In this document: positions 1 through 64,000 of the stretch, in pieces
How positions within the stretch are numbered: the first letter of the stretch is position 1
Layout of the letters: the number at the start of each line of letters is the position of its first letter
Assembly: GCF_003574315.2 (NCBI RefSeq)
Contig: NZ_AP025739.1
Location: forward strand, 3,534,001 to 3,598,000
Length of the DNA stretch: 64,000 nucleotides
DNA from: Capsulimonas corticalis
Lineage (GTDB): Bacteria > Armatimonadota > Armatimonadia > Armatimonadales > Capsulimonadaceae
Reading direction: 5' to 3'
The notes under the pieces: generated by a model
What the model saw: the letters and a program-made list of their open reading frames with translations, nothing else
Database searches by the model: none
Told to the model about the DNA's origin: nothing
Position numbers and translations under genes: made by a program

Positions 1-201
1 CTCGGCGGCGCGCACCGCGACTGGGAAGCCGCCGCCGAGAACTTAAAGGCCGCTCTGATCGAAAATCTGGCGCTCCTCAAGGATCTCTCCGGAGACGAAC
101 TGGTCGAGCGCCGCTACCAGCGCTTCCGCGCCATCGGCCAGTTTGAAGAGATCAAACCGATCGACATGGACGGCGATGTGTCCGAAGACGACGCGGCTTA
201 A
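1..201 (+). CDS. accA: AccA C-terminus: acetyl-CoA carboxylase carboxyltransferase subunit alpha (partial)
   Basis: The window opens inside a reading frame that ends with TAA at 199-201. The visible 66 residues begin LGGAHRDWEAAA and contain LVERRYQRFRAIGQF. This is the characteristic end of the alpha subunit of acetyl-CoA carboxylase carboxyltransferase, which transfers the carboxyl group from biotin to acetyl-CoA in the first step of fatty acid synthesis. An acidic tail (DMDGDVSEDDAA) follows. hisS starts 32 bases downstream with no terminator between them, so cotranscription is likely. The start and the catalytic part lie outside the window. Confidence 0.85.
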   Translation, partial: LGGAHRDWEAAAENLKAALIENLALLKDLSGDELVERRYQRFRAIGQFEEIKPIDMDGDVSEDDAA

Positions 202-233
202 TCGATTACGAGCATTCACGAAGAAGAGAACGC

Positions 234-1526
234 ATGGGAAAATACGACCGCGCCCCTTATACGCATGACCTGTATCCCGGGGCCAATGACTGGCACGAAG
301 ACAGTGTCCGCGCCAATGTCCTGGAAGAGATCTTTCGCAATCTGTGCCGCATTTACGGTTACGGCGAGGTGAGAACGCCCGTTTTCGAGGAAACGGAGCT
401 GTTCACGCGCACGATCGGCGAAGGGACGGATATCGTCTCCAAGGAGATGTATACCTTTACGGATCGCGGCGGCCGCTCCATGACCCTGCGGCCCGAGGGA
501 ACGGCGCCGACGATTCGCGCCTATCTGGACAGCACGCTCCCCAGCCGGGGCGGCGTCGCTAAGATGTTCTATATCGCTTCGATCTTTCGTTACGAGCGGG
601 GACAAAAGGGACGGTATCGGCAGCATCAGCAGTTCGGTGTCGAAGCGCTCGGCGCGGACGACCCCGCGCTGGACGCCGAAGTCGTGCAGATCGCCCTGTC
701 GTTCTTTCGCACGATCGGCATGCGAAATCTGACGCTCAAGCTTAACTCCGTCGGCTCCACGGAATCGCGGGCCGCGTATCTGGCCGCGCTGAAAGCGTAT
801 GTCGAGCCGTTCTTAAGTGAGTTCAGCGACGAGGGCAAGGCGCGCTTCGAGCGCAACCCGCTGCGCATGCTGGACACCAAGAGCGAGCGCGAGCTGAAGA
901 TCCTGGCGAATGCGCCGCATCTCTCCGAGTACCTGTCTCCGGAAGAGAAAGAGCACTTCGAAGCCGTCTGCGGTTATCTCAATGCGGCCAGCGTCGAGTA
1001 TGTGCTGGATCCATATCTGGTGCGCGGATTCGATTACTACACCAAGACGGCGTTTGAGATCCAGTCCCCCGATTTGGGCGCGCAGAACGCGGTTGGCGGC
1101 GGCGGACGCTATAACAAATTGGTCGAAGAGATCGGCGGCAAGCCGACGCCGGGGATCGGCTTTGGTCTCGGCACGGAGCGCGCCTTGCTCGCGCTTCAGG
1201 CGCTGGGCGTGGAAATGCCGCTGCCGCCGGGGCCGACGGCTTTCTTCGTGACGCTGGGCGACGCCGGGCGCACGGCGGCGGTCAAGCTGCTGAGCGATCT
1301 GCGCAATGCGGGCGTCGCGGCCGATATCGACTACACGGGGCGCACGATGAAGACGCAGATGCGCGCCGCGACGCTGGTCAACGCCCAATACGCCTTGATC
1401 TTGGGCGACGACGAAGTGGCGTCCCAGACCGTTCAGGTCAAGGACCTCGCCGCGCGCGAGCAGCGCGCCGTGGCGTTTTCCGATCTTGTCGCCGAACTCA
1501 GCAGCTCGGCGCCGGGGACCCCATGA
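234..1526 (+). CDS. hisS: Histidyl-tRNA synthetase
   Basis: Class II aminoacyl-tRNA synthetase that charges tRNA-His in the cytoplasm. The 430-residue protein has the usual bacterial length. It shows TLRPEGTAP (near residue 85), the motif 2 region IFRYERGQKGRYRQHQQFG, the histidine-specific RGFDYYT loop, and motif 3 GIGFGLGTERALL, followed by an anticodon-binding domain from about residue 330. The ATG is preceded by GAAGAAGAGAACGC, an acceptable ribosome binding site. The stop overlaps the next ATG by four bases (ATGA), which indicates translational coupling to the DUF4149 gene. Nothing is unusual in the sequence. Confidence 0.97.
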   Translation: MGKYDRAPYTHDLYPGANDWHEDSVRANVLEEIFRNLCRIYGYGEVRTPVFEETELFTRTIGEGTDIVSKEMYTFTDRGGRSMTLRPEGTAPTIRAYLDSTLPSRGGVAKMFYIASIFRYERGQKGRYRQHQQFGVEALGADDPALDAEVVQIALSFFRTIGMRNLTLKLNSVGSTESRAAYLAALKAYVEPFLSEFSDEGKARFERNPLRMLDTKSERELKILANAPHLSEYLSPEEKEHFEAVCGYLNAASVEYVLDPYLVRGFDYYTKTAFEIQSPDLGAQNAVGGGGRYNKLVEEIGGKPTPGIGFGLGTERALLALQALGVEMPLPPGPTAFFVTLGDAGRTAAVKLLSDLRNAGVAADIDYTGRTMKTQMRAATLVNAQYALILGDDEVASQTVQVKDLAAREQRAVAFSDLVAELSSSAPGTP

Positions 1527-2056
1527 ACTTCTGGCTCTCGGTCGCCGCGCGCTGGGTCCAGGGCGTCGCGCTCAGTCTCTGGCTGGGCGGGGTGATCGCG
1601 ATCGGCGCGCTGGCCGCGCCAGCGGCGTTTCATGTGACGCGCGCTCATGCGGCGCTCGCGGGCAATTTGGCGCTGCAAAACGATATCGCCGGGGCGATCA
1701 TCGGCCAAGCGTTCCGTAACTTCAATGTGCTCTGCATCGTCTGCGGCGTTCTTTTGCTGCTGTCCGGAATGGCCGTGGCGCGTCTGCGGCCCAGTCCGCG
1801 CGTTCGCCGGCTCACGGTAATTTCCTCAGTCGTCACGCTCATTTTGCTGGGGCTGACGGTATACTTACAGTATGCTCTCTTCCCGGTGATCGACGCAGCG
1901 AAATTACAGCAGCACTGGCCTCTTTTTGATCGTCTCCACCACCTCTACGTGGGAATCACAAACGCGCAGCTGCCTCTTCTCCTCGTGGTCGCCTGGGTTA
2001 TCTCTCTGCGAGATACGGCAAGCACTTCGCCGGTCTCCACTCTTTCTTCCAACTAA
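1523..2056 (+). CDS. DUF4149 / TMEM205-like integral membrane protein
   Basis: A 177-residue protein with four predicted membrane helices, at about residues 10-32, 70-88, 98-118 and 143-162. Family hallmarks are WLGGVIAIGALAAPAAF in the first helix, AFRNFNVL before the second, and FDRLHHLYVGITNAQ before the last. The family is widespread in bacteria and has no established function. It starts inside the hisS stop codon (ATGA overlap), so it is very likely translated from the hisS transcript. The C-terminal tail is short, Ser/Thr-rich and probably disordered. Confidence 0.8.
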   Translation: MNFWLSVAARWVQGVALSLWLGGVIAIGALAAPAAFHVTRAHAALAGNLALQNDIAGAIIGQAFRNFNVLCIVCGVLLLLSGMAVARLRPSPRVRRLTVISSVVTLILLGLTVYLQYALFPVIDAAKLQQHWPLFDRLHHLYVGITNAQLPLLLVVAWVISLRDTASTSPVSTLSSN

Positions 2057-2073
2057 TCGATGACCGCGCCTCC

Positions 2074-2095
2074 GCCGGGCCATGCTTCGCCCGGC
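2074..2095 (+). terminator. GC hairpin before the DUF3857 gene
   Basis: GCCGGGC at 2074-2080 pairs with GCCCGGC at 2089-2095 around an 8-base loop. There is no T-run after it, so it is at best a weak terminator or a leader structure. It covers an in-frame ATG at 2082, which argues for the downstream start at 2112. Confidence 0.4.
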
Positions 2096-2111
2096 ACAAG
2101 GATCACTCTGC

Positions 2112-5100
2112 ATGATTTCCATCCCTGCGTCACGCCGTCACCGCACGCTTGCCCTCGCCGGCGCGCTCGCCTTACTTTCCATCTCCGCCGGTCATTCTGC
2201 TTTTGCCGAAACGCGTAACGCCACGGCGTGGGAGCGTCTGTGGAAAAACGATGACGCCGGCGCCAAACGGACCTTCAAATCCGCCCTCGCGACAAACCCC
2301 AAGGACGCGGACGCTCTGCGCGGCCTCGGCTGGATCGCCTGCAACGCCGACGACAAGCAAGGCGCGCTCCAGCTCTGGAGCCGAAGCATCGCGCTGGCGC
2401 CGGGCGATTGGACGACGGAGGGACTCTGGCATTGCGTGACGACGCTGGACGATCGATCCTCGCGCCACGAGTACGCGGAGGCCGCCGCGCGCGCCATTCT
2501 CGCGAGCCCCAAGGCGTCGCCGTCGCTGAAGGAGTCCGCGCTGGTAATTGTCGCCGACGCCGATGAGCAGCGCGGCGCCGGGGCGAAGGGGGACGCGGAG
2601 CGTTCGTCACTGCAATACATTCGGAATTGGAATATCGCCGGCCCGTTCGAGAACGTTTCCCACTCGGGGTTCGATAAGCCGTTCGCGCCGGAGCAAGAGT
2701 TGGATTTTCAGAAATCCATGACCGGGCGCGACGGCATGAACCTGAACTGGCGCCGCCTGGCGCTGATCTCTCGCGAAGGAACCTGCGAGGTAAGCGTGAG
2801 TATCGGCGATAACCTGGAGGATATCCTTTACGCCGTGACCGCGATCCAATCGGCGTCGGACCAGGAAGCGACGCTGTCCTTTGAGCGAAGCGGAGCGGCG
2901 AAGCTCTTTTGCAATGGAAAACCCGTGTTCTCCAGCGACGCCTATGTGGACTCTCGAAATATCGACGATCCTGCCCTGATCCCCGTCCACTTGCGCAAAG
3001 GGTGGAATACGCTTCTGGTCAAGCTCGCGGATGATCCGAGTGTCGCCGCGAACTACCGTCTTCGCGTCCTGGGGGCGAATGGGGCTCCCCTGCCGCTGGG
3101 CGGCGGCGCGTCCGTGGATCCCGCGCACGCGAGCGGCGCCGTCGACGGGGCGGCCGCCGAGCCGGGCGCGCTGCCGGTCGCTCTCGTCGCGGCCATGCAG
3201 CCGCATCTGGACAGTGTCGAGGGGGCGCTGCTTCTGAGTGACGCCCTGGAAACGATGCATGATTACCGGCAGGCCGAGACGGTGGTGCGCAAAGCGATCG
3301 AGGCGCATCCAGACTGCGGCGCCCTGCACTGGCAGCTGAGCCAGACGCTCAGTGACGACAGCCGCACCGACGACGCCCGCGCCGAGCGTGAAACGGCGCG
3401 AGGCTTGAACGGTCATCTTGCGCTCGCCGAGCTCAACGCCGTGATGATCGATCACTCGGAAGATCCCGCCACGGATCAGATCGCGCAGACGAAGGCGCTG
3501 CGCGGCCGATTCCCGGCGAGCTCGGATATCACCTGGTGGCTGGCCGGCGTTTATGAGGATGCGAAGCTGAGCGCGGACGCCTTTAAAACCGCGAAGGAAG
3601 AGATCGCCCTGTCCGGGGGATCCGCGGATGTCCTGCGACTGGTAGGGATGTACCGTGACGCCGACCGCAATACGGACGCCGCCGCGTTGCTGAAACCCGC
3701 GCTGGCGAAGGATCCCGCCAATGTGGCGCTGCTGGACAAATGGGCGGAGATCTTAGGGCAGCGCGACGACTCCGCGCCGGCGATCGCCGCATATCGCCGC
3801 TTGATTACGCTCGATCCCGGAACCGCCGGGCACGATGCGGATCTGGCGGCGCTTTACACCGGGCAGGGCGACGGGGCGCGCGCCGTCGAGACGCTGAAAA
3901 CCGCGCTGCTCAAGCAGCCACAGGACGCCGATCTCTATTCTCAGCTCGGCGACGCGCTTCAGGAGGCGCATCAGGCGAAACCGGCGCTGGCGGCTTACCA
4001 GCAGGCGATCATGCTGGATCCGTCGCAGGTCTCGCTGCGCGCCAAAATGGACGCCCTGTCGGGGCGCAAGCCGGTGATCGATCTCGCGCCCGCGCTGCCG
4101 TCGCCGTCGCTGAAAAACCTTCCCGCCGATTCCGCCTCCGTTACCATGCTGCTGGACGAAGGCCGTGAGGTTGTCTACCCCGACTACGCCACGGTCACGC
4201 GCTATCACCAAGTCGTCCGTGTGAACGACGAAGCCGGCGCGGCGGCGTTCCGATCTTATCCGTTGAATCGGACGACCGGATCGGCGACACTGACAGTCGA
4301 GCAGGCGCGCGTCACCAAAGCGGACGGCAAAATCGAGAACGCCAGCAACGATGAAGACGGAGCGTCGGCGAATTTCCCGTCGCTGGTCGCTGGCGACACG
4401 ATCGACGTCACTTATCGTGTCGAGGATTACCAGAAGGGCGGTCTCGCGCACCAGTTCTGGGGCGAATGGTATTTCAACGATTTCGATCAGCACGTTAAGA
4501 CGTCGCGTTTTGCGCTGATCACTCCCAAGGACATGAAGTTCCAGGTGCAGGCGCACGGCTCCGTTCCGCAGGCGTCGGACCGCACCATGGGCGGCTGGCG
4601 GGTTCAGGAGTGGCGCGCCTCGGATGAGGCGCCGCTGAAGCTCGAAAAGGGCGGCGGCGCCATGAACGATTCCGCCGTTTGGCTGGACTTCTCCTCGATC
4701 CCGGACTGGGCCTCCATCGTACGCTGGTATCAGGACCTGTCGAAACCGCGCACGCAGCCGGACGACGCCATTCGCACGCGGGCGGCGATCCTGACGAAGG
4801 ATGCGCACACGGATTCCGAGAAGATCAAGGCGATCGAGGCGTATGTCGCCAAGGATATCCAGTACCAGTCATCGCCGTTCCGCATGAGCGCCTTTGTGCC
4901 GACGGAAGGCAAGCAGGTCATCCGGGAGCACTACGGCGATTGTAAAGATAAAGCGGCGCTCCTGACGGCGATGCTGGCCTCCGTCGGCGTGAAGTCGGAA
5001 ATGGTGCTGCTCAGTCCGCGCAACTATGGCGTGACGCCTTATCTTCCGTCGCCCCGGTTCGCTCATGCGATCGCTCTCGTGCAGACGCCCGATGGGCCGC

Positions 5101-5879
5101 GTTACATAGACGCCACCGCCGACAAGATGGGGTACGGCGATCTGCCGTACGGCGATCAGGATGTGCCGGCGCTGCTCATCGACGACAAAGCGTCGGATCT
5201 GACAAAGATCCCGGCGCTGCCGATCGACGACAACGGCATGAACGTCGTTTATACCGGCAAACTCGCCTCCAACGGCGATCTGGATGGTGCGCTGGCGCTG
5301 ACCGCTACAGGGAACTGGGGATGGGTGCTTCGCTCCGCCTTCCAGTCCGTCACGCGGGACAAACAGGACGATCTCCTGCGCTCCGTGGCGACATCGCTCT
5401 TCAAGACGCTCACATACAAGAGCGGCTCCGTGGAGAAGCTGGATGATCCGAATGCGCCTCTGGTCATGAGGATCGCGTATCACGCCGATCACTATGCCAG
5501 CGTCGCCGGCAACTTCTTGCTGGCGCCCCTGCCCTGGGGCGCCGGGGGAACGCCGCAGCATCCAGACGATTTGATGAGCAATGGCGAGCGTAAGCAGGAT
5601 CTGGAGATGGGACTCTCGCGCGGCTCCTATCACAGCACCGTCTCTTTGGAGCTCCCGGCGGGGTACGCCGTGCAGGATCTTCAGCCGCTGGTCGAGCAGA
5701 AATCCGACTGGGGGAACTATCGCGCCAATTATCGCGTCGATGGAAATACGCTGTACGCGGATCAGTTGTCGACAGTGACGAGTTATCGGATCGCGGCGGC
5801 GGATGTGCCGAAGCTGGTCGAATATCTCAAAACCACGAACAGCGATTCCAGCAAGCAATTCGTGCTCAAAAAGCCCTAG
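2112..5879 (+). CDS. Large secreted TPR protein with DUF3857 and transglutaminase-like domains
   Basis: A 1255-residue protein. The start at 2112 is chosen because AAGGATCA lies just upstream and the protein then begins with a clean signal peptide ending HSAFA; the in-frame ATG at 2082 lies in a hairpin. Residues 35-650 hold tetratricopeptide-type helical repeats with an inserted beta-rich segment around 190-330. DUF3857 follows at about 690-860, then a transglutaminase-like core. The papain-type triad is visible: Cys944 (YGDCKDKAALL), His985 (FAHAIAL) and Asp1000 (YIDATAD). DUF3857-transglutaminase proteins occur in Bacteroidota and relatives and are generally envelope-associated; the substrate is unknown. 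The last 250 residues are beta-rich. A GH26-like gene follows after 23 bases. Confidence 0.85.
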   Translation: MISIPASRRHRTLALAGALALLSISAGHSAFAETRNATAWERLWKNDDAGAKRTFKSALATNPKDADALRGLGWIACNADDKQGALQLWSRSIALAPGDWTTEGLWHCVTTLDDRSSRHEYAEAAARAILASPKASPSLKESALVIVADADEQRGAGAKGDAERSSLQYIRNWNIAGPFENVSHSGFDKPFAPEQELDFQKSMTGRDGMNLNWRRLALISREGTCEVSVSIGDNLEDILYAVTAIQSASDQEATLSFERSGAAKLFCNGKPVFSSDAYVDSRNIDDPALIPVHLRKGWNTLLVKLADDPSVAANYRLRVLGANGAPLPLGGGASVDPAHASGAVDGAAAEPGALPVALVAAMQPHLDSVEGALLLSDALETMHDYRQAETVVRKAIEAHPDCGALHWQLSQTLSDDSRTDDARAERETARGLNGHLALAELNAVMIDHSEDPATDQIAQTKALRGRFPASSDITWWLAGVYEDAKLSADAFKTAKEEIALSGGSADVLRLVGMYRDADRNTDAAALLKPALAKDPANVALLDKWAEILGQRDDSAPAIAAYRRLITLDPGTAGHDADLAALYTGQGDGARAVETLKTALLKQPQDADLYSQLGDALQEAHQAKPALAAYQQAIMLDPSQVSLRAKMDALSGRKPVIDLAPALPSPSLKNLPADSASVTMLLDEGREVVYPDYATVTRYHQVVRVNDEAGAAAFRSYPLNRTTGSATLTVEQARVTKADGKIENASNDEDGASANFPSLVAGDTIDVTYRVEDYQKGGLAHQFWGEWYFNDFDQHVKTSRFALITPKDMKFQVQAHGSVPQASDRTMGGWRVQEWRASDEAPLKLEKGGGAMNDSAVWLDFSSIPDWASIVRWYQDLSKPRTQPDDAIRTRAAILTKDAHTDSEKIKAIEAYVAKDIQYQSSPFRMSAFVPTEGKQVIREHYGDCKDKAALLTAMLASVGVKSEMVLLSPRNYGVTPYLPSPRFAHAIALVQTPDGPRYIDATADKMGYGDLPYGDQDVPALLIDDKASDLTKIPALPIDDNGMNVVYTGKLASNGDLDGALALTATGNWGWVLRSAFQSVTRDKQDDLLRSVATSLFKTLTYKSGSVEKLDDPNAPLVMRIAYHADHYASVAGNFLLAPLPWGAGGTPQHPDDLMSNGERKQDLEMGLSRGSYHSTVSLELPAGYAVQDLQPLVEQKSDWGNYRANYRVDGNTLYADQLSTVTSYRIAAADVPKLVEYLKTTNSDSSKQFVLKKP

Positions 5880-5902
5880 AAAACGAAAGAAAGTCCAAGG
5901 TA

Positions 5903-7357
5903 ATGCCTCTGGGACGCATCGTGTCCTGGTTTGCGGCCGCCGTGCTTTGCGCGGCGCCGCTGATATCCTCAGTGCGCTCGGCGCCGCCCGCGCCGCCGCA
6001 CTTTCGTACGGCGGCGGATGCGCGCGCCTGGGGCGAGAAACAAGAGCGGCTTGGGAATTATTCGGATGCGGCGCTGGCTTATGAGATTGAGTCGGGAATG
6101 CGGCTGCATCAAGGCGATCCGCAGGCGGCGGAGGTGGAGCGGCATCGGGCGCTGCGTCTCGCCACGGACCTTCGATTGGCGATCCCCGTCTCCGAGGGAC
6201 CGCCGGTAAAGAACCTGGCGAAGTGGGAGCCGGCGCAGGGATGCTATCTGGGCGTGCGCGATGACTTCGAGGGCGACTATTACGGCAAGAGCACGGGCAA
6301 CGCCGATGACTTCGCGCGCCGTATCGACCGTCCGGTCGCGATTGCGTTCGATTACGACAGTTATGGGCGGCCGTTTCCCATCGAATGGGCGCGGCGCGAG
6401 GCGAAGCGCGGGCGGGGCGTCCAGATCGCCTGGGAGCCGAAGGATATCGCGAATGTCCGAGACGACGAGTATCTGAACAAATACGCCGAGGACGCGGCTC
6501 GCTCCGGCGCGCCGGTTTTCTTACGTTTCGGCGGCGAGATGAACGGCGGCTGGACGTCCTGGGGCCGCAGCCCCGCCGCCTACCGCCGCGCGTTCCGTCT
6601 CGTGCATGAGGTGATGGCCCGCCACGCGCCGAACGTCGCGATGGTCTGGGCGCCGAACGCCGTTCCCGTCTCCAACATCGACGAATACTATCCCGGCGAC
6701 GACGCCGTCGATTGGGTCGGCGTCAGCCTCTATGTCGTCCGCTTCTACGACGACCATCTCAATGAGCCGGCATGGCGCGACGGTCCGGTCGGCTTCATCG
6801 AGCCTTTTTATCAGAAGTACGCCGCCCGCAAGCCGCTCTGTCTCGTGGAGTGCGGCGTCACCCGCCGCAGCCGAGTCGAAGGCGCGGACGCCGACGCGTT
6901 CGCCGCCGCGCGCTGGCAGGACCTCTTCGACGCCGTGCGCATTCGCTACCCCCGCCTCAAGATGGTCTGCTTCTTCGACCGCGACAACCTCACGGGCGCC
7001 ATTCCCGGCCGTCGCCTGAACGACTACGCCCTGCCCGACGGCAGCGCCGCCCTCGCGTCCGTCCGCGACGCCGTTGCCGATCCCTACTTCCTCGGCGAAG
7101 TCTCCGACCACCCCGCCTCCTCCCGCGCCTACCTCCCGGTCACCACCAGCTTCCCGCCCGGCTACCACGGCTCCGTGTCCGCCTCCGTCTGCACCTACTC
7201 ACTCAAGCCCATTCTCAACATCCAGCGCGGCGCGCGAACCCTGCGCGTCACGCGCCCATATCGGTTTGCGATGCCGGCGGGGCAGGGCGCGCTGGTCGTG
7301 ACGGTAAGGGATGAAAAGGGGCGCGCGGCGAAGGTGCAGACGGTGTTTGCGCCGTAA
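5903..7357 (+). CDS. Secreted GH26-like glycoside hydrolase (mannanase/lichenase fold)
   Basis: A 484-residue protein with an N-terminal signal peptide (about residues 1-26, ending VRSAPPAP). A TIM-barrel domain spans about 110-390. The GEMNGGW motif puts the expected acid/base at Glu212, and VECGVTRR puts the nucleophile at Glu316. WVGVSLYV between them is also typical of the family. GH26 enzymes cleave beta-mannan or mixed-linkage glucans. Here the sequence supports the fold and the glutamate pair, not the substrate. Residues 30-85 look like an alpha-helical prefix, and about 85 residues after the barrel may form a beta-sandwich. AAGG lies close to the ATG. It probably shares a transcript with the DUF3857 gene. 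Confidence 0.75.
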   Translation: MPLGRIVSWFAAAVLCAAPLISSVRSAPPAPPHFRTAADARAWGEKQERLGNYSDAALAYEIESGMRLHQGDPQAAEVERHRALRLATDLRLAIPVSEGPPVKNLAKWEPAQGCYLGVRDDFEGDYYGKSTGNADDFARRIDRPVAIAFDYDSYGRPFPIEWARREAKRGRGVQIAWEPKDIANVRDDEYLNKYAEDAARSGAPVFLRFGGEMNGGWTSWGRSPAAYRRAFRLVHEVMARHAPNVAMVWAPNAVPVSNIDEYYPGDDAVDWVGVSLYVVRFYDDHLNEPAWRDGPVGFIEPFYQKYAARKPLCLVECGVTRRSRVEGADADAFAAARWQDLFDAVRIRYPRLKMVCFFDRDNLTGAIPGRRLNDYALPDGSAALASVRDAVADPYFLGEVSDHPASSRAYLPVTTSFPPGYHGSVSASVCTYSLKPILNIQRGARTLRVTRPYRFAMPAGQGALVVTVRDEKGRAAKVQTVFAP

Positions 7358-7410
7358 ATATAGATACTGAGCAATTATTAAAATATTAATACGCTTTTAA
7401 GGATAATCCA

Positions 7411-8448
7411 ATGACACTTATTGCTGCATATCGTTCGTATGGAATTCCGGTCTTGATGGGCGATTTATTAATCACAGGCGGGGGAATGTCGGATGACTAT
7501 AGACGGAAAATTTGCCGATTTAGTCCTCATTTTGTCGTAGCATGGACAGGTCACTTAATATTAGCCGAAATAATATTTACCGAGATCCGGCGTAAAATGG
7601 TTAATCATTCTTTGACAAAAGAGTGGTTAGAGAGTGTGCTTACTTCATATCAGGTCGAAGATTTTGGTTTGCTTAGTATTCGATTGGTAGGATGGATAAT
7701 TGATCAGGGCGAGAATTGTTTTCGGTGGAATAGTGAATATCCTTCTGAATTGTTTTACGGTGAGCCTATGTTGGATGGCACTGGCGCGCCGTTTATAGAT
7801 GGGTTTGTTGGACAAGGTAATATTTATGATATGGAATATCCAGAGGCTATTGACTTAGAAAAAGCTAAAGAACACTGCTTGTTCCTAGCGACCAATTTAA
7901 TGTCAGAAGAAATTTTGAAGCCTGGAAGTACACAGTCATATGGATTTGGGTATGCGTATGAGATGCTGTGTTTAACTGAGAGCGGATTTCAGTATATAGA
8001 TGAATTGATGTATTTCGTGTTAACTGTTAAGTTTGACTGTAATTGGAAATTTGAAAGTGCATCAATCGAGAACCCTATGTATACATATTCACAGCAAAAT
8101 GAATATGCAATCATTCATAAACTAAATCGAGAAGGTGAATCCGATCTTAGTATTATTGCTTTTCCTGGTAGTTCTACTGACTTGAGCGAAGGGAATGACT
8201 TAGTAAAGAAATATGCAAATGCATTTGTCAACAAAAATATTGCAATTCCAAATGTCTATTGTATATTTTTAAATTATATTGGCGTGAATTATAGAGGGCC
8301 GCTGTTCTCGATGTTGGTGAATAGTGATGACATGGAAGCAAGTCCTATAAAGATAGTACGGGGCTCACAAGGGAAAATGCAAGTTATACTTCATCAAGGA
8401 ACACTAGAAGAATTCTATAGGGATATTAGATCGGATCAGGAATTGTAA
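7411..8448 (+). CDS. Proteasome-like Ntn-hydrolase candidate (unknown substrate)
   Basis: A 345-residue protein with no signal peptide, in DNA visibly richer in A and T than both neighbours. After removal of the initiator Met, the chain begins TLIAAYRSYGIPVLMGD. Counting Thr as 1, Asp falls at 17 and Lys at 32, followed by FVVAWTGHL. This matches the spacing of Thr1, Asp17 and Lys33 and the Gly-containing strand of proteasome beta and HslV subunits. The inference is therefore an N-terminal nucleophile hydrolase with an exposed Thr1 and no propeptide. The rest (residues 70-345) is not recognised and is longer than in HslV. The ATG follows AAGGATAATCCA. A terminator follows at 8473. Composition and the neighbouring decayed genes suggest acquisition by transfer. 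Confidence 0.55.
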   Translation: MTLIAAYRSYGIPVLMGDLLITGGGMSDDYRRKICRFSPHFVVAWTGHLILAEIIFTEIRRKMVNHSLTKEWLESVLTSYQVEDFGLLSIRLVGWIIDQGENCFRWNSEYPSELFYGEPMLDGTGAPFIDGFVGQGNIYDMEYPEAIDLEKAKEHCLFLATNLMSEEILKPGSTQSYGFGYAYEMLCLTESGFQYIDELMYFVLTVKFDCNWKFESASIENPMYTYSQQNEYAIIHKLNREGESDLSIIAFPGSSTDLSEGNDLVKKYANAFVNKNIAIPNVYCIFLNYIGVNYRGPLFSMLVNSDDMEASPIKIVRGSQGKMQVILHQGTLEEFYRDIRSDQEL

Positions 8449-8472
8449 TTTTCTTGTGAAATAGCTCGAAAT

Positions 8473-8503
8473 GGGCCTGTCCGATTTGATAGGCCCGTTT
8501 TAT
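8473..8503 (+). terminator. Rho-independent terminator after the Ntn-hydrolase candidate
   Basis: GGGCCT at 8473-8478 pairs with AGGCCC at 8491-8496 around a 12-base loop and is followed by GTTTTAT. Confidence 0.75.
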
Positions 8504-8537
8504 GGTGCAAAGAGTTAACTAATGAAAATGATCTATG

Positions 8538-8682
8538 CCTTAGCCATTGGCCCTTTTTGCTTAAGTCCGTCTCCACGGCCGCGACAACCTCCAGCGAGAG
8601 CGGGGCGTGGCCGGTGGGAAATCAGTTGATGGCCTGACCATCGCAGCGGATTAAAACTTGGTGTTCTTCCATTTCAATTGCA
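8538..8682 (-). pseudogene. Decayed fragment of a glutathione peroxidase gene 3' end
   Basis: This stretch aligns base by base with about 9390-9530, the C-terminal coding end of the intact peroxidase gene on the minus strand. Shared words include CCGTCTCCACGGCCGC and GGCCCTTTTTGC (one base off). Substitutions and small indels destroy the frame. It is a remnant of a duplication or recombination in which the sequence between the copies was inserted or rearranged. No promoter or start survives. Confidence 0.7.
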
Positions 8683-8929
8683 GAATAGCCTACCAAGTTG
8701 ACGGATTGATGCGGTAATATAGGGCAATGTCATTCCCTTATTAACTTCTGGCGGGAGGCGTGGATCGGAAGGATATGAAACTGGAAGAGGGCGTGGATGG
8801 CCGCGCAGCAGTCAGGCCATACTGACGTTGTCGTGCTGCCCAGCAAGTCTCCAAAGCCTTAGCAGAACGAATTCATAATTTACTGGCGGCACTCGGGAGG
8901 GATGATCAATACGGTGGCCATGGAAGAAA
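8683..8929. other. Non-coding stretch in the relic island
   Basis: About 250 bases between the peroxidase relic and the next pseudogene. No open frame with coding character, RNA gene or terminator was recognised. It probably consists of further decayed coding sequence; the reading frame is repeatedly closed. Confidence 0.4.
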
Positions 8930-9323
8930 CCCAAACTCAAACTTGAACCCATGATTGTGGAGGCGCCTGTAGGATAATTCGAGAAAAGCCGCGATCAGGC
9001 ATGGAAAATTATGTCAGTTTCGCGGAGACGGACATTCGCGTCTTTGTGAAAGATGCTAGGGGGGCCTGATCCTGTATTTTTAGCGTGTCTGCCTTTATTT
9101 TCGAAAACCTGACGCTGCTGGAGAAGAATGCTCGCGAATATGTTGACATACTCACCGATCAGTACGAGTTGTATTCGCTTCAGGCCGGGGTAGGCGACAT
9201 CGATTTCTTTTTTTGTTCAGCTACGATGAGGAAGGATGGAGAGAGTCTGTGTACTTGGAGTTCAAGGAAGGTGAAGTAGTTATTTGGGGCAGGGGACTGA
9301 GAAAAACGCGTAGCGCACCATAA
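8930..9323 (+). pseudogene. Frameshifted small gene, unknown family
   Basis: Three frames joined in order read as one protein: MENYVSFAETDIRVFVKDARG (from 9001), then FIFENLTLLEKNAREYVDIL onward (frame of 9085), then FSYDEEGWRESVYLEFKEG up to TAA at 9321-9323. The second break lies at a run of T residues near 9205-9215 and the first near 9057-9080. An upstream piece reading KPKLKLEPMIVEAPV near 8930 may be its N-terminus. A dead gene is the simplest reading, although a homopolymer sequencing error could cause the 9210 break. The family was not recognised. Confidence 0.55.
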
Positions 9324-9325
9324 AA

Positions 9326-9356
9326 AATCCCGACGATATCAAAGACCGTCGGGATT
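9326..9356. terminator. Bidirectional terminator
   Basis: AATCCCGACG at 9326-9335 pairs with CGTCGGGATT at 9347-9356. T-rich sequence follows on the plus strand and A-rich sequence precedes it, so it can end transcription of the minus-strand peroxidase gene and anything entering from the left. Confidence 0.8.
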
Positions 9357-9386
9357 TTCATTTAGGGAAGATAAGCTTGCTTACGC

Positions 9387-9980
9387 TTACGCCCTGGCCT
9401 TCGGCCCCTTTTTGCTGAGCTCCGTCTCCACGGCCGCCACCACGTCTGGGGACAGCGGGTCGTGGCCGGCAGGGAAGCGGCCGACGACTTGGCCGTCGCG
9501 GCCGATGAGGAATTTGGCGAAGTTCCATTCGATGTCGCCGCCGAACTTCGGGTTGGTGTCTTTGCTCGTGAGGTACTTGTACAGCGGGGCCTGGTCGTCG
9601 CCCTTGACCGAGATCTTGCTGAACAGGTCAAAGGTGGTCTTGTACTTGGCGGTGCAGAACTCTTTGATGTCCGAGTTCGAACCGGGCTCCTGGTGCGCGA
9701 AGTCGTTCGCGGGGAAGGCGAGGATTCGCAGGCCCTGGCTCTTGTACTTCTCGAACAGAGTCTCCAGGCCCGCATACTGGGGCGTGTTGCCGCAGAGCGA
9801 TGCGGTGTTGACGATCAGGACGACGTCGCCGCGATAGTTGCTCAGCGGCACGTCCTGCGCGCTGATATCTTTGACCGTATACTGGAGCGGACCGCTGTAC
9901 TTAGGCTTGGCGGAGGCGGGGATCGTCGCCATCATGGCGGACGCGGCCAGCGCCAGGGTGATCGCGAATGTCGGTTTCAT
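9387..9980 (-). CDS. Exported glutathione peroxidase-family thiol peroxidase
   Basis: A 197-residue protein that reduces hydroperoxides, probably with thioredoxin as donor, as for most bacterial members (family knowledge). The ATG at 9980 follows GAGGAG at good spacing. A signal peptide ends IPASA, so the enzyme should act outside the cytoplasm. The peroxidatic Cys63 is in ASLCGNTPQY, Trp151-Asn152 are in EWNFAKFLIG, and a likely resolving Cys109 is in EFCTAKY. The tetrad glutamine, usually in FPCNQF, is Asp93 here (FPANDFAHQEPG), a substitution worth noting. A decayed copy of its 3' end lies at 8538-8682. It is convergent with the relic region and shares the 9326 terminator. Confidence 0.9.
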   Translation of the reverse strand: MKPTFAITLALAASAMMATIPASAKPKYSGPLQYTVKDISAQDVPLSNYRGDVVLIVNTASLCGNTPQYAGLETLFEKYKSQGLRILAFPANDFAHQEPGSNSDIKEFCTAKYKTTFDLFSKISVKGDDQAPLYKYLTSKDTNPKFGGDIEWNFAKFLIGRDGQVVGRFPAGHDPLSPDVVAAVETELSKKGPKARA

Positions 9981-10032
9981 CAACTGTCTCCTCGTTCTCT
10001 TATTCGGTCGGATGAATGGCGGTGTCTTGGAC

Positions 10033-11865
10033 TTATTCGCAGTGCGGAGCGCTGGCGAGGGCGGCGGACTCGCGTTCGGAGCCTCCGCCGAAGCCGACGA
10101 ACTGCTTCTTCCAAAGGTTCTGATACATTCCTGGAACCTCCGTCAGCGAATGATGGTTCCCGTCCTGAACGATTTTTCCGTGCTCGAACACCAAAATGCG
10201 ATCGGCGGAGACGACCGTCGAAAGACGGTGGGCGATGATGAAGCAGGTCTTATCGGCGAAAACCGTATCCAATGCTTCCAAAATCAGCGCTTCGCTCTCG
10301 GAATCAAGCGCGGAGGTCGGCTCGTCGAGGATCAAAATGGCGGCGTCGCGGATCAAGAGGCGCGCGATATTCAGGCGCTGTTTCTGGCCGCCGGAGAGCA
10401 TCACGCCGCGCTCGCCGATCTGCGTCTCGTAGCCGTTGGGGAGGCGCATGATGAAGTCGTGGGCGTTCGCCTTGCGCGCGGCGTTTTCCATTTCGTCCTG
10501 CGTGGCGCTGGGTTTGGCGAAGCGCAGGTTGTCGGTGATCGTGCCGGAGAAGAGGAAGCTCTCCTGCGACATATAGCCGATCTGACGACGGTAACTCTCG
10601 ATCTCCAGGCTGTCGATCGCCATCCCGTCCACGAAGATATGGCCCGCCGACGGCTGATAGAACTGGCAGATCAAGTTGACCAGCGTGGTCTTGCCCGCGC
10701 CCGAGGGTCCGACCAGGGCGACCTTTTGACCGGCCGGAACGAAGAACGAGAGCTTGGGCAGGATCGGATGGCCCGCGTTGTACTCAAAGGACAGGTCGCG
10801 CACGTCCACGGCGCCGGTGATGCGCGGGCAGGATTCTTTCTTGCCGGCGAACTCCTTGGAGATCGGCGTGGCGAGCAGGCTGAAGATGCGGTCGATCGCG
10901 ACATCGGCGCTCGTGAAGATATTCGCCGACTGGGTCAGCTGAATGATCGGCCCGAACAGCATTCCCGCGTAGAGATAGAAGGTGACGAGTTCGCCGACGG
11001 TCAGCGTCTTGCTCACGACGGCGAGGCCGCCGACGCACAGGATCGCCGCCGTGGTGGCGCTGGTGATAAACTGGCTCTGCACGCCCAGCATCGACCATGC
11101 CCGCATCGCCTCCACATTGTGCTCGTAGAGCGTGCGCAGGTCCTGGGTGAAGGTATCGCTCTCCGTCTCGATCTGCCCCAGCACGCGGATCAGGCGCATG
11201 CCGGTGATGCGCTCTTGAAGGCGGGAGAAGACGGTGGCGACGGCGTCGCGCTGCGCTTCCGACACGATCCTGGCGTGCGTGCGCATCCGGGCGTACATGA
11301 AGGCGATCAGCGGCACGGACATCAGCGCGAACATCGTCAGCTTGGCGTGCGTGGCGAACAGGACGATGAGCACCGCGACGATCGTCAGCGCCGGGGCGAC
11401 GACCTGGAATGCGCCTTCGTAGACGAGGTGCCAGAGCGCGTCGGCGTCCGTCGTGATCCGCGCCATGATCATGCCCGTGTAGTTATTGTCGAAGTAGCTG
11501 ATCGGCAGGCGGTTGAGATGCACGAACAGATCCCGGCGCAGGTCCAGGTGGACGCGCTCGCCGACGATGCTCAGCCACATGCGCGTGTAGTAGCCCGTCA
11601 CGGCGCGGACGACGAGAGCGGCGCAGAGCACGCCCAGCACCGTCCAGAGCGCATGCGCGATCGACAGGGAGCCAAAGAGGGGGATCGAGACCTGGCCGCT
11701 TGTCAGGGCGTGGCTTGCGAGGACGCGGTCGACCACGAAGCCGACCGAACGCGGCAGAAGGACATCGACCCCCATTCCAAGGATCAGCGCAATCAGGGAA
11801 GCGATCAGGAGAGAACGGTGACGCAGGGCGTAGGAGAGCCAGCGGCGGAAGTTTTGTGTTTTCAT
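10033..11865 (-). CDS. ABC exporter, fused membrane and ATPase domains (MsbA/MdlB type)
   Basis: A 610-residue half-transporter expected to work as a homodimer in the inner membrane. Six membrane helices lie within about residues 15-310. The nucleotide-binding domain follows, with Walker A GPSGAGKTTL, signature LSGGQKQRLNIARLL, Walker B AILILDEPTSALD and the H-loop IIAHRLSTV. Length and order are those of lipid or drug exporters such as MsbA; the cargo cannot be told from sequence. The gene begins 87 bases after the M48 protease stop, in the same direction, so the two may be cotranscribed. The C-terminus is Ala/Ser-rich and unremarkable. Confidence 0.9.
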   Translation of the reverse strand: MKTQNFRRWLSYALRHRSLLIASLIALILGMGVDVLLPRSVGFVVDRVLASHALTSGQVSIPLFGSLSIAHALWTVLGVLCAALVVRAVTGYYTRMWLSIVGERVHLDLRRDLFVHLNRLPISYFDNNYTGMIMARITTDADALWHLVYEGAFQVVAPALTIVAVLIVLFATHAKLTMFALMSVPLIAFMYARMRTHARIVSEAQRDAVATVFSRLQERITGMRLIRVLGQIETESDTFTQDLRTLYEHNVEAMRAWSMLGVQSQFITSATTAAILCVGGLAVVSKTLTVGELVTFYLYAGMLFGPIIQLTQSANIFTSADVAIDRIFSLLATPISKEFAGKKESCPRITGAVDVRDLSFEYNAGHPILPKLSFFVPAGQKVALVGPSGAGKTTLVNLICQFYQPSAGHIFVDGMAIDSLEIESYRRQIGYMSQESFLFSGTITDNLRFAKPSATQDEMENAARKANAHDFIMRLPNGYETQIGERGVMLSGGQKQRLNIARLLIRDAAILILDEPTSALDSESEALILEALDTVFADKTCFIIAHRLSTVVSADRILVFEHGKIVQDGNHHSLTEVPGMYQNLWKKQFVGFGGGSERESAALASAPHCE

Positions 11866-11952
11866 CGAACGCGCCTCAGGTGAGCATTAGGGTCCTGGAT
11901 CCATCACTATCCAAAGACGGAATTGTGGGGCCGCAGTGCCCAGCAGCGCATA

Positions 11953-13911
11953 TTATACGCCCTGACGTTCGGAAATACGATAGATTCGGGAATTATTCAT
12001 CTCGGCGACGACTTTGCGCAGCCATGTGTAGCGGCCGGAAATAAAGACGATGCTGGTGTTGCCGGGAAGCTCCACTTGCTTGACGATGTCATCGCTCAGC
12101 TCGTTATAATCGATTTCGGCCTGAAGGCGGCGCCAGGCGCTGCGCGTGTCGATCGCGAGCACATACAGAGGTTCGCCCTGCGTGTGTCGGACTTCCTTGC
12201 AGAGAAGGTACGCCGCTTCGATTTCGGGGCAGCGCGAGAGCTGCTGGCGCAGGACCGCGAGGCGCTCGGCGGCGAGGCCGTGGTGCAGGAAGCTGTCGCG
12301 GCGGTCCAGGTTGCTTCGCTCCATCTGAGCGAGCTCTTCCTGGCGGTAGGTCATCTGCGCGCGGCGCTCGTATTCGCTGGCGCGGGCGTGCTGGCCGCGC
12401 CCACGATAAAAGGCGGCGATGCGCTCGCAGATATCCGGCCGCTCCTCGGGGTTCAGGCGCAGGGCGCGGTCCAGCGTCGCGGACCCCGCCTCGTCCCCAA
12501 CCTCCAGCTGCAAGTGTCCCATCAGCAGCAGCGCTCGAACATCACCGGGGAACTGAGCCAAAAGCTGCTGAAGCAGCGCGATCGCGGCGGCAGGGCCGTG
12601 GAAACGCGCCGATAGCTGAGCGCGCTCCATCTGCTCCTCGGCCGTCAGCGGGTCGGTTTGCTCCTGCTGCGCGTACATGGAAAGACGCATGCATAGCTGG
12701 CGAGCCTTGTTGTGCTGCTCGCGCCAGGGGCGGTCCACTTCACGGCGCCATTCGGTGTCGAGGACCTTGGCGAACCGATCTTCCACGCCGGCGAGGTAAC
12801 GCTCGGCGGCGCTCTCCATCACTGGCTGCGGGGCGGGCAGCGGCGGCCGGGCGCCGTCGAGCGGTCCGGCCGCGACGCCCCGGAAGCCCAGCGCCGCCAA
12901 ACGGTCGCGCAGGGCGGGGTGGGTGTCGGTGGTGTCGGTCTTCGCTTCCCAGGCCTGGCGCATCCATCCGGCGGAGCCCTGGGCGAGCGCGGCGCGCTGC
13001 TCGGCGTCGCGGAACATCATGCTGTACGGCGAGACGGTCGGCTGAACTTCGTGATCGGCGCGCCGGTAAATGGCGGGCCAGAACGCTTCCCCGAGGAACC
13101 GGCCTGAAATCGAGGTCCGCACGAGCGCTTCCGCCATCACTTGCTTGCCGGCGATATCCGCGCCGCAGCGGTCCGCCTCGTACTCGTTGGCGCGGGCCAG
13201 GACGAATGTATAGGCGTAGAAGTAGGGCGCGTACCAGAGGAAAAACGGGAGGAAGAGCAAGTTGCCGTCGAGGTTCTCCAGGAGCTGGAACCACATCTTG
13301 CGCAAACGGTAGATCCATCCGGCGAAGCGGCTATGGTTTCCGGAGATATGCGCAAGCTCGTGGGCGATGACGGCGCGAAACTGATCCGGCGGCAGCGCCT
13401 GGAGCAGCGGCAGGCCCAGGATCAGATAATTTTCGTTTTTGCCGACCAGTCCAAAGCGCGGCGCCTGGACAACGGAGGCGTTGAACTCATCGGTGAGCAA
13501 CACGCGGTCAAAGCGAGGCGCCTTCAGCTCCGCGGAAACTTCCTCCAGCATGGCGTACAGGCGCGGCGCGATCTCGCGGCGAAGTTCGGGGCCTTCGGGA
13601 GCGGCCGCCTCCACACGGAACGTGTGAACGATTGCGGCGATTACCACCAAAGTTCCAAGCAGAACGGGGAGAATCAGTTTGGCGAAGTCCACCGGGCTGT
13701 AGCTGGGATGGCGCAGGTGCAGCACCGTCCAGTACACAAAATAGAGGAGCGCGCCGACCGCGACCATCAAGGCGGCCAGAATCACAAAGATGTAGGCATA
13801 GCCGAGGGCGGCGAGGCAGGCCACTCCAAAGGAGTACCCACGCGGACTTTCCCGTGCATAGCCTTCCAAACGGCGGATCAGAGAATCGAATTTTCGCTGC
13901 GAATCGATCAT
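11953..13911 (-). CDS. Membrane-bound M48-family metalloprotease with C-terminal TPR region
   Basis: A 652-residue protein from the start at 13911 (MIDSQRKFDSL). The frame stays open upstream, but that part has no coding character and contains a likely -10 box. Membrane helices lie near residues 30-62, 78-97 and 220-240. The zinc motif HELAH (His184, Glu185, His188) and the third ligand Glu245 in ANEYEADR are intact, as in HtpX/Ste24-type proteases. The segment from about 430 to 545 carries TPR-like helices (GDVRALLLMGHLQLEVGDEAG). Such proteases handle membrane or envelope protein quality control; the target here is unknown. The last 90 residues are unrecognised. Confidence 0.85.
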   Translation of the reverse strand: MIDSQRKFDSLIRRLEGYARESPRGYSFGVACLAALGYAYIFVILAALMVAVGALLYFVYWTVLHLRHPSYSPVDFAKLILPVLLGTLVVIAAIVHTFRVEAAAPEGPELRREIAPRLYAMLEEVSAELKAPRFDRVLLTDEFNASVVQAPRFGLVGKNENYLILGLPLLQALPPDQFRAVIAHELAHISGNHSRFAGWIYRLRKMWFQLLENLDGNLLFLPFFLWYAPYFYAYTFVLARANEYEADRCGADIAGKQVMAEALVRTSISGRFLGEAFWPAIYRRADHEVQPTVSPYSMMFRDAEQRAALAQGSAGWMRQAWEAKTDTTDTHPALRDRLAALGFRGVAAGPLDGARPPLPAPQPVMESAAERYLAGVEDRFAKVLDTEWRREVDRPWREQHNKARQLCMRLSMYAQQEQTDPLTAEEQMERAQLSARFHGPAAAIALLQQLLAQFPGDVRALLLMGHLQLEVGDEAGSATLDRALRLNPEERPDICERIAAFYRGRGQHARASEYERRAQMTYRQEELAQMERSNLDRRDSFLHHGLAAERLAVLRQQLSRCPEIEAAYLLCKEVRHTQGEPLYVLAIDTRSAWRRLQAEIDYNELSDDIVKQVELPGNTSIVFISGRYTWLRKVVAEMNNSRIYRISERQGV

Positions 13912-14294
13912 CTTCGGACGATAGGCCTCAGAACATCTCCGGCTGCTTACTCTACATTCTACCATAACATTTACGGATGAAGCTTGTATGAAGAAATACA
14001 AGTAGACAAAAATCCTTTTTGATTTTTGCTACTTTGTTCCGATTGCGCTCTGCAACTTTTCCTATGAATGTGGGTCCCACTCTCCGTAAGCCAATAATTT
14101 TCGGGCGAGAACGATGGTGGAATTCACGGATCTCGGGGCTTCTGGGGATATTCCCAGTGTGGCTAAGAGACGAGCAAGCGGCAATCTGTGATACACTATT
14201 GTGTCGCGCCGCCGCTCATGTCTGATGCGCGGCCGTTGTTTTGCGAGACGTTCAGGAAGCGTCATCGCGAGTTGAAGAGAATGGAGCGGATGGA
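13912..14294. promoter_or_regulatory. Divergent intergenic region between the M48 protease and the SBP-OmpA gene
   Basis: The roughly 380 bases hold no supported gene. On the minus strand TAGAAT (plus positions 13956-13961) is a plausible -10 for the protease gene and would start transcription near 13949. On the plus side, TACACT near 14191 could serve the operon that begins at 14295; no clear -35 was seen for either. Confidence 0.4.
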
Positions 14295-16097
14295 ATGCAG
14301 CTGAAACCGTTGGGGAAAGTGATCGTTCTGATCATCTTATTGGGAGTGCTTGCCGGCGCCTGGAGAATGTGGGGCAACAAGCTCGCGCCGGGCGCGGTGA
14401 CGAAGGAGTCTGTCGCTCCCGTGAAAGTCACGCTGGGAGACGCGCCGCAGTCGGCGGCGTCGTCCAACATCAACTATGTCGCGCCCGGTTTGGGAGCCGG
14501 AGCCGCGGATAAGCCCGAAGTTCGCTTTCTTGGCTACGCCTGGAACGCGCAGATGGGCATCCTGCTGGCGAACGGCGGCGCGCAGGCCACGCAGGGCAGC
14601 CTGATGGCGAAGCATGGCGTCAACCTGAAGTGGTCCCGCCAGGACGATAACGGCAAGCTCCAGGAAGCGCTCGTCGCGTTCGCGACGGAGCTGAGCCAGG
14701 GCAACCCGCAGCCGACTAAGGGCGCGCACTTTATTACCATAATGGGCGATGGCGGCGCCGCCTTTTTGCAGGGATTGAACTCGACGCTGAAGCGCCTGGG
14801 CCCGGATTACACCGCGAAGATCGTGGATGCGGCGGGGTACTCGCGCGGCGAGGATAAGCTGATGGGCCCGGCGGAGTGGAAAGCCAACCCTTCGGCCGCT
14901 CGGGGCGGGTTCGTGGCGGGCGTTGTCCGCGACGGCGACTGGAATATCGCGCAGAAGTGGCTGGGCGATAACGGTCTGCGCACCAATCCCGACGAAAAGA
15001 CCTATGACCCGGACGCGCTGAACTGGGTCAATGCTTCGGACTATATCGACGCCGCGCAGAAGTATGTCGCGGGATATTCGGAAACGCGCCCCGTGGTGCG
15101 GAACGGCAAGCGGACCGGCGAAACCAAGACGATCACCGTCAACGGCGTCGTCACCTGGACGCCCGGCGACGTGACCGTCGCCGAGAAGAAGGGCGGACTG
15201 GTCTCGATCGTCTCGACGAAGGAGTACAGCTCGCAGATGCCGTGCGTCGTGATCGGGATCGACAAGTGGATGCGCGCCAACCGCGCCACCGTCGACGGCA
15301 TGATCGCGGCGATCGCCGAGGGCGGCGACGTCATCAAGGCAAACCCGGCGGCTTTGCAGCGCGCGTCGGAAATCAGCGCCGATCTGTATCATGAGCCCGG
15401 CGCCGGTCCCGACTTCTGGTCAAAGTACTATAAGGGCGTGACCGAAACGGACAAGACGGGCGCTCCTGTCGATCTGGGCGGCTCTTCCGTGAATAACCTC
15501 GCGGACAGCCTTCTCGCCTTCGGTTTGGTGCCGGGGTCGTCCAACCTGGTCGCGGCCACCTACACGGACTTCGGCGATCTGGTGAAGCAGCAGTATCCGG
15601 AGCTGGTTCCGACTTACCCCGCCGCCGCTTCGGTGATCGATACGTCGTATCTGAGCGATGTCGCCAAGCAGACGGCTCCGACCGCCGCCGTGATTGCGGA
15701 GACGAAACCCGTCTACAATAAGCAGAAGGCGGTGACGGCGGTTGTCGGACGGCGCAACTGGAACATCCAGTTCAACGCCGGAAAGGCGACATTCACGCCG
15801 CAGGCCAAGCAGGAGCTTCAGAAGCTGCTCCGCAGCCTGCTGATTGCGAGCGGCACGGTCGTGGAGGTTCACGGCCACACGGACAACCAGGGCAACCCGG
15901 CCACCAGCAAGCCGCTGTCGGAGGCGCGCGCCTTCGCCGTGAAGCAATGGCTGGAGGCGCAGTCGCCGGTCAACTTCCCGGAAGGACGCGTTCGTGTATT
16001 CGCTCACGGCGATACGAACCCGATCGCGCCCAATACGACCCCGGAAGGCCGGGCCAAAAACCGGCGTGTCGAGATCGTCATTGGAACGAACCAATAA
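14295..16097 (+). CDS. Periplasmic substrate-binding protein fused to an OmpA peptidoglycan-binding domain
   Basis: A 600-residue protein. The ATG at 14295 gives an N-terminal membrane anchor (MQLKPLGKVIVLIILLGVL). Residues about 65-480 resemble a type-2 ABC substrate-binding protein of the NMT1/nitrate-taurine kind. The C-terminal 115 residues are an OmpA-like domain: VHGHTDNQGNPATSKPLSEARA and AKNRRVEIVIG supply the Asp and Arg that hold diaminopimelate in this family. The protein would thus be fixed to both inner membrane and cell wall, which is unusual for a binding protein. The permease and ATPase genes follow directly, after a strong hairpin at 16112. Confidence 0.8.
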   Translation: MQLKPLGKVIVLIILLGVLAGAWRMWGNKLAPGAVTKESVAPVKVTLGDAPQSAASSNINYVAPGLGAGAADKPEVRFLGYAWNAQMGILLANGGAQATQGSLMAKHGVNLKWSRQDDNGKLQEALVAFATELSQGNPQPTKGAHFITIMGDGGAAFLQGLNSTLKRLGPDYTAKIVDAAGYSRGEDKLMGPAEWKANPSAARGGFVAGVVRDGDWNIAQKWLGDNGLRTNPDEKTYDPDALNWVNASDYIDAAQKYVAGYSETRPVVRNGKRTGETKTITVNGVVTWTPGDVTVAEKKGGLVSIVSTKEYSSQMPCVVIGIDKWMRANRATVDGMIAAIAEGGDVIKANPAALQRASEISADLYHEPGAGPDFWSKYYKGVTETDKTGAPVDLGGSSVNNLADSLLAFGLVPGSSNLVAATYTDFGDLVKQQYPELVPTYPAAASVIDTSYLSDVAKQTAPTAAVIAETKPVYNKQKAVTAVVGRRNWNIQFNAGKATFTPQAKQELQKLLRSLLIASGTVVEVHGHTDNQGNPATSKPLSEARAFAVKQWLEAQSPVNFPEGRVRVFAHGDTNPIAPNTTPEGRAKNRRVEIVIGTNQ

Positions 16098-16111
16098 AGG
16101 AGTTCGGGGAG

Positions 16112-16141
16112 ACGGCGCCGGGGAAACCCGGCGCCGTTGTT
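16112..16141 (+). terminator. Strong intra-operon hairpin (attenuator or processing site)
   Basis: ACGGCGCCGGG at 16112-16122 pairs perfectly with CCCGGCGCCGT at 16127-16137 across a GAAA loop and is followed by TGTTCTTA. It sits between the binding-protein gene and the permease gene. It may let more of the first gene be made than of the transporter, as is common for binding-protein operons. Confidence 0.65.
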
Positions 16142-16178
16142 CTTATACTCGGATTGGATCGCTGATAGGAAATTTCGA

Positions 16179-17081
16179 ATGAACGAATCTGATGCTAGTC
16201 AAACCCCGGCCGCGCCGGAACCCATTCTCGCCGGCGCTCCGGGAAATGGGAAGATCCCGCAGGGCGATCTTGGCCCCCGGCAGCGCTCGCGGCGCTGGGA
16301 CGCCTTCGCAGCCTTTATGCCCAATCGCCTCGTTTCCGCCGCGACGATGCGGCTGATCGTCTTTGTCGAGCTCGCCGCCGCCTTGCTGGTCTGGGTGATG
16401 TCCCCGTTTAAGGTGCTGCCAAGGCCCGACGAGACCCTGCGCGCGCTGCAAACGCTCTGGATGGGGCAGGGGCTGGGACAGGAGCTAGGAACAAGCTTTA
16501 AGCTCAACGTGGAAGCGCTGCTCTGGTCCAGCGTGATCTCGCTTCTGCTGGCGTACAGCACGGTGCTGCCGGTCTTCCGGCCGATCGTCACCGCGATTTC
16601 CAAGGGACGATTCCTGAGCATCGTGGGTTTCACCTTTATCTTCACGCTGATCTTCGGCGGAGGACATCCGTTAAAGCTCTCGCTGCTGGTGTTCAGCATT
16701 ACCGTATTTTATGTGACCTCCATGGCCGCGGTGATCGCGGCCATTCCGAAGGGCGACTTCGACCACGCCCGCACTCTGCGCATGCGCGAGTGGCGCGTCG
16801 TATGGGAGGTTGTCATTCTGGGGACCGCCGATAAGGCGTTCGAAGTGCTGCGCCAGAACGCGGCGATGGGATGGATGATGCTGACGATGGTCGAAGGGAT
16901 CGTGCGCAGTGAAGGCGGCGTCGGCGCGATGCTGCTCGGCGAAAGTAAGCACTTCCTGCTGCCCGAGGTGTTCGCCATTCAGATCGTGATCCTGCTCATG
17001 GGCATGGTCCAGGATTACGCCATCGGCGCCGCCCGGCGGCTTGCGTGTCCCTATGCCGATTTGACCCTGGAGAGAAAGTAA
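16179..17081 (+). CDS. ABC transporter permease (TauC/SsuC-like)
   Basis: A 300-residue inner-membrane protein. The start at 16179 follows ATAGGAAATTTCGA. A Pro/Ala-rich cytosolic N-terminus of about 65 residues precedes roughly six membrane helices (LIVFVELAAALLVWVM; LLWSSVISLLLAYST; FLSIVGFTFIFTLIF and later ones). The loop MREWRVVWEVVILGTADKAF corresponds to the EAA-type coupling helix of BPD permeases. It ends one base before the ATPase ATG, so the pair is coupled. With the binding protein upstream it should form a complete importer, or a transporter-derived envelope machine; the substrate is unknown. Confidence 0.75.
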   Translation: MNESDASQTPAAPEPILAGAPGNGKIPQGDLGPRQRSRRWDAFAAFMPNRLVSAATMRLIVFVELAAALLVWVMSPFKVLPRPDETLRALQTLWMGQGLGQELGTSFKLNVEALLWSSVISLLLAYSTVLPVFRPIVTAISKGRFLSIVGFTFIFTLIFGGGHPLKLSLLVFSITVFYVTSMAAVIAAIPKGDFDHARTLRMREWRVVWEVVILGTADKAFEVLRQNAAMGWMMLTMVEGIVRSEGGVGAMLLGESKHFLLPEVFAIQIVILLMGMVQDYAIGAARRLACPYADLTLERK

Positions 17082-17082
17082 C

Positions 17083-17910
17083 ATGAGTCCCATCGCTTAC
17101 GAATACCGCGATACGCTTCTCAAACTGGAGAACGTCTCCCTGACGCTGGGCGGCAACACCATCCTGCGGGATGTGAACCTGGAGATCAAGGATCTGCATC
17201 GCCCCGGATACACGCAGGGGCAGGTCGTGGCGCTGCTGGGACCGTCGGGCGTCGGCAAAACGTGTTTGTTTCGGATCCTCGCCGGTCTCGACAAGCCCGA
17301 CTGCGGGCAGGTGCTGGTGGAGCAGGAGCAGATCCCCGTGCAGCGGGGCATGGTGGGCGTTATCGCGCAGCACTATCCGCTGTTCGCGCACCGCACCGTA
17401 CGCGGGAATTTGGGCGTCGCCGGCAAGCAAGCCGGGCTGTCGTCCGCCGAAATCACACAGCGGTCCACCGATATCCTGGCCCGGTTTGGCCTGGAGGAAC
17501 ACGGGAGCAAATACCCGGCGCAGCTCTCCGGCGGCCAGCGCCAGCGTGTGGCGATCGCCCAGCAATTTATGTGCTCCGAGCACTTCTTATTGATGGACGA
17601 ACCGTTTTCAGGGCTCGATATGGTGGCCGTGGATCGCGTGATCGGATTTATCCGCGAGATGGCGGCGTCGGATGAACTCAAGACGTTCATTCTCGTGACG
17701 CACGACGTGGACGCCGCGCTTCGCGTGGCCGATACCGTCTGGCTGCTTGGCCGCGATCGGGACGAAAAAGGCAATATCGTCCCCGGCGCGCGCATCCAGG
17801 CGACGTACAATCTGGCCGACTGCGGCCTGGCGTGGCGGGACGAACCCGAGAACATGCCCGAATTCGCCGAGCTGCGCAGGGAAGTCTGCGCGGCGTTCCG
17901 GAACCTTTAA
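17083..17910 (+). CDS. ABC transporter ATP-binding subunit of the SBP-OmpA system
   Basis: A 275-residue cytosolic ATPase with Walker A GPSGVGKTCL, Q-loop IAQHYPLFAHRTV, signature LSGGQRQRVAIAQQF, Walker B FLLMDEPFSGLDMV and H-loop LVTHDVDAALRVAD, all intact. It starts one base after the permease stop. Its order resembles nitrate/taurine-type ATPases, but the N-terminus (MSPIAYEYRDTLLKLENV) and the tail after the H-loop are longer than usual. It should energise the 16179 permease. Confidence 0.88.
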   Translation: MSPIAYEYRDTLLKLENVSLTLGGNTILRDVNLEIKDLHRPGYTQGQVVALLGPSGVGKTCLFRILAGLDKPDCGQVLVEQEQIPVQRGMVGVIAQHYPLFAHRTVRGNLGVAGKQAGLSSAEITQRSTDILARFGLEEHGSKYPAQLSGGQRQRVAIAQQFMCSEHFLLMDEPFSGLDMVAVDRVIGFIREMAASDELKTFILVTHDVDAALRVADTVWLLGRDRDEKGNIVPGARIQATYNLADCGLAWRDEPENMPEFAELRREVCAAFRNL

Positions 17911-17981
17911 CTTCCACCACGAGGCGTTTTCACGCGGTTTGCGGCGATCGCGACGCGATTTTCGGGAGTCGCGTGAAGATG

Positions 17982-18011
17982 CGGAGCAAAAGCTCCGGTA
18001 TAATAGTGTTA
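17982..18011 (+). promoter_or_regulatory. Internal promoter placing +1 on the start codon (leaderless), with operator-like hairpin
   Basis: TATAAT occupies 17999-18004. A start seven bases downstream falls exactly on the A of the ATG at 18011. The only Shine-Dalgarno-like text upstream is buried in a perfect inverted repeat, CGGAGCaaaaGCTCCG at 17982-17997, lying in the spacer. A second repeat, CGCGAC/GTCGCG, is just upstream. The -35 is weak. Confidence 0.55.
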
Positions 18012-18916
18012 TGGCTCAGGTCAATCGTTTTTCAGAAGCGCTCAAGGAAGGGGCGAACCTCGTCGGCCTCGCCAGCGCCAGCGCCCTTTCCGTCGCCCTG
18101 CTTTCTCCGCTTCCCATCCTGGTCGGTCTCGCCGCCGAGGCGGCCTACCTTCTGTTCATCCCCGACACCAAGTGGTACGGCGGCCGGCTGGCGCAGCGCG
18201 AGGAGACCGCGCGCCGCCGGCGCAGCCAGCAGTTCCGCGTTGAGACTCTGCCGCAATTGCAGGAAGACACGCAGGCGCGTTTCACGCATCTGGAGCTTGT
18301 GCAGGGACAGATCTACGCCCAGGCGCAGACGGATCAAAAGTGGTTTGGCGAGATGCTGCGCAAGCTCGACTTTCTGCTGGAAAAGTTTCTGATCTTCGCG
18401 CTCAAAGAGCTTCATTTCCGAAACTACCTGCTTTCGATCTGGGAAGAGTGCCAGTCCGATCGCTCGCGCCCGTCGAATGACATCGGCCGCCAGCGTTCGT
18501 CCGGCGGCGGGCGGCCGAATAACTTCGCTTCCTCGCGCTTTTCCGGTCCTCCCGTCGAGTGGGTTCCCCGGGTTGTGAAGGATGTCCAGGGCTCTTATGA
18601 CGGCGATATGGAAAATCTGACCCGCCTGCGCGACGACGAATCCGATCTGAACACCAAGGCGGTCCTGGAGAAGCGCATCGACGTGCTGAAACAGCGCCAT
18701 GAATTCGTGGGCAAGATCGGGCGGATTTTGACGAACCTGAACTACCAGATGGAATTACTGGAGGACACGTTCGGCCTGATCAACGATCAGATCCGCGCCC
18801 GCTCGCCCGAGCAGGTGCTGTCGGACATTGAGGGCGTGGTTTATCAGACGGAGTCCATGACTCAGCTCTTGGATGAGCTGGCCCCGTTTGAGCAGATGAC
18901 GGCGGGTGTTGGGTAA
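18011..18916 (+). CDS. Membrane-anchored coiled-coil protein of the SBP-OmpA cluster, unknown function
   Basis: A 301-residue protein. The start at 18011 is set by the protein (MAQVNRFSEALKE) and by the promoter box six bases before it. Two close hydrophobic segments at about residues 16-50 (LVGLASASALSVALLSPLPI; VGLAAEAAYLLFI) form a membrane hairpin. The remainder is charged and helical with probable coiled coils (residues 65-135 and 195-260); a Ser/Arg/Gly-rich linker lies near 150-175. No enzyme motif is visible. A vague likeness to membrane-hairpin proteins of tellurite/anion-resistance clusters was noted but cannot be supported. It follows the transporter genes and precedes another helical protein in the same direction. 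Confidence 0.6.
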   Translation: MAQVNRFSEALKEGANLVGLASASALSVALLSPLPILVGLAAEAAYLLFIPDTKWYGGRLAQREETARRRRSQQFRVETLPQLQEDTQARFTHLELVQGQIYAQAQTDQKWFGEMLRKLDFLLEKFLIFALKELHFRNYLLSIWEECQSDRSRPSNDIGRQRSSGGGRPNNFASSRFSGPPVEWVPRVVKDVQGSYDGDMENLTRLRDDESDLNTKAVLEKRIDVLKQRHEFVGKIGRILTNLNYQMELLEDTFGLINDQIRARSPEQVLSDIEGVVYQTESMTQLLDELAPFEQMTAGVG

Positions 18917-18966
18917 CGCGCCGGTAACGGCGCAGGCGCCCGCAATGAGAGAGGGCAGAATCACGC

Positions 18967-19668
18967 ATGGATTTTCGAGAAAAATTGCGGAAGGTGGCGT
19001 CCCTGGTCGTGGAGCTGCCGCCCGAATCGGTAACGCACAGTCCGGCAAGCGGCCACGATCCGTCGGACCCGTACGCCGCGATTGACGCGCAGCTTTCGGG
19101 AACCGCGCCTCCGCCGCTGCCGTCGCGAACGGTGGAGCAGCTGGTCGCGCAGTCGGAAGGGCCGAGCCTGGAGGCCGTTCAGGAAGCGGCGTCCGCCATC
19201 CCGACATCGCCGGGAGAGCCCGAACTGCTGTCATTTCCGGAGATCTACCGGCAGGCGGGCGTGCCCGCCGCGCCGTTCACCGCCGAGCAGATGCTGGACA
19301 TGCTGTCGTCCATGCCCGCGTCATTGCCGCTGGACATTCGCCGTCAAACGATCGGCGTCACGCTCAGCGCGATGGGGAAAGCCATCGGCGCGACCCCCGA
19401 CACCATCGTCGCCGACGCCTCGCGCAAGCTCGCCGCCCTTGCGTCCTACGCCGACACCGTCGCCGCCCATACGGCGGCGTTCACGGCCAGCGCCGATCAG
19501 GAGATCGCCGAGCTTCAGCTTGAGATCGACCGCAAGAAGCGCGCGATCGAGACGGCCCGGCAGAACCAGATTGAGGTGGCGCAGTTGTGCCACAATGAGA
19601 CGGATCGCCTGGACGACGTGCTGGAGTTTTTCAGTTTGGACATTGGGGCTTCCAAGCACGCAGGGTAG
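18967..19668 (+). CDS. Soluble helical protein of the SBP-OmpA cluster, unknown function
   Basis: A 233-residue protein without signal peptide or membrane segment. After a Pro/Ser-rich first 85 residues comes a helical domain (FPEIYRQAGVPAAPFTAEQM; IRRQTIGVTLSAMGKAIGAT). A C-terminal coiled coil then spans about 165-220 (IAELQLEIDRKKRAIETAR). No family was recognised. It lies 50 bases after the membrane coiled-coil gene and ahead of a strong terminator, so it is the last gene of the cluster. Pairing of two coiled-coil proteins with an ABC module suggests a structural or sensing role; this is inference. Confidence 0.6.
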   Translation: MDFREKLRKVASLVVELPPESVTHSPASGHDPSDPYAAIDAQLSGTAPPPLPSRTVEQLVAQSEGPSLEAVQEAASAIPTSPGEPELLSFPEIYRQAGVPAAPFTAEQMLDMLSSMPASLPLDIRRQTIGVTLSAMGKAIGATPDTIVADASRKLAALASYADTVAAHTAAFTASADQEIAELQLEIDRKKRAIETARQNQIEVAQLCHNETDRLDDVLEFFSLDIGASKHAG

Positions 19669-19716
19669 CGGATGTTGGTAATTGCAGCCGACATGGATCT
19701 TGTCGACTTGCAGAAG

Positions 19717-19765
19717 AAAAGAAAATGGCCCATCACTCAATCAAAGTGATGGGCCATTTTCTTTT
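19717..19765. terminator. Perfect 21-bp bidirectional terminator
   Basis: Bases 19717-19737 are exactly complementary to 19745-19765 around a 7-base loop, with A4 and T4 runs on the two flanks. It ends the SBP-OmpA operon on the plus strand and the lipoprotein gene on the minus strand. Confidence 0.92.
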
Positions 19766-19820
19766 AGGCGGCGACTCGCTCGGCGGGGGATGGGGCCGCG
19801 CCGAGAGACGCCTTCCGCCT

Positions 19821-20240
19821 TTAGTTCAAGTGAAACTCGTGCGCCGAGATCGTGCGGTCGTGCGTGGTGGAGTAGGGATTGGAGACATCCGATGTCTCGC
19901 CGAACGGCAGCGCGTTTTCCAGAATGACGACGGCGTCCTTGGGAAGCTCGTCGATGGATCCGGAGAACTTGATCCGCGCGCCGCGCGGCATATCCAGCAG
20001 CCGCCACTTGCCCTTGACGGTCTGAGTCTGCGGGCGGGCCGGGAATTCCAGCTGCGGTCCGTTTTTGCCCGCCTCGGTCTGGATATAGGATCCATCATCG
20101 TGCAGGAAGATGGTTTCGGTGGAGTCGCCTTCCGAGTGGGTATAGGAGGCCATGGACGGGGCCACCTTGTCTTTTTTGCATCCGGAGACGAGAACGGAGC
20201 CGAATGCGAGTGCGACGCACATGGTCTTGAGATATTTCAT
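19821..20240 (-). CDS. Small lipoprotein, unknown function
   Basis: A 139-residue protein with a lipoprotein signal peptide: MKYLKTMCVALAFGSVLVSGC gives the lipobox LVSGC with the lipidated Cys at 21. KKDK follows, with no Asp at position +2, so outer-membrane sorting is possible. The mature part is a small beta-rich domain (GSYIQTEAGKNG, KGKWRLLDM) resembling generic stress or lipocalin-like barrels, but no family can be named. The gene is monocistronic, convergent with the cluster to its left and divergent from the dehydrogenase at 20508. A ribosome site (GAAAGGGAAACC) precedes the ATG. Confidence 0.7.
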   Translation of the reverse strand: MKYLKTMCVALAFGSVLVSGCKKDKVAPSMASYTHSEGDSTETIFLHDDGSYIQTEAGKNGPQLEFPARPQTQTVKGKWRLLDMPRGARIKFSGSIDELPKDAVVILENALPFGETSDVSNPYSTTHDRTISAHEFHLN

Positions 20241-20507
20241 GGTTTCCCTTTCTGGGCTGAAACTTTTTGTCGCGGCTGCGTATGGTCGCGCGGCCGTTTT
20301 ATCCTAGCATCGTTACGCATGGCGAGCACAAAATCCTTCCGTGGGACCAAAGTTGCCTCCAACAGTGTTCTATACGGTAAGGAAGCTGATAAAAATACGA
20401 GAAATATAAATAAATTTCTTGGTTACCCCATTTGCTTTATCGATAATGCATCAATTCGTGCTAGAATTGAATCAGCGAATGGAGCCACATTTCCGAAGGT
20501 CAAAGTC

Positions 20508-21641
20508 ATGAAGAAGATTGGTTTGATGGGCTGTGGGATGATTGCGGATTACGGGCATATTCCGGCGATCCTGGCGACGCAGGGGCTGGAGGCGTGGGCC
20601 GTCTACGACCCGAACCCCGAACACGCCTACGGCCTACAGCATAAATACGGCATTCCTCATGGATACGCCATGAGCGATATGTTCTTTGAGTCGGGAATCG
20701 AAGCCGTGGTCGTGACGTCCGCCGCGCCGGCGCACAGGCAGAACGTGGAGCAAGCCGCGCGTTACGGTCTCCCGGTCCTCTGCGAAAAGCCGCTGGCGAT
20801 GACGGACAGCGACGCTGCGTCGATGATCAAGACGATGGACGACGCCGGTTTGCTCCTGACGACGGGTTTTTGCTACCGGTTCAGCGGCGTGTCGCAGAAC
20901 ATCAAGCGCCTGATCCAGGACGGCGCGATCGGCGAACCGCGCACGCTGCGCTTGATCTATATTTGGAACCTGCATGGGCGCGATATCCTTGGCCCTGACG
21001 GCAAGCCGCAGATGAACCCGTACTGGCTGGGCCGCATGAACGAGGGCGGTCCGATGGTCGATTGCGGCGTTCACCAGATCGATCTGGCGCGCTGGTGGCT
21101 GGACTCGGATGTCGACCACTATCAGGCGGCGGGCGCGTGGGTGGAGAAGTACGAAGCGCCGGACCACATGTGGCTGCACCTTGACCACGACAACGGTGCG
21201 CACACGATGGCCGAAATGAGCTTTTCGTACGGTCATACCGTGCGCGATCCGCGCGCGCACTTCTCGTACCACATCATCGGCACCGAAGGCGTCATCCGAT
21301 ATGACCGTGAGGGCTGGCTGTTCGAAGTTCGCACGAAGTTCGGCACGCACCAGCTCCCCGGCTCCAGCGAGAAGGACTTCGAGGGCATGTACGCCGCCTT
21401 TGCCCACGCGCTGGAGACCGGCGACACCACCGGCCTTCCGACCGGTTATGACGGCCTGCGCGCCACGCAGATCGCCCGCACCGCCACCGAAGCCGTGATC
21501 GACCGCCGCTGGCGCGGCACGACATGCCTCTGCGGCGATTGCTCCCAGCATCAAACGACCACGGTGAATCGGATCGAGACTCTGCCAAAGTCGCTGGTAA
21601 TGCCGTCGGCGCTCGCGGCCTGCAACGGCCACCACGGATAA
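20508..21641 (+). CDS. Gfo/Idh/MocA-family oxidoreductase
   Basis: A 377-residue NAD(P)-dependent sugar or cyclitol dehydrogenase. The start at 20508 is preceded by GAAGG and gives the Rossmann motif at the very N-terminus (KKIGLMGCGMIADYGHIPA). The family signature CEKPLAMT follows near residue 100 with the catalytic Lys. GGPMVDCGVHQIDLARWW near 185 provides the Asp/His pair of the C-terminal domain. The substrate cannot be assigned. The frame is open for about 780 bases upstream, but that stretch overlaps the lipoprotein gene on the other strand and is not coding. The last 40 residues (TTCLCGDCSQHQTTT) contain two Cys not typical of the family. A VanZ-like gene follows after 13 bases. Confidence 0.9.
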   Translation: MKKIGLMGCGMIADYGHIPAILATQGLEAWAVYDPNPEHAYGLQHKYGIPHGYAMSDMFFESGIEAVVVTSAAPAHRQNVEQAARYGLPVLCEKPLAMTDSDAASMIKTMDDAGLLLTTGFCYRFSGVSQNIKRLIQDGAIGEPRTLRLIYIWNLHGRDILGPDGKPQMNPYWLGRMNEGGPMVDCGVHQIDLARWWLDSDVDHYQAAGAWVEKYEAPDHMWLHLDHDNGAHTMAEMSFSYGHTVRDPRAHFSYHIIGTEGVIRYDREGWLFEVRTKFGTHQLPGSSEKDFEGMYAAFAHALETGDTTGLPTGYDGLRATQIARTATEAVIDRRWRGTTCLCGDCSQHQTTTVNRIETLPKSLVMPSALAACNGHHG

Positions 21642-21654
21642 CGCGGAAACATAA

Positions 21655-22089
21655 ATGGAGCAAAAAGATCAGAAACGCCCTCCGGTTTGGCTGCTTGCCG
21701 CCTGGGCGTCCCTGATCTTTTTTACTTCCTGCTTCTTCATCTCCATCGACGTCTGGATCGCCTTTATCAAGCGCATCGTCCCCATCCCCGCCGTCCAGGG
21801 CCTCTTCGCCCTGTTCTGGTATCACTGGGGATTCTACGTCGTCAAAGGCTGGCACGCGACTGAGTACGCCGTGCTGGCGAGCCTCCTTTTCCTTACCCTG
21901 CGTCGTCGGATCACCCGTATTTCCGCCCTGGCGCTATCGCTCGTCCTGGCCGCCGCATTCGCGGCGAGCGACGAGTGGCATCAAACGTTCGTCCCATACC
22001 GAGACGGCTGCCTGCGCGATGTCCTGATCGACACCAGCGGGGCGACGCTGGCGTTGATCGTCTGGGCCGTGAAAACCCGCCGCGGGTAA
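21655..22089 (+). CDS. VanZ-like membrane protein
   Basis: A 144-residue protein with about four membrane helices. The family features are GWHATEYAVLASLLF and SDEWHQTFVPYRDGCLRDVLIDTSGA. VanZ-like proteins are widespread; the founding member gives low teicoplanin resistance, but the biochemical role of most is unknown. It probably shares the dehydrogenase transcript (13-base gap). The DNA that follows is convergent with a minus-strand operon. Confidence 0.85.
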   Translation: MEQKDQKRPPVWLLAAWASLIFFTSCFFISIDVWIAFIKRIVPIPAVQGLFALFWYHWGFYVVKGWHATEYAVLASLLFLTLRRRITRISALALSLVLAAAFAASDEWHQTFVPYRDGCLRDVLIDTSGATLALIVWAVKTRRG

Positions 22090-22130
22090 CGGGATGAAAC
22101 CCTACATGTATTTCTCGATGCTTGGTCCCG

Positions 22131-22538
22131 CTAATCGGGATGAGCCTTGCAATTCTTCATTGCAAGTTCCCCATCACACCAGAGGTCGTATCGAAATGAT
22201 CGTGGATGTGCAATCAATTCCAACGACTGTTTCGCCCATTCGCGGATCCGTGGATTCCTTGCTTCCGTGTTTTGCTTAATAAGCCTGACCACTATATCCT
22301 GTGAAAATGCTGGCCAGTTGGACCTGACGGCATCGCCGACGTAGAGGTAAAGACACAATAAGAAGAAATCACGATTTGGGCAATTTTTGTCTCCTGCCCA
22401 TTCTATGACAAGGTCTATATTTGCATCATCGACTACGGCTAACTCCCAGTCTTGCTCGGCTCCATCCGGGTATTCCGCATCAATCGTGTAGGCCCAATCT
22501 TTCAATTCGCTGTGAGTAGGATTCCACGGATCAACCAT
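22131..22538 (-). CDS. Small cytosolic protein of unknown function
   Basis: A 135-residue acidic protein without signal peptide. It is rich in Trp and Asp (PWNPTHSELKDWAY; QDWELAVVDD) and ends in a helical segment. Its ATG directly follows the TAA of the GH18-like gene (TAAATG), so it is translationally coupled to it, although the partner is secreted and this one is not. It resembles the small single-domain proteins often encoded as orphan immunity-like genes, but no family is recognised. Confidence 0.6.
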   Translation of the reverse strand: MVDPWNPTHSELKDWAYTIDAEYPDGAEQDWELAVVDDANIDLVIEWAGDKNCPNRDFFLLCLYLYVGDAVRSNWPAFSQDIVVRLIKQNTEARNPRIREWAKQSLELIAHPRSFRYDLWCDGELAMKNCKAHPD

Positions 22539-23465
22539 TTATTTCTCTTGCCTCTTCCCGTCGCGGACGCCTTGGGCCGCGCGCCACACTTCGGGCGTTT
22601 TCCAGCCGGCGGCGGGGAGCTGTGCGTCCCAGATCCCGATTCCCATCGATCCGTCTTGCTGGAGCCATTGGAGCTGCTCCAGAGCGGTATTTCCCTGCCA
22701 GGGGTCTTTGTCCGAGGGAACTCCGACCTGGAGCTTCGCGGCGAATTTGCCGGCGGCTTTTTTTTGTGCGGCGTATGAAGCCCAGTCGGCGGCGCCGGAG
22801 CCGATGTCGGCGTAGCCCATGGTGGTGAGGCCGTCCACGAGCGGGAAAAGGTCGGGCCACCAGCTTTGGTTGGGAGCATTCCAGACGTAGGAAAAACTGT
22901 CCGCCGTCAGGTGCTTGCGCCGCTGGCGGAGTTCCTGCGAAAGATCGGTCATGAACGCGACATATACTGCCTTGTCTTTGTCCGTCTCGCCGGGGCCTTC
23001 CAGATCGATGTCCACGCCGTCGAGATCCAGGCGATCCATTTCATTCACCAGATTCTTCACAAAGTCTTTCTCGTGATCGGTGAAGGCGGCGCGCGCCAGC
23101 GGCCAGTCCCACTTGACCGCGCCGTTGTAAACGCACATCATCACGCGGATCCCATGCGCATGGCCCCAGTCGCGCAAATCCGTAACGGCGGCGTCGTTCA
23201 CTCCTGGGTCCTGGGCGTACGCGACTCCTCCCTGCACGGTCGGCGTCCAGAATTGGAGATCCAGATGCGTGATCGCATTTTGCGGGCCGGTGTCGCCGAA
23301 GGAGGATGTCAGCGCCGCCTTGGACGCTGGGATGGCGTAGGGCGGAACCCAGATCGCGACGGGATGTTTGTAGACGTGAAACTTTGCCTCCGCGTGCGCG
23401 ACCGGAGCGCCGAGCAGTGATGCGCAGCCCAGCGCCATGAGAGTGGAAGCCATGGATTTGATCAT
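22539..23465 (-). CDS. Secreted GH18-family (chitinase-like) glycoside hydrolase
   Basis: A 308-residue protein. The ATG at 23465 is chosen because the longer frame begins at a TTG and adds residues before the signal peptide; cleavage is likely after APVAHAEA. The barrel carries the complete GH18 signature DGVDIDLE, with Asp149, Asp152, Asp154 and the acid Glu156. MGYAD appears further on and the WDAQ segment near the end. GH18 includes chitinases, endo-N-acetylglucosaminidases and inactive lectins; the intact motif supports activity. The gene lies 23 bases after a secreted beta-propeller gene and abuts a small unknown gene, forming an operon. Confidence 0.85.
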   Translation of the reverse strand: MIKSMASTLMALGCASLLGAPVAHAEAKFHVYKHPVAIWVPPYAIPASKAALTSSFGDTGPQNAITHLDLQFWTPTVQGGVAYAQDPGVNDAAVTDLRDWGHAHGIRVMMCVYNGAVKWDWPLARAAFTDHEKDFVKNLVNEMDRLDLDGVDIDLEGPGETDKDKAVYVAFMTDLSQELRQRRKHLTADSFSYVWNAPNQSWWPDLFPLVDGLTTMGYADIGSGAADWASYAAQKKAAGKFAAKLQVGVPSDKDPWQGNTALEQLQWLQQDGSMGIGIWDAQLPAAGWKTPEVWRAAQGVRDGKRQEK

Positions 23466-23488
23466 TGGTTGCGATGCTTTCTGGTGTG

Positions 23489-25603
23489 TCAAAAGATATC
23501 TAATTCCTGACGCGGGTTGCCTCTGCCGACAGCGCCGTACGGCCCATCGATCTGAAACGGGATCATCGGGGAATTGGCCAACGCGCCACTGGGGAGAAGG
23601 CGCTGAACCTGGACGGAATAGTCGCCGGCGATTGTGAGATCGGCGAGGCGGGACAGCACGAAACGATATTGGCGCTGGCCGCCCGGCGGCAGTAGGATCG
23701 GAGCGGCGTGGGCTGACGGCGCAAAGAGATCGTGACCGGCGGCGAGCAAAGCCGCCGGGATCGTGGCCGGCTCGCGTTTATTCCGGAAGGTGTCGATGAA
23801 CCAGGGTCTCGGACCGGTCAGCGCCAGTCGGAATGGGGGCAGGTCCGCGCCCAGCGGGATCGGATGATCGGTGACGTTCTTCAGCACGACCGTCAGCACC
23901 ACGGGGGAATCGGCGCCAAGCACGTCCGCCGGAAGGCGGGCCGCGATCGTTAGTCCGTCCGTCTCGGCGCCCCAGTGCTGCGGAGTTGGCGAGACGGCGG
24001 CTGCGACGTCGTTGGCGGCGGGGACCGCGGTAGGGACATCCAGCGGCGCCGGGACAAGGCCTTTCCGTTCGTCCAGCCGGAACGCCTTCAGGGCGCTGGA
24101 GTTCTGGCTGATCACATAAGCGAGATGGCCGGCTCCGAAAAATACCGAGGTGATGGGAGTCTCATACGCCGTCCTTCCGAGCGACTTGAGCGATCCATCC
24201 GTTCCGATGCGATAACAGTAAAGCGCGCTTTGGCTGATCGCCGTCAGGAAACGCCCGCTGGGATCGACCGCGAGCGACGTGCAGGGGGCGTATCCCGGCT
24301 GCGCGGGCATCGGCCCCCGGGGCGTTTGCGCGCCCGGCAGTTGGGTGAGGCGGCCATGGGCGTCAATACGCATCGGGACGATGAGATCGTCGGGCGAAGA
24401 TCCATCGGCGTTCATCTCATAGGACTTCGAAGTGAGGATAAACGCAAAGCGTCCAGAGGGAGACAGGGCAATCGCCTGATCGCGTCCTCCCGATGGGCCT
24501 GCGGCGCTGCCCGGCGGCGCGAGCGCTTCCGCCACTCGCCCGTCCGGCCCCAGCCGGTAGCCGAACGTCTGGCCGTTACATGCATAGAGAAAGGCGCCGT
24601 CGGGGCTGATCGCCGCGAAGTCGGAAAGCATCACATCCTTGTCTATTGCCAAGGAGGTATTCTTCACTCTCGACGTTTCCGTCAGTTGCCCATCGTGTCC
24701 AATGGAGTAGAGAGTATTGCCCCAGTTACTCAGAGCGTATAGGAAGCGCCCGTGTGGATCCACAAGGAGCCGCCCTGGAAACTTCTGCGCCGCAACGGTC
24801 GTGGGAGACAGGGGCGAGAGCGCGCCATCGTCGCCAATCCGAAACTGAGAAATCGTGTTGTCGTCGCCGTTGCCGACATAAAGAAACCGGCCGTCGGAAG
24901 TGGCGACGATGGCGCGGGCGCCGTCGCCCGCGAGCGCGTTCGAAGCCAGCGTGGACGAGACGGCGCCGTCTTGCCCGACTCGAAAACGGCACACCGCCGA
25001 TATCTTGCGGGCATAGTCTTCGCCGCCCGCCATATAGAGAAATGTCTGATGGCTGGGCGGGGGCGTATATGCTTCCGAGTCGCTGCGCGCGTCCTTGCTC
25101 TCGATCACTTGAACCGTCAACGGCCCTGCGCTCAGCGCGGCGGGCGCTGGCTGGCTATGGTCGCCTACGAGCGGCGCTTCCCACCCGGAAATCCGGCGCT
25201 GAACGCTCACTTGATATATGCCGGCGCGCGACAGATCGAATAAGCGGGCGAGATTGAAACGGTACAGAAGCGACTTTCCCGAATCGAGACTGATGGCCCA
25301 ATTGGCGCTCACCGCCATGGGGGATGTGAGCACACGATCTCCAAAGGCCGTGCGGGGGACGGAGCGACCGGCGTTATCCGTGACGGTAATCTGAAACGAC
25401 GATTCCTCAAACGCGGAGTAGCCTACGATGAGCGGAACGGCGCCGTTGTTATGCAGGGCTAGAGCCAGCGTCACCGGCTGGCCCGCCGGGCATGCCGGAC
25501 GCTCCAAATTCGCCATCAAGCTGACAGGAACTGACGCATCGGCGAATGCGATCATCGGCGAAAGCGCGAGTATCGCGGCCAGTAGGAATGGCGCTCCCTG
25601 CAT
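23489..25603 (-). CDS. Secreted lactonase-type beta-propeller flanked by two Ig-like domains
   Basis: A 704-residue protein with a signal peptide (ends MIAFADA) and an excellent Shine-Dalgarno (GGAGGAAATT). Residues 28-145 and about 560-690 look like similar Ig-like/BsuPI-type domains (CPAGQPVTLALALHNNGAVP; SPVVLTVVLKNVTDHPIPLG). Between them, repeats such as SDGRFLYVGNGDDNTISQF, PHGRFLYAL and PSGRFAFILTS form a seven-bladed YVTN/lactonase-type propeller. An enzymatic or binding role cannot be told. It sits in an operon with GH18 and begins 10 bases after the preceding gene stops. Confidence 0.75.
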   Translation of the reverse strand: MQGAPFLLAAILALSPMIAFADASVPVSLMANLERPACPAGQPVTLALALHNNGAVPLIVGYSAFEESSFQITVTDNAGRSVPRTAFGDRVLTSPMAVSANWAISLDSGKSLLYRFNLARLFDLSRAGIYQVSVQRRISGWEAPLVGDHSQPAPAALSAGPLTVQVIESKDARSDSEAYTPPPSHQTFLYMAGGEDYARKISAVCRFRVGQDGAVSSTLASNALAGDGARAIVATSDGRFLYVGNGDDNTISQFRIGDDGALSPLSPTTVAAQKFPGRLLVDPHGRFLYALSNWGNTLYSIGHDGQLTETSRVKNTSLAIDKDVMLSDFAAISPDGAFLYACNGQTFGYRLGPDGRVAEALAPPGSAAGPSGGRDQAIALSPSGRFAFILTSKSYEMNADGSSPDDLIVPMRIDAHGRLTQLPGAQTPRGPMPAQPGYAPCTSLAVDPSGRFLTAISQSALYCYRIGTDGSLKSLGRTAYETPITSVFFGAGHLAYVISQNSSALKAFRLDERKGLVPAPLDVPTAVPAANDVAAAVSPTPQHWGAETDGLTIAARLPADVLGADSPVVLTVVLKNVTDHPIPLGADLPPFRLALTGPRPWFIDTFRNKREPATIPAALLAAGHDLFAPSAHAAPILLPPGGQRQYRFVLSRLADLTIAGDYSVQVQRLLPSGALANSPMIPFQIDGPYGAVGRGNPRQELDIF

Positions 25604-25613
25604 AATTTCCTCC

Positions 25614-26114
25614 TCAAAACACGATGGGTTTGTTCACCGCCAACGCCGCCGCCGCAAGCTCGCTCATCTGATGGATGAAGCTGCGGAGGATTTCTTTGTG
25701 CTCATCCGTGTAGGCGTCGAGCTTTCGGACGGAAAGATCGTTCACTTCATCCACAAGGTCAAATAGCTCGTGCGTCTCAATTCGATCCCCGCAATGCACG
25801 CCGTTGTAGACGACTCGCTCCAGCAGCATCGGATAGTTTCGATGCGCGGCTTGCGCCACGTCGCCGATCAGGCTTCGGATCCGCCCGACGCGGGAGATAT
25901 TGCCGAGAAAATGGTGAAGCAGCGTGAAATCCTCATGGTCGCAGGGGCGCGCATGGTTTTTCCACTCGTCATACGCCGCATCCTTCTCTGGATCGCCGGT
26001 CTCGATTTCCGGAACTCCGTCGGCGCTGATGACGACAAGCTCCGAAAACGGCGGCGTCGTACGCAGTCTGCCCTTTTCATAGCAATCACAATAGACGGAA
26101 GCGTCCAAGGTCAT
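25614..26114 (-). CDS. Cytosolic protein of unknown function
   Basis: A 166-residue acidic protein beginning MTLDASVYCDCYEKGR. GAGGTGTTGGG directly before the ATG is a good ribosome site. It is mostly alpha-helical with no signal peptide and no enzyme motif. It ends 10 bases before the propeller gene. Proteins with this opening are recurrent, function-free hypotheticals; I do not assign one. Confidence 0.65.
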   Translation of the reverse strand: MTLDASVYCDCYEKGRLRTTPPFSELVVISADGVPEIETGDPEKDAAYDEWKNHARPCDHEDFTLLHHFLGNISRVGRIRSLIGDVAQAAHRNYPMLLERVVYNGVHCGDRIETHELFDLVDEVNDLSVRKLDAYTDEHKEILRSFIHQMSELAAAALAVNKPIVF

Positions 26115-26266
26115 CCCAACACCTCATTCTTCGCCAACGTCAAATCGGCCGGCTGTCGTTCCATGCGCTCTAATCCATCAAAATTTACGTTTGGGGATGC
26201 CGTAGGACTTCCTTGTATCGTTTTGACACCATCTGGCGGCCTAACTTCAAATGAGGCGTCGCCATT

Positions 26267-27292
26267 TCATCTGGCAAAGCGGAACAGCTGGAGATGGCGG
26301 GAGCCGCCGCTTATCAGCAACCCTTGATCATTGATAGCTTCGATTCGGTATTCGTTGGCTGTGGGTGTCTCTGCGAGGGGCGTATTTTGGATAACCTTAC
26401 CTTGGCGCACGTCCAGCGCCAGCAGTCGGCATTGCGCTGTGTTTCGGCGGACGTAGCCGGGTTTCTCCTCATCGATCGGTATGTAGGGACGTTTATCGTA
26501 GGCGATGATATAGACGTATGGATATTGGTAACGCGATGCATAGAAGTTGCCTTCAGCGAAATAGCCGTCGTCGGAAACGCTGTAAAGCCATTGGGGCGCT
26601 CCGTCGCGATCGACTAAACGCAGACGCAGATCGTAGGGAGGGATATCGTCGTAATTGTCTTGTGGCTCTACGTCTTTCGACAACGGGCGCGTATCTATGG
26701 AGAGCCGGAGGCTGGGATTGTCTTGCAAGGGCACACGCTCGCCGTAATACAGCCGCTCTGCGTCGGATTTGTCGGGCTTGTCTTCGCGGACTCTCTCTAC
26801 TCGCTTGCGGTCATGCGCGATCCGTCGTCCGTTGTGAATGTCGAGGATACGGCCGCTGGCGCAAATGACTTCGCCGTTTTCAACGGCGATGGGCGTGTCA
26901 CGGAACTCGTTGATGAGGCCGGGGATGCATTCGAGAGCCTTCCACAAGTATTTGCGGATGCCGTCGCTGTCCGATGTCCAGAGCAGTTCTCCGGTCACAA
27001 GAGAAATTCCATAGCAGCCGATGCTGGCCGTCCAACAACTCACGGTCATCATCTCGCTGGCGACAATCACGCCGGCGTCTACGCCAATGATCTCGTTTGC
27101 CTGCTTCTGCGCTCGGCGCCAGATGATCGCTCCCGTCGCGGCGTCGAGGCAGAACCATTGTCCAATGACGTACGGCCCGTAGAAATCCACATGACTGAGA
27201 TACCCGGATATTCCTGTGCGGGATTCATACCGCCAGGCAGGCTCTGGATCAATAGCTCTCATGCGCTGTCCGGTTTCCGCAGGACTCGACAT
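26267..27292 (-). CDS. PQQ-type beta-propeller-like protein, unknown function
   Basis: A 341-residue protein from the ATG at 27292 (MSSPAETGQRM). The frame extends further upstream but would overlap comF. Repeats such as WFCLDAATGAIIWRRA, GISLVTGELLWTSDSDG and LLALDVRQGKVI are PQQ/outer-membrane-type propeller blades. There is no signal peptide, so it is probably cytosolic. The middle (about 160-235) is charged and unrelated. It begins 32 bases after comF stops in the same direction and could be expressed with it. Confidence 0.6.
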   Translation of the reverse strand: MSSPAETGQRMRAIDPEPAWRYESRTGISGYLSHVDFYGPYVIGQWFCLDAATGAIIWRRAQKQANEIIGVDAGVIVASEMMTVSCWTASIGCYGISLVTGELLWTSDSDGIRKYLWKALECIPGLINEFRDTPIAVENGEVICASGRILDIHNGRRIAHDRKRVERVREDKPDKSDAERLYYGERVPLQDNPSLRLSIDTRPLSKDVEPQDNYDDIPPYDLRLRLVDRDGAPQWLYSVSDDGYFAEGNFYASRYQYPYVYIIAYDKRPYIPIDEEKPGYVRRNTAQCRLLALDVRQGKVIQNTPLAETPTANEYRIEAINDQGLLISGGSRHLQLFRFAR

Positions 27293-27324
27293 GCTCTTAA
27301 TTCCCTGTAAAGCTTTTGAGGTTG

Positions 27325-28083
27325 CTATCCCGCCGCCAGCGTCAATGCGTAGACGGTCTTTGCTCCCGCCGATTTCAGCGCCGCTGCGCACTCATGAATG
27401 CTTGCCCCCGTTGTGCTGACGTCGTCCAGCAGTAATAACGTCTTTCCGGCGATATTGGTTGCGTCGCGAACCGCAAAGGCTCCCAGCAAATTGCTCTCAC
27501 GCGCGCCGGAGGCGAGGCCGACTTGCGGGCGGGTGTTGCGGACGCGGCGCAGGGATGTCGTGTCCCTTGGGATCGCCAGTTCTTGGGACAGCACGCGGGC
27601 AAGGCGTTCGCTCTGGTTGTAGCCGCGCACGCGCCGGCGGGTAGGGTGCATGGGAACGGGGACGATCAGGTCGCATGGCGTGGGGAAGAGATCGGCGGTT
27701 TGGAAGTATAGGGCAAGCACGCGGCCGAGCGGCTCGGCGAGTTGTGGTCGATCTCGGTATTTGAACAGATGGATGGCGTGGCGCAGGACGCCGTCGTAGG
27801 AGCCGAGCGCGCGAGCGCGGTCGAAGGCGGGAGGGCGGCGGGCGCAGTGGCGGCATGCTTCGGCTTCGCCGGAACTGAGGCCGCACTGGACGCAGGAAGG
27901 ATTTGGCGGCGGCGTGAACTGCGCGAGGCATTGGTCGCAGATCAGCGCGCTGCCGAGCAGGCCGCATGTGGCGCACTTGGGCGGATAAAGCAGGGAGAGA
28001 AAGGGATCGGCGGCGCTTACGAACAGCCGCCGCGCCGCGCGCGTCAGGGTGGGGACGTGCGCGGCGTGGGGGTTGGGGTTCAC
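27325..28083 (-). CDS. comF: ComF-family phosphoribosyltransferase-like protein
   Basis: A 252-residue protein. The N-terminal zinc-finger-like part has paired cysteines (CATCGLLGSALICDQC; CVQCG; CRHCARR). The type I phosphoribosyltransferase domain has the PRPP motif LLLLDDVSTTGAS near residue 215. ComF proteins act in natural transformation in several bacteria and bind single-stranded DNA handling factors. It overlaps the PfkB gene by four bases and so is coupled to it. No other competence gene lies in the window, so the role remains open. Confidence 0.88.
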   Translation of the reverse strand: MNPNPHAAHVPTLTRAARRLFVSAADPFLSLLYPPKCATCGLLGSALICDQCLAQFTPPPNPSCVQCGLSSGEAEACRHCARRPPAFDRARALGSYDGVLRHAIHLFKYRDRPQLAEPLGRVLALYFQTADLFPTPCDLIVPVPMHPTRRRVRGYNQSERLARVLSQELAIPRDTTSLRRVRNTRPQVGLASGARESNLLGAFAVRDATNIAGKTLLLLDDVSTTGASIHECAAALKSAGAKTVYALTLAAG

Positions 28084-29030
28084 ACCGACGCCTCGTCGAG
28101 CGCCTCGAAGAAGGAGATATTTCGGAACTCGCGGTAACGCGCGCCGATCTCGGCGTGTGTCAGCGTGCGCATGCGGTTCAGCGAGAAGTCCTCGACGTTG
28201 AACGACGCCAGCACGCTGCCGTAGACGACGGCTTTGCGCAGAGTTTCGATATTTGTGTTGTTCTGCTGGGCGACATAGCCGATGAAGCCGCCGGCGAAAG
28301 TGTCGCCCGCGCCGGTCGGATCCGCGATGTCCTCCAGCGGGTAGGATGGGGCGGCGAAGTGCTCGTTGCCGCTAAAAAGCAACGCGCCGTGCTCGCCTTT
28401 CTTGATGATGACGGTCTTGGGACCAAGCTCTTGCAGCGCTTTGGCGGCCTTCACCACGCTGAGCTTGCCGGTGAGCTGGCGCGCCTCGGCGTCGTTCATG
28501 AAGGCGATGTCCACATGCTTGAGAACTTCGAGGAGCGCGTCGCGCTTGCCTTCGATCCAGAAGTTCATCGTGTCGCAGACGGTGAGCTTGGGAGATTTGA
28601 CCTGCTTGAGGACGTCCAGCTGGAGCTCCGGGTCGATGTTCGCCAGAAAGACATATTCGGCGTTCTGATGGCTGACCGGCAGCTTCGGCTGGAAGTCCGC
28701 GAAGACGTTGAGCTGGGTGTCCAGCGTGTGCGCGATATTCAGGTCGAAGTCGTAGTAGCCGGCCCATCGGAAGGTTTTGCCGCCGGGGATCGTCTGGATG
28801 CCGCTGATATCGATATTGCGCGACGCGAGAAAGTCCAGGTGCTCCTGCGGGAAGTCGTCGCCGACCACGCCGACAATCTGCACGGGGGAAAAGAACGAGG
28901 CCGCGATACTGGAGTAGTCGGCGGCGCCGCCAAGCGCATCCTGGACTTCGCCGGCGGGAGTGCGCACATTGTCGAGCGCCATGGAGCCGACTATCAGAAC
29001 GGATGGTGATTGAGAGGTTGTCTCGGACAT
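28080..29030 (-). CDS. PfkB-family sugar/nucleoside kinase
   Basis: A 316-residue ribokinase-fold protein. The N-terminal region GGAADYSSIAASFF binds the substrate. The family signature DPTGAGDTFAGGFIGYV is complete, with the catalytic Asp and the GAGD anion hole. The sugar cannot be told, but the lack of a typical fructose-6-phosphate motif favours a ribokinase- or adenosine-kinase-like substrate. AAGGATTTGCA precedes the ATG. The stop overlaps comF. An earlier promoter would lie in the divergent region toward 29208. Confidence 0.9.
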   Translation of the reverse strand: MSETTSQSPSVLIVGSMALDNVRTPAGEVQDALGGAADYSSIAASFFSPVQIVGVVGDDFPQEHLDFLASRNIDISGIQTIPGGKTFRWAGYYDFDLNIAHTLDTQLNVFADFQPKLPVSHQNAEYVFLANIDPELQLDVLKQVKSPKLTVCDTMNFWIEGKRDALLEVLKHVDIAFMNDAEARQLTGKLSVVKAAKALQELGPKTVIIKKGEHGALLFSGNEHFAAPSYPLEDIADPTGAGDTFAGGFIGYVAQQNNTNIETLRKAVVYGSVLASFNVEDFSLNRMRTLTHAEIGARYREFRNISFFEALDEASV

Positions 29031-29207
29031 TGCAAATCCTTGGTCAAGAGTGAATTATCCCCTATGATACCAGCAAGTCCGAGGAGAAGGGACTGTTTTT
29101 CGACAATCCTTTGAAGGAGGAAGGATTCTTGCCGCTCTAACAGGAAGTAACCACTACCTTTCCCGGCGTCCCTCGAACATTTTGTACCTGTATAGAGGAT
29201 TAAGCAA

Positions 29208-29723
29208 GTGCCGAAAACTAACTCTCAGCTCATCACCGACGATTCCGAAGTATGGTCGCGCGTCCTCGCGCTTTACGGGAATAAGCCCTGCTGGCGCTCC
29301 CGGCTTCACTCCCATCTTCCGTTGTCCATGCGCGAAAACCCGCGCCTTCTGATGCCCCTGCTGCGCAAGTCGCTTGCCTGCCCAGGCGCGTTCGCCGACG
29401 CGCTGTACGTGTCCTCGCTCTGCCCGGAGCTGACGCAGGACATTATGGAATCCCTCAAGCAGCCCGACCTGCGCGCCGCCGTAAGCCGCGATCAGATCGT
29501 GAGCAGCCTGGCGTGTTTGTTCGGCGTGACGTTTCATCCCGGGGCGTTTCTCACCAAGTCCGCCGGCGAGCAGGCGCGGATCTTCGCGCGTGTCCGGTCG
29601 GAGTTTGCCCGCCGATTTTCTCTGGATTTTGAAACGACCTTTGGCGGCGAGCGTCTGAGTTTTGAGAGCGTGAACACGCAGAACGATGGTCCCGGCAGCC
29701 AGCCGCTGCGCAAATCCTATTAA
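29208..29723 (+). CDS. Cytosolic protein of unknown function
   Basis: A 171-residue protein that starts at GTG, with AGAGGA seven bases upstream. It is helical, contains three or four cysteines (PCWRSRLHSH; SLACPGAFA; SSLCPELTQ) and has no signal peptide or recognisable fold. It lies alone between divergent and downstream genes. A long minus-strand frame covers the same region; the plus frame is preferred for its ribosome site and composition, with some doubt. Confidence 0.55.
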   Translation: MPKTNSQLITDDSEVWSRVLALYGNKPCWRSRLHSHLPLSMRENPRLLMPLLRKSLACPGAFADALYVSSLCPELTQDIMESLKQPDLRAAVSRDQIVSSLACLFGVTFHPGAFLTKSAGEQARIFARVRSEFARRFSLDFETTFGGERLSFESVNTQNDGPGSQPLRKSY

Positions 29724-29809
29724 CATTTCCTAATCATCGGACGGGAACACTGTCCAAGGTTTAGGCGTCTCTCCCTTGTGGAATAAGAGTGAACGAAGGG
29801 AGTATACAG

Positions 29810-30286
29810 ATGTTACTTAAACGGATTTTCTCGACAATGGCGCTCGGCGCCACCTTACTTACCGGAGCATTGAACGCCAATGCCGGAACGATGCTCGGTA
29901 ACAGTCATCCTCTGATGGCGACGAATGAGCAGAGGCAGCACGATTATGACGCGCGGCTTCGCCGTCAGCACGACATGGATGTGCGTCGCCAGCACGAGTA
30001 CGATGCGCGTCTTGGACGCGCGCACGCCATGGATGTGCAGCGCCAGCGTGAGTACGATGCGAAGCACGAACACCGAGATCAGGGGCGCGATCAGCACCAG
30101 TATTATTCACGGCTGCGGCAGAAGCAAGCGCAGGATCAGCATAAGTATTACTCGCGGCTGCGGCGTAAGCAGGCGCAGGATCAGCATAAGTACTACGGCC
30201 GGCTCCGCGCCGACCAAAGACAGGATCAGCACGAATATTACAGCGGCATCCGCAAGGATCACAAGGATGACGCGAAGCATCATTAA
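29810..30286 (+). CDS. Secreted repetitive His/Tyr/Arg/Gln-rich protein
   Basis: A 158-residue protein from the ATG at 29810, with GAAGGGAG just upstream and a signal peptide ending NANAG. The mature chain is built of two repeat types. About five units around RQHDYDARLR alternate with DMDVR. Four units of about 15 residues around DQHKYYSRLRRKQAQ follow, ending in DDAKHH. The unit is charged, aromatic and histidine-rich, which would suit metal, silica or polyanion binding at the surface, but this is inference. A strong terminator follows at 30331. Confidence 0.7.
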   Translation: MLLKRIFSTMALGATLLTGALNANAGTMLGNSHPLMATNEQRQHDYDARLRRQHDMDVRRQHEYDARLGRAHAMDVQRQREYDAKHEHRDQGRDQHQYYSRLRQKQAQDQHKYYSRLRRKQAQDQHKYYGRLRADQRQDQHEYYSGIRKDHKDDAKHH

Positions 30287-30330
30287 TCGTGAGTTCGCTG
30301 AAACCGCAAATTCCACAATTTGCCATTACG

Positions 30331-30375
30331 CGTAAAGAGAGCCCTGCCGTATCATACGGCAGGGCTCTCTTTACG
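30331..30375. terminator. Perfect 22-bp bidirectional terminator
   Basis: Bases 30331-30352 are the reverse complement of 30354-30375, including an AAAG/CTTT outer end and a GC core. It separates the convergent repetitive-protein gene and the 30383-30841 gene. Confidence 0.9.
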
Positions 30376-30382
30376 TGCGTTT

Positions 30383-30841
30383 TTAGCTCGCCTGGAACTC
30401 CCGAGGCCAAAGCTCCGAAGCGAGCGTGAGCGCCTGCTGCTTAAGCTGGGTATAGGTGGGCGTGTCGAAGAGAAGGTACACGGTGTCCTGGTGTTTGATC
30501 TCATCGGCGATCGGGAGCCAGATGTAATCGCAAACATAGGTGTGACGCTTGGCGGCGGATTCCAAAAACCAGCGGAACTGCGTGAGCAGCGGATGCAGGA
30601 CGGAGCGTGCGGGAGGCGTATCGGTGGATAGCTTCCTCCACTCGGCGGCGAGCGCATGCAGGGCGGCGGGCGAAAAATGGACCACGACTTCCGGCCGCGT
30701 CTCGCCGTCCATCCGGGAGGCGAGGAGCGCGTCGGTCACCGTCAGGCGCAGGGTTCCGTCGAAGTGGCGCGCGATCTGCGTCTGGGAAATCTCGTCGACA
30801 ATATAAAGCGTGGACCAGGTCTCGGAATCTCGGTTCTGCAC
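30383..30841 (-). CDS. Cytosolic protein of unknown function
   Basis: A 152-residue protein starting at GTG (30841), with AAAGAGG and AAGAGG upstream. It is an alpha/beta protein beginning QNRDSETWSTLYIVDEIS, with no signal peptide or known motif. It is convergent with the repetitive-protein gene and shares its terminator. The 280 bases between it and 31122 show no gene. Confidence 0.6.
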   Translation of the reverse strand: MQNRDSETWSTLYIVDEISQTQIARHFDGTLRLTVTDALLASRMDGETRPEVVVHFSPAALHALAAEWRKLSTDTPPARSVLHPLLTQFRWFLESAAKRHTYVCDYIWLPIADEIKHQDTVYLLFDTPTYTQLKQQALTLASELWPREFQAS

Positions 30842-31121
30842 GTCCTCTTACCTCTTTCACACATGAGCCGCCGTGTGTCTTTCCATGAAACTTGCTGTTT
30901 GGTTGATCGTACCCATGATGATTGCTCGGACACACATTTCTCCGCGTCGATTTTTCATGAGCTTGCCGTTCGACTCAAAACGCGCGTGATTTTGTATGGA
31001 GCGCGCGAGGAAGTATGGAATAAAGAGTCGAGAACGCTGAAGATACGCGCCGCCGATGGATGCGCGGCGTCGTTCGCGACGAAGGCTGGCGGGAGAACGT
31101 GCGGAGGACTGGAACTTGGCG

Positions 31122-31634
31122 ATGAGCAACAGTGCGAATATAGCGGACCATGGAAAGCGGGCAGCCGCCGGTATTCGCCGGCCGCTCCTCCAGTCATACG
31201 CCGATGTGGTGAGCGTGTTTCGGCGCATGCTGCAAATCGGCGACTCGCGCGTATCGGCGCAGGGATCGTCGGGCGGCAAAGATTACCGTTTGTCGTCCGT
31301 GCGGCGCGGCGCCAAGCGTCGCCGGCGCGCGCAGAATCCATTTGAGGCGCCCGCCCGGCTGCAAACGACCCAGGCGCTCAGTCCCGCGCTGGACGCAATG
31401 ATGTCGCAGATCCAGGCGCTGGCGCAAAAAGTCGAGGCGGCGGCGCAGCGTGTGGAGGAAGTTTCGGACAAGGCGGAAGCCGCCGAGCAGACCGCGCTGA
31501 AAATGGCCGAACTGACCGCGCTTGCTGCGACGGAGCTTGCCGCCTTCGCCGCGACCGATCAAGCGAAAATCATCGGATTCCGCGAAGCGCCCCGGCGGCG
31601 CAACTACGAGTATTTGCCCAATATGGACGCATGA
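31122..31634 (+). CDS. Small alanine-rich coiled-coil protein
   Basis: A 170-residue protein from the ATG at 31122 (MSNSANIADHGKRA), with GGAGGA 13 bases upstream, a rather long spacing. After a basic N-terminal half (GAKRRRRAQNPFE), residues 85-150 form a heptad-type alanine-rich helix (EAAAQRVEEVSDKAEAAEQT) and the tail is basic (PRRRNYEYLPN). No family was recognised; the sequence is low complexity. It is convergent with the two-component genes. Confidence 0.55.
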   Translation: MSNSANIADHGKRAAAGIRRPLLQSYADVVSVFRRMLQIGDSRVSAQGSSGGKDYRLSSVRRGAKRRRRAQNPFEAPARLQTTQALSPALDAMMSQIQALAQKVEAAAQRVEEVSDKAEAAEQTALKMAELTALAATELAAFAATDQAKIIGFREAPRRRNYEYLPNMDA

Positions 31635-31641
31635 TCTCACG

Positions 31642-31664
31642 CACCGGGCGCATTGCGCCCGGTG
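31642..31664. terminator. GC hairpin between convergent genes
   Basis: CACCGGGCGC at 31642-31651 pairs with GCGCCCGGTG at 31655-31664 across a 3-base loop. No T-run follows, so it is a structured transcription barrier rather than a classic terminator. Confidence 0.5.
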
Positions 31665-31674
31665 AGGCCCGCCG

Positions 31675-32844
31675 CTACTCCTTGCCTCCGTGATCCTCTC
31701 GAACCTCGATTTCAATCGGCTCCTGAATGCCGCTGATTCCCATGAAGTTTCGGATCTTCTCCAGAAGCGTCTCAGAGATCTTATGCCCGGATGAGATCAG
31801 CAGCGTCCCATCGCAAGTGTAAATGTCCGAAGCCAGCTTTTGACCCAGGCGGAGCTCCGCGACCATCACCATGCGCGAAGGAACACGTTCCTCGGTTTCG
31901 GTGTCTACGTGGAGGCAGAAAGTACAGGCTTCGATGATCGTGTTGTCGTACCAGTCCACGCGCTGACCCATCGCCGCCAGCGCCTGCGTGCGAGACAGGC
32001 CACTCGCCTCCAGATATGCGAGATCGTGCAGCACGCGCAGGATGCGCGCGCCGACGGGAATATCATGGCGCGCGAGGCTGTCCTTGGGGAAGCCCGTGCC
32101 GTCGTAATTCTTCTTCTGATAGTAAATCATCTCCGCGACCGGCTCCAGACGAGGGATGTTGCTGAGAAGGTTACGGCTGATTTCCGGGACGCGCCGGATC
32201 AGGTTTTGCTCGGCTTCGGTCATCTCCTGCTTCATCTGGGATTTGCGGACGACGAACGCGGGGACGGTCACAAGCCCGATTTGGCTGAGCAGCGCGCCCA
32301 GTTCGAATTTCCAGTACGGCTCCAGTTTGAGATACTGCGCGACGGCGCGCATCTGCTGTTTCAGAGATTGGACTCGGCCGAAAGACTCTGGGTTGACGAC
32401 CGAGAGAATCTCGATCATGACGCGGATCGAACCCTGGAGCGTCTTCTCCAAAAGGTCCCGCTCCGCGTTGATCAGATGATACTGCCGCACGCCGGCTTCG
32501 AGGGCGAGGGCCATGCTTTCCGGGGGAGCCGGCTTGACGAGGTATCGGAAGATATTGCCCCGGTGCAGCGCTTCGACCGCCGTGCGGAGGTCGGCGTTTC
32601 CCGTCAGCATCATGCGCACGGTGTCGGGAGCTAGGCCCTTCGCTCGAGTCAGGAACTGGACGCCGTTCATCCCCGGCATGCCCATGTCGGTGACGATGAC
32701 GCTGTATGGACCTTTATTCTCGATCATCTGGAGGCCGGCTTCGCCGCCCAGAGCCGTGTCGATATCATATTGTTTGCGCAGATGACGCTGGTAGGCCGAG
32801 AGGATGTTCGCATCGTCATCGACAAAAAGTATACGTTCGCTCAT
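31675..32844 (-). CDS. Response regulator with a degenerate HD-GYP-type output domain
   Basis: A 389-residue protein from the ATG at 32844 (AAGGA upstream). The receiver domain has the acidic pocket DDD (9-11), phosphoacceptor Asp53 (VTDMGMPGMNG) and Lys104 in YLVKP. The output region keeps the HD-GYP-like NYDGTGFP loop near residue 240. However, the HDIGK metal motif reads SQIGL (187-191) and the upstream His is absent (ESFGRVQ). It is therefore unlikely to hydrolyse cyclic-di-GMP and may act as a binding or scaffold domain. A small C-terminal domain (about 310-389) is unrecognised. It lies 28 bases after the histidine kinase gene and is its presumed partner. Confidence 0.8.
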   Translation of the reverse strand: MSERILFVDDDANILSAYQRHLRKQYDIDTALGGEAGLQMIENKGPYSVIVTDMGMPGMNGVQFLTRAKGLAPDTVRMMLTGNADLRTAVEALHRGNIFRYLVKPAPPESMALALEAGVRQYHLINAERDLLEKTLQGSIRVMIEILSVVNPESFGRVQSLKQQMRAVAQYLKLEPYWKFELGALLSQIGLVTVPAFVVRKSQMKQEMTEAEQNLIRRVPEISRNLLSNIPRLEPVAEMIYYQKKNYDGTGFPKDSLARHDIPVGARILRVLHDLAYLEASGLSRTQALAAMGQRVDWYDNTIIEACTFCLHVDTETEERVPSRMVMVAELRLGQKLASDIYTCDGTLLISSGHKISETLLEKIRNFMGISGIQEPIEIEVREDHGGKE

Positions 32845-32872
32845 TGCTGTTCCTTCGATAGTTTCCGCACTG

Positions 32873-35800
32873 TCAAGCGGCCTTGGCGTGTTCGATTTCC
32901 GTGTCGTTGATCGGAAGCCGAATAATAAACGTGGAGCCGGCGCCCGGTTCGCTTTCCACGGCGATCGTGCCGCCGTGCTTGTCAACGATCACGGAATGCG
33001 AAATCGCCAATCCTTGCCCCGTTCCCTTGCCGACGCCCTTGGTTGTGAAGAATGGATCGAAGATCTTTTTCTTGACGTGCTCCGGCATGCCGGAGCCGGT
33101 GTCCGAGATCCGGATTTCCACCCATTCGCCATCCTGCATCGTTCGGATCGTAATAACGCCTTTTTCGCTGACGCTGTCGCCGACGACATCCGAGATGGCG
33201 TGCGCGGCGTTGACCACCATATTCAGCACCACCTGGTTCAGCTCGCCCGGCAGACAGTGGACCAGCGGCAAACTATCATCGAAATCGGTCACCAGGTCGG
33301 CGACATACTTCCATTCGTTACGGGCGACGGTCACCGTGCTGTCGATGGTTCGGTTCAGATCGACGGCCGTCTTCTCCGCCATGCCGGGGTGGGAGAAATC
33401 CTTCATGGCGCGCACCAAATGCGCGACGCGCTCCAGGCCCTCCAGAGACTGCTTGATGGCGCTGGGGATCTCCTCGGTTAGATATTCCACATCGGCGGCG
33501 TCGACCGCCGCTTTGGTCTTCGCGATCAGTTCCGGGCTGACGCCGCCGTTCTCACTCGCCTCCAGCGATTCCGCATAGGCGTCGAGTGCGCTTTGCAGAT
33601 CCGTGAAGGCGTCCTGGAGAAAGCGGGTGTTGTCGCTGAGATACTGCACGGGGGTGTTGATCTCATGCGCGATTCCGGCGGCGAGCTGGCCGATGGATTC
33701 CAATTTCTGGGACTGCGCGAGCTGACCCTCCAGGATCCGACGGTCCGTGATGTCCGTGCCGATCACGACAAATCCCATCGTGTCGCCGGTGTGTGTCGCG
33801 ATCGGGTTGATGCTCAGGCCCAGGATGCCGTCCTTGCCGTCGGCGCGAGTGTAGGCCGTATCCTCAACGCGCAGGTTCTGCCCGCTGTTGCGGCAAATCT
33901 GGATCGCGTCGAGCACGAATTCCCATTTCCATTGGATGCCGCATTCCCGGAAGGGAAGTCCCAGGACATCGGCGGCGGCGGGGCCAAACAGATTGCGGGC
34001 GGCGTTGTTCCAGGTGATAATGGTGTCGTTTTCGTCCACGCCGATCAGCACTGAGGAGATCGCCGTCAGGATCATCTCGGTCTGCGCCGTAATACGCTGC
34101 AGCTCCTCCTCGGCTTGTTTACGTTCGGTGATGTCGCGATGGCTGATGATCCGGCCGTACAGGGTTTCGTTGTCCGGCGAAACGACGGGCGCGGAGTAGC
34201 CTTCGAGAATGCGCCCGTCCGTCAAGTGCAGCTCAAAGTTATGGGTGCGCCGTGGGAACTCAGCCTCTTCTCGCTTGAGATCGAGGAAACTTTCCCTGCT
34301 TTTGATGAACTGCATTTTGTGATCGACTAACTTTTGATGGTTGGCGAGTTGGATCAGATCCGGGGGAATATTCCAGATCTCCATGAAGTGATGGTTGACG
34401 CAGGCGATCTTCTGGTTCTCATCCAGAATGAGAATTCCGTCCGGCGCGGCCTCAAGCTGCGCCTTGAGCAGCGCATTGCTGCGGCGTGTCTCTTCTTCGG
34501 CGCGCTTGTGATTGATAATCTCCTGCTGGAGCGCGCCGTTCGCGGCGCCGAGTTCGCGCGTTCGTGACACAACGCGCATTTCTAGCTCTTCCTGCGCATC
34601 GCGCAGCTCCTGCTCGGAAAGCTTGCGCTGAGTGATGTCGGTAAAAGAGGTGACGGCGCCGGTGACGACGCCATGCTCGTCCGCAAGCGGCGCGGCGTTG
34701 ACGGACAGCGTGACGGAGCGCCCGTCGGGACGACCATAGATCAGCTCCAGGTCATATACGGGGCGTCCCGATATCAGCGCCTGGGTGATCGGCAGATCTT
34801 GCGGCGTGCAGTATTCGCCGTCGGAGCCGCGCATGCGCCATTCCGGATCGAGATAGGAGCCCTGGACGATTTTGTCCCGCGACGCCCCCAGAATCGCTTC
34901 GGCCGCAGGATTGGCGAAGGTAAAGCGGCCATTGTCGTCGACAATCGTGATGCCTTCCGCGACTGTTTCCAAAATCCGGGTCAAGTGTTCGGAAGTGCCC
35001 TTCAGAGCCTCTTCGGCGAGCTGCTTCTGCGTGATGTCGGTGGCGACGCCGACGACACCCGCGACGGAGCCGTCGTCATCCCAGACGGGGGAGTACCAGG
35101 TCTCATAAGAGAAACCATGGAAGTGATCGATCGTCGTCAGAGTATTGCCGGCAAGCGCGCTTCGGCATGCGGCGATGATATCCGGCATACTTCCATAGTA
35201 ATCGTACAAGGATCGGCCGACCGCCTCGCCGGGCTTGAGGCCTTGCATCTCCAGTCCTCTGCCTTCGGAAACGGTGATCGTCCAATTGCGGTCGAAGGCA
35301 AAAAGCACGATCGGCGCGCTTGTGACGACCGTTTGCAGATGGTCCTCTTTGAGCCGCAGGCTCGCTTCGGCCTGTTTATGCTTTGTGATATCCTGATGCG
35401 TGTTGATCGCGCCGATAACTGCGCCCTCGGAGTTGCGGATGGCGAAGGCCGCGCACTTGACTGCGTAAGTTCCGCCGTCCGCCCGCAGGGCTTCGCACTC
35501 GATTACGTCCGCGGCGTCGCCCGCGAAAATCCGCCGGCAAATCTCGCGCGTTCGGTCCTTCGCCGCTTCCCCTTGAATGGAGTCCCAAACTTGGGCGCCC
35601 AGCAGCTGATCGGGATGATATCCGCTGAGATGCTCGTACGCCCGGTTCCATTCGTAGATCTGTCCGTGCTCATCGTAGCAGACGCAGGCGACGGGAAGCC
35701 CCTGGAAGAGTTCCTGAAAACGATGGGACGCCTGCGCGAGCAGCATCATCGTGTCGTCGCTTCCGAACGTCTCTTCGGACGGCGCCGCCACCGTGACAGC

Positions 35801-36121
35801 AGGAGCGATCGGCGACAGGACGGCGATGTAAAGGGACTTGCCAAACAGCTCCGCCGCGCGCAGGGAGAGTGAAATCGGAATTGGGTCGGTGTGCTGGTAG
35901 AGCGCATTGAGCTGAAAGTCGCCCGCGACCAGCGACCCGCCGACACGCTCGGAAAACAGCCGGCGCGCCTCCGGCATGATGGCCGTGATGGTCTGCCCGA
36001 CGCAGTCCGACGCGTCGTAGCCAAAGAGATTCTCCGCTTCGGCGTCGAAGGAAAGTACTGTGCCAGCCTCATCCAGAACGATGGTGGCGAACGAATGGAG
36101 TTGTGTGTTTGGTGCGCTCAT
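32873..36121 (-). CDS. Cytosolic multi-PAS sensor histidine kinase
   Basis: A 1082-residue protein without membrane segments. About six PAS domains are visible, near residues 10-115, 140-250, 265-380, 385-505, 555-670 and 680-800. A short coiled coil lies before the fifth. The kinase core has the phosphoacceptor region IAHEINTPVQYL near residue 820, then N-box VLNMVVNAAHAISDVV and G-boxes ISDTGSGMPEHVKKKIFDPF and GKGTGQGLAIS. Several PAS domains are followed by PAC-type tails (DITQRKLSEQELR). It senses internal or diffusible signals, the ligand being unknown. The response regulator gene follows. The pair is divergent from the beta-helix gene. Confidence 0.92.
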   Translation of the reverse strand: MSAPNTQLHSFATIVLDEAGTVLSFDAEAENLFGYDASDCVGQTITAIMPEARRLFSERVGGSLVAGDFQLNALYQHTDPIPISLSLRAAELFGKSLYIAVLSPIAPAVTVAAPSEETFGSDDTMMLLAQASHRFQELFQGLPVACVCYDEHGQIYEWNRAYEHLSGYHPDQLLGAQVWDSIQGEAAKDRTREICRRIFAGDAADVIECEALRADGGTYAVKCAAFAIRNSEGAVIGAINTHQDITKHKQAEASLRLKEDHLQTVVTSAPIVLFAFDRNWTITVSEGRGLEMQGLKPGEAVGRSLYDYYGSMPDIIAACRSALAGNTLTTIDHFHGFSYETWYSPVWDDDGSVAGVVGVATDITQKQLAEEALKGTSEHLTRILETVAEGITIVDDNGRFTFANPAAEAILGASRDKIVQGSYLDPEWRMRGSDGEYCTPQDLPITQALISGRPVYDLELIYGRPDGRSVTLSVNAAPLADEHGVVTGAVTSFTDITQRKLSEQELRDAQEELEMRVVSRTRELGAANGALQQEIINHKRAEEETRRSNALLKAQLEAAPDGILILDENQKIACVNHHFMEIWNIPPDLIQLANHQKLVDHKMQFIKSRESFLDLKREEAEFPRRTHNFELHLTDGRILEGYSAPVVSPDNETLYGRIISHRDITERKQAEEELQRITAQTEMILTAISSVLIGVDENDTIITWNNAARNLFGPAAADVLGLPFRECGIQWKWEFVLDAIQICRNSGQNLRVEDTAYTRADGKDGILGLSINPIATHTGDTMGFVVIGTDITDRRILEGQLAQSQKLESIGQLAAGIAHEINTPVQYLSDNTRFLQDAFTDLQSALDAYAESLEASENGGVSPELIAKTKAAVDAADVEYLTEEIPSAIKQSLEGLERVAHLVRAMKDFSHPGMAEKTAVDLNRTIDSTVTVARNEWKYVADLVTDFDDSLPLVHCLPGELNQVVLNMVVNAAHAISDVVGDSVSEKGVITIRTMQDGEWVEIRISDTGSGMPEHVKKKIFDPFFTTKGVGKGTGQGLAISHSVIVDKHGGTIAVESEPGAGSTFIIRLPINDTEIEHAKAA

Positions 36122-36184
36122 ATTCTCGCTTTTCCGTACTTTGGATTATCGGCGACTGCTGGAAGAAAAAATAGTGATGAGTGC

Positions 36185-36242
36185 TTGACAGTATCGTGGT
36201 TAAATATTATAATGTTCGTACAATATTTGATACTTGTTGAAC
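36185..36242 (+). promoter_or_regulatory. Consensus promoter with a downstream operator-like repeat
   Basis: TTGACA at 36185-36190, a 17-base spacer and TATAAT at 36208-36213 match the sigma-70 consensus exactly, giving a start near 36220. GTTCGTACAA (36214-36223) and TTGTTGAAC (36234-36242) form an imperfect inverted repeat over the start, like GntR/AraR half-sites. A start this strong next to such a site implies repression. It serves the beta-helix gene at 36320 after a leader of about 100 bases. Confidence 0.8.
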
Positions 36243-36319
36243 TAATTGCAATTTCGCGCTTGTGTCCGTTGTCTCGCGGAAGAGACGTTCGATGTTCGTG
36301 ACTCGGGAAGGAAAATCCA

Positions 36320-38599
36320 ATGACGCGTTTCTCAATGAGTAGTTTTCTAAGTAGTTTTGCTAGATTTGCAGTATTAGTACTGCTTTTCGCGGCCCTGGCG
36401 TCGCCGAAACCGGGGCGCGCCCAGTCTTATCCGACGGTGGGTAGCCCGTCTAATCCCGCCGGATTGCAGGCGGCGATCCAGAGCGCTTACAACAGCGGCG
36501 CGGCGGGCGTCACGATCGCGCCGGGAACATACAATCTGCCCGTTCCCAGCAGTTGGTACTTAGACTTCGACAATATGCAGAACTTCGTCATCAGCGCCTA
36601 CGGCGTCACTCTGGTGATGGCCGACGAAGCCTGGTCGGCCATTCACTTTGGAAATTGCCGGAACGTGAGTTTGCAGGGCGCATATATTACCATGGCGCGC
36701 CCGTCGTTCACTCAGGGAGCGATCGTCGCCGCCAACGTCGACGCGACAGGGCCGTATTACGATGTTCAGCTCGACGCCGGTTATCCGCGCGACTTCACCA
36801 GCGCCGCCCATTGGCTCCTGCCGGGGTATCTTGGCGACGGCAATCTCTTTGACAAAAATACGCGGAAATGGAAGACCGGCATCAACGATGTCGGCGTCAC
36901 GAGCGTCTCACAGCTCAATGGAAGCGGGCTGTATCGTTTTCGGATCAATGACTCCTGGGCTGTCCCAGGACATGGGGGACCGGTTGTCCTCGGCGATTTC
37001 ATCGCGATCAAGGGCAGGACGGGCCAGAGCATCGTGCAGGATAACTGCACGGTGACGCTCAGGGATTTGACTCTCGCCTGGGTGGGAGGCGCGCATGAGT
37101 ATGGCGCCGGGCCCAACTATTATGAGAATCTCTACTGCACCTACCAGCCCGCTCCGTCCGGCGGGACCGTCAAGGGGCTGCTGGGCTATAACGGCGTGAA
37201 TTCAATCAATACGCGCTTTGGCCCGATCGTCGAGAACTGCACCTGGGAAGGCGCCCCCGACGATGTTTTCAATATCCATGGGCAGTGGGATCAAACGGCG
37301 TCCGTCAGCGGCGCGTCGCTGAAATATGGGGCGCAGGGAAACAACGATATTGTCCAGGGAGATATCCTACGCTTCTTTGACAAGCATATGAACTTGATCG
37401 ATACGGCGACGGTGACCAGCGCGCCCACGGGATCTTCGTTTAGCCCGCCCTCCGGCTCGACCTGGCAATGTTTTTCCGGTGGGACATTCCAATACTACAC
37501 CGTGACGCTCGATCACGCCGTCCCCGCCCAGTATGACTATCTCATCAACGATGTCAACGCGTCCGGCTTGAACGCGCAGGTGCGGGGAAATCGGTTCCTC
37601 AACAATCGAAGCAACGCCGTCCTGATCAAATGCGAGGGGGCGATCGTCGAAAATAACGTGTTCGACGGCTGTTCGGCCAGCGGCGTCGCGATCTTCCCGA
37701 CGGTGTATTGGAACGAAGGCGGGGCGGTAATCAATCTGACCGTGCAGAATAACATCTTCCGTGACTGCGGGCGGTGGGGACGGACCAATCTCGCCAACGC
37801 GGGCGCCGTAACGGTCGGCCTTGACGGCGATCCAGGCGGCATGACCGGGACAACGCTTCTGCGCAATATCACCATCGCCAACAACACGTTCGACAACAAC
37901 GCCGGTCTGGAAATCACGGCGCGCTACGCCAGCAACGTCTCGCTCCTCAACAATTTCTTCATCAATACGCACCAGGCGCATGCGACGTTCGGCGCGGACC
38001 TTGGTTTCGATCAGGGAACGGAAATTCAGCTGGGCGCGACAAACGGCGTCAATTTGACGGGCGATATCGTGCGCAATCAGGGCTCATACGCAACATCGTT
38101 GATCAAGACGGACTCCACCGCCGTGAATACGAGCGGTCTGCCCGGCGGCATGGCGCTGGGCCTGAATACGCGCCTTGTCAACGCGAACTTCGACAACGAC
38201 AATCCGACGCAAACGCCGTCGGGCTGGAGCACCAACGGCCCCACTTTCGACGCGGATTACACGGAATCGTACGGCGGCGCGCGCCGGGGCGCTCTGCATC
38301 TGACACACTGGAAGACGAGCGCTTACGAGCTGTACACCTATCAAACCGTGGGAAGTCTGCCGAATGGCTCATACACCCTCCGCGCGTGGGTCAAGGGGAG
38401 CGGCGGGCAGACGGCGGCCTACATGGAGGCCAAGGACTTTGGCAATCCGACACTGCGAGCCAATATCGGCGCGCTGTCGAGTTGGACGCAAATCACGATC
38501 CCGAATATCGTGGTGACCAATGGGCAGTGCACGGTGGGGTTCTACTCCAAGGCGGGAGCGAACCAGTGGATCATGGCGGATGAGGTGGAGTTCTATTAG
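36320..38599 (+). CDS. Secreted right-handed beta-helix protein, glycosidase/lyase-like
   Basis: A 759-residue protein; GGAAGGAAAATCCA precedes the ATG. A signal peptide ends GRAQ before SYP. Residues about 45-590 show beta-helix rungs (NCRNVSLQGAYITM; ENCTWEGAPDDVFNIHGQWD; IVENNVFDGCSASGVAIFP; LLRNITIANNTFDNNAG). The paired Asp in PDDVFNIHG recalls the catalytic aspartates of GH110/GH28-type helices, so an exo-acting galactosidase or pectinase is plausible but not proven. Residues 610-759 form a jelly-roll carbohydrate-binding domain. It is expressed alone from the 36185 promoter. Confidence 0.7.
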   Translation: MTRFSMSSFLSSFARFAVLVLLFAALASPKPGRAQSYPTVGSPSNPAGLQAAIQSAYNSGAAGVTIAPGTYNLPVPSSWYLDFDNMQNFVISAYGVTLVMADEAWSAIHFGNCRNVSLQGAYITMARPSFTQGAIVAANVDATGPYYDVQLDAGYPRDFTSAAHWLLPGYLGDGNLFDKNTRKWKTGINDVGVTSVSQLNGSGLYRFRINDSWAVPGHGGPVVLGDFIAIKGRTGQSIVQDNCTVTLRDLTLAWVGGAHEYGAGPNYYENLYCTYQPAPSGGTVKGLLGYNGVNSINTRFGPIVENCTWEGAPDDVFNIHGQWDQTASVSGASLKYGAQGNNDIVQGDILRFFDKHMNLIDTATVTSAPTGSSFSPPSGSTWQCFSGGTFQYYTVTLDHAVPAQYDYLINDVNASGLNAQVRGNRFLNNRSNAVLIKCEGAIVENNVFDGCSASGVAIFPTVYWNEGGAVINLTVQNNIFRDCGRWGRTNLANAGAVTVGLDGDPGGMTGTTLLRNITIANNTFDNNAGLEITARYASNVSLLNNFFINTHQAHATFGADLGFDQGTEIQLGATNGVNLTGDIVRNQGSYATSLIKTDSTAVNTSGLPGGMALGLNTRLVNANFDNDNPTQTPSGWSTNGPTFDADYTESYGGARRGALHLTHWKTSAYELYTYQTVGSLPNGSYTLRAWVKGSGGQTAAYMEAKDFGNPTLRANIGALSSWTQITIPNIVVTNGQCTVGFYSKAGANQWIMADEVEFY

Positions 38600-38626
38600 G
38601 AAGGAGAGGAATGGGGGCGAGGGATT

Positions 38627-38664
38627 CCCGTATTCCCACTGCGTTCCAGCGGTGGGAATACGGG
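38627..38664. terminator. Hairpin between the beta-helix gene and polA
   Basis: CCCGTATTCCCAC at 38627-38639 is the exact reverse complement of 38652-38664, a 13-bp stem. Only short T-runs flank it. It separates the convergent genes. Confidence 0.65.
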
Positions 38665-38677
38665 CAGGGCGATGACG

Positions 38678-41479
38678 CTATTTCGCGGACATCCAGTCCG
38701 CGCCGATGCCGGCTTCGGCGCGCAGGGGAACGCGCAGCTCCATGGAGCGCTCCATTTCCTCGCGAATCAGAGCGGCGTGCTCGTCCGCGAGCTCCACCGG
38801 CGATTCGAAGATCAGTTCATCGTGGATCTGCAAGAGGAGCTTGGTCGGAAGCTTATCGCGCGAGATGCGCTTCTGGACATTGACCATGGCGACTTTGATC
38901 AGGTCGGCGGCGCTTCCCTGCACCACGGAGTTGATCGCGAGGCGCTCGCCCAGGCTGCGGGTGTGCCCGTTGGAGGAGGAGATTTCGGGAATCGCGCGGC
39001 GGCGTCCGAGCAATGTCGCTACGTAACCCTGCTCCAGCGCCTCCTGGCAGCACTTTTGGAGAAATTTGTCGATTCCGGGGAAGCGCTTCTTGTAGTCTGA
39101 GATCAATTGCGTGGCGGCGTCCACTTCGAGGCCGTCGATGCGGCGGGCCAATCCATACGCCGTGACGCCGTAGATAATGCCGAAGTTGATCGTTTTCGCC
39201 TGGCCGCGCTGCGTGCGGGAAACGGCGTCCTCGCTCACGCCGAAGACCTGGGCGGCGACAGCGGTGTGGATGTCCTGATCGCGCGCAAAGGCGTCGATCA
39301 GCGCCTCGTCGCCGCTGAGATGCGCGAGCAGTCGCAGTTCGACCTGCGAATAGTCGGCGCAGATCAGGCGGTATCCATCCGGCGCGACAAACGCCTTGCG
39401 CACCTGGCGTCCGACTTCGCTGCGCACGGGAATATTTTGCAGGTTCGGGTTTTGCGACGCCAGCCGTCCCGTGGCCGTCATCAGTTGGTGGAAGCTGGAG
39501 TGGATCCGTCCCGTCTCGGGATGCACGGCGTCTCTCAAATTTCCCATGTAAGTGCTGATGAGCTTGGTGAGCTGCCGGTACTCCAGAATCAGGCGTGGCA
39601 CGCTTGTCCGTGGATCATTTTTGTCCTCGGAGGCGACTAGCTTTTCCAGAACATCGACGCTGGTCGAATACCCCGTCTTGGTCTTCTTGCCTGACGCCAA
39701 CCCCAGCTTCTCAAACAGCACTTCGGCCAATTGACGCGGCGAGTCAAGATGGAACTCGCAGCCCGCCGCCGCGAGCACTTCGGCCCGCAGCTCTTCGACA
39801 CGGATCGCAAGGGCGTCGCCCTGCCGCAGCAGTTCGGCGGGATCGCAGGTGATGCCGTTGCGCTCCATCTCCGCGAGAATGACCGCCAGCGGCGACTCCA
39901 CATCCCGGATCAGCGCGGTCATGCCGACTTCTTCCAACTGCGGCAGCATAAACTCCGTCAGCCGCAGCGCGATATCGGCGTCCTCGGCGGCGTAGGTGAC
40001 CACTTTGTCCAGCGGCGCCTTGTCGATGGACGTTTGCAGTTCCCCTTCGCCGATGATCTCATTGATGGGGATCATCGTGTAGCCAAGCATCGTCTGCGCC
40101 ATATGGTCGAGTTTGTAAGACGATTGGCCGGGCGCAACGAGCTGGCCGGCGAGCATGGTGTCGAACGCCGCGCCCTGCAAGGCGATCCCGTTGCGCAGCA
40201 GTACGCCGGCGTCGAACTTCATGTTATGCCCGCACTTTGGAATGGAGGGATCTTCCAAAATGGGCTTCATCGCCGCAAGGACCGTCTCCAGGTCCAGATG
40301 CTGATCCGGGCTCGGCGAGAGGGTTGGAATATAAACTCCGTGTCCCGCCTTCCAGGCGACGCTGATTCCGCATAGCTTCGCGTCGCGCTCCAGCCCGGTC
40401 GTTTCCGTATCGATGCTGATCATGGTCTGCGCGCGGAGCGTCGCTACGAGATCGTCGAGCTGCGCCTGCGTGGTGATTCCCTGATAATCGCCGCGCACGA
40501 CGGGCGTCCGCGCCGCCTCGTCCTGATCGGCCAGCGCGAACAGTCCGGTGGCGAATGCCGGCGGCGCGGAGGGAGTGGCGGCGGCGGGCGCCGCTGTCTC
40601 CAGCTCGCCGGCCAGCCGCCGCACGTCCGTCTGGTAGCGATTGAACCCGAGCTGCTGGAAGATCGGAATGATCTTGTCCAGGCGCGGCGGGCTGACGCGG
40701 GCGTCCTCCAGAGAAAAGTCGAACTCGGCGTCGCGCATCAGCGTCACCAGCGCGCGAGAAAGCGGCAGGTGCGCGGCGGCCGCCTCCAGGTTCTCCCGCT
40801 TCTTCCCCTTGATCTTGTCCAGGTTCGCGAGAATCCCGTCGATTGAGCCAAACTCCTGCACCAGCTGCACCGCCGTCTTCGGACCAATCCCCGGCACGCC
40901 GGGCACATTGTCCACCGTATCCCCCGTCAGCGCCAGCACATCGATGACCTGTTCGGGCGTGACGCCCTTGTTCGCCAGCAGCGCCGGCACATCGATCGTC
41001 GTGTCCGTATGGATATCGAACATCGCGACTCGGTCCCCAAGCAACTGCTCCAGATCTTTGTCCTTCGAGACGATCCGGATCTGAACGTCGTTATACTCCG
41101 GGTTGTCTAGAATGCGCTGGACAATCGTCGCAATGACGTCGTCCGCCTCCAGACCAGGCTTACTGATAGCCGGAATGCCAAAGAGCTCAATCATCTCCAG
41201 CACGCGCGGGATCTGCGCCGTGAGATCCTCCGGCGTCGGATTGCGCGTCGCCTTGTACTCCGGGAACATCTCGTCGCGAAACGTTTTGCCCGGCGCATCA
41301 ATGGCAACGACGACATAATGCGGGTTGAAAACCGAAAACAGCTTCAGCAACATCCCCGTAAAACCAAAGACCGCCTGCGTCGGCTCTCCGGTCACGGAAC
41401 TGGTCATGCCGCCGCGAATGGCGAAATAAGAACGGAAGATCTGGGCGTAGCCGTCGATTAGATAGAGTGTTTCTGGCAT
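38678..41479 (-). CDS. polA: DNA polymerase I
   Basis: A 933-residue family A polymerase used in Okazaki fragment maturation and repair. All three domains are present. The 5'-3' exonuclease spans 1-290 (LYLIDGYAQIFRSYF; SKPGLEADDVIATI). The 3'-5' exonuclease starts near 350, and its first motif SIDTETTGLE is intact, so proofreading should be active. The polymerase spans about 590-933, with motif A DYSQVELRLLAHLSGD, motif B QAKTINFGIIYGVTAYGLA and motif C LLQIHDELIFES. Length matches the Escherichia coli enzyme. It is monocistronic, convergent with the beta-helix gene. Confidence 0.97.
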   Translation of the reverse strand: MPETLYLIDGYAQIFRSYFAIRGGMTSSVTGEPTQAVFGFTGMLLKLFSVFNPHYVVVAIDAPGKTFRDEMFPEYKATRNPTPEDLTAQIPRVLEMIELFGIPAISKPGLEADDVIATIVQRILDNPEYNDVQIRIVSKDKDLEQLLGDRVAMFDIHTDTTIDVPALLANKGVTPEQVIDVLALTGDTVDNVPGVPGIGPKTAVQLVQEFGSIDGILANLDKIKGKKRENLEAAAAHLPLSRALVTLMRDAEFDFSLEDARVSPPRLDKIIPIFQQLGFNRYQTDVRRLAGELETAAPAAATPSAPPAFATGLFALADQDEAARTPVVRGDYQGITTQAQLDDLVATLRAQTMISIDTETTGLERDAKLCGISVAWKAGHGVYIPTLSPSPDQHLDLETVLAAMKPILEDPSIPKCGHNMKFDAGVLLRNGIALQGAAFDTMLAGQLVAPGQSSYKLDHMAQTMLGYTMIPINEIIGEGELQTSIDKAPLDKVVTYAAEDADIALRLTEFMLPQLEEVGMTALIRDVESPLAVILAEMERNGITCDPAELLRQGDALAIRVEELRAEVLAAAGCEFHLDSPRQLAEVLFEKLGLASGKKTKTGYSTSVDVLEKLVASEDKNDPRTSVPRLILEYRQLTKLISTYMGNLRDAVHPETGRIHSSFHQLMTATGRLASQNPNLQNIPVRSEVGRQVRKAFVAPDGYRLICADYSQVELRLLAHLSGDEALIDAFARDQDIHTAVAAQVFGVSEDAVSRTQRGQAKTINFGIIYGVTAYGLARRIDGLEVDAATQLISDYKKRFPGIDKFLQKCCQEALEQGYVATLLGRRRAIPEISSSNGHTRSLGERLAINSVVQGSAADLIKVAMVNVQKRISRDKLPTKLLLQIHDELIFESPVELADEHAALIREEMERSMELRVPLRAEAGIGADWMSAK

Positions 41480-41599
41480 GGGGAAAAGGAACCTCGGGTT
41501 ATGCCGACTGGGTTCGACGCGGAGGACGATATTTCCTGCCGTCGTACGGATGTTCTTAGGAAGGAAGCCGAATGAGTTTCGTGGAATTGGAAATCAAAA

Positions 41600-41959
41600 A
41601 TGGCGCTATGGGGAACAACACGCGTGGATTACGAAAATTTTGACAATGATTCTGGTTCTTCCGACGAGGAGTATTCCGCATTCGTCGAGTGGCTGTCGGA
41701 ACTCACCGCGATGGATTTGCGAGAAGCGAAAGGCGATCCTGAGAAGCAGAAACAGGCGCTTTGCCGCTACTATAAGCGTGGCGAGAGAGCGAATCTGACA
41801 ATCGGAGAGCTGATTGACTTCTTAGGGGTGAGCAGTCCGTCGATCATCGACATGGCAGACTATACGGAAGAAGAAGGGGACGATCTGATGCAGATTTCGG
41901 ATGCCCTTACGCAGGATGAGATCGCTCAGATCGTTCTCCCCGTCATATCGCAAAGCTAA
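41600..41959 (+). CDS. Small acidic protein of unknown function
   Basis: A 119-residue protein, strongly acidic and helical, with no signal peptide or motif (DNDSGSSDEEYSAFVEWLSE). There is no convincing ribosome site; the first Met follows GAAATCAAAA. It lies 17 bases before a second small unknown gene, and the pair resembles the small soluble genes scattered across this window. The assignment as a real gene rests on composition and on this tight pairing. Confidence 0.5.
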   Translation: MALWGTTRVDYENFDNDSGSSDEEYSAFVEWLSELTAMDLREAKGDPEKQKQALCRYYKRGERANLTIGELIDFLGVSSPSIIDMADYTEEEGDDLMQISDALTQDEIAQIVLPVISQS

Positions 41960-41976
41960 GGCTAGGGAATCGAAGC

Positions 41977-42387
41977 ATGACTTACTATATTCGTTACGTT
42001 TTGACCGATGAGAAGCCGATTACTCTGTCGGAAATCGTTCCGGTGGTGGAGGCGCATTCCTCCGATTATCATATGGACGGCGACACTATCTCGTTTACCA
42101 ATGAACCCATTGGAATTGTAGAGATCAATGCTCCCGGCGATGGCGTGTTCGAGGACGATATCGCACTGTTGAAGGAATTTGCGGAGCAGAAACAAAGCAA
42201 AGATATGCTGCTGACCGAATTGCAGCGCGCCAAGAGCATGCTGACGATTCAGGTTGTTTTCATGCTGGAACATGACGCTATCTTTGAGGCGCTCGATCCA
42301 TTGCTGGATTGGCTTCTCGCCAATAGGGCGGGATTGCTTGTCGATGAAGGCGGCTACTTCCAAAATGCATCGGGCGATTTGGAGTAA
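41977..42387 (+). CDS. Small protein of unknown function
   Basis: A 136-residue alpha/beta protein (MTYYIRYVLTDEKPITLSEI; SSDYHMDGDTISFTNEPIGI) with a helical second half. TAGGGAATCGAAGC precedes the ATG. No family is recognised. It closes a two-gene unit with 41600-41959 and ends 92 bases before the GntR regulator, whose operator region begins at 42403. Confidence 0.6.
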   Translation: MTYYIRYVLTDEKPITLSEIVPVVEAHSSDYHMDGDTISFTNEPIGIVEINAPGDGVFEDDIALLKEFAEQKQSKDMLLTELQRAKSMLTIQVVFMLEHDAIFEALDPLLDWLLANRAGLLVDEGGYFQNASGDLE

Positions 42388-42402
42388 TAAAATAATTTAG
42401 AA

Positions 42403-42452
42403 AATACCAAAAACGGTATTGAATTTCAAAATACCATGTATAATATCGGTAT
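42403..42452 (+). promoter_or_regulatory. Promoter with two palindromic operator candidates for the GntR regulator
   Basis: AATACCaaaaacGGTATT is a perfect 6+6 palindrome at 42403-42420. A second pair, ATACC (42431-42435) and GGTAT (42448-42452), is spaced 12 bases apart and brackets TATAAT at 42439-42444. A TATTGA -35-like box at 42417-42422 overlaps the first palindrome. Both sites would block RNA polymerase, so autoregulation is likely. Confidence 0.75.
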
Positions 42453-42483
42453 GGAAGACTTTGTCGGAGTACTGAGCCGATGA
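42451..42483 (+). CDS. Ten-codon leader ORF coupled to the GntR gene
   Basis: ATG at 42451 lies exactly seven bases after the last base of the -10 box, so the transcript would begin on it. It encodes MEDFVGVLSR, and its TGA (42481-42483) overlaps the ATG of the regulator (42480). A leaderless ribosome would therefore end where the next start is, which is translational coupling by design. Whether the peptide is made is untested. Confidence 0.45.
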   Translation: MEDFVGVLSR

Positions 42484-43553
42484 GAAAAGTGGCGGTGGCG
42501 ACGCAGTTGATCGAGAAGCGCATTGCGCATGCGGATCATGTGCTCGCTGGCATTCCGGGCGAACGGCAGCTGGCGGAGGAGTTGGGGATGAGCCGGACGA
42601 CGGTTCGCATGGCGCTCCAGCAGTTGATGGATCAGGGGACGCTGGTTCGGCAGGAGAACGGACGGATCGGCGTTGCGGAGCCGGCGGACGGGCGGCTGAA
42701 GAAGCGGACGGTTGGCGTGGCGGCGCCCGCGATGGCGTCCGCGGATTTCGATCGATGGCGAGAGGGGATTCGCGGCGTCTTAGAGGGGCATCCGGTCACG
42801 GTGCGTCCGGTCGCTTACGCGCACTGGGCCGATCCCGCGCTCCAGGAAGCGCTGTCGCATTTCGATGGGATGTTTCTGATTCCTCCGGCCGAAAAGATTC
42901 CGGCGTGGCTGACGAGTAAAATACTGAATTCCTCGTGTCGTGTTGTTGTGCTGGACGAGGATGAGAGCGAAGCCGGCTTGCCTTCAGTGACGCTGTTCCC
43001 GCCGGCGGCGGAGCGTAAGCTTTTCGATCACCTTCGCCATCTCGGGCATCAGCGCATCGATTGTCTGAATGCGCAGGCGGAGGATGAAGTCATTCTCGGG
43101 CGTATCGCGGAGTGGCGGCGTTATCTGGATGAGGAGGGATTGCCGGGGCAGCTGCGCTCACACGCCGTGGCGAAACCGTTTGAATCGGCGTATCAGCTGA
43201 TCCGAGACGCCCTTCAGGAAGGCCGGCCCGTGGCGTCCGCGATCTTCTGCACCACTGGCCCGGCGGCGATCGGCGCGATGCGGGCCTTGCACGAGGCGGG
43301 ACTGGAAATCGGGGTGGATGTGTCCGTGTGCGCTGTCAACGGTGAAGGCATCGGTCAATATCTGCTCCGCAGTCTGACGGAACTTGCATCCCCGCCGCGC
43401 GCCCTTTATTTACAGCGCGCCGCCGAGTGGATGCTGGGCGAAGGGCCATGGGAGGGGCCGCTCCTGATTCAGCCCCAGGATGTACCGCTGTTCGAAGGGG
43501 AATCGACCGGGCCAGCCCCCGCGTCGCCGATCGTATCCCTGCGTCGAGGCTGA
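42480..43553 (+). CDS. GntR/AraR-like transcriptional regulator
   Basis: A 357-residue repressor-type protein. An N-terminal GntR winged helix (about residues 8-75, GERQLAEELGMSRTTVRMAL) is followed by a sugar-binding LacI/GalR-type periplasmic-binding fold (from about 80; LRHLGHQRIDCLNAQ, ICTTGPAAIGAM-like strands). This is the architecture of AraR, which releases DNA upon binding a sugar. Its effector is unknown. The palindromes just upstream suggest autoregulation. The prepilin gene follows after 35 bases, with an SGNH esterase 9 bases further on, so all three may be one sugar-responsive unit. No Shine-Dalgarno precedes the ATG, in keeping with the coupled leader. Confidence 0.85.
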   Translation: MRKVAVATQLIEKRIAHADHVLAGIPGERQLAEELGMSRTTVRMALQQLMDQGTLVRQENGRIGVAEPADGRLKKRTVGVAAPAMASADFDRWREGIRGVLEGHPVTVRPVAYAHWADPALQEALSHFDGMFLIPPAEKIPAWLTSKILNSSCRVVVLDEDESEAGLPSVTLFPPAAERKLFDHLRHLGHQRIDCLNAQAEDEVILGRIAEWRRYLDEEGLPGQLRSHAVAKPFESAYQLIRDALQEGRPVASAIFCTTGPAAIGAMRALHEAGLEIGVDVSVCAVNGEGIGQYLLRSLTELASPPRALYLQRAAEWMLGEGPWEGPLLIQPQDVPLFEGESTGPAPASPIVSLRRG

Positions 43554-43588
43554 CGATTCTCTCTTAATCATTACTCAAGGAGACTGTT

Positions 43589-44434
43589 ATGTTTATTGCC
43601 GTAAAACGAAGCCGATTCGGCTTCACGCTGATTGAATTGCTCGTTGTCATCGCAATTATCGCGATCCTTGCCGCCATCTTATTCCCTGTTTTCGCCAAAG
43701 CCCGCGAAAAAGCGCGCCAGATTTCCTGCGCGTCCAACCTGAAGCAGCTCAGCATCGCCATGCTGCAATACACCCAGGATAACGACGAGATGTTTCCTCT
43801 GGGACAGCCATTCTTCACGGGGTATGACGGCATCGGCTGGGGCGGCCGCATCCACACCTATCTCAAGAGCGCGGCGGTTTACCAGTGCCCCGACGATGCG
43901 ACCGCCCCGATTGGCCCCGGCTCGTCCACATATGTCAGCTATGGCTTCAACCGAAGCTTGACATTCGCCAATGGAAGCGCCTATCCCGGCCCAACGGGAC
44001 ATATCGCGCAACTGAACTCGCCCTCGAAAACGGTCATGCTCAACGAAGTGCGCAACTGCTGGGCCGCCGTCTTCCCGATCCCGGGAACCACCTATTCGAA
44101 CATCAATGAATTCTATACGGCGAGCCTGAACGGTGTCTGGAACGCGCAGGGCAACGCCAACGGAAGCAATATCCTCTATGTGACCGGAACGCTGGGCGGC
44201 CGGGCGCGAAGCGCCAACTCCTATATCGACTCGGCTACGCTTGGGCGGCATACGGACGGCTCGAACTTCCTGATGTGCGACGGTCATGTGAAGTGGCTCA
44301 AGGGCGGCAGCGTCTCCTCCGGCTTCAACGCCCCCAGCTCCACAAGCGATCAAGGCTTCGGCGACGACGGCTCCGCCGCCTCCGCCGCCGGCACGGACAA
44401 CGCAAATTACGCCGTCACCTACTCAGCTTATTAA
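43589..44434 (+). CDS. DUF1559 pseudopilin-like surface protein
   Basis: A 281-residue protein with a prepilin leader ending in G before [20 protein letters not shown], so a type IV prepilin peptidase should cut there and methylate Phe. The DUF1559 C-terminus has the DG-containing signature ([19 protein letters not shown]). These abundant proteins of Planctomycetota and Armatimonadota are thought to be surface pseudopilins, often near polysaccharide enzymes. GGAGACTGTT precedes the ATG. The last 40 residues are Ser/Gly/Ala-rich. A second one lies at 50996. Confidence 0.9.
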
Positions 44435-44443
44435 GGGAGCGAT

Positions 44444-45628
44444 ATGAAGAACGGGATTTTACTTGCCGGCGGGGCGCTGGCGCTGCTGGCGCCGGCGTCC
44501 GGGGCGTTCGCGGCGCCACTGGATCTGGCGCTCCACAAGACGTTTGTCTCCAGCGACCCGAATGGTTCGGGCTGGAATCAGGGACTGACCGATGGATCGT
44601 GGGAGACCGACGCCGGGAAGACTTTCGCGGCCGGCGGCTCGGAGACGTTTCCGAAGACGGCCACGGTCGATCTGGAAGCGCCGGCATTGCTCGGATATGT
44701 GGCGATCGGGGCGCCGTCCTTTGGCTCGACCAAAACGGTGGAGCTGTCTCTGAGCACGGACGACGCGCAATTTACCAAGGTCGGCAGTTACGTCTTTTCC
44801 CAGAAAAAGGCCGAATACCATCTCTTCTCATTTGCGCCGGAGACGGCTCGGTATGTGCGCCTGACTTATGTCGATCGCTACTCCGAGTCGGTCGACTACC
44901 CGGCGGTTTACGTCTTCACGACCGAGGTGGCCGTTTATGCGCCGGGGGATGCGCCGCCGGTCCCGCATATCGGCCCGGAGGCGTCGGACGAACCCGCGCC
45001 CAAGCTGAACCGCGACGGGCAGGTTGATCCCTCGTTTCTGGAGGCGCACGAATCGTTTCTCAAGCGCGGCAAGGAAGGGCCGATTGGGGTTCTGTTTATT
45101 GGGGATTCGATCACTCACCGCTGGCTGAATTCCAGGGACATCTGGGATAAGTATTATGGACAGTACGATCCCGCCGATTTTGGCGTTGAGGGCGACCGCA
45201 CCGAGCACGTTCTCTGGCGCTTCGAGAACGGGGAGCTCGATGGCGTCCATCCCAAAGTCGTGGTGCTGATGATCGGCACGAACAACATGAGCGAGCCGGC
45301 GGACGAGATTATACGGGGCGATACGAAGATCGTCTCCGAAATCCATCGCCGCCTTCCCGAGACCAAAGTGCTGCTGCTGGGCGTCTTCCCGCGCGGCGCC
45401 AAGGCGGACGATCCCGTGCGCGCCAAGATCAAAGGGATCAACGCGGAGCTGGCGAAGCTCGATGACGGCGGCAAGACTCGGTTTCTCGATATCGGCGACA
45501 AGTTCCTGGACGCCAATGGAGGGATCACGAAGGAAATGATGGCGGACGCCCTGCACCCGGAGCACATCGGTTATCAAATCTGGGCCGACGCCATGCAGCC
45601 TCTGTTCGATGAAATGATGAAGCCGTAG
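44444..45628 (+). CDS. Secreted SGNH/GDSL esterase with N-terminal discoidin-like domain
   Basis: A 394-residue protein with a signal peptide ending AFAAP. Residues about 30-170 form an F5/8C discoidin-like beta-sandwich (WETDAGKTFAAGGSETFPKT; RYVRLTYVDRYS), probably a carbohydrate-binding module. From about 210 the SGNH fold follows: block I FIGDSITHRW, block III GTNNMSEP, and block V DALHPEHIGY with the Asp/His pair. Such enzymes deacetylate polysaccharides. AAGGGAGCGAT precedes the ATG, 9 bases after the prepilin stop, so it is in the same operon. Terminator at 45638. Confidence 0.88.
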   Translation: MKNGILLAGGALALLAPASGAFAAPLDLALHKTFVSSDPNGSGWNQGLTDGSWETDAGKTFAAGGSETFPKTATVDLEAPALLGYVAIGAPSFGSTKTVELSLSTDDAQFTKVGSYVFSQKKAEYHLFSFAPETARYVRLTYVDRYSESVDYPAVYVFTTEVAVYAPGDAPPVPHIGPEASDEPAPKLNRDGQVDPSFLEAHESFLKRGKEGPIGVLFIGDSITHRWLNSRDIWDKYYGQYDPADFGVEGDRTEHVLWRFENGELDGVHPKVVVLMIGTNNMSEPADEIIRGDTKIVSEIHRRLPETKVLLLGVFPRGAKADDPVRAKIKGINAELAKLDDGGKTRFLDIGDKFLDANGGITKEMMADALHPEHIGYQIWADAMQPLFDEMMKP

Positions 45629-45637
45629 GAAGATTTA

Positions 45638-45680
45638 CCGTCGTCGCCATTCACGATTGCGCAATAAATGGCGACGACGG
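45638..45680 (+). terminator. Rho-independent terminator after the SGNH gene
   Basis: CCGTCGTCGCCATT at 45638-45651 pairs exactly with 45667-45680, and TTTATTAG follows. Confidence 0.85.
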
Positions 45681-45698
45681 TTTATTAGAACACTCTTA

Positions 45699-45727
45699 TT
45701 GACGCCTTAGGGCTTATCCCTTATACT
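45699..45727 (+). promoter_or_regulatory. Strong promoter for the 45794 secreted protein
   Basis: TTGACG at 45699-45704, a 17-base spacer and TATACT at 45722-45727; one substitution in each box from consensus. Start near 45734, giving a 60-base leader. Confidence 0.65.
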
Positions 45728-45793
45728 GAATCCGCACGTTGTTCGCGTCGCCAGCAAGTGAATGGCGGAAGATGATGACTAGAAGGAGGGGGT

Positions 45794-46501
45794 ATGACTA
45801 AGTTCGTCATCGGTTTGGGACTGAGCGTGATGGCGCTAGGCGCCGCCGGCTCTCGGCAGACAGATGCTGCTCCTATCTTGGCTTCGTATTCACACGACGC
45901 CTCCGCGTCGAGCAGCACGTTTTCCGGCGATTATCGCCGCGTGCGGGCCGGAAGCCCGCGAACGGGATATCATTGGGCATATGTCGAGCGGAGCGATCAG
46001 GCGACGAGCGCCAGCGGGGTCGCTCCGCTCAATGGATCGACGGGAACGCAGCTTTCGACGGGGACATTCTTTGCCCCGGTCTACTCTGGATCCGGTATTT
46101 CCTCCAATACGTTCTCGGATACGGACACACTGGCCGTCCTGCACGTCCAGGTCAATGCAGCGACGACGCTGACCACGCCGCCGACCGGATACCAGGCCGT
46201 GAACGTTTCGGCGCGCGCCTCCGATTCGTTCGTTTTTACGCTGGACACCGATACCGACGTTCAGCTGACCGTTTCCGGAACGCCGGGGCAGGCTGTCCGG
46301 CTGATCGATCTGGCGAGCAATGAATCGATCTTCGCCGGTTCGACGGGCGGATTCCACGACACGCTGTCGGCGGGCGAATACGAGGTCGTTGGAACGGTGT
46401 GGATCAACGCCACACAGAATACGCTGTTTGGTACGATGGTCGATCTCGGCCAGACGTCCTACTCGCTGGACTATACGCTGAAGGTTTCCCCGCCGACGTA
46501 A
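45794..46501 (+). CDS. Secreted beta-rich protein of unknown function
   Basis: A 235-residue protein with the strong ribosome site AAGGAGGGGGT. A signal peptide (MTKFVIGLGLSVMALGAAG) ends near QTDAAP. The mature part is Ser/Thr/Ala-rich and beta-strand forming (DSFVFTLDTDTDVQLTVSG; AGEYEVVGTVWINATQN), as in extracellular matrix-like single-domain proteins. No PEP-CTERM or sortase tail is seen. It is monocistronic with its own promoter (45699) and terminator (46527). Confidence 0.65.
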   Translation: MTKFVIGLGLSVMALGAAGSRQTDAAPILASYSHDASASSSTFSGDYRRVRAGSPRTGYHWAYVERSDQATSASGVAPLNGSTGTQLSTGTFFAPVYSGSGISSNTFSDTDTLAVLHVQVNAATTLTTPPTGYQAVNVSARASDSFVFTLDTDTDVQLTVSGTPGQAVRLIDLASNESIFAGSTGGFHDTLSAGEYEVVGTVWINATQNTLFGTMVDLGQTSYSLDYTLKVSPPT

Positions 46502-46526
46502 CGCATCGTGTTTTGGGAAACTCGCA

Positions 46527-46572
46527 GGGGCGCACGCGGCTTATTCAGCGCGTGCGCCCCCTTCTCGTTTTT
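46527..46572 (+). terminator. Rho-independent terminator
   Basis: GGGGCGCACGCG at 46527-46538 pairs with CGCGTGCGCCCC at 46549-46560, and CTTCTCGTTTTT follows. It ends the 45794 gene and lies between convergent genes. Confidence 0.85.
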
Positions 46573-46584
46573 CAGGGCGCTCCG

Positions 46585-49500
46585 TTACGAACGCGGCATT
46601 GCCGGCATCAATGCCTGTACGGAGGCGCGGGAGAGCGCTTTGTTCCAGATCGTGAAGTCCTGGAGCTGTCCTTGGAAGCGTCCGGCGTCGGTCCAGGGGC
46701 CGCTGGGGGCGAGGTGGACGACCGGGACGGCGTCGGCGAGGGCGGCCGGTGCGGCGGCGATCTCTTTGGCGTTTTTGTAGATGCGAATGGTGTCGCCGTC
46801 GTAGGTGACGGTGATCATCTGCCACTGGCCGAGGTCGTAGGGAGTATGCGTGGGGACGTCGACTCCGCTGCCCCAGAAGTGGACGCCGTCGCCGTTGAAG
46901 CACCCCAGGTAACGCTGCTGCCCATGGGTGTCCTTGGTGTCTCCGAAGCCGCCGATCAGGGTGAGCTTATTTGGCTGTTCGGTCATAAAGACGAACGTGC
47001 TGATCGTCCAAGGATCTCCGCCTTTGCTGGGAAGGTTGGGGATATCGGTGAGGGCCGTGTCGGCTCCGTTGAATGCGCGGGGCGGCGCAATCTGAAGAAC
47101 GGGCCGGGCGACGTCAAGGGCTATCCCGGTTCCCGCCTTGACCGTATTGCCGGCGATGTCGCGGACGCCGGACACGACGATGCGTGGAGTCTCTCCCAAC
47201 GCCGGGGCGGACAGGGTGAGCGTGACGGCGCAGCCGTCGGCGCTCAGCGCGGCGGCCGTGACCGGGACGGGCGGCTGTAACTGGTAGGCGGCCGTGACCT
47301 CCGCCGAAGCGCGTTCCAGCGGCTCCGAGAATTTGAGCGCGACGGTCGGCGTGGTCGCGGCGGTTGTGGCCGACAGGATCGCAGGCGGCGTGGTGTCATT
47401 TACGGTGAGCTTGGCGCGGCTGATCGGACCGGCGGCTTTGCCGTTTTCGACGAGGATGGCTTGAACGGTGGCGGGCTTTGTCAGCAGGATGGGAGCGTCG
47501 TAAGCGGGAGAGTTCGGGCCGGGCGACGAGCCGTCCAGCGTATAGTGCATGGCGCCGCCTGAGTAAAGCGGCGGCTGGATCGTGACGGAGGTGGAGTCAT
47601 CGAACACGCCGCCCGGCGGCGTAATTTGCGGCGCGGCGCCGCCGCTCCGGTCGAGCGTATCCATCAGGGGCTGGGCCGGAACGGTGTCGTCGTTCGGGTT
47701 CTGCGCGAGCGTGGCGGCCAGAATGTGAATGCGGGAGTCGCGGGGCAGGCGCAGAGCCTTCGCGACGTCGGGAATGTCGAGGGCGTATTGATAGAGGTAG
47801 CAAAACTGGTAAGGGGCGTTCTGGCCGTCGGCGAGCCGCTTGTGGTCGGCGTACCAGGCGATATTGGCCGTCTTGAGATAGCCAGGCGCCAGGCCGATCA
47901 GCGGGTTATGCCAGTCGAAGGCGTACTCTGGAACCACGCCGCCCCAGAGGCGCGTGTCCCACTGCCCGACAAAACCGTCCCAGCTCTGGATCTGGCGCGT
48001 GACGGGCTTGTCGTCCACGTGGAACGTCGCGGCGACATCGCCGTCGGAAGAGGCCGCGAGCAGATAAACGCGCCTGGCTTTGCCGGCGGCCAGCGGCAAT
48101 GTCTGGCCTTTGCAGGCGACGGCGTTGCTGGCCGCAGCGGCGGGCGCCATCTGGAAAACAACGCCGCTGCTGCGGACCTGCGCGGGCAGCAGCTCTGAGG
48201 GAATGGCGCCGCCCCGGCCGTCGAAATCGCCGTTCGTCGCGCCCGGACCGGAGCTGAGTACGCGGACGTTATAGGGCAGGAGGATCGGCGTGCTCGCCGG
48301 GGGCGGCAGGGAGTTCTTCGCGGCGGCCAGTGTCAAAGCGAAGGCGCGCGGACGGTAGGGCTTCATGTCAAAGACGAGCTGGCCGTTTTTTACGTCCGCC
48401 GCGCCCATCGCCTGCTCCTGCCCGTTCACTTCCCGCGCGGAAAGAACCCGCGCAGCCATCGAGAGGCGCACGCCGTTCGCGGGCTTGCCGGTAAGCTCGT
48501 CGACGCGGACGATGACCTCGCGGCCGTCCTCGGCCTGTTTGATTGCGTCCACGGAAACCTGCGGCGTGCTGGTTTGCAGCAGTGTAAATGACTTGCCGAG
48601 CGTCCCTTGGTGCGCGGGAGCCTGAAAGGCGATCAAAGGCTGATTGAGCCGGGCGGCTTCCCAGGGCGTCTGACCCTGTCGCCAGTCGCCGGCGTGGCCT
48701 TGCAGCGCATACAAAATCTCGTGGCGCCCCCAGTCCTGGCTGCCCTGGTCTTGATAGCCGCCATTCGTCCCCGGCGTGTAGAGCAGGGTCAGACGAAGCG
48801 TATTGTTGTCGGGCTTGTCCGAACCGTACTTATCCTGAGTGAGCACCGAGACGCCGTAGGGCTGGCTTGCGTCGGTCAAATCGAACCACTGGTGCGCCGG
48901 GACTTCAAACTGGGCGGGATTGTTATTGCCGCGCTGGATCGTCCCCGGTCCCCAGTTATAGGTCGCGTCGGGGTTAGAAACCGACAGTGGGAAGACCGCC
49001 TTTAGCGCCGACTCCGGCGTCTTCCAGTCGATCAGACTGGCAATCTCCACGCGGTTTCCCGCCTCGCCGGCGCTGAGACGAATCGTCTGGACGAAACGCG
49101 ACCCCTGCGCCCGCCGCTCGATCTGAAGCGCGACGCGGGCGGGGCCGTTTTCCGCGATACGCACGGTTGCGGGGCCGTCGACATAGGCGCGGGGCGGCTT
49201 TTGCTGGTCTTCCCAGTCCATATTCCAGGCGGGATAGCGTGCGGGATTCTCATGCTGGAAGGCGAGGCGCGCGGGCGCGGAGAGCATCTCGCGTTTCGCC
49301 GCCTTGTCGTAGACGCTCGAGATATCGCCGGCGGCGTTGAGCCGCACCCGGTAACGCTCGTTCTCCAGGCTGCGGCTCGTGACGCGCAGCGGCGAGGTCG
49401 CCGCGCCGGAGCTCTTAGCGCCCTGGACATCGTACGTGGCGAAGCCGACCGATGGGACATTCGCGGCGAACAACACCTGGAGCGCGTTGTCTTTTCGTCC

Positions 49501-50901
49501 GGTGATCTGCGACGGAACTTCGCGTCCGTTGGGGCCGACGACACGAATGGCGGCCGGCGCTTTTCCTGGGAACGCGATGCTCGCCGAAACGATGTCCTGG
49601 CGGGCGATGGACAGCGGATTGTACACGACGACGGGAACGCCCTGCGCGCGGGTGTCGAGCGCGCGGGCGACGCCGCCGGCGCTTTGCCGCAGGACGCCGG
49701 CGAACTCGTTCATCGCGATGCTCTGATCGTTCCAGGCATAGGAGAAGCTTTGAGGAAGCGCCGTGCCGGCCATGAGATCGTGGAACTGTCCGGGCAGGAA
49801 GCGCAGCCAGGCGTCGGTCAAACGCGCCTTGTCATAGGGGGCGGCGCCGAGCCAGTCGGCGGCGACCGATGCGCGCTCGGCGGCGTCGGCCAGAATTTCG
49901 TTCTTTCGGTTCCAGCGCTTCATATACGCCTGAGAACTGATGGAGCCGGCCGAATGGTTCGTCAGCAGCATATCGCCCTTGAGATGCGGCAGGCGCGATC
50001 TTTGCTCCGGCGTGACGGCGTCGAACAGCGCGGACAGCGGCGCCGAGACGACATGCGCTGGTCCGCCGCCCTGGACGCTCTTTTCCATCCAGCGCACCGA
50101 GTCTTCTGCGGGAGATCCGCCCTGATCTCCCGCGCCGTAATAACGCAGGTCGAGCGGGACGCCCGATTGTTTGACATCGGCTTGCAGCCGGTCGATCCAG
50201 ACGGGATCGTGGCTCAAATCTTTGTCGATCGCGCTGCCGTAGCGTCCAGGGTTCAGCGCCGCCGTTACTGATTGGCCGTCCAGACCCTCCCACACGCCGA
50301 CGTTGAATGGGATGCCGACGACGGATCCCAGAAACAGCTTCTGTGTCGAAAAGCCCTTGAGGCCGCAGTGAGCGAGAATGGTAGGGAGCGAACCGGGATA
50401 GCCAAAGGCGTCCGGGTCCATAAACTCATTGCTGGCGACGCCGAGTTCGCGGCGAAAATACTGATTGCCGTAGAGCACCTGCCGGACGAGCGATTCCTCC
50501 GACGGAATATCCAGGTCGCACTCCTCCACATTCGATCCGGCGGGGAACCAGCGTCCGGCGGCGACGTACTTTTTGAGCCGGGCGAAATCGTCCGGGTAAT
50601 ACTCCTGCATCAAGCGATATCGATTGGAGCCCGTCCAGTTGAAAATATAATCCGGATACTTTTCGAACAGATCGAAGTTCTGGCGGAGGGTATTAGGCAG
50701 GTATTCGCGGATCACCTGCGGATAGCTCCAGCGCCACTCGGTGTCCAAATGCGAATACCCGATCACATAGAGTGTCGGGTCCTGAGGGGAATTGGGCTGC
50801 GGATGAGCGGACGCGGTCTGAGCGCGCGCGATAGGATCCAGGCCGGGGAGGCCCAGCAGCAGCGCCGCGCCCAGAAACGCCAGGGAATATTTTCTTGCCA
50901 T
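46585..50901 (-). CDS. Giant secreted GH38-like alpha-mannosidase with C-terminal accessory domains
   Basis: A 1438-residue protein with a signal peptide ending IARAQ. GH38 catalysis is marked by the zinc-binding GYSHLDTEWRW (near residue 50) and DPDAFGYPGSLP (near 165), whose Asp is the expected nucleophile. The mannosidase mid- and beta-domains run to about 870. Then come a segment of about 150 residues of unknown type, a chitobiase-C-terminal-like domain (VTIQPPLYSGGAMHYTLDG), a Big-like domain (DTTPPAILS) and a LamG/concanavalin-like domain (about 1270-1438, DPWTISTFVFM). Typical GH38 enzymes lack these additions. The substrate is probably an alpha-mannoside-rich polysaccharide. Confidence 0.85.
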   Translation of the reverse strand: MARKYSLAFLGAALLLGLPGLDPIARAQTASAHPQPNSPQDPTLYVIGYSHLDTEWRWSYPQVIREYLPNTLRQNFDLFEKYPDYIFNWTGSNRYRLMQEYYPDDFARLKKYVAAGRWFPAGSNVEECDLDIPSEESLVRQVLYGNQYFRRELGVASNEFMDPDAFGYPGSLPTILAHCGLKGFSTQKLFLGSVVGIPFNVGVWEGLDGQSVTAALNPGRYGSAIDKDLSHDPVWIDRLQADVKQSGVPLDLRYYGAGDQGGSPAEDSVRWMEKSVQGGGPAHVVSAPLSALFDAVTPEQRSRLPHLKGDMLLTNHSAGSISSQAYMKRWNRKNEILADAAERASVAADWLGAAPYDKARLTDAWLRFLPGQFHDLMAGTALPQSFSYAWNDQSIAMNEFAGVLRQSAGGVARALDTRAQGVPVVVYNPLSIARQDIVSASIAFPGKAPAAIRVVGPNGREVPSQITGRKDNALQVLFAANVPSVGFATYDVQGAKSSGAATSPLRVTSRSLENERYRVRLNAAGDISSVYDKAAKREMLSAPARLAFQHENPARYPAWNMDWEDQQKPPRAYVDGPATVRIAENGPARVALQIERRAQGSRFVQTIRLSAGEAGNRVEIASLIDWKTPESALKAVFPLSVSNPDATYNWGPGTIQRGNNNPAQFEVPAHQWFDLTDASQPYGVSVLTQDKYGSDKPDNNTLRLTLLYTPGTNGGYQDQGSQDWGRHEILYALQGHAGDWRQGQTPWEAARLNQPLIAFQAPAHQGTLGKSFTLLQTSTPQVSVDAIKQAEDGREVIVRVDELTGKPANGVRLSMAARVLSAREVNGQEQAMGAADVKNGQLVFDMKPYRPRAFALTLAAAKNSLPPPASTPILLPYNVRVLSSGPGATNGDFDGRGGAIPSELLPAQVRSSGVVFQMAPAAAASNAVACKGQTLPLAAGKARRVYLLAASSDGDVAATFHVDDKPVTRQIQSWDGFVGQWDTRLWGGVVPEYAFDWHNPLIGLAPGYLKTANIAWYADHKRLADGQNAPYQFCYLYQYALDIPDVAKALRLPRDSRIHILAATLAQNPNDDTVPAQPLMDTLDRSGGAAPQITPPGGVFDDSTSVTIQPPLYSGGAMHYTLDGSSPGPNSPAYDAPILLTKPATVQAILVENGKAAGPISRAKLTVNDTTPPAILSATTAATTPTVALKFSEPLERASAEVTAAYQLQPPVPVTAAALSADGCAVTLTLSAPALGETPRIVVSGVRDIAGNTVKAGTGIALDVARPVLQIAPPRAFNGADTALTDIPNLPSKGGDPWTISTFVFMTEQPNKLTLIGGFGDTKDTHGQQRYLGCFNGDGVHFWGSGVDVPTHTPYDLGQWQMITVTYDGDTIRIYKNAKEIAAAPAALADAVPVVHLAPSGPWTDAGRFQGQLQDFTIWNKALSRASVQALMPAMPRS

Positions 50902-50995
50902 TATGGTGTGATTTTGTCCGATTTGCGGGAAAGTTTCAAGCCGGGAATGGCGCGGGCCGGAGGGGACGCCTCCGGCCCGTGCGTGAAATAGGAAG

Positions 50996-51874
50996 CTACG
51001 GGCTGACGACCGTGTCCGGCTTCTGGAGCTTGAACATGTAGAAGTCGTTCGCGCGCACTTCGGTCCAGCGGCGGAACTTCGCGGAGCCGTCGGCCATCAC
51101 GTAGTTGGAGCCGGTTCCGCTGACGTGGCCGGCGGTCGGCTGCCGATTGTTGAGGCCGCTGCACGCATTGGGCAGGCTCATGGCCGTGCCGGGCGCCGCG
51201 TTCGGCGTGCGTCCCGCCAGTTTCCACAGGTCGCAGTTGGCGAAGATCGAGCCGCTGGGGCTGCCGACATAAGAGGAGTCGGTGGCGGCGTAGTTCACGG
51301 CGGGCCAGATTTCGGCAAGGGCGATCGTGTTGGACGGCTGATCGACGGCGGCGATGGCGACGCCTGTTCTGGGGGCTGAGCCATTCACGCCGTTGTAAGT
51401 GCTCAGACCCGTATTGGCGTCCGTGCCGTTGGCCTGGTCCGTGGTGATCTGAGCGATATATGTGTACGAACGCGGGATGGCTTGCGCCCGGTAGTTTTCG
51501 TCCCAGAACGACAGGCCGTTGCCTGCGGCGGCAGACACGCGCTGCTGATGGTCGCTGGGACAGGACCAGAGGCGGTCGTTCTTGATATAAGAATCCAGCT
51601 GCCGGTCGAGCGGCTCGCGGGCGTCGGTTCCGCCGTTAATCGTCGGCGCCGTTTCGAGGGCGCCGGGATATCGCTCGTCATTGTCCTGCACGTACATATT
51701 GAGACCGATCCCGATTTGGCGCAGGTTCGACAGACACGCGATCTGACGCGCTTTCTCGCGAGCCTGGGCGAAAACGGGAAAGAGTATTGCTGCGAGAATC
51801 GCTATAATGGCGATGACAACGAGTAATTCAATGAGTGTAAAGCCGCTTATTCCGTGCTTCCTGCTAAGTGACAT
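50996..51874 (-). CDS. DUF1559 pseudopilin-like surface protein
   Basis: A 292-residue protein. The ATG at 51874 is preceded by AAAGGAGC; the frame stays open upstream but has no start with a ribosome site. The leader [11 protein letters not shown] is followed by the same [20 protein letters not shown] helix as in the 43589 protein, then [14 protein letters not shown]. The C-terminal DUF1559 signature reads [19 protein letters not shown]. It lies 94 bases ahead of the GH38 gene in the same direction and may be cotranscribed. Several TTGTAC-type sites lie upstream (52025-52147), so a GntR/AraR-type repressor may control it. Confidence 0.88.
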
Positions 51875-51957
51875 CGATCGTGCTCCTTTGAAAATCAAAT
51901 CTCTAGCGCCGCCTGCTGCAAGATCATTCTTGTGCAATTGATTGCGGGATGCAACGT

Positions 51958-52147
51958 ATTATAGCACTCTTGGACAGCTCTGGATCCTAAGTTTTGTTAA
52001 GTTTAGATTAAGCTTTGGTCTGTTTTGTACAGTTCTGGTATAGTGTTTACTCTCGAATGTACGAAATTTCGTGATATTTTGAACGTAAAACACCCTGTCT
52101 CTGCTGATCGTTGTACAAAACATGAAATGGTGATTCGAATTGTACAA
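51958..52147 (-). promoter_or_regulatory. Promoter region of the prepilin-GH38 unit with four TTGTAC-type sites
   Basis: On the minus strand TATAAT lies at plus positions 51963-51958; transcription would start near 51951. Upstream lie TTGTAC at 52025-52030, ATGTAC at 52057-52062, TTGTACAA at 52111-52118 and TTGTACAA at 52140-52147. Two are perfect palindromes. TTGTAC is the half-site of the AraR operator in Bacillus subtilis. No gene is seen in this roughly 340-base region. Confidence 0.55.
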
Positions 52148-52175
52148 GGGACAATAGCAGGCGAGCATGATCCTG

Positions 52176-52199
52176 TCCCACAAGTGGCAGCTTGTGGGA
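52176..52199. terminator. Hairpin at the end of the PilT-like gene
   Basis: TCCCACAAG at 52176-52184 pairs exactly with CTTGTGGGA at 52191-52199 around a 6-base loop, just beyond the minus-strand stop at 52215. No T-run follows on the minus strand. Confidence 0.5.
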
Positions 52200-52214
52200 T
52201 CAAGAGTCGCGCGT

Positions 52215-53366
52215 TTAACAATCATCAGCCACATCCGCCTGGAACTCGGCGATGCACTCCATCATCGTTTCTTTCGTGATAAATCCTCGCTCGTAGTACT
52301 GCCGCACGGCGTCCGCCATCGTAATCATGTGTGCGTCCTGGCCGGCGCGCATCGCGGGGCGGAAATCGCGCTCTCCCGCCGCGATGAGCTTTTTCACGGA
52401 CGGCGTTCCCAGAAGGATCTCGTAAGCGATGTGGCTGCCGCCGCCTTTTGTGTTCGGAATGCGATGCTGCGCGATGGCGGCGCAGAGATGCTCCGACAAG
52501 CAGCTTCGCACGCTCGCCGCCGCGTCGGCGGATCGGTCGATCAGGCGATTGATCGCCGTGGAGGTATCTTTGGCCGGCCCGGCGGCGATTACGGCGCAGC
52601 CGGCGTTCATGAGATCCAATGCGCAGCGCAGAGTGTCTCCATCGGCAAGATCGTCGATGTAAACGAGCTCCATGTCGCAGTCCCGGGCAAGGCGCAGGCC
52701 GTCGGCGGCGCTCGCGATATCCAAACCGACAAACATCTGCGTCACCATGCTCATCTTGCTTGTCTGAAGATATCCCGGATCGGACTCGATGGTGAGAGCG
52801 CGAAGGGTGCGCGACATATTGATTCCATTCAGCAGCGCGGCCGCCGTAGTTTTCGTGTCCCTGGCTTGACTTCCCGTCACCAGCATGAGCCCTTGCGGCT
52901 TCTGGACCATCCATGAAGTTGTGGCGGGGAACTGGAGATCCGTCAGCGTGGGCGCTTTTGAAATCAGCCGGCGCACCGCCGCCGTCCATTGCCGCGATCC
53001 GCCAAAGACCGTGACGAGGAAGAAAGATTTGTCGTGCTCCACAAGAATCCGGGCGGCGTAATTGGCGGCGATCGATTTCTGCTGCTGGGATGACAGCAGC
53101 GGCTCCAGCAGCGCCTGGATTTGTCCCTGATCGAAATTTGGTAAACGCGTCGAATGCGCTCGAACGCGGGGATACGCTGTGTCAGACCCACGAGGGAAAA
53201 GCACGGCCGCCAGCGGAGACGTTTCGGGATCTGGAAGCGGCGAGGCCGCCTCTTCGGCAGGGAGAAGGGCGCCGTCCACGCGCAGGACGGGCGGGAGGCC
53301 GGCGGCAAGGTGCATGTCCGTGGCGCTCCGATCGATCATCAGTTGCAGCAGGGAAGTGAATTCCAT
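52215..53366 (-). CDS. PilT/T2SS-ATPase-like protein with degenerate nucleotide-binding motifs
   Basis: A 383-residue protein with the PilT opening MEFTSLLQLMIDRSATDMHL and GLPPVLRVDGALL. The usual Walker A (GPTGSGKST) reads GSQARDTKTT at 165-174; the lysine survives but the glycine before it is Thr. The Walker B and Glu region reads MELVYIDDLADGD. The protein is thus probably a weak or dead ATPase with a regulatory role on a pilus motor. A 20-residue insertion near 40-75 breaks the first domain. The start is ATG 53366 (TTG 53369 is possible). It may serve the pseudopilins nearby. Confidence 0.7.
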   Translation of the reverse strand: MEFTSLLQLMIDRSATDMHLAAGLPPVLRVDGALLPAEEAASPLPDPETSPLAAVLFPRGSDTAYPRVRAHSTRLPNFDQGQIQALLEPLLSSQQQKSIAANYAARILVEHDKSFFLVTVFGGSRQWTAAVRRLISKAPTLTDLQFPATTSWMVQKPQGLMLVTGSQARDTKTTAAALLNGINMSRTLRALTIESDPGYLQTSKMSMVTQMFVGLDIASAADGLRLARDCDMELVYIDDLADGDTLRCALDLMNAGCAVIAAGPAKDTSTAINRLIDRSADAAASVRSCLSEHLCAAIAQHRIPNTKGGGSHIAYEILLGTPSVKKLIAAGERDFRPAMRAGQDAHMITMADAVRQYYERGFITKETMMECIAEFQADVADDC

Positions 53367-53371
53367 CAATG

Positions 53372-53479
53372 ATTTCTCCGAGAAATAAAAAAATGAAAGC
53401 CGGGCCGATTTCCGTGTTAAGTATATAACGGAGATTTCGGCGTCCGGCTTCGCATTGGGCCAAAGATTTCTCGGAGAAC
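53372..53479 (-). promoter_or_regulatory. Twin palindromes upstream of the PilT-like gene
   Basis: ATTTCTCCGAGAAAT at 53372-53386 is a perfect palindrome around one base. A near copy, ATTTCTCGGAGAA, lies at 53466-53478. Between them the minus strand has TATACT (plus about 53419-53424) as a possible -10. The pair may be operators or a leader hairpin and its partner. Confidence 0.4.
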
Positions 53480-53495
53480 GGCTGGGAAAGGCGCG

Positions 53496-54398
53496 TTAGC
53501 GGGCAGGGTGCGCGGGGACGCCGGTGTTGGTCAAAGTTACCGGGGCGATGGTCCCGTCGGCGCGGAATTCCAGTTTGTCCAGGCAGACCACGCGGTGGTT
53601 GCCATCGGTTTCCGTGAGCGGGCGGCGGTGGTAGCAGATGACCCAGTCGTCCTCCGCACCGGGCAGCAGAAGCACCGAGTGGTGGCCGGCGCCGCTGGCG
53701 ATCTCGGGGTTATTCTCCAGGATCTTGCCGCCGTATTCGAACGGGCCAAATGGGTTGTCTGAGACGCCATAGGCCGCCATATAGGTATGGTCGGTCCAGC
53801 CGCCTTCACTCCACATCAAATAGTAAAGCCCCCGGCGCTTGACCATGAACGGCCCTTCGACATAGCCGGGAGAGGGCGTGATGTCCTGGAAGTCTTGATT
53901 GAAGGCGCACATCGTGGGGGTGAGACGGGCGACGACGCATTTCTTATGCCCGCCGAAGTAGAGATAGGATTGGCCGTCGTCATCATTGAAGCAATGCGCG
54001 TCGATCGGCTGCGCGCCGTGCGGGTAGTGTCCGACGATCGGCCGGCCGATGGCGTCGTGGAACGGCCCCGCCGGCGAATCGGACACGGCGACGCCCAGCC
54101 CCGCGCCGTCGCCCGCCGAAAAGTAAAAGTAATACTTGCCGTTCTTTTCGGCGCACGACGGCGCCCAGGCGGCGAAGTTCGTGGACCAGGGAACATCCTT
54201 GAAGTCCAGGATCACCCCTTCATTGCGCCAATCCGTCAGATCGTCCGAAGACCAGCATTCATAGGATGTCTGTTTCGAGTAAATATCGGAGGTGGTTGGA
54301 TAGAGGTAGTACCGACCGCCGAAGCAGTGGATTTCGGGGTCGGCGTACCATCCGGGAAAGAGAGGGTTGCCGCTGGTGCGCGTCTCGATAACCGTCAT
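53496..54398 (-). CDS. GH43-family glycoside hydrolase (cytosolic)
   Basis: A 300-residue five-bladed propeller enzyme. The start at 54398 is chosen over 54401 because AGGAG lies six bases before it. Family features are the Asp base in PGWYADPEIHCFGGRYYLYP, the central Asp in PIDAHCFNDDDGQSYLYFGG and the Glu in YVEGPFMVKRRGLYYLMWSEGG. GH43 enzymes release arabinose or xylose; the substrate is not set. Unlike the other hydrolases it lacks a signal peptide and should act on imported oligosaccharides. It is divergent from the FN3-PA14 gene at 54609. Confidence 0.88.
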   Translation of the reverse strand: MTVIETRTSGNPLFPGWYADPEIHCFGGRYYLYPTTSDIYSKQTSYECWSSDDLTDWRNEGVILDFKDVPWSTNFAAWAPSCAEKNGKYYFYFSAGDGAGLGVAVSDSPAGPFHDAIGRPIVGHYPHGAQPIDAHCFNDDDGQSYLYFGGHKKCVVARLTPTMCAFNQDFQDITPSPGYVEGPFMVKRRGLYYLMWSEGGWTDHTYMAAYGVSDNPFGPFEYGGKILENNPEIASGAGHHSVLLLPGAEDDWVICYHRRPLTETDGNHRVVCLDKLEFRADGTIAPVTLTNTGVPAHPAR

Positions 54399-54608
54399 CA
54401 TGTTCTCCTGCAAGTGCAAACAAGTTTCCGAATAGTTTACAACATCTGACGGAAAATTGGGCGATCCATTCGGCCCGTATTTTTGCGGATTTCTGGCGCG
54501 GCGGCCAAAAATGTGATATAACAGTAAGCAAGCGCTGATTTATGTATAGGGTATTTTGTAGTTCTGAATGCGATATTTGTCATATAAAAATAACGGAGGT
54601 GCTGAGTG

Positions 54609-55559
54609 ATGGTCGTTCGTCTTTCCTCGCGCATGCCGGCATGCGCCGCCGCCGGATTATGGATGCTGGGCCTGCCTCTGTGCGCGCAGGCGGTGGATTC
54701 TCCCAACGCGGCCGCCGGCGCTGTTCCCGCGCCCGCCGCGTCGACCGGACCGACGGCTCCGGCCAATGTCACCGCCAAGCCCATCAGCGCCACCCGGCTG
54801 GATGTGGCCTGGGCAGACAAGTCCGATAACGAAGATAATTTTGAAGTCGAGATTTCATCCGACGGGACGAACTACACGAGCGCCGGCCGGACCGCCGACA
54901 ACACGACGGATTTCGCCTGCACGGGCCTCAAAGCCGATACAGTCTATCATGTCCGCGTGAGGGCGACGAATTCGCTGGGGCAATCGGCGTACGCCGTTTC
55001 GCCGGAAGTCTCGACGTATAGTTTGGGCACCGGATTGATGGGCCATTACTTCCATCGCCCTGGCAATGGCAAGCCCCCCAAGGCGATGTTCAACCGAGTC
55101 GATCCGTACATTAGCTTTGAATGGACGAACGGTCTTCAAAGCGACGAGTCGGGCGCCGAGTACAATTTTATGATCGTCTGGACCGGACAGATCACGCCGG
55201 TGTATTCGGAGACTTACACGTTCTACACGGAATCCGATGACGGCTCGCGTCTCTGGGTGGATGGAAAACAACTGGTTGACGACTGGGTGGATCAGTCGGC
55301 GACGGAGAAGAGCGGGACGATCGATCTGAAGGCCGGCCAGAAGTACGACATCAAGGTCGCGTACTACGCCAACGGCGTCGGCTCCTCCTCCATGAAGCTG
55401 AGCTGGTCGAGCGCGAGCCAGGCGAAAGAGATCGTTCTCCCGTGCCAGTTCGATCCCAAGACCGCCAAGGAGACGGAAGCCGCCGCATCGAAGATCCAGG
55501 CGCAAAAGGGCCTGGCGCTGCTCAAGCCTGCGGCGAAGAAGAAGGCTGCGGCGCAATAA
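54609..55559 (+). CDS. Secreted fibronectin type III plus PA14 domain protein
   Basis: A 316-residue protein. A GTG codon precedes the ATG at 54609; GGAGG at 54595-54599 favours the ATG. A signal peptide ends CAQA. Residues about 50-135 form an FN3 domain (APANVTAKPISATRLDVAW). Residues about 140-280 form a PA14 domain (GLMGHYFHRPG; TYTFYTESDDGSRLWVDGKQLVDDW). These bind glycans or other surface polymers. The C-terminus is a Lys/Ala-rich helix (KKKAAAQ), without an anchor. It is divergent from GH43 and may be its extracellular partner. Confidence 0.8.
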   Translation: MVVRLSSRMPACAAAGLWMLGLPLCAQAVDSPNAAAGAVPAPAASTGPTAPANVTAKPISATRLDVAWADKSDNEDNFEVEISSDGTNYTSAGRTADNTTDFACTGLKADTVYHVRVRATNSLGQSAYAVSPEVSTYSLGTGLMGHYFHRPGNGKPPKAMFNRVDPYISFEWTNGLQSDESGAEYNFMIVWTGQITPVYSETYTFYTESDDGSRLWVDGKQLVDDWVDQSATEKSGTIDLKAGQKYDIKVAYYANGVGSSSMKLSWSSASQAKEIVLPCQFDPKTAKETEAAASKIQAQKGLALLKPAAKKKAAAQ

Positions 55560-55698
55560 GTCGCGGCCCTCCCCCTCGGCTCACTGGGGTAGGTTCCTGT
55601 TCGGCCGTTTTCACCGGTCGGCATGCCGGCGAGACGAATATCCAGAAAATCTACCTCAATGAGCCTCTGTGGGGGCCAGGGGCGCCGTGCCTTACCTA

Positions 55699-56691
55699 TT
55701 ATTGCGCGGCTGGAGCCGGCGCGGCGGGCGCGTCGCTATCTACGCGTGTGGTTGTGGTCGTCATGTCCATATGGACTTTGGCGGCGCCGGCTGTGGCGGC
55801 GGGCTTTTTTTGTTTGGCGACGGTTTTGGCGCTTGGTTTGGCGGCCGCCGGCGCCGGGGCGTTCACCGTGGCGTCGAAGTGGCCGGTGGAGGTCTGCGAT
55901 TTGATCGAGCCGGCGTCCACATCGAACAGCAGGACGCCGTTCATATGGATCGCACCGCCGAGCTTGAAGCCCGCGGGCAGAGCGGTGGCGGCGCTGGAGC
56001 TGATGACGCCCGTGACGCTTTGTGCGATCTGCGCGATTACGGCCCCGTCGGACGGCGTCAGCGACGAAAGCTTGAAATTGGATGTGACCTTCGCGCCGAC
56101 GGCGCTGACGTCGATCAGGCTTTTCCAGGTGTCGCCTGGCTTCACGGAGTCGGTGGGGAATACGCCGTTCTGCTGGTAGACGCCGACTTTGCTCATGTCA
56201 AAGCCCGGAGTTTTCGTGGGGGCGTCGATCTTGACCGAAAGAACTTTTCCCGTCGAAGACAGCACCAGGGTCGTCACATTCGCCAACTGCGCCTTCATCG
56301 CCTCGCTCGTGGGAACGGACTGACCGTTCAGCGTCATGGCGATCGATTCGATCTTCACCGCCAGCGTCGTGGCGTCCTTCGCCGCATCCACGCTCTGCAC
56401 GGTCTGACTGGAGACGGTTTCAATGTGCTGCTTGATTGGGATCCCCGGGCTTTGCGGCGACGTGGTGATCTTCATATCGAGATCGGCCACGGTGCTGTAT
56501 CGGAGCACCTGCCCGGGAGCGAACTTGTAGCGTAGGAGCGCCTTGTCGGTAGCGGGAGGCGTGACCGGGCGGGCGAGAGTCGGCGCGGCGGGCGGCGCGG
56601 GCGGCTGATCGTTATCTTGTGCGCGCAGGGGGGCGCTGGCGGCGGACGCCAGCAGCGCGGCGGCCAGGATCGGTGTGTAACGGCTATTCAT
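55699..56691 (-). CDS. Secreted protein of unknown function, DUF6263-like
   Basis: A 330-residue protein; the ATG at 56691 follows AAGGAAACGCC and the signal peptide ends APLRAQ. After a Pro-rich linker comes a beta-rich domain (LLRYKFAPGQVLRYSTVADL; SVKPGDTWKSLIDVSAVGAK) like the bacterial DUF6263-type periplasmic proteins. The last 60 residues are a Pro/Ala/Lys/Thr-rich low-complexity tail. No enzyme motif is present. It lies convergent with the FN3-PA14 gene and divergent from YpdA-like. Confidence 0.65.
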   Translation of the reverse strand: MNSRYTPILAAALLASAASAPLRAQDNDQPPAPPAAPTLARPVTPPATDKALLRYKFAPGQVLRYSTVADLDMKITTSPQSPGIPIKQHIETVSSQTVQSVDAAKDATTLAVKIESIAMTLNGQSVPTSEAMKAQLANVTTLVLSSTGKVLSVKIDAPTKTPGFDMSKVGVYQQNGVFPTDSVKPGDTWKSLIDVSAVGAKVTSNFKLSSLTPSDGAVIAQIAQSVTGVISSSAATALPAGFKLGGAIHMNGVLLFDVDAGSIKSQTSTGHFDATVNAPAPAAAKPSAKTVAKQKKPAATAGAAKVHMDMTTTTTRVDSDAPAAPAPAAQ

Positions 56692-56760
56692 CGGCGTTTC
56701 CTTATCGAACGTTGAGATATCAAACTGGCGCGGCGCCGATTGCACGGACGCCTCTTCTCA

Positions 56761-56827
56761 TAGAATACCCGAGTCTCCCCCGGCGCGGTTCCTTCATTCT
56801 GAGGGCCGACTGGGTAGAATACCCATA
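56761..56827 (+). promoter_or_regulatory. Leaderless promoter of the YpdA-like gene with a repeated TAGAATACCC
   Basis: TAGAATACCC occurs at 56761-56770 and again at 56815-56824. The second TAGAAT (56815-56820) lies six bases before the ATG, so transcription should begin on the ATG at 56827. There is no Shine-Dalgarno. The first copy may be a second -10 or a regulatory repeat. Confidence 0.5.
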
Positions 56828-57837
56828 TGCCTGACCTCTTGGACCTTTTCATTGTGGGCGCCGGCCCCGCCGGGCTCGCAGCCGCCTGCGCGGCGCAGGA
56901 CGCCGGCCTGACTTATCTCGTGGTGGAGCGGCAAGGCGTCGTACAGTCGCTCGTGGACCATCCGCAGCAGATCCAATACTTTTCTCCCTCCGATGAGATG
57001 GCGATCGGCGGCGTTCCGTTCTTCGCGCCCGGCGGTCATAAGCCGACGCGGGAACAGGCGCTGGCGTACTACCGCGCCGTGGCCGCCACGCGCAAGCTGA
57101 ACCTCGCGACCTGGGAAGAAGTCATCGCGGCCGAGCGGGTGGGGGAACCGGCGGCGAACGAAGGCTTTTTGATCAAAACACAGCGCCGGATCGCCGGCGA
57201 GGGCGAAACGCGCGTCTGGCGCGCCCGCACGCTCCTGGTCTGCGCCGGCACGTTTCCCAACCCCCGACCGCTGCGGGTTCCCGGCGCTCACTTGCCCAAG
57301 GTGCTCGCGCGCCTGGCCGATCCCACGCCTTATTTCGGACGGGATGTCCTCGTGGTCGGCGGCGGCAACTCGGCGGCCACCGCCGGCATGACCCTCGCGG
57401 AAGCCGGAGCCCGCGTCACCGTCGCCATGCGACGCGCGCCGGTCGATTTCCAAAATCATCTGCGCCCCTTTATCGTCCGCGATCTGAACATCATGGCCGA
57501 GGAGAAGCGACTGACGCTGCTCACCAATGTCTGTGTCGCAGGCGTCGGCTCCAAATCGGTCCATCTCGTCCCGGTTACCGGCTCCGAACCCGCCTTTGAA
57601 CTCCCCAACGACTTCGTCTTCGCCATGCTCGGCCATACGGCGGACATGACGCTCTTTCACCGTCTTGGCCTGCCGCTCGCGGATGACGGCCTGCCGATTT
57701 ACGACGACGAAACCGCGGAAACGCCCACGCCGGGAATCTATGTCGCCGGCTCTCTGTCGCGCGCCAACATCATTTTGGAATCGCGCCGCCGCGCGGTAGA
57801 GATTGTCGAGCGGCTCGTGAAACTGCGCGGCGCATAA
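56827..57837 (+). CDS. ypdA: YpdA-like FAD/NAD(P) pyridine nucleotide oxidoreductase
   Basis: A 336-residue flavoprotein. The N-terminal FAD motif IVGAGPAGLAAACAAQDAGL is intact, the NADPH motif VVGGGNSAATAGMTLAEAG lies near residue 180, and the C-terminal FAD motif TPTPGIYVAGSLS lies near 305. The second-site segment SPSDEMAIGGVPF and overall length match YpdA, which in Firmicutes reduces bacillithiol disulfide; like YpdA it lacks the CxxC of thioredoxin reductase. The substrate here, bacillithiol or another thiol, is inference. The start coincides with the predicted transcription start. DUF817 follows after 71 bases. Confidence 0.8.
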   Translation: MPDLLDLFIVGAGPAGLAAACAAQDAGLTYLVVERQGVVQSLVDHPQQIQYFSPSDEMAIGGVPFFAPGGHKPTREQALAYYRAVAATRKLNLATWEEVIAAERVGEPAANEGFLIKTQRRIAGEGETRVWRARTLLVCAGTFPNPRPLRVPGAHLPKVLARLADPTPYFGRDVLVVGGGNSAATAGMTLAEAGARVTVAMRRAPVDFQNHLRPFIVRDLNIMAEEKRLTLLTNVCVAGVGSKSVHLVPVTGSEPAFELPNDFVFAMLGHTADMTLFHRLGLPLADDGLPIYDDETAETPTPGIYVAGSLSRANIILESRRRAVEIVERLVKLRGA

Positions 57838-57861
57838 GCAAAATCAGCGTCTTTGAATAAT

Positions 57862-57878
57862 ACTTTGTATTTCAAAGT
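57862..57878 (+). promoter_or_regulatory. Operator-like palindrome before the DUF817 gene
   Basis: ACTTTGtatttCAAAGT at 57862-57878 is a perfect 6+6 palindrome. It is 31 bases upstream of the ATG, in an AT-rich stretch, with a TAATAT -10-like box near 57888. Confidence 0.5.
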
Positions 57879-57908
57879 TATTTGTGGTAATATTTCCATG
57901 GAGGCGAT

Positions 57909-58775
57909 ATGAACCCACTCACCCGACGTCTGGCGCGCTGGATCCCTTGGAAACCGAGATGGATGGCCGAGTTTGCTCGGCAGGAGCTGCTCGCCAGTGT
58001 CTTTCCGATTACCCTCTTTGCTTGTTTGGGCATAACGTCGTTCTTTCATGTCCTGGGGCTGGCGCGGTATGACGCCCTGCTGCTGCTTTGCATCGCGGCG
58101 CAGTACGTGATGTGGCGGATCGGGTGGGAGAGTACGGATGAGGTCAAGGTAATCGGCGTGTTCCATGTGCTGGGATTGACACTGGAAATCTTCAAGATCC
58201 ATCACGGCTGCTGGAGCTATCCCGCCGAGGGATGGACGAAGATCGCGGGCGTGCCGCTTTACAGTGGCTTCATGTACGCCAGTGTCGCCAGTTATTTCTG
58301 CCAGGCGTGGCGGCGGCTGGAGATTCGACTGATCGCGTATCCCTCGCTGCGTGTTTCCGCGCCTCTGGCGGCGGCCATCTATCTGAACTTCTTCCTCGAA
58401 CACTATTTGCCGGACGCCCGCCGGCTGCTGATTCCTCTGGTCTTTCTGGTCTTCGCGCGGACAAAGGCGCGTTATCGTATCGCCGGCGCTTTGTATCAAA
58501 TGCCGGTTCCTCTCGGGCTGATGGCGGTCGGCTTCTTCGTCTGGATCGCGGAGAACATTGGGACGCTTCTGGGCGCCTGGCGCTATCCCAATCAGATCCA
58601 TTCCTGGGGACTGGTCGATCCGGCGAAAGCGACCTCATGGTTTTTGCTGGTCGTCGTCACATTTTTGATCGTCGCGCAGCTCAAGCATGTCAAGGAAGAT
58701 CGGGAAAGACGGCTCAGACGACGTGAAGGAGAGCGAATGCGCCGCGCGCGCCGGCAAATTGTGAGACAGACGTGA
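57909..58775 (+). CDS. DUF817 family membrane protein
   Basis: A 288-residue protein with about eight membrane helices. Family marks are RIGWESTDEVKVIGVFHVLG, EIFKIHHGCWSYP, and IAENIGTLLGAWRYPNQIHSW. Function is unknown; members are thought to be membrane carotenoid- or lipid-related by neighbourhood in some genomes, but no such gene is here. GGAGGCGAT precedes the ATG. The tail is strongly basic (RRLRRREGERMRRARRQ). It is alone, ahead of the HAD unit. Confidence 0.88.
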   Translation: MNPLTRRLARWIPWKPRWMAEFARQELLASVFPITLFACLGITSFFHVLGLARYDALLLLCIAAQYVMWRIGWESTDEVKVIGVFHVLGLTLEIFKIHHGCWSYPAEGWTKIAGVPLYSGFMYASVASYFCQAWRRLEIRLIAYPSLRVSAPLAAAIYLNFFLEHYLPDARRLLIPLVFLVFARTKARYRIAGALYQMPVPLGLMAVGFFVWIAENIGTLLGAWRYPNQIHSWGLVDPAKATSWFLLVVVTFLIVAQLKHVKEDRERRLRRREGERMRRARRQIVRQT

Positions 58776-58872
58776 GACAGACATTCGTGTGTTTTCGCAT
58801 TACAGCTTTTCGTAAGTAATAAGTGTTCATGAGAAATAGCAGCCACAGTTTGCTGATCCGTGCGTATTCGCC

Positions 58873-58996
58873 CGGGGCGTCACATTTGCGTTTGGATTGA
58901 CAAACGCCCCGAGCCGTGATATAATGTCTTCATACTTTTCGAGCGCATCGCTCAGAGTAATCGCAGCGAGAGCCGGTCGGCTCCCGCTTTTTTTGT
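58873..58996 (+). promoter_or_regulatory. Consensus promoter inside nested inverted repeats, with attenuator-like leader
   Basis: TTGACA (58897-58902), a 17-base spacer and TATAAT (58920-58925) form a full consensus promoter; start near 58932. The -35 lies within two nested repeats: GCGTTTG/CAAACGC (58888-58894 and 58901-58907) and CGGGGCGT/ACGCCCCG (58873-58880 and 58904-58911). In the leader, GAGCC (58970-58974) pairs with GGCTC (58979-58983), followed by seven T at 58988-58994: an attenuator or terminator before the HAD start codon. Confidence 0.7.
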
Positions 58997-59019
58997 GTCT
59001 GGACATACTGGCGATTTTT

Positions 59020-59697
59020 ATGTACCGTACGCTTCTCGTCGATTTCGACGGCACCCTTACCCCCTCCCTCACCCTCTGGCTTCAGGCATTTCAATACGCG
59101 CTGGACAAGCTGGGCCGGACTGTTCCCGAAGACACGATCATCAAGAGATTTTATTATCGACCGTATGAAGAGACGGCGGCGGAGTTCGATTTGGGATCGG
59201 GCAAAGTCTTTGAAGGTCACGTGATGGACGGTTTGACGATCACGCTGGCGAAGGCGGAGCTGTTCCCCGGAGCGCTGGACATGCTGGAAGCGGCGCGTGA
59301 ATTGAGGATGGCCGTGGCGCTGGTGACCTCCTCGCCGCGCCCGCAGGTGATGTCGGGGCTGCGCAATATGGGGATTGAGGACGCCTTTGATGTGATTGTG
59401 TCCGGCGATGACGTCCGGCACTTCAAGCCGCATCCCGAGCCCGTCTTCAAGGCGCTGCATCTGCTGGAGCGCGGCCCGGATGAATGCCTGTTTGTCGGCG
59501 ATTATACGACGGACGTTCTGGCCGGACATGCCGCAGGGGTGCACACCGCGCTGCATTTGCCCGCCGAACACGAGCCGTTTTATGACTTCGAAATGCTGCG
59601 CGCGACCCGCCCGACATTCACATTCACGCATTACGCGGAACTCATCGCCTTTATGCGCCGTACAAATATGCTGGAACCGACTTTGATTGGAGCTTAA
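59020..59697 (+). CDS. HAD-family phosphatase (phosphoglycolate phosphatase-like)
   Basis: A 225-residue protein, chosen to start at 59020 (MYRTLLVDFDGTL). The HAD motifs are complete: DFDGT nucleophile and acid Asp, motif II VTSS near residue 107, motif III Lys in HFKPHPEP, and motif IV VGDYTTDV. A cap of the C1 type (residues about 20-85) resembles phosphoglycolate or beta-phosphoglucomutase-type enzymes; the substrate is open. There is no strong ribosome site, and the leader has an attenuator-like hairpin. The GH5-like gene follows after 4 bases, so the two are coupled. Confidence 0.88.
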   Translation: MYRTLLVDFDGTLTPSLTLWLQAFQYALDKLGRTVPEDTIIKRFYYRPYEETAAEFDLGSGKVFEGHVMDGLTITLAKAELFPGALDMLEAARELRMAVALVTSSPRPQVMSGLRNMGIEDAFDVIVSGDDVRHFKPHPEPVFKALHLLERGPDECLFVGDYTTDVLAGHAAGVHTALHLPAEHEPFYDFEMLRATRPTFTFTHYAELIAFMRRTNMLEPTLIGA

Positions 59698-59701
59698 GCA
59701 T

Positions 59702-61516
59702 ATGAACCCGCGCCCACTCTGCGTCCTCGCTCTCGCCGCCGCCGCGCCCCTGGCGCTGACCGCGCCGGCGCGGGCGGCGACAACGCTGGTCAGCCCTTCG
59801 CTGCAAGCGTCCGTGGATCTGAGCGAAGTCACGTTCACCTATAAGCTCGCCACGGCGGCGGGGAGCGACGGCGGCAATGTTAATATCCAGATCTTCCTGC
59901 AAAATCTCGATACAGGCAAATATGTTACGCTTTCGCCCCGCGAAGTGAACGGAACGCCGATCAAGATCCCGCTCTTGCCGGATGGCTCCGACAACACGGG
60001 GACGTTCCAGGTAACCGCGCCGATCGGCCGCTACGGCGGCGGCAAAGTGGTTCTCTTTGCGGAGGGCAGCAGCTTTACGAAGCCCGTCGCCACATTTACC
60101 GTTCCCCCCATGAACTTCACCGTCAAGACGGACGCTGTGAGGGTCACGGCGCCGACTTTGACGGTCGATATGCAGGCGGTCCAGGCCCCAGCCACGGACG
60201 GCAAACTCCACGTCCCTTACACCGTCAAGTATCCGGCGAACTTCACCAATACCAAGAACGTATTTTGGGTGATGATCAAGGGCAAGGGCGTGTTCAAACA
60301 GCAGTACGCCAAAATGACTCAGGCGGTGCATAAGACCGAAAAAGGCGATGAGTTTGAGCAGATCAACGGAGAGTTCATCGTCGATATGCCCGCGCAGCCC
60401 GGTGTTTACAACGCCAATCTGGGACTCTTCGACGCCAATTGGAAGATGTACCAGTGGGTTTACCCGGGGGTCGATTTCGATCAGGGCGATTGGGTCGTTC
60501 GCGCGGACCCGTCGCACTATCCAAACATTACGCATGCGCTCACACCCGGGAAGGCCCCGTTTTTCCTGGGAGGCAATTATGGAAACGCAATCGCCACGAT
60601 TGGCTCGGCGGCGAATGATACTCCCACGTTTTTCAAGCTGCTGCGCGCCGAGGCTGGACTGACGGTATTGCGGACAAACTTTGACCCGGAGCGCTATGAA
60701 GCCGAAACCCTGTACCGCAAGAAGGTCTCGCAAATCGTGGAGAACATGCTGAGCGCCGGCGTCGTTCCGTGCTTGTCGCCCCAGGATATGCCCCCAGGGG
60801 CGTCGCTGGAGGAGCGGGCGGCAAAGCTGGAGGTCGTGGATAAGCGGATGGCGACGGACTTCGCCGGCAAGCCCGTCATCTTCGATGTCCTGAATGAGCC
60901 GCACGAATACACGACCTGGGCGCAGTGGAAGCCGGTCGCTGTCAGCCTCGCGCGCGCCGTCAAGGCGGCGAACCCCAAAGCCTTTGTCGTGGTGGAGTCC
61001 GAAGGGTTTGCGGAGGACATGTCGGCCGCTTCGGAATCGCCGATCGGCGAGGGACTGGTGGATCTTTACGGCTGGCACTCGTATCATGCGAGTCTCGCGG
61101 AGCTCCCTAAGAAAGCCGGACATGGTATTCCGGTCTGGCTGGAGGAGTATCACAACACCGGCGCCGCCTTCCACGCCGAGCTTCCCAAGATCCCCAATCT
61201 CAAAGGGCTGGCCGCCTGGGCGTGGACGACGCCTGGGCAGGACGGACTGCCGCTCGTGAAATCCGTCAACGGCGCGGAGCTCACGCTGTCCGCCAGCGGC
61301 GAGAAGATCGCGGCGTATTATCGGCATTGGCGCGACGGCGAAACAGTAAGCGCCGACGCGGACGTCGCCGATGCGTCTCCAGTCACGCCGGCGCCGCCCG
61401 CCGGCGGGTACAGCGGCGGAATCCCTCCGCCGCAATCGGGTCTCACCGTGGAGCAAGTCCGAGAGATCGCGCGTCAGGTCTTTGTCGAGATGTCGAAGAA
61501 ACAGGGAAAGAAGTAG
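59702..61516 (+). CDS. Secreted GH5/clan-A-like hydrolase
   Basis: A 604-residue protein from the ATG at 59702; GGAG lies nine bases upstream inside the HAD gene. The signal peptide ends APARAA. Residues about 30-260 are beta-rich (immunoglobulin-like). From about 280 to 550 a barrel carries DVLNEPHEYTTW, with the acid/base Glu in NEP, and VWLEEYHNTG as candidate nucleophile. These are clan A features shared by endoglucanases and mannanases. The C-terminus is a Pro/Gly-rich linker and a short helix (TVEQVREIARQVFVEM). It is coupled to the HAD gene and precedes an SGNH esterase. Confidence 0.7.
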   Translation: MNPRPLCVLALAAAAPLALTAPARAATTLVSPSLQASVDLSEVTFTYKLATAAGSDGGNVNIQIFLQNLDTGKYVTLSPREVNGTPIKIPLLPDGSDNTGTFQVTAPIGRYGGGKVVLFAEGSSFTKPVATFTVPPMNFTVKTDAVRVTAPTLTVDMQAVQAPATDGKLHVPYTVKYPANFTNTKNVFWVMIKGKGVFKQQYAKMTQAVHKTEKGDEFEQINGEFIVDMPAQPGVYNANLGLFDANWKMYQWVYPGVDFDQGDWVVRADPSHYPNITHALTPGKAPFFLGGNYGNAIATIGSAANDTPTFFKLLRAEAGLTVLRTNFDPERYEAETLYRKKVSQIVENMLSAGVVPCLSPQDMPPGASLEERAAKLEVVDKRMATDFAGKPVIFDVLNEPHEYTTWAQWKPVAVSLARAVKAANPKAFVVVESEGFAEDMSAASESPIGEGLVDLYGWHSYHASLAELPKKAGHGIPVWLEEYHNTGAAFHAELPKIPNLKGLAAWAWTTPGQDGLPLVKSVNGAELTLSASGEKIAAYYRHWRDGETVSADADVADASPVTPAPPAGGYSGGIPPPQSGLTVEQVREIARQVFVEMSKKQGKK

Positions 61517-61525
61517 GGGTTGCGA

Positions 61526-62296
61526 TTGACGCGGCGCGCAAAGATCATCCTTGCGGGATGTTTGTTGGTCTTGACGCCGCTTCTGGTCTTAGGGGGCGAA
61601 GCCTGGATGGCGACGCTCGGACCGCGCCTTCACTACATCGATCCCGTGTATGCCCCGATGCATTTTGGCGCGTCGGGACCGCCGTTGACTTATCTCGTGC
61701 TCGGCGACAGCACCGCCGCCGGCCAGGGCGGCGACTATCGCATTGGGATCGCCCAATCGACCGCGCGCCATCTCGCCGAAACGTATCGAGTGACTCTGAT
61801 CAACCAGGCCGTCTCCGGCGCGACCGCCGCCGATGTCGTCCGCGATCAGCTCCCGCGGATCCGCGCCCTCAAGCCCGATCTCGTCTTGATCTCACTCGGC
61901 GCCAACGATGTCACCCACTTCACCACCGCCGAATCCCTGCGCGCCAGCCTTGAAACGATCGTCACGCAAATCCTCGCCGACCGTCCCGGCGCGCGAATTG
62001 TCCTGACCGCCTCGCCGCAAATGGGCAGCGTTCCACGCTTCGCCCAGCCGCTGCGCTGGTTCGCCGGTACGCAAACCACCCGCATCAACTCCGTCTTCGT
62101 CGCCGTTATCCGCGAGCGCCGCCTGACGCTCGCCCCGCTCGCCGCGAAAACCGGCCCCATCTTCGCCCGCGACCCTTCGCTCTTCGCCGCCGACCAATTC
62201 CACCCCAATGACCGAGGCTACGCCGTCTGGATCCTCGTTTTGAATGAGGCGCTGGACCGAGCGATGGGAAATCCCTATTCCCGCAACTCGCTTTAG
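61526..62296 (+). CDS. SGNH/GDSL hydrolase, membrane-anchored or secreted
   Basis: A 256-residue protein starting at a TTG. AGGGG just after the previous stop favours TTG at 61526 over TTG at 61520. The N-terminus (RAKIILAGCLLVLTPLLVLGG) is a signal peptide or anchor. SGNH blocks are VLGDSTAAGQGG (nucleophile Ser), SLGANDVTH and DQFHPNDRGYAVW. Such enzymes are esterases or deacetylases. It follows the GH5-like gene after nine bases, so the pair probably acts on the same acetylated polysaccharide. Confidence 0.85.
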   Translation: MTRRAKIILAGCLLVLTPLLVLGGEAWMATLGPRLHYIDPVYAPMHFGASGPPLTYLVLGDSTAAGQGGDYRIGIAQSTARHLAETYRVTLINQAVSGATAADVVRDQLPRIRALKPDLVLISLGANDVTHFTTAESLRASLETIVTQILADRPGARIVLTASPQMGSVPRFAQPLRWFAGTQTTRINSVFVAVIRERRLTLAPLAAKTGPIFARDPSLFAADQFHPNDRGYAVWILVLNEALDRAMGNPYSRNSL

Positions 62297-62321
62297 CGCG
62301 CGCCGCCCAGAGGGCGCCCGC

Positions 62322-62345
62322 TTTTCCCAACAAGCTGCTTCGCAG
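62322..62345 (-). repeat. Inverted repeat copy L (24 bp, flanks the 62456 gene)
   Basis: The reverse complement of 62322-62345 matches 63120-63143 at 22 of 24 positions (core AAGCAGCTT with TTGGGAAAA). The two copies face each other across the 62456-62962 gene. Confidence 0.6.
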
Positions 62346-62455
62346 CGAAAAAGAAGCGCCTGCGATTATCGTCCTTGCTCGTTCAACAAGTCGCAAAGGC
62401 TGTGTGCAAATATAAATGCGTATGCGATTCCCTGTCCTCAACATGTTCCCACGCG

Positions 62456-62962
62456 CTAAGAGGGTTTGGCGGCGTGGATGGCGTGATCAATAATTGGACC
62501 GAGTTGCTGTAGCCGCGAAAACTCATCCTCCAGGGAAGAGACGAGGGTAATCCCAGTAAATGGAATCCATATATGGAAGGGTTTTTGATGATGCGCGGAA
62601 TTGATGACATGACCTTTCCAGGACAAAATCTTTGTTCCGCTGTGCTTCAGTAGATACTCGTCAAAGGCGATGCGATTGATTCCATCTTTGGTTAGGCTTG
62701 TTTCCACATGTAGTCCAACGCGCACAAGCCCCTTTTTCAAATCACTGTTTGTCAGGCGCGTCTTGAAATAAATGGCTCCGTCGCACCATTTGTCTTTCGT
62801 AAGTATAAAAATGACGCGATTGCCTGCTGGTACGTAGCGGCATATCGCTTTCCAGTCTTCTTTGAACCATGGCTGCATTTCCAGTCGCCCATGGAGTTCT
62901 TCTAGAAGTTTTAGGTAGGGCGCCCATTCGTCAGCCGTACTTAGCTGCTTGGTGACTGGCAT
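62456..62962 (-). CDS. Cytosolic protein of unknown function
   Basis: A 168-residue protein with mixed alpha/beta composition (WFKEDWKAICRYVPAGNRVI; GLVRVGLHVETSLTKDG), no signal peptide and no recognised family. The DNA is less GC-rich than the neighbours. It lies between two inverted repeats (62322 and 63120), so it might be part of a small mobile or exchanged cassette. The start is the ATG at 62962. Confidence 0.6.
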   Translation of the reverse strand: MPVTKQLSTADEWAPYLKLLEELHGRLEMQPWFKEDWKAICRYVPAGNRVIFILTKDKWCDGAIYFKTRLTNSDLKKGLVRVGLHVETSLTKDGINRIAFDEYLLKHSGTKILSWKGHVINSAHHQKPFHIWIPFTGITLVSSLEDEFSRLQQLGPIIDHAIHAAKPS

Positions 62963-63106
62963 TGAATTCTCGATTCTATTGCTCTGATATGGCTTGAAAG
63001 GATTTGACGTTCGAAGACAAAAAGCCTCTCAATATCCCGGAGAATATTAAAAGACGTCTCGCTTGTGAATGCGCATAGCCTAAGAGGAATGGAACTGAAT
63101 GAGTGG

Positions 63107-63150
63107 CTCCCCTTTTTCCCTGCAAAGCAGCTTATTGGGAAAAAGGGGAG
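63107..63150. repeat. Perfect 14-bp stem with inverted repeat copy R
   Basis: CTCCCCTTTTTCCC at 63107-63120 pairs exactly with 63137-63150 around a 16-base loop. The right part (63120-63143) is the partner of 62322-62345. It could also end transcription of the symporter gene on the minus strand. The 240-base gap around it has no gene. Confidence 0.6.
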
Positions 63151-63204
63151 AACGAGCCTAAGCGAGTTGGGGAATAGGGATGAACGCAGGATTAGTTGCT
63201 GGCT

Positions 63205-64000
63205 TCAAGAAATCCCCGCCAGCGTCTTCTCCTCATCCCCTAAGCCTGCCGGGGCTGAGCTGGCGGGAATATCCTCATGCGCCACGCGCCCATCGTCCAG
63301 TGGGTCGCGCTTGGCGGTTTCCAGCCGCTGGAGCAGATCCTTGATGTCCTTGACGCCGCCGATGGTGAACCAGATCGCGGCGGGGACGCACTGGGCCAGG
63401 AGCAGGATCAAGTACACCTTCCAGAACGGCGCCCAGAACTGATCGGGGATCGCGTTGAAGGCGAAGTGTGCGACGCAGACGCCGATGAATACGGCCCACC
63501 AGCCGAAGGTCCAGACGGCGAAGAGGATCGCGAGGAAACGGTCGCCCTTGGAGAACTCCGAGCCCATCCCCAGCATCTCCCGCCAGCGGCTCTTGCCGAC
63601 CGATTTGACTTCGTGCTCGTGTGGATCGACGGCGTAGATTCCTCGGTGCAGCATCTTCTCTAGATTGAACGGACTTCGGACGCCGCCCGTGATCATGGAG
63701 ATCCCGATATAAAGCGCAATCGCGACGCCGCTGGAGATCAGAGAGATCCACTGGCCGTTGATCGGGAACTTGGTCGCGTGATGCGCCTCCCAGATGTTGG
63801 GGATGACCAGCCCGCCGATGCCCAGCACCGCGCCGGCGATCATTGCGGCGTAGGCGCCTGCCGTGGTGCCGAAGCGGCTGTACAATCCGCCGATCATCAC
63901 CGCGCCGGCGCCGCCCAGCCAGATCGTGCCGGTGATGGCCTGGAAGAACAGGATTTTGTCGGTTTCGACGTAGAACAGGCTGAAGAAGAACGCGAAGACC
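63205..64000 (-). CDS. Sodium:solute symporter (SSS family), C-terminal part
   Basis: The frame is open to the right edge, so the protein starts outside the window; the last 265 residues are visible. It has hydrophobic helices (VFAFFFSLFYVETDKILFF; AAMIAGAVLGIGGLVIP; FGWWAVFIGVCVAHFAFNAI) and the GLYSRFGTTAGAYAAM stretch typical of sugar- and solute-type SSS transporters. The last 30 residues are a charged tail (RLETAKRDPLDDGRVAHED). The substrate is unknown; sodium-driven sugar uptake fits the lifestyle. Confidence 0.82.
   Translation of the reverse strand, partial: VFAFFFSLFYVETDKILFFQAITGTIWLGGAGAVMIGGLYSRFGTTAGAYAAMIAGAVLGIGGLVIPNIWEAHHATKFPINGQWISLISSGVAIALYIGISMITGGVRSPFNLEKMLHRGIYAVDPHEHEVKSVGKSRWREMLGMGSEFSKGDRFLAILFAVWTFGWWAVFIGVCVAHFAFNAIPDQFWAPFWKVYLILLLAQCVPAAIWFTIGGVKDIKDLLQRLETAKRDPLDDGRVAHEDIPASSAPAGLGDEEKTLAGIS

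What the first reader, a model, noticed from the sequence alone, without database searches (positions are those of the whole stretch)
14295..19668. Five-gene envelope cluster: binding protein fused to OmpA, permease, ATPase and two coiled-coil proteins
A TauA/NMT1-like binding domain with an N-terminal membrane anchor and a C-terminal OmpA peptidoglycan-binding domain is coupled to an intact permease/ATPase pair. Two unrecognised coiled-coil proteins follow, one with a membrane hairpin. Freely diffusing binding proteins normally work best; fixing one to the wall suggests signal or force transmission, or local capture, rather than simple uptake. The cluster ends in a perfect 21-bp terminator, so it looks like a complete unit.
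Basis: partly seen in the sequence, partly recalled or inferred. Interest (0 to 1): 0.72.

Follow-up and report, generated by a model that had tools for sequence, protein, structure and literature searches.

The report
Wall-tethered transporter with coiled-coil partners
Five neighbouring genes encode a membrane pump whose solute-catching protein is clamped to the cell wall, plus two coiled-coil partner proteins; the same five-part set recurs across a bacterial phylum and in some of the largest known bacterial viruses, so it is a real working unit whose job can now be tested.

Summary
In detail: five intact genes (14295-19668, +) and a perfect 21-bp terminator. g1 is an inner-membrane helix, a TauA/NrtA/SsuA-fold binding domain and an OmpA domain with invariant Asp530/Arg545. 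g2-g3 are a diverged TauC-like permease and an ATPase with intact motifs. g4 (membrane hairpin) and g5 match no curated family.

In 291 Armatimonadota genomes, 28 of 29 with g1 also carry g4 and g5; the 29th contig ends inside g4. g4-g5 also accompany a second, NMT1-type OmpA fusion transporter (type B).

The same five-part plan occurs in huge phages: Bacillus phage G (gp243-gp250), Prevotella Lak phages, a 735-kb and a 462-kb phage, and many IMG/VR contigs. In phage G the membrane coiled coil gp247 is PspA/Snf7-like (profile probability 97%) and gp246 belongs to the g5 family (98%).

A binding-protein/OmpA fusion with ABC genes in PspA/Snf7 operons was already described (Ravi et al. 2024). 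The Armatimonadota unit, the g4 and g5 families and the phage units add to that.

Best reading: a wall-tethered small-solute importer embedded in a Psp/ESCRT-III-like membrane-maintenance system. Substrate and function are untested.

The parts
14295..16097 (+). g1: inner-membrane helix (model residues 5-30), TauA/NrtA-fold binding domain (about 70-450), OmpA peptidoglycan-binding domain (about 490-598)
16179..17081 (+). g2: diverged TauC-like ABC permease (BPD_transp_1 E 0.0064; TauC model E 4.8e-6, both under the curated cut-offs)
17083..17910 (+). g3: ABC ATPase; Walker A GPSGVGKT, signature LSGGQRQR, Walker B and H-loop intact
18011..18916 (+). g4: membrane hairpin plus long helices; family with no Pfam, NCBIfam or PDB relative found
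18967..19668 (+). g5: soluble helical domain plus coiled coil; same family as phage G gp246 and related to other jumbo-phage small coiled coils
19717..19765 (.). perfect 21-bp inverted repeat with 7-base loop (terminator of the unit)

Best explanation
The unit encodes an ABC importer of the taurine/nitrate type whose binding protein is fixed between the inner membrane and the wall, together with two coiled-coil partners that hold the transporter in, and help maintain, a patch of inner membrane. Shown here: the domain order of g1, intact ATPase motifs, the invariant peptidoglycan-binding pair, the near-obligate linkage of g4 and g5, the PspA/Snf7-like nature of the phage G equivalent (gp247), and PspA genes joined to the cluster in some relatives. 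Inferred: g1's N-terminal helix sits in the inner membrane while the OmpA domain grips diaminopimelate peptides, so the binding domain stays next to the permease; a small solute is captured near the wall and imported by a g2 dimer driven by g3; g4 lies in the membrane with its helices in the cytoplasm, g5 binds g4 or the ATPase there, and this scaffold couples the transporter to Psp-type membrane upkeep. Phages may carry it to keep the envelope of a long-infected cell intact or fed.
For: Fold of g1; OmpA D530/R545 invariant in 31 rows, spaced 15 residues, with matches to DAP-bound structures 3td4/3td5; intact ATPase motifs in bacteria and phages; g4 and g5 in 28 of 29 g1 genomes, Fisher p about 1e-26, with conserved order g1-g2-g3-g4-g5 or g4-g5-g1-g2-g3; same order with a second, NMT1-OmpA set; PspA genes downstream of g5 in L026, L029 and L094 and beside g4 in L093 and L122; gp247 family ~ PspA probability 96.9% with low coiled-coil background; published PspA/Snf7 link.
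Against: No substrate, transport or membrane effect is known. g4 itself shows no profile relation to PspA or to the phage equivalents and no PDB match, so the Psp link for the window unit rests on neighbourhood and position. The permease is strongly diverged, which would also fit a non-transport role. None of the five window genes is PspA or AAA+.
Confidence: 0.42

Rival explanations
1. Not a transporter but a transmission device, as in FtsEX: binding of a wall- or stress-derived ligand by the tethered domain gates the ATPase, and the ATP cycle drives assembly or disassembly of the coiled-coil (PspA/Snf7-like) layer on the inner membrane.
For: Wall tether; diverged permease; obligate coiled-coil partners; PspA/Snf7-like partner in phage G; Ravi et al. 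note that it is unknown how PspA without an AAA+ ATPase is regulated.
Against: Binding-domain residues are among the most conserved of g1, as for a ligand pocket feeding a permease; the fold relatives are mostly solute-uptake proteins.
Confidence: 0.25
2. An ordinary nutrient importer; g4 and g5 are only assembly or stability factors for a tethered ABC transporter and have no membrane-remodelling role.
For: Fold and ATPase are those of a normal importer; g4/g5 accompany two different transporter sets, as a general accessory would.
Against: g4 also occurs beside membrane-anchored binding proteins without permease or ATPase (L091, L092) and with PspA (L093, L094, L122), so it is not only a transporter chaperone.
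Confidence: 0.18
3. A phage-born envelope module (for example blocking competing phages or keeping the infected cell intact) taken over by Armatimonadota.
For: Type A units in a 462-kb phage and in IMG/VR contigs; in a tree rooted with type B, the bacterial type A sequences form one clade (100/100, with viral contig L034 inside) among several phage lineages; some carriers hold a T4-like capsid protein and terminase.
Against: Only Armatimonadota could be searched among bacteria, so the nesting may be a sampling effect; long branches meet at the root; the ORFs beside the window genes look chromosomal, not prophage (read by eye).
Confidence: 0.1

Closest known systems
PBPB-OmpA + ABC operons with PspA/Snf7 (Ravi et al. 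2024, PMC11237479, example OGG56892.1)
   Same: Solute-binding domain fused to OmpA, ABC ATPase and permease, linked to PspA/Snf7 proteins with a TM segment; same proposed link of transport and membrane remodelling
   Different: The five window genes include no PspA and no AAA+; the two coiled-coil proteins are g4 (not PspA by profile) and g5; in the passages read, no family like g5 and no phage unit is named
Bacillus phage G gp243-gp250 and Lak / huge-phage units
   Same: Permease, ATPase, g5-type small coiled coil, membrane coiled coil, OmpA-fused binding protein
   Different: Binding domain is type B (NMT1-like) in phage G, Lak and the 735-kb phage; membrane partner is gp247 (PspA/Snf7-like) or family A5, not g4; gene order differs
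NitT/TauT importers (TauABC, SsuABC, NrtABCD)
   Same: Binding-protein fold, ATPase motifs, one permease gene
   Different: Binding protein is membrane- and wall-anchored, permease diverged, two extra coiled-coil partners
TelA/VWA cluster of Vibrio plasmid pSEA2 with 'phosphate ABC transporter substrate-binding/OmpA family protein'
   Same: OmpA-fused binding protein, ABC ATPase and permease, a hairpin coiled coil, a second helical protein
   Different: Partner is TelA (PF05816 E 4e-50) plus a VWA protein; g4 and g5 do not match TelA

Membership tests
NitT/TauT-type ABC importer | Type II periplasmic binding-protein fold like TauA/NrtA | tested here: met
   Model of g1 vs PDB: TauA TM 0.72, NrtA and CmpA TM about 0.6
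NitT/TauT-type ABC importer | ATPase with Walker A, signature, Walker B and H-loop | tested here: met
NitT/TauT-type ABC importer | Permease of family BPD_transp_1 (PF00528) above cut-off | tested here: inconclusive
   E 0.0064, 16.7 bits against a cut-off of 26.4; TauC model E 4.8e-6, under cut-off
NitT/TauT-type ABC importer | Imports a sulfonate, nitrate or similar small solute | not testable with these tools
   needs biochemistry
OmpA-like peptidoglycan-binding domain | PF00691 above cut-off and conserved Asp/Arg 15 residues apart | tested here: met
   64.7 bits against 27.2; D530 and R545 invariant in 31 rows
OmpA-like peptidoglycan-binding domain | Binds DAP peptides | not testable with these tools
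   fold match to DAP-bound 3td4/3td5 only
PspA/Snf7-linked PBPB-OmpA operon (Ravi et al. 2024) | Binding protein-OmpA fusion with ABC ATPase and permease | tested here: met
PspA/Snf7-linked PBPB-OmpA operon (Ravi et al. 2024) | PspA or Snf7 homologue in the operon | tested here: not met
   Window: g4 vs PspA profile probability 0.1%, g5 1.2%. Relatives L026, L029 and L094 do carry PspA; phage gp247 does match
PspA/Snf7-linked PBPB-OmpA operon (Ravi et al. 2024) | Associated AAA+ ATPase | tested here: inconclusive
   None of the five genes is AAA+; wider neighbours in the window were read as ORFs only
TelA / toxic anion resistance | PF05816 match in a partner protein | tested here: not met
   No TelA match among the hits shown for g4 or g5; the Vibrio plasmid partner does match

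The most novel reading that the evidence does not exclude
An ABC-powered, wall-anchored ESCRT-III/Psp-like membrane machine that is a standing part of some of the largest phages and was taken over by Armatimonadota: the transporter's ATP cycle, gated by a wall-near ligand, remodels the coiled-coil layer, and g5 is the dedicated coupling factor.
Probability: 0.15. Interest if true: 0.87.

Novelty: new variant of a known kind. Interest (0 to 1): 0.62.

Why it matters
Some of the largest phages (phage G, Lak, a 735-kb phage) carry a complete envelope transporter with PspA/Snf7-like or similar membrane coiled coils and g5-type partners, and a bacterial phylum keeps the same plan. g5 gives a single handle, testable in laboratory phage and bacterial systems, on how PspA/Snf7-like proteins without an AAA+ motor may be coupled to ATP use and to the wall, which Ravi et al. 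state as an open question. It would also give a function to an unexplained gene block of the largest phages.

Tried and rejected
Curated families for g4 and g5: Pfam, NCBIfam and PHROGs gave nothing convincing. The apparent PDB hits of the g5 profile to TAL effectors come from short (about 26-residue) repeated matches with no stretch passing alone, and were dismissed as repeat artefacts. g4 fold search against PDB and viral models: best E about 0.25-0.5, nothing usable. Homology of g4 to the phage membrane coiled coils or to PspA: not detected. TelA identity for g4/g5: rejected. Type A in plasmids: only matches to the C-terminal, OmpA-bearing part. Literature searches for phage-borne units found none in the open library; this library lacks most subscription journals.

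Full report
What is there. The window lies in a 7.65-Mb single-contig genome; a near relative is a Capsulimonas MAG, Armatimonadota. Five genes in the same direction, 14295-19668, are intact and end in a perfect 21-bp inverted repeat. g1 has OmpA (PF00691, E 1e-17) at its end. With 31 rows its model reaches pLDDT 86; its middle part matches TauA, NrtA, CmpA and SsuA and its end the OmpA domains solved with DAP ligands. Asp530 and Arg545, spaced as in the DAP-binding pair of Acinetobacter OmpA (own knowledge), are invariant in all 31. g2 is a diverged permease, g3 an ATPase with all motifs. g4 and g5 match no curated family.

Is it a unit? Yes. g1 was sought in 291 Armatimonadota genomes, g4 and g5 likewise. 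Of 29 genomes with full-length g1, 28 have both g4 and g5; in the 29th, G024, the contig ends inside g4. Fisher p is 4e-26 for g1-g4, 5e-27 for g1-g5 and 5e-40 for g4-g5; the genomes are related, so these p-values overstate independence. But the block occurs in several families with two gene orders, g1-g2-g3-g4-g5 or g4-g5-g1-g2-g3. In G022 the g4-g5 pair lies about 57 kb away on the same contig and in G018 g4 lies on another contig. Genomes with g4 and g5 but no g1 often carry a second set (type B): an NMT1-OmpA fusion (NMT1 E 8e-9), its own permease and ATPase, then g4-g5 in the same order.

Wider company of g4. Two further g4 copies in the window's own genome sit beside a membrane-anchored SBP_bac_11-type binding protein without transporter genes (L091, L092). 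The same protein type stands next to g1 in L026, L029 and L031. PspA/IM30 genes follow g5 in L026, L029 and L094 and stand near g4 in L093 and L122. This ties the cluster, by neighbourhood, to Psp-type membrane upkeep.

Phages. A tblastn of g1 finds a 462-kb phage, LR756500, and the profile finds 23 IMG/VR loci, some on contigs of up to 529 kb. Nearly all carry g2 and g3 too, and many have a small coiled coil and a membrane coiled coil just before g1. Four records have a T4-like capsid protein, three of them also a terminase hit; the other contigs lacked these two markers and their viral status rests on IMG/VR and on their gene content. Type B fusions are in Bacillus phage G (gp249, gp250), Prevotella Lak phages and a 735-kb phage. 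In phage G, gp243 is a permease, gp245 an ATPase, gp246 matches the g5 profile (E 2.7e-13) and gp247 the PspA profile (E 8.8e-9); Pfam's own PspA model does not reach gp247 (E 0.36). Eleven IMG/VR loci carry this phage-G-type order complete (one of them phage G itself; some are near-identical contigs; one has a split fusion gene). Profile-profile: gp246 family ~ g5 98.4%, gp247 family ~ PspA 96.9%, while unrelated coiled-coil pairs give about 1%. The Lak and 735-kb membrane partners match the other phage family A5 (E 1.8e-44 and 4e-37), which is only weakly PspA-like (60%). g4 matches none of these, so it is a positional equivalent, not a shown homologue; g5 is the shared part.

How it most likely works. 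Shown: wall-binding residues, importer fold, intact ATPase motifs, obligate partners, Psp neighbourhood. Inferred: membrane helix plus OmpA grip hold the binding domain beside the permease; g4 lies in the membrane, g5 couples g4 or the ATPase in the cytoplasm; the transporter serves a maintained membrane patch. I give this 0.42; a pure transmission device 0.25; a plain importer with assembly factors 0.18; a phage-born module 0.1. In a tree with type B as outgroup the bacterial type A sequences (plus viral contig L034) form one supported clade among phage lineages; this fits phage origin, but only one bacterial phylum could be searched and long branches meet at the root.

What is known. Ravi et al. 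2024 (PMC11237479) already report PBPB-OmpA fusions with ABC genes in PspA/Snf7 operons and suggest that membrane remodelling is linked with solute transport. On a Vibrio plasmid the fusion is annotated 'phosphate ABC transporter substrate-binding/OmpA family protein' and sits beside TelA and a VWA protein. So the kind is known; new here are the Armatimonadota unit, the g4 and g5 families, and their recurrence in some of the largest phages, for which I found no statement in the open literature searched.

Noticed in passing
L091 7906-10046 and L092 8086-10311 (own genome G000:C1 about 211-213 kb and 2938-2940 kb): Two g4 paralogues each beside a membrane-anchored SBP_bac_11-like protein, with no permease or ATPase seen next to them.
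   Followed up: partly
L046, L047, L048, L050 between g1 and g2: A DNA-ligase-like gene (465 aa, read by eye) and a small outer-membrane-barrel-like gene (about 150 aa, signal peptide) are inserted inside the transporter unit in one phage lineage; the barrel-like gene is also in L052-L055.
   Followed up: no
L126 6803-10008 (phage G gp249, gp250): Two tandem paralogous binding protein-OmpA genes in phage G.
   Followed up: no
L107 2723-4546 (G137): g1 is split by in-frame TAG codons (2 TAG reported); broken copy or sequencing error.
   Followed up: no
L094 10895-12108 (G022): The SBP_bac_11-like gene before g4-g5-PspA is read in two overlapping frames, as if frameshifted.
   Followed up: no
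L093 11503-12246 and L122 3238-3954: A TonB-like small protein (read by eye) stands next to PspA and near g4 in two genomes that lack g1.
   Followed up: no
L127 4792-14154 (Vibrio plasmid pSEA2): OmpA-fused binding protein together with VWA protein, TelA and a hairpin coiled coil: a parallel version of the unit with TelA as partner.
   Followed up: partly
window 11953-14001, - strand: Divergent neighbour of g1: a protein with an HELAH motif (M48-peptidase-like) and a helical, TPR-like tail; not searched against families.
   Followed up: no
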